The translations under genes and the position numbers were made by a program. Shown in pieces: positions 1-9,057 of a DNA stretch of 9,057 nt (within the stretch, counting starts at the first letter, position 1; every line of letters begins with the position of its first letter). This DNA is from Candidatus Lindowiibacteriota bacterium (GTDB taxonomy: Bacteria; Lindowbacteria; 2-12-FULL-62-27). The stretch covers positions 1 through 9,057 of the forward strand of contig JAHFCY010000132.1 in the NCBI GenBank assembly GCA_023249255.1, written 5' to 3'. The notes under the pieces were generated by a model. The model saw nothing but the letters and a program-made list of their open reading frames with translations. It made no database searches and was not told the DNA's origin.

Positions 1-948
1 GACGCCGGTTTGCCGGTCGACCCGCGCCGTGAATTTACAAAGATTCGTTCCGACGGTTTCGGAGACATGCACGAGATGCCGGACCGGTTTGACGAACGCG
101 CAATCTTTGTAAAATTTCGCCCAGGCCGACTGAATTTTTTTCTCAAGATCATCGGCCGGCCGATTGACCCGGATCACGATGTCCGACAGAATGCCGTGCT
201 TGATCGGCAGAAGGTGCGGCGTGAAAACAAGTTTCGCCCTGAACGCCGACAGAATTTCCTCCATCTCGGGAAGATGCCGGTGTTCCCGCAGAGGCTTGTA
301 GGCGCTGAAATCCCCGTCGACCTCGCAAAAATTCGTCTCGGGTTTCGGCGACGCGCCGGCGCCGCTGATCCCGCTGGCTGACGACACCACGATCGGACCC
401 GCAGGCCGGATTGTTTTTGAGGCGAGCAGGGGATAGAGCGGCAGAAGGACGCTTGTGACATAACAGCCCGGATTGGCGATATATCGCGCCTTTCGGATTT
501 TGGACCGGAAGACTTCGGTGAGGCCGTAAACAAATTTTCGGTTCAACGATTCCGGGATGTCGATGCCATACGTCCGCCGGTAGACTTTCGGGTTTCGGAA
601 TCGAAAATCAGCGGATAAATCGATCACCCGCGTCCGGTCCAGATACGGATAGGATTGCAAAAACTTTGCGGCCTCGCCGTGTCCGAGCGCCAGAAACAAA
701 ACGTCGACCCGCTGCCGCCGCGCCTCGTCCGGTGAAATCAGCCGGATGTCGCCGGCAGCGCCAAGAGACGGAAATAGATCGGACGCGTTTTTGCCGGCCT
801 CCCGGGAGGAGGTCGCAAGCGCGACGCGGACAAGCGGATGTCGATGGAGAATTTGGAGGAGAAGTCGGCCGGTATACCCGGTCGCCCCGACCACGCCGAC
901 GGTCACCCCGCTCCCGTCATTCCCTGGACTTCGCGGGATTCCCTTCAT
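1..948 (-). CDS. argC: N-acetyl-gamma-glutamyl-phosphate reductase, 3' end missing
   Basis: The product reduces N-acetylglutamyl phosphate to the semialdehyde with NADPH, the third step of arginine synthesis, in the cytosol. My minus-strand translation gives 316 residues running off the left edge; the family is roughly 345 residues, so only the C-terminal end is missing. Visible are the Rossmann motif GATGYTG (residues 21-27), LSADFR (111-116) and the catalytic cysteine in NPGCY (Cys162, codon 465-463), followed by the SSASGISGAG stretch and HLLP. The start is uncertain. ATG at 948 lies 16 nt after the rpsI stop, without a clear Shine-Dalgarno. GTG at 906 has GGGAG upstream and would give the usual short N-terminus (MTVGVVGATGYTG). 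The 14 extra residues from 948 overlap a palindromic repeat-like sequence. It is probably cotranscribed with rplM-rpsI. Identity is firm, the start is not. Confidence 0.93.
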   Translation of the reverse strand, partial: MKGIPRSPGNDGSGVTVGVVGATGYTGRLLLQILHRHPLVRVALATSSREAGKNASDLFPSLGAAGDIRLISPDEARRQRVDVLFLALGHGEAAKFLQSYPYLDRTRVIDLSADFRFRNPKVYRRTYGIDIPESLNRKFVYGLTEVFRSKIRKARYIANPGCYVTSVLLPLYPLLASKTIRPAGPIVVSSASGISGAGASPKPETNFCEVDGDFSAYKPLREHRHLPEMEEILSAFRAKLVFTPHLLPIKHGILSDIVIRVNRPADDLEKKIQSAWAKFYKDCAFVKPVRHLVHVSETVGTNLCKFTARVDRQTGV

Positions 949-956
949 CCCGACGG
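914..956. repeat. Imperfect palindromic, REP-like sequence at the argC 5' end
   Basis: CCGTC at 914-918 pairs with GACGG at 952-956, and TCCC at 921-924 pairs with GGGA at 935-938. The wording (CCGTCATTCCC ... CGCGGGATTCCC) resembles the dispersed CCGTCATTCCCGCG-type intergenic repeats found in many Gram-negative genomes. Only one copy is visible here, so calling it a repeat family member is an inference. It spans the ATG at 948 and most of the extra codons before the GTG at 906. Confidence 0.35.
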
Positions 957-964
957 TCAGAAAT

Positions 965-1501
965 TTAGCGTTTGGAATATTGCTCGGCTTTGCGGGCTTT
1001 TTTGAGACCGCATTTGCGGCGTTCCTTTGCTCTCGGATCCCGGGTGAGACAGCCTGCACGGCGAAGAGGCCTCCGATAATCCGGGAACATGGCCAGAATG
1101 GCCCGTGCAATGCCGTGCCGCAACGCCCCGGCCTGGCCGGTGACTCCGCCGCCGAAGACATCGCCGAGGACGTCAACGATCTTGTCGGTCTGCGTGACCC
1201 GGAGCGGCTCACGGATATGCTCCAGATGCACGACCCGATTGAACCGCTCCTCAAGAGGCTTGCCGTTTACTGTGATTTTTCCGGTGCCGGGTTTGACCAC
1301 CCGAATTCTCGCGATCGACGTCTTGCGCCGGCCCGTTCCGAGGAATACTCCCGAGGCGGGAGGCGGAAGACTGATCGGCGGCGCGGGTTTGACCTCCGGC
1401 GCGGCGGCTTGCGGCGCAACGACCTGCGCAACTGTGGCGACGGGCGTGGAAACCGGCGCGGCGGGAGAAGCGGTTGGATCGACCGGAACGTTTTCCGTCA
1501 T
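965..1501 (-). CDS. rpsI: 30S ribosomal protein S9 (uS9) with Pro/Ala-rich N-terminal extension
   Basis: This is the small-subunit protein S9, whose basic C-terminal tail reaches the P-site tRNA. The core starts near residue 53 (FLGTGRRKTS) and ends with the standard LTRDP ... GLKKARKAEQYSKR tail; GGGVTGQAGALRHGIARA is the conserved central block. S9 is normally about 130 residues; this one is 178 because about 51 residues precede the core, with 13 prolines among the first 48, many alanines and valines, and almost no charge. I chose ATG at 1501 because it overlaps the rplM stop as TGATG and has GGAGG nine bases upstream; ATG at 1507 is only three bases from that Shine-Dalgarno and would add two residues. 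It is coupled to rplM and followed by argC. Confidence 0.96.
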   Translation of the reverse strand: MTENVPVDPTASPAAPVSTPVATVAQVVAPQAAAPEVKPAPPISLPPPASGVFLGTGRRKTSIARIRVVKPGTGKITVNGKPLEERFNRVVHLEHIREPLRVTQTDKIVDVLGDVFGGGVTGQAGALRHGIARAILAMFPDYRRPLRRAGCLTRDPRAKERRKCGLKKARKAEQYSKR

Positions 1502-1944
1502 CACCATTTCCCTCCCAGAGTCATCGGTTCCGGCATTTGAGCGTCGTGCGGATGCTCATCGCCCGCGTAGACTTTGAGCTTGGACAGTCTTCCTCGTCCG
1601 AGAATACTTTTCGGAAGCATGTTTCTGACGGCCAGTCGAATGACTTTGGTGCTGTCCCGCTTCATCTGTTCGGTGAACGTCCGGGCCTTGATGCCGCCCG
1701 GAAATCCGCTGTGCCGGTAATAAATTTTGTCCGTCGCTTTGGCGCCCGTGACCCGGACCTTGGACGCGTTGACAACGATCACATAGTCGCCAACATCGAC
1801 ATGGGCCGTGTAGATGGCTTTGTTTTTGCCCATCAACACCGTCGCCACTTTCGACGCCAGCCTGCCGAGTACCTGGCCCGCCGCGTCCACCACAAACCAC
1901 TTTTTCGCGCCCGACACCTCAGGCTCGGGAATGTACGTTTTCAT
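1501..1944 (-). CDS. rplM: 50S ribosomal protein L13 (uL13)
   Basis: This is an early-assembling large-subunit ribosomal protein. The 147-residue product has the full family length and features: W-F-V-V-D-A near residue 16, LGRLAS, the YTAHVDVGDYVIVVNA block, YYRHSGFPGG, the NMLPK ... GRGRLSKLKVY segment and the HPHDAQMPE motif near the C-terminus. The start is ATG at 1944; no Shine-Dalgarno precedes it, and a promoter-like pair ends only about nine bases upstream, suggesting a leaderless message. It heads the minus-strand rplM-rpsI-argC unit, diverging from the heptose genes. Stop and rpsI start overlap as TGATG, so the two proteins are probably made in step. Confidence 0.97.
   Translation of the reverse strand: MKTYIPEPEVSGAKKWFVVDAAGQVLGRLASKVATVLMGKNKAIYTAHVDVGDYVIVVNASKVRVTGAKATDKIYYRHSGFPGGIKARTFTEQMKRDSTKVIRLAVRNMLPKSILGRGRLSKLKVYAGDEHPHDAQMPEPMTLGGKW
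1511..1515 (-). promoter_or_regulatory. Ribosome binding site deciding the rpsI start
   Basis: GGAGG lies inside the last codons of rplM. It is nine bases from ATG 1501 and only three from ATG 1507, which favours 1501. Confidence 0.6.
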
Positions 1945-1952
1945 GGTCGGGC

Positions 1953-1981
1953 AAGGTATCTCGTTTGGGGGCGGAGGTCAA
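1953..1981 (-). promoter_or_regulatory. Candidate sigma70-type promoter for rplM-rpsI-argC
   Basis: On the minus strand TTGACC (1981-1976, five of six to the -35 consensus) is followed after exactly 17 bases by TACCTT (1958-1953), which keeps the three most conserved -10 positions. Transcription would begin near 1946, about two bases before the ATG. A second possible pair further upstream, CTGACA (2021-2016) and AAAATT (1998-1993), also spaced 17, would instead give a leader of roughly 40 bases. No experimental evidence. Confidence 0.45.
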
Positions 1982-2098
1982 GCAAGGGGAAAAATTTTCC
2001 AGCATGATCAATGATTGTCAGAGGATGCGCCAACTCTGGAGTATGGTCCAACCTTTGGTTCAAATATTGGCTGCACTGTAGGATTCCTAAACAGCGGG

Positions 2099-2127
2099 TG
2101 GGTAATTTGGATTCCGAATGGGTAATT
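2099..2127. repeat. Direct repeat TGGGTAATT spaced by two helical turns
   Basis: TGGGTAATT occurs at 2099-2107 and 2119-2127, a 20-base period that would put both copies on the same DNA face. Each is preceded by GGATTCC (2081-2087 and 2109-2115) at differing distances. This resembles a tandem protein-binding site, but no regulator is identified. Confidence 0.35.
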
Positions 2128-2217
2128 ATCACCGACAAACGGGAACTTTTCATACTTGACGTAAAAATTTAATACATTGATTGTCAAGCGATTAATAAAA
2201 TCTTCGCACACCGGGAG

Positions 2218-2247
2218 TGCTATTTGCTATTCCATATATAAATAGCA
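2218..2247. repeat. Tandem heptamer TGCTATT with inverted partner
   Basis: TGCTATT occurs twice back to back (2218-2224, 2225-2231). TGCTATTT at 2218-2225 is perfectly complementary to AAATAGCA at 2240-2247, while the second copy (GCTATT, 2226-2231) could pair with AATAGC (2241-2246) instead, giving two mutually exclusive hairpins. A TATAAA (-10 like) sits at 2237-2242. It could be an operator over a plus-strand promoter. Confidence 0.4.
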
Positions 2248-2268
2248 TTTATCGACCTCTTGCGAGTA

Positions 2269-2370
2269 GGGAGATTCACGGGAGAGTGGGCAGATGACAG
2301 CCCTCTCTTTTCACCAACCATTCGAGGCCCGAAGGGGTCTCACGAATGTCCGCTTGATCGTGAATCTCCC
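2269..2370. repeat. 102-bp segment bounded by a perfect 12-bp inverted repeat with internal hairpins
   Basis: GGGAGATTCACG at 2269-2280 is exactly complementary to CGTGAATCTCCC at 2359-2370. Inside are hairpin A (2283-2308, nine-position stem with one T-T mismatch, eight-base loop, then TTTT ending at 2311) and hairpin B (2324-2341, seven pairs including one G-U, GAAG loop). CACGA (2341-2345) with TCGTG (2358-2362) is an alternative to the closing stem. As RNA it would fold as a multi-branch junction ahead of the heptose kinase; as DNA it could be a small inverted-repeat element. No flanking target duplication is evident and no known RNA family is recognised. Confidence 0.4.
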
Positions 2371-2422
2371 GCCCCTTTCTCAATCTTTCCATTTCGACAT
2401 TTCCAAGCTACAGTTCCCCATT

Positions 2423-3397
2423 ATGGATTTGTCACAGTCCATCGTCTCGAAACTGGTCCCGAAATTTCGCGGCCGGAAAATTCTCGTCATCGGCGATTTT
2501 ATCCTCGACCACTTTGTGTGGGGCGACGTCGAACGGATTTCGCCCGAGGCGCCGGTGCCGGTGGTGGACGTCCGCGAGGAATCCTATCGTCTCGGCGGGG
2601 CGCTCAATGTCGCGGCGAATCTGGCGGCTCTCGGCGCCAAACCATCGGCCGTCGGAATTCTCGGCGAGGACGTTTTCGCCGATCAGGTTCGGCGGCTCGC
2701 GGAGTCGAACGGCATCACGCTGAAGGCGGTGACAAGCCTCGACAGGCCGACCATCCGCAAGACGCGGATTTTGGGCGGAAGCCAGCAGATGGTGCGGATC
2801 GACCGCGAGGTGCGCGGCAAACCCGACGCCGAAACGATTGCGGGATTGATGCGGTACATTCTCGATTCGCTGAAATCGACCAACGCGATCATCGTGTCGG
2901 ATTACGCCAAGGGCGTGATCCAGAAGACGGTACTGAACGGGTTTGTGCCGAAAGCCAATCACGCCGGTATTCCCATCGTCGCCGATCCCAAAGTGCAAAA
3001 TTTCTGGTCGTTCCGGAACGTGACGCTCCTCACGCCGAACACGAAAGAGGCCGGCGAGGCTCTGGACCGAAAGTTGAAAACCGAAGCGGATATCGAGTCG
3101 GCGGGGCGGGCAATCCTGAACCGTCTTCATCTCAAGGCACTTCTGATCACCCGCGGCGAACACGGCATGAGCCTCATCGAACCGCACAATCGGGTCACGC
3201 ATATTCCGACGCGCGCGCAGGAGGTGTTCGACGTGACGGGCGCCGGCGACACCGTTACGGCGGTGACGGCGCTCGGACTTGCGGCCGGCCTGTCGATGCA
3301 TCTCTCGCTGGAACTTGCGAATCTTGCGGCGGGGATCGTGGTCGGCAAAGTCGGCACCGCGGTCGTGACGCCGCAGGAATTGATCGCCGCCGTCTGA
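2423..3397 (+). CDS. rfaE1: D-glycero-beta-D-manno-heptose-7-phosphate kinase (HldE1/RfaE1, PfkB family)
   Basis: The product phosphorylates D-glycero-D-manno-heptose 7-phosphate at C1, a cytosolic step toward ADP-heptose for the LPS inner core. From ATG 2423 the protein is 324 residues, normal for a stand-alone kinase domain. VIGDFILDHFVWG (22-34), RISPEAPVPVVDV (38-50) and RLGGALNVAANL (56-67) are typical of RfaE1, and the PfkB catalytic GAGDT with its general-base Asp lies at 273-277. The start is debatable: ATG 2294 has GGAGAG seven bases upstream and adds 43 residues, but those resemble nothing in the family and overlie the inverted-repeat segment; ATG 2423 has no evident Shine-Dalgarno but gives the usual N-terminus. 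The fused adenylyltransferase gene follows after five bases. In many bacteria kinase and adenylyltransferase form one HldE protein; here they are separate. Confidence 0.92.
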   Translation: MDLSQSIVSKLVPKFRGRKILVIGDFILDHFVWGDVERISPEAPVPVVDVREESYRLGGALNVAANLAALGAKPSAVGILGEDVFADQVRRLAESNGITLKAVTSLDRPTIRKTRILGGSQQMVRIDREVRGKPDAETIAGLMRYILDSLKSTNAIIVSDYAKGVIQKTVLNGFVPKANHAGIPIVADPKVQNFWSFRNVTLLTPNTKEAGEALDRKLKTEADIESAGRAILNRLHLKALLITRGEHGMSLIEPHNRVTHIPTRAQEVFDVTGAGDTVTAVTALGLAAGLSMHLSLELANLAAGIVVGKVGTAVVTPQELIAAV

Positions 3398-3402
3398 CGC
3401 CT

Positions 3403-4671
3403 GTGCGATCCTCCAAGGTCGTCGGGCTTTCGGCGCTCCTCGGCCGACTCCGCCGCATTCGTCGCGGGAAAAAAATCGTTTTCACCAATGGATGTTTCGA
3501 CCTGATTCACCGCGGCCATGCCGATTATCTGTCCAGGGCGCGGTCACTCGGCGACACTCTCGTCGTCGGTATCAACACCGATTCGAGCGTACGGCGGCTG
3601 AAAGACGCGGGGCGGCCGATCTTGCCGCTGGCCGACCGGCAGGCGTTGCTCTCGGCGCTGGAATGCGTCGATTACGTTGTACCCTTCGCCGGCGACACGC
3701 CGATTCATCTCATCCGGGCGATTCGGCCGGACGTGCTGGTCAAGGGCGCAGACTACTCGCAGGACCGGATCGTCGGCGCGGATGTTGTGCGGGCCGGCGG
3801 CGGGCGTGTTGTGCGAATCAAACTCACGGCGGGACGAAGTACCTCCGGAATCATCCGGCAAATTCGCGCGATGCGCGCGATGTCGGCGCGCGGGAGCAAC
3901 GACCGGGTACTCGTCGTCATTCCGGCGCGATACGGTTCGACGAGGTTTTTGGGCAAGGCGCTGGCGGATATGGGCGGCAAATCCGTGCTCCATCGCGTCT
4001 TTGAGCAGGCGCAAAAGGCTTCAGCTGGTGAATGGCACGTGATCATCGCGACAGACGACCGGCGAATTTTCGAGGCGGCGCGGTCGTTCGGGGCCGAGGT
4101 CATGATGACGTCGGCGGCTTGCAGGAGCGGATCGGACCGCTGTGCCGAAATCGCCCGGAAAATTCCGGACGCGTCGATCATCGTCAATCTTCAGGGCGAC
4201 GAACCGTTTCAGCCGCCTGAAAATATCAGGCTCGCCGTACAGACGCTGCTTGATTCGGATTGTCCGGTCGCAACACTGGCGGCACGCTGTCCCAAAAAAG
4301 ATATTTCCAATCCGAACGTCGCCAAAGTCGCTCTGTCCCCTACCCGCCGCAATGGCGGGGTCGGCCGGGCGGTTTTTTTCTCGAGAAATCCGATTCCGTT
4401 TTATCGCGGTGTGGCGAACCAGACGTCTCAGGTGTATTTCAAACACATCGGCCTCTACGTATTTCGCCGGGACTTTTTGATGGAATTTTCCAAATGGAAG
4501 GAGACCGCGCTCGAACGCGCTGAAAAACTCGAACAGCTTCGAATCCTCGAGCACGGCCGATCCATCGCCGTCGCCGTCACGAAAAAAGATTCGATGGGAA
4601 TCGACACGCCGGAGGATCTTCGCCGGGCGCGAAAAATGCTTCTGATTGACAAACGGCCCCGAAAGGACTAA
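3403..4671 (+). CDS. Fusion: heptose-1-phosphate adenylyltransferase (HldE2) + CMP-Kdo synthetase (KdsB)
   Basis: One uninterrupted frame of 422 residues from GTG 3403 carries two enzymes. Residues about 22-154 are an HldE2/RfaE2 nucleotidyltransferase: GCFDLIHRGH with the HxGH site (36-39), then GINTDSSVRRLKDAGRP, RPDVLVKGADY and the GRSTSGII end motif (144-151). Residues 168-422 are a full KdsB: VIPARYGSTR (172-181), QGDEP (264-268), KHIGLYVFRRDF, EKLEQLRILEHG and GIDTPEDLRRA. The first would make ADP-heptose, the second CMP-Kdo, both donors for the LPS core. The linker (155-167) is about a dozen residues and includes Met157 and Met160, so internal initiation of a separate KdsB is conceivable, although no Shine-Dalgarno is seen there. 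The KdsB motif normally written R-L/F-P-G-K-P-L reads RFLGKAL. The GTG start also lacks a clear Shine-Dalgarno. Domain assignments are firm; functional fusion is inferred from the open frame. Confidence 0.9.
   Translation: MRSSKVVGLSALLGRLRRIRRGKKIVFTNGCFDLIHRGHADYLSRARSLGDTLVVGINTDSSVRRLKDAGRPILPLADRQALLSALECVDYVVPFAGDTPIHLIRAIRPDVLVKGADYSQDRIVGADVVRAGGGRVVRIKLTAGRSTSGIIRQIRAMRAMSARGSNDRVLVVIPARYGSTRFLGKALADMGGKSVLHRVFEQAQKASAGEWHVIIATDDRRIFEAARSFGAEVMMTSAACRSGSDRCAEIARKIPDASIIVNLQGDEPFQPPENIRLAVQTLLDSDCPVATLAARCPKKDISNPNVAKVALSPTRRNGGVGRAVFFSRNPIPFYRGVANQTSQVYFKHIGLYVFRRDFLMEFSKWKETALERAEKLEQLRILEHGRSIAVAVTKKDSMGIDTPEDLRRARKMLLIDKRPRKD
3865..3882 (+). repeat. 9-bp tandem repeat at the HldE2-KdsB junction
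   Basis: CGCGCGATG occurs twice in direct succession (3865-3873, 3874-3882) and encodes Arg-Ala-Met twice in the linker between the two enzymes. Each copy ends in an in-frame ATG. A slippage duplication at a former gene boundary is one explanation. Confidence 0.7.
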
Positions 4672-4674
4672 AGA
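4646..4674 (+). promoter_or_regulatory. Candidate promoter for the moxR-bat operon
   Basis: TTGACA (4646-4651, exact -35 consensus) is followed after 17 bases by TAAAGA (4669-4674), which matches only three of six -10 positions. It lies across the last codons and stop of the hldE2-kdsB frame, and would start transcription near 4681, about 70 bases before moxR. The -10 is weak, so this is tentative. Confidence 0.35.
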
Positions 4675-4686
4675 GCCTAACCGAAA

Positions 4687-4720
4687 CCCCCGATTCGCCG
4701 CCGCGGCGGGCGGAAAGGGG
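4687..4720 (+). other. GC-rich palindrome in the moxR leader
   Basis: CCGCCGCGGCGG (4698-4709) is a perfect 12-bp palindrome, flanked by CCCCC (4687-4691) and GGGG (4717-4720) that can pair around it. There is no U-run after it, so it is not a standard rho-independent terminator. It may form a leader hairpin or be a binding site. Confidence 0.3.
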
Positions 4721-4749
4721 AAAATCAAAACCAGGGGAGGCGGATCCAG

Positions 4750-5736
4750 ATGAGCATCGACGTTCGGGGAATTGAATCGAGAGTCCGGGAACAAGCCGGG
4801 GTTCTTCAGCGGATCGTTTCCGAAGTCGACAAAGTCATGGTCGGCCAGCGGCCGCTGATCGAGCGGTTGTTGATCGGTCTTCTGGCCGGCGGGCATGTCC
4901 TGGTGGAGGGCGTGCCGGGACTGGCCAAAACAACGGCGGTCAAAACCATGGCGGCCGCTTTGAAACTCCATTTCCAACGCATCCAGTTCACGCCTGATCT
5001 TCTGCCTGCCGACCTCATCGGCACGCTGATTTTCAATCCGAAAACGGGAGAATTCACCACGCGGCGCGGGCCGGTGTTTGCCAACGTGATTCTGGCCGAC
5101 GAGATCAATCGCGCGCCGGGGAAAGTCCAGTCGGCCCTGCTTGAGGCGATGCAGGAAAGACAGGTGACGATCGGAACCGAGACGTTCAAACTGCCGGCGC
5201 CGTTTCTGGTCATGGCGACGCAAAATCCGATCGAGCAGGAAGGCACGTATCCATTGCCGGAAGCGCAGATCGACCGGTTCATGCTCAAAGTCAAAGTCAC
5301 GTATCCGTCGTTCGACGAGGAGCGGAAGATCATGGACCGGCAGACCGAAGGCGCAGCGGCGGATGTCCTGCCGGCCGTCTCGGCCGACGAGATCGCGGCG
5401 TTGCAACAGCTCTCAAGCTCCATCTACGTGGACGAAAAAGTCAAAACGTACATGCTCGACATTGTCTTTGCGACCCGCGATCCGAAAAAGTACAACCTCG
5501 ATCTGGCGCCGCTCATCGCATACGGCGCAAGCCCCCGCGCGTCGATTTACCTGAACCTTGCGGCCCGGGCGCACGCATTTTTGGACGGGCGCGGGTACGT
5601 CACGCCGCACGACGTGAAATCGATTTCTATGGACGTCCTGCGTCACCGCGTGATCGTTTCGTACGAAGCCGAGGCGGAAGGATTAAACTCGGAATCGGTC
5701 CTGCAGAAAATCATCGACAACCTGACTGTTCCCTGA
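4750..5736 (+). CDS. moxR: MoxR-family AAA+ ATPase
   Basis: This is a cytosolic AAA+ ATPase of the MoxR type, a family thought to act as chaperones that remodel or activate VWA-domain partners. The 328 residues are full length. Walker A is GVPGLAKT (54-61), Walker B VILADE (113-118) followed by INRAP, and sensor 1 lies in ATQNPIEQEGTYPLPEAQ (from 156) with the D-R-F that follows. The C-terminal lid domain runs to about residue 328 with the family-typical LIAYGASPRAS. ATG 4750 has GGAGG nine bases upstream (4736-4740). The gene leads a run of DUF58, DUF4381-like and VWA genes, the standard MoxR/Bat arrangement, and the next gene starts eight bases after its stop. Its precise client cannot be read from the sequence; the neighbouring VWA proteins are the obvious candidates. 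Confidence 0.94.
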   Translation: MSIDVRGIESRVREQAGVLQRIVSEVDKVMVGQRPLIERLLIGLLAGGHVLVEGVPGLAKTTAVKTMAAALKLHFQRIQFTPDLLPADLIGTLIFNPKTGEFTTRRGPVFANVILADEINRAPGKVQSALLEAMQERQVTIGTETFKLPAPFLVMATQNPIEQEGTYPLPEAQIDRFMLKVKVTYPSFDEERKIMDRQTEGAAADVLPAVSADEIAALQQLSSSIYVDEKVKTYMLDIVFATRDPKKYNLDLAPLIAYGASPRASIYLNLAARAHAFLDGRGYVTPHDVKSISMDVLRHRVIVSYEAEAEGLNSESVLQKIIDNLTVP

Positions 5737-5748
5737 CCGGCGGGATGA
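5734..5748 (+). repeat. 15-bp motif TGACCGGCGGGATGA at the moxR/DUF58 junction
   Basis: The motif contains the moxR stop and the start codon of the DUF58 gene. The identical 15 bases recur at 8146-8160 at the BatA/BatB junction, and a one-mismatch copy lies on the minus strand at 959-945 spanning the argC ATG. It may be a favoured initiation context, a repeat remnant, or chance. Confidence 0.4.
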
Positions 5749-6635
5749 CCGAAGAAAAACAGCGCGAGCTTCTCCGAAAAGTCCGGCGGATTCAGATCCG
5801 CACGGCCCGGCTCATCCGGGACCTCTTCGGCGGCCAGTACCACAGCGCGTTCAAGGGCAGGGGCATTGCATTTTCGGAAGTACGCGAATACTCGCCGGGC
5901 GATGACATCCGTTCCATCGACTGGAACGTCACGGCCCGGATGAGCGCGCCGTACGTGAAGCAATTTGTCGAGGAACGGGAACTCACGCTCATGCTGATCG
6001 TCGACATCAGCCGGTCGGGGAGGTTTGGATCGGGATCGGCAAGCAAGCGGGACCGGGCGGCGGAACTGGCGGCCATCCTCGCGTTCTCGGCCATTCAGAA
6101 CAACGATCGTGTCGGGCTGATTCTGTTCACCGACCGGGTGGAACTTTACATTCCGCCGCGCAAGGGATCGGCCCACGCGCTGCGTCTCGTCCGTGACCTG
6201 CTTTTTTTTGAGCCGGCCGGCCGCGGCACGAGCATCCGGACGGCGCTCGATTTTTTCAATCGCGTGATTCGGCGGCGCGCCGTTGCTTTTTTAATTTCGG
6301 ACTTTCAGGCGCCCGACACGTTTGAGGCTCTGCCGATCACCCGCAACCGCCACGATCTGGTGGCCGCGCGAATTTATGATCCGTTCGAACAATCCTGGCC
6401 GAAAATCGGACTCATGGAGCTTGAAGATCTGGAAACCGGCCGGGGGTTCCTTTTTGACACGTCGTCGCGGCGCGCGGCGGAGGCGCTGCGGGATTCGGAG
6501 GCCGCGTTTTGGGAGGATGCAACCGCGAAGTTTCGATCGCTGAAACTCGATGTGCTGTCTTTTCGGACCGACCAGTCTGTGGTCGATCCCCTGCGTCGGT
6601 TTTTTTATCTTCGGCGGCGGAGGAAATCGCGGTGA
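5745..6635 (+). CDS. DUF58 domain protein (VWA-like), MoxR-associated
   Basis: This cytosolic protein has no membrane segment and belongs to the DUF58 family that accompanies MoxR ATPases; its biochemical role is not established. Diagnostic features in the 296 residues are LLRKVRRIQIRTARL (9-23), GQYHSAFKGRG (30-40), the signature REYSPGDDIRSIDWN (47-61), YVKQFVEERELT (70-81), and a VWA-like metal-site motif D-I-S-R-S (87-91). LISDFQAP later in the protein corresponds to the conserved D-F region. ATG 5745 lies eight bases after the moxR stop. The C-terminal end is very basic (RRRRKSR). Its stop overlaps the next start as GTGA, so it is probably coupled to the DUF4381-like gene. Confidence 0.92.
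   Translation: MTEEKQRELLRKVRRIQIRTARLIRDLFGGQYHSAFKGRGIAFSEVREYSPGDDIRSIDWNVTARMSAPYVKQFVEERELTLMLIVDISRSGRFGSGSASKRDRAAELAAILAFSAIQNNDRVGLILFTDRVELYIPPRKGSAHALRLVRDLLFFEPAGRGTSIRTALDFFNRVIRRRAVAFLISDFQAPDTFEALPITRNRHDLVAARIYDPFEQSWPKIGLMELEDLETGRGFLFDTSSRRAAEALRDSEAAFWEDATAKFRSLKLDVLSFRTDQSVVDPLRRFFYLRRRRKSR
6619..6623 (+). promoter_or_regulatory. Ribosome binding site deciding the start of the DUF4381-like gene
   Basis: GGAGG lies in the last codons of the DUF58 gene, eight bases before GTG 6632. The same frame has an earlier ATG at 6509 but without comparable support, so the GTG is preferred. Confidence 0.6.
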
Positions 6636-7159
6636 CAGACTGGAGCCAATTCAAGGACTTGCGTCCGGAACGGCACGCGCCGTTTCACATTCCGTGGTTG
6701 TGGCTGGTCGCGGCGCTTGCGGCAGCCGCCGCATTCTGGGCATGGCGGCGATACCGGCCTCACCGAACATGGGTGGAACCGCCCAAACCCGCGCACGTCG
6801 TTGCCGAGATCGAACTGGACCGTCTCCTGCGTGAAGGGTTGCTCGACCAGGGGGAACTCGACGCGTTTGTGACGCGCCTCTCGGGCATTTTGCGCAGATA
6901 CATCGAAAACCGGTTCCATCTGCACGCGCCGGAGCGCACGACCGAGGAATTTTACGACGACCTGAAACAATCCGGGGCGCTGGACCAGGTCTGGAAAAAC
7001 GCCATCATGGAAATTTTGCGGCAATCTGATCTCGTCAAATTCGCCGCCGAGTGGATCGGGCGGGAGAGCGCGATGGAAATTTTGAACCGTATCCGGACGT
7101 TCGTGCGCGAGACAAAGGCCGTTGAGGGAAATGAAAAACCGGAGGCGAAAGCCGCATGA
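6632..7159 (+). CDS. DUF4381-like small membrane protein of the Bat operon
   Basis: From GTG 6632 the product is 175 residues: a short N-terminus, one hydrophobic segment at about 21-38 (WLWLVAALAAAAAFWAW), a basic stop-transfer RRYRPHR, then a soluble helical domain with ELDAFVTRLSGILRRYIENRF and a QSDLVKFA motif. This layout is typical of the small DUF4381-like proteins that sit between DUF58 and BatA genes; I assign the family by layout and motif style, not by search. The charge pattern suggests that the C-terminal domain is cytoplasmic. GTG overlaps the DUF58 stop (GTGA) and the stop overlaps the BatA start (ATGA), so expression is likely coupled to both. An upstream ATG at 6509 would add 41 residues fully overlapping DUF58 and is rejected. 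Function unknown; a structural partner of BatA/BatB is plausible. Confidence 0.8.
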   Translation: MTDWSQFKDLRPERHAPFHIPWLWLVAALAAAAAFWAWRRYRPHRTWVEPPKPAHVVAEIELDRLLREGLLDQGELDAFVTRLSGILRRYIENRFHLHAPERTTEEFYDDLKQSGALDQVWKNAIMEILRQSDLVKFAAEWIGRESAMEILNRIRTFVRETKAVEGNEKPEAKAA

Positions 7160-8148
7160 TGTTCCGCCATCCGATTTTTTTATGGCTGCTTCCGATCGCG
7201 CTGGTCCCGATCTATTTCGAATTCATCCGGCGGCGGGCCGGAAGTTCATTCGGATTTTCGGCGGCCGGCGAACCCGCAGCGGCGGGCAGGAGTCTTCGGG
7301 TGTTCGGGCGCAGGTCTCTGGCGGTCCTGCGGGCGGCGGCCATTGCGCTGGCGGTCATTGCGCTGGCCCGGCCGCAGTCCGGAGATGAGCAGTCGAAAGT
7401 CCATGTCGAAGGCATCGCCATTCAGCTTGTCGTCGACCAGTCCGGAAGCATGTCGCAGGAGGACATGGCGTACGAAGGCCGGCGGATGAGCCGGCTCGAA
7501 GCGGCACGCCGGGTGATCGACCGGTTCGTGAAAGGCCGGACGGACGATCTCATCGGCCTCACGACATTCAGCGCGTATCCCAACGAGGTCTGTCCGCTGA
7601 CCCTCGACTACGACCTGCTTTCAAAATTTTTCGAGCAGATCCGGCCGGACAATCTCTTCGGACAAACAGCCATTGGTGACGGCATCGTCTACGCCACGAA
7701 TCTCCTGAAGGAATCGACCGCCAGGAGCAAGGTCATGATCGTTCTGACTGACGGCGCGAACAATTTTGGCGTCACAAATCCGGTCGAGGCCGCCCGGATG
7801 GCGGCGCAGATCGGAATCAAAATCTACACGATCGGCATCGTCCCGACGCCCCAGGCCCAGTCAACTCTCGACTTTTTCTCGCGCCAGATATTTCGCCAGG
7901 GGTCGGACGTCGACGAGGACACATTGAAAAACATGGCTGAGGCCGCGCACGGCCGGTATTACGCCGCAAGCGACGGCGACAAGCTTGAAAAAATTTACGC
8001 TGAAATCAACCGGCTCGAAAAAACGGAGCACGTCACCGAGAAATTTCTGCAATACCGCGAACTGTATCCCGCACCGCTGTTCGCGTCCGTGGGCCTCACG
8101 GTGCTGGAGTCTCTGCTCGGCCTCACGGTGTTCCGGAAAAAACCATGA
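7156..8148 (+). CDS. batA: VWA-domain membrane protein, BatA-like
   Basis: The 330-residue product has the Bat layout: N-terminal membrane helix (about 7-24, FLWLLPIALVPIYFEF), second helix (about 54-71) ending in ALARPQ, a VWA domain, and a C-terminal hydrophobic segment (about 304-326). The metal-ion-dependent adhesion site is intact: D94-Q-S-G-S98, Thr171 in GQTAIGDG, and Asp199 in LTDG. CPLTLDYD and GIKIYTIGI are also typical. ATG 7156 overlaps the previous stop (ATGA) and has GGAGG ten bases upstream (7141-7145). The VWA domain should bind a divalent ion and mediate protein contacts, possibly with BatB and under MoxR control; Bat proteins have been linked to aerotolerance and envelope stress, but the role here is unproven. 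BatA versus BatB naming follows order and motif; paralogues are hard to separate by eye. Confidence 0.88.
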   Translation: MMFRHPIFLWLLPIALVPIYFEFIRRRAGSSFGFSAAGEPAAAGRSLRVFGRRSLAVLRAAAIALAVIALARPQSGDEQSKVHVEGIAIQLVVDQSGSMSQEDMAYEGRRMSRLEAARRVIDRFVKGRTDDLIGLTTFSAYPNEVCPLTLDYDLLSKFFEQIRPDNLFGQTAIGDGIVYATNLLKESTARSKVMIVLTDGANNFGVTNPVEAARMAAQIGIKIYTIGIVPTPQAQSTLDFFSRQIFRQGSDVDEDTLKNMAEAAHGRYYAASDGDKLEKIYAEINRLEKTEHVTEKFLQYRELYPAPLFASVGLTVLESLLGLTVFRKKP

Positions 8149-9057
8149 CCGGCGGGATGAACGCCGAATCGGAATTTCTCATCGCCAATCCCGAACGGCT
8201 CTGGCTGATCTGGGTGATCCCCGTCCTGTGCGCCTGCGCGTGGGCGGGATGGCGGTGGAGCCGGCGCGTGATCCTGAAACATTTTTCGGAGGACCTGGCG
8301 CGGCGGTTGTGCGGATCGGTCAGTTGGGCGCGGCGGTGGATCAAACTGGCCCTGCTCTGCGGGTCATTGTTTTTCTCCATTTTTGCGCTGGCCGACCCCA
8401 AATGGGGCGTGGCGGAACAAACAGTCCTGACGGGCGGGCGGGACATTTTGATTTTGCTCGACGTGTCAAAGAGCATGCTGGCAACGGACGTCGCGCCGTC
8501 GCGCCTTGAGCGCGTCAAGCTCGACATTCAAGACATGCTGGGCGTTTTAAAAGGCGACCGGATCGGACTGGTTGTCTTTGCCGGCACGCCTGTTTTGAAA
8601 TGCCCGCTGACGACTGATTACGGATTTTTTCGGCAGGTTCTGGCGCGCGTCGGAGTTCATTCGGTCACGCGCGGCGGAACGTTCATCGGCGATGCCATCC
8701 GCGAGGGGCTTCAGGCTTTCACCGACAAAATCCCGAACAACAAAGTCATGATCCTGATCAGCGACGGCGAGGATCAGGGAAGTTTTCCGCTGGAAGCCGC
8801 ACGGCTGGCGGCGGAACGCGGTATCCGGATATATACCGTGGGCGTGGGCGACCGGGACGTCGGCAGCCGGATTCTGGTCGAAGGCGAATACGTAAAGGAT
8901 GACGGTCAGGCGGTGTGGACAAAACTCAATCCGGAGGAATTGCGAAAAATTGCGGCGGAAACAAGCGGCGCCTATGTTCCCGCAGGTACTCGTTCGGTCG
9001 ACCTCGACAGGATTTTTCTTCAGAAAATCGCTTCGACCGGACAGGCCGAAGAGAGCG
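8145..9057 (+). CDS. batB: VWA-domain membrane protein, BatB-like, 3' end missing
   Basis: The frame is open from ATG 8145 to the right edge (304 residues seen). It shows an N-terminal helix (about 19-36, LWLIWVIPVLCACAWAGW), a second helix (about 66-83) ending in ALADPKWG, and a VWA domain with an intact metal site: D106-V-S108-K-S110, the Thr of GGTFIGDAI, and ISDGEDQG. LERVKLDI, LKGDRIGLVVFAG and CPLTTDYGFF match BatB-type proteins, as does the later GAYVPAG. The expected C-terminal helix is beyond the window. Two starts are possible: 8145 overlaps the BatA stop as ATGA; 8157 stands eight bases after that stop in the same 15-bp context used by the DUF58 gene and removes four residues. It probably works with BatA as an envelope-associated pair; TPR (BatC) and BatD genes would be expected downstream but cannot be seen. 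Confidence 0.88.
   Translation, partial: MTGGMNAESEFLIANPERLWLIWVIPVLCACAWAGWRWSRRVILKHFSEDLARRLCGSVSWARRWIKLALLCGSLFFSIFALADPKWGVAEQTVLTGGRDILILLDVSKSMLATDVAPSRLERVKLDIQDMLGVLKGDRIGLVVFAGTPVLKCPLTTDYGFFRQVLARVGVHSVTRGGTFIGDAIREGLQAFTDKIPNNKVMILISDGEDQGSFPLEAARLAAERGIRIYTVGVGDRDVGSRILVEGEYVKDDGQAVWTKLNPEELRKIAAETSGAYVPAGTRSVDLDRIFLQKIASTGQAEES
8146..8160 (+). repeat. Second copy of TGACCGGCGGGATGA, at the BatA/BatB junction
   Basis: These 15 bases are identical to 5734-5748. As in the first copy, the leading TGA is the upstream gene's stop and the internal ATG (8157) is a start candidate for the downstream gene. Confidence 0.4.

Follow-up and report, generated by a model that had tools for sequence, protein, structure and literature searches.

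The window, the whole 9,057-nucleotide stretch analysed here from a Candidatus Lindowiibacteriota genome, carries on its forward strand an hldE2::kdsB fusion gene (3403..4671), a single open frame of 422 aa that runs from a GTG at 3403, 5 bases past the hldE1 stop, to a TAA ending at 4671, without an internal stop. Its two domains are each full length and lie in tandem and in frame, far beyond chance expectation. A preliminary description had given the same coordinates and the same picture, two complete enzymes with their catalytic motifs and no stop between them, and it proves correct: the curated NCBIfam cut-offs are passed and the motifs are kept. It was equally right that the kinase is separate from HldE2, as hldE1 (2423..3397, forward strand) is a gene of its own that ends at 3397 and exceeds the TIGR02198 cut-off with 366.6 bits.

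The N-terminal half is a HldE2/HldC adenylyltransferase domain (residues 20-155; 3460..3867, forward strand), assigned by TIGR02199 (rfaE_dom_II) with 189.9 bits against a cut-off of 181.5 over profile positions 8-143 of 144. The bifunctional HldE model NF008454 reaches 176.5 bits, below its cut-off of 521, and covers the adenylyltransferase part only. The HxGH nucleotidyltransferase motif (H36-R-G-H39; 3508..3519, forward strand) and the TNGCFD nucleotide-binding motif are invariant in all 13 fused proteins aligned, the former at H36, G38 and H39. Judged by profile and motifs, this half would make ADP-heptose. The C-terminal half is a KdsB CMP-Kdo synthetase domain (residues 169-413; 3907..4641, forward strand), which would transfer CMP from CTP to Kdo, giving CMP-Kdo. 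TIGR00466 (kdsB) matches residues 170-406 with 204.7 bits against 155.2 (profile positions 4-240 of 241), and the KdsB subfamily model NF003952 is exceeded with 273.6 against 193, while the equivalog PRK05450.1-1 (NF003948) gives 214.4 bits, below its cut-off of 281; this half thus belongs to the KdsB class but not to its strictest equivalog. The Pfam families PF01467 and PF02348 agree with the NCBIfam assignment, and all 13 aligned fused proteins match both TIGR02199 and TIGR00466.

An AlphaFold2 monomer model (mean pLDDT 94.1, pTM 0.75) contains the two expected folds with a dip at the short linker between them (AMRAMSARGSNDR, residues 156-168; 3868..3906, forward strand), where the lowest junction pLDDT lies at 74-80 per block. 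In Foldseek searches KdsB structures come first (3oam, 1vic, 3k8d and others), with TMt values of 0.81-0.93 to most KdsB chains, consistent with a KdsB fold, followed by Burkholderia HldC (5x9q/5xf2), the best structural match of the HldE2 half. No solved structure matched the HldE2-KdsB pair as one chain. The two halves would fold as independent domains on the short linker, with two independent active sites.

Catalytic residues of the KdsB half and a second synthetase gene

In the alignment, the CTP loop of the fused KdsB (P174, R176, T180, R181 and K185; 3922..3957, forward strand) corresponds to the CTP-binding residues P8, R10, T14, R15 and K19 of Aquifex aeolicus KdsB (PMC3149649). The QGDEP motif with D266 (4192..4206, forward strand) and a second conserved aspartate, D401, do not vary among the 13 aligned fused proteins; by position they would be the two active-site aspartates described in PMC3149649, with D401 expected to hold Mg-A. 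The RFPGK loop of the window copy carries a Pro-to-Leu change (P183L); the proline is present in both relatives compared from the same family, G001 and G002, and varies in other fused proteins as well. The window copy also has a private in-frame insertion of about 21 bases (about 7 aa; 4342..4362, forward strand), which is found in none of the other 12 fused proteins, nor in the KdsB of G002. Its core is a small perfect palindrome, CCCGCC-GCAAT-GGCGGG (4343-4359). No repeat family is evident for the insertion: in the three genomes of the window's family, a search for it returned one other site, in the window's own genome, with one mismatch. A role of this hairpin as an internal terminator was rejected, its folding being no more stable than that of shuffled sequence (z -0.34).

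A second, stand-alone KdsB-type gene (L002:1525-2316, hereafter C306) is found in the window's genome; it passes the cut-offs and is 36% identical to the fused KdsB, so that the fusion need not be the sole source of CMP-Kdo. A KdsB-type paralogue is likewise present in G001 (C4), whereas G002 shows the operon copy only. As read from open reading frames, the neighbours of C306 are a dehydrogenase-like gene and a methyltransferase-like frame. This setting resembles a surface-polysaccharide cluster and suggests a KpsU-like role, and C306 is possibly a capsule or O-antigen enzyme of this kind. The private insertion, P183L and the paralogues in both genomes could be taken as signs of decay or specialisation in the KdsB half of the fusion, with C306 as the main source of CMP-Kdo. 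This is very unlikely, given that the CTP- and metal-binding residues are all kept, the frame is undamaged, the model confidence is high, C306 is only 36% identical and sits in a surface-polysaccharide-like setting, and G002 shows the operon copy alone.

Elsewhere in the same genome, one KdsA over the cut-off, one WaaA and several GT9 heptosyltransferase-family genes are encoded, so that both products of the fusion would have a likely user. A partial second HldE2 (L003:1-381, C271) was also observed at a contig end, beside a UbiD-like decarboxylase frame; no counterpart is listed in G001 or G002, and it is perhaps contamination of the draft genome.

Integrity of the junction

The preliminary description had considered an assembly error, with a stop or frameshift between 3860 and 3910. 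Between 3821 and 3960 none of the forward frames contains a TAA, TAG or TGA triplet, and the HldE2 frame, if shifted by one base, would continue to 4040 or 4002. A one-base indel therefore cannot conceal two normal genes, and an assembly frameshift is ruled out; only a miscalled stop codon, not a single-base indel, could produce a false fusion here. That an assembly or sequencing artefact joined two genes might be entertained for a metagenome-type draft (366 contigs, 88.7% complete, 3.9% contamination) with a relative, G002, in which the genes are two; but with a junction that no indel can account for, and with the same fusion carried by G001 and by genomes of two other phyla, this explanation is extremely improbable. 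The gene fusion in the assembly is real.

Three genomes, from three genera of one family, represent the phylum of the window genome: its own (G000), G001 and G002. G001, an independent assembly from another genus, has the same single-frame fusion, 63% identical over residues 10-418 and with a different linker. In G002, hldE2 and kdsB are two genes overlapping by TTGA (cgTTGAgc). The fusion is conserved in G001 but not in G002.

At the junction itself, a nine-base tandem repeat (GCGCGATGc/GCGCGATGt, GCGCGATGC GCGCGATGT, encoding Arg-Ala-Met twice) occupies 3864-3882 and may be a remnant of the event that removed the stop. Two ATG codons lie in frame within the linker (3871 and 3880); the one at 3880 matches the start of the stand-alone kdsB of G002, and MSAR, with which the stand-alone protein begins, is still present in the linker. 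It is conceivable that the fusion is made together with KdsB alone, with translation also starting inside the frame, at the former kdsB start (ATG 3880), so that the cell has both forms; the two ATG codons aligned with the G002 start, and a methionine at that place in G001, would fit such an arrangement. It is nonetheless unlikely, as a Shine-Dalgarno-like sequence is absent upstream (AAATTCGCGCGATGCGCGCG) and the linkers of several Armatimonadetes-group fusions lack methionine.

Distribution and repeated origin of the fusion

In a broad survey covering 386 genomes, with most families represented by one or a few, the single-frame fusion occurs in at least three (G000, G001 and G171 among the matches listed). 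A second sample took 101 genomes, evenly spread, from the phylum to which G060 and an Abditibacteriaceae genome (L037) belong, and includes the Armatimonadetes genome of L039. Here the fusion is found in at least 12 genomes, about 12% (G060, G066, G067, G072, G087, G101, G107, G108, G121, G126, G081 and G061, that of G061 being truncated by a contig end and that of G081 apparent only from the sequence of the region), and many others have hldE2 and kdsB side by side. G171, from another phylum, is fused, and G312, the only other genome compared from that phylum, has an adjacent pair. The architecture, which the preliminary description did not recognise as a common one, is therefore rare domain-wide but no one-off: it recurs in the Armatimonadetes/Abditibacteria group, and a third phylum has it too. 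No NCBIfam model spans HldE2 and KdsB together, and nothing relevant on a KdsB-HldE fusion was found among 5.39 million open-access papers searched; the arrangement may already be countable among UniProt/InterPro architectures.

The upstream side of the locus is widely shared: in most relatives an hldE1 orthologue precedes hldE2 and kdsB, whether these are fused or adjacent, and in most cases it does so directly. In four Armatimonadetes-group genomes (L193, L194, L192 and L185) kdsA directly follows the fusion, forming a compact operon for Kdo and heptose activation. Downstream in the window, positions 4750-9056 encode a MoxR ATPase, a DUF58-like protein and BatA- and BatB-like VWA proteins, in what looks like an operon of its own. 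In G001 a cytochrome-like gene follows the fusion instead, and the neighbourhood on this side is not conserved.

Phylogenies do not place the fused proteins together. They are dispersed over a KdsB tree with 85 rows, whose well-supported branches require no fewer than four changes of state. In a tree of 28 concatenated HldE2 and KdsB pairs, holding the 14 fused rows as one clade costs 213 log-likelihood units, and the AU test on these linked pairs rejects a single ancestral fusion (p-AU 4.7e-6). As no single clade unites the fused proteins, adjacent genes have fused, or split, several times. For the window's family, the tree unites G000 with the unfused G002 (99/80), but a single origin in a clade of G000 and G001 withstands the test (p=0.26); two separate fusions are possible, as is a single one followed by a fission in G002. 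The proposed starting point is an hldE1-hldE2-kdsB(-kdsA) operon with tightly packed or overlapping hldE2 and kdsB, in which the intervening stop codon would have been lost; bacteria retaining this gene order would have undergone such a loss on more than one occasion.

Known systems and proposed function

Each half of the protein is an ordinary, well-known enzyme, and it is the combination that differs from HldE, HldC alone and KdsB alone. HldE (RfaE), the heptose-7-phosphate kinase/heptose-1-phosphate adenylyltransferase, has the same adenylyltransferase domain in a two-domain enzyme, yet there it is joined to the kinase of its own pathway, whereas in the window the kinase is separate and the partner is KdsB. 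In the HldA and HldC system (e.g., Neisseria; PMC10221265) kinase and adenylyltransferase are on separate polypeptides, as in the window, but HldC stands alone, without a C-terminal KdsB. KdsB (L-CKS) shares with the window half the whole domain, the CTP loop, the QGDEP motif and the fold, but is normally a single-domain homodimer rather than part of a two-domain chain. KpsU-type CMP-Kdo synthetases are of the same family, and C306 may be of this sort, stand-alone and outside the operon, unlike the fused KdsB.

Fusions link enzymes whose outputs gain from being tied together. The gene probably encodes a genuine bifunctional ADP-heptose/CMP-Kdo enzyme, born by stop loss within an operon and supplying both donors in a fixed ratio, although both activities, like any advantage of joining the two enzymes, are predicted from the sequence. 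The main consequence would be a 1:1 supply of both activated inner-core sugars. Heptose and Kdo activation have no common intermediate, so channelling is not expected; donor coordination, as envisaged by the preliminary description, may go further than co-expression. Because CMP-Kdo is unstable, its half-life being 34 min at 25 C (PMC3149649), the fused enzyme might conceivably sit close to the enzymes that use its products, which may help. A bolder version, in which the repeatedly evolved synthase is a stoichiometric and spatial control point matching the inner-core donors, perhaps as a mixed oligomer holding unstable CMP-Kdo near its users, is tentative and rather doubtful.

Annotation pipelines that name such a protein by one of its domains may call the other activity missing. 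The fusion recurs in three lineages of phylum level, two of which are tiny and uncultured. This suggests that these poorly known outer-membrane bacteria keep the activation of heptose in step with that of Kdo, and it supports the presence in them of an LPS core containing both sugars.
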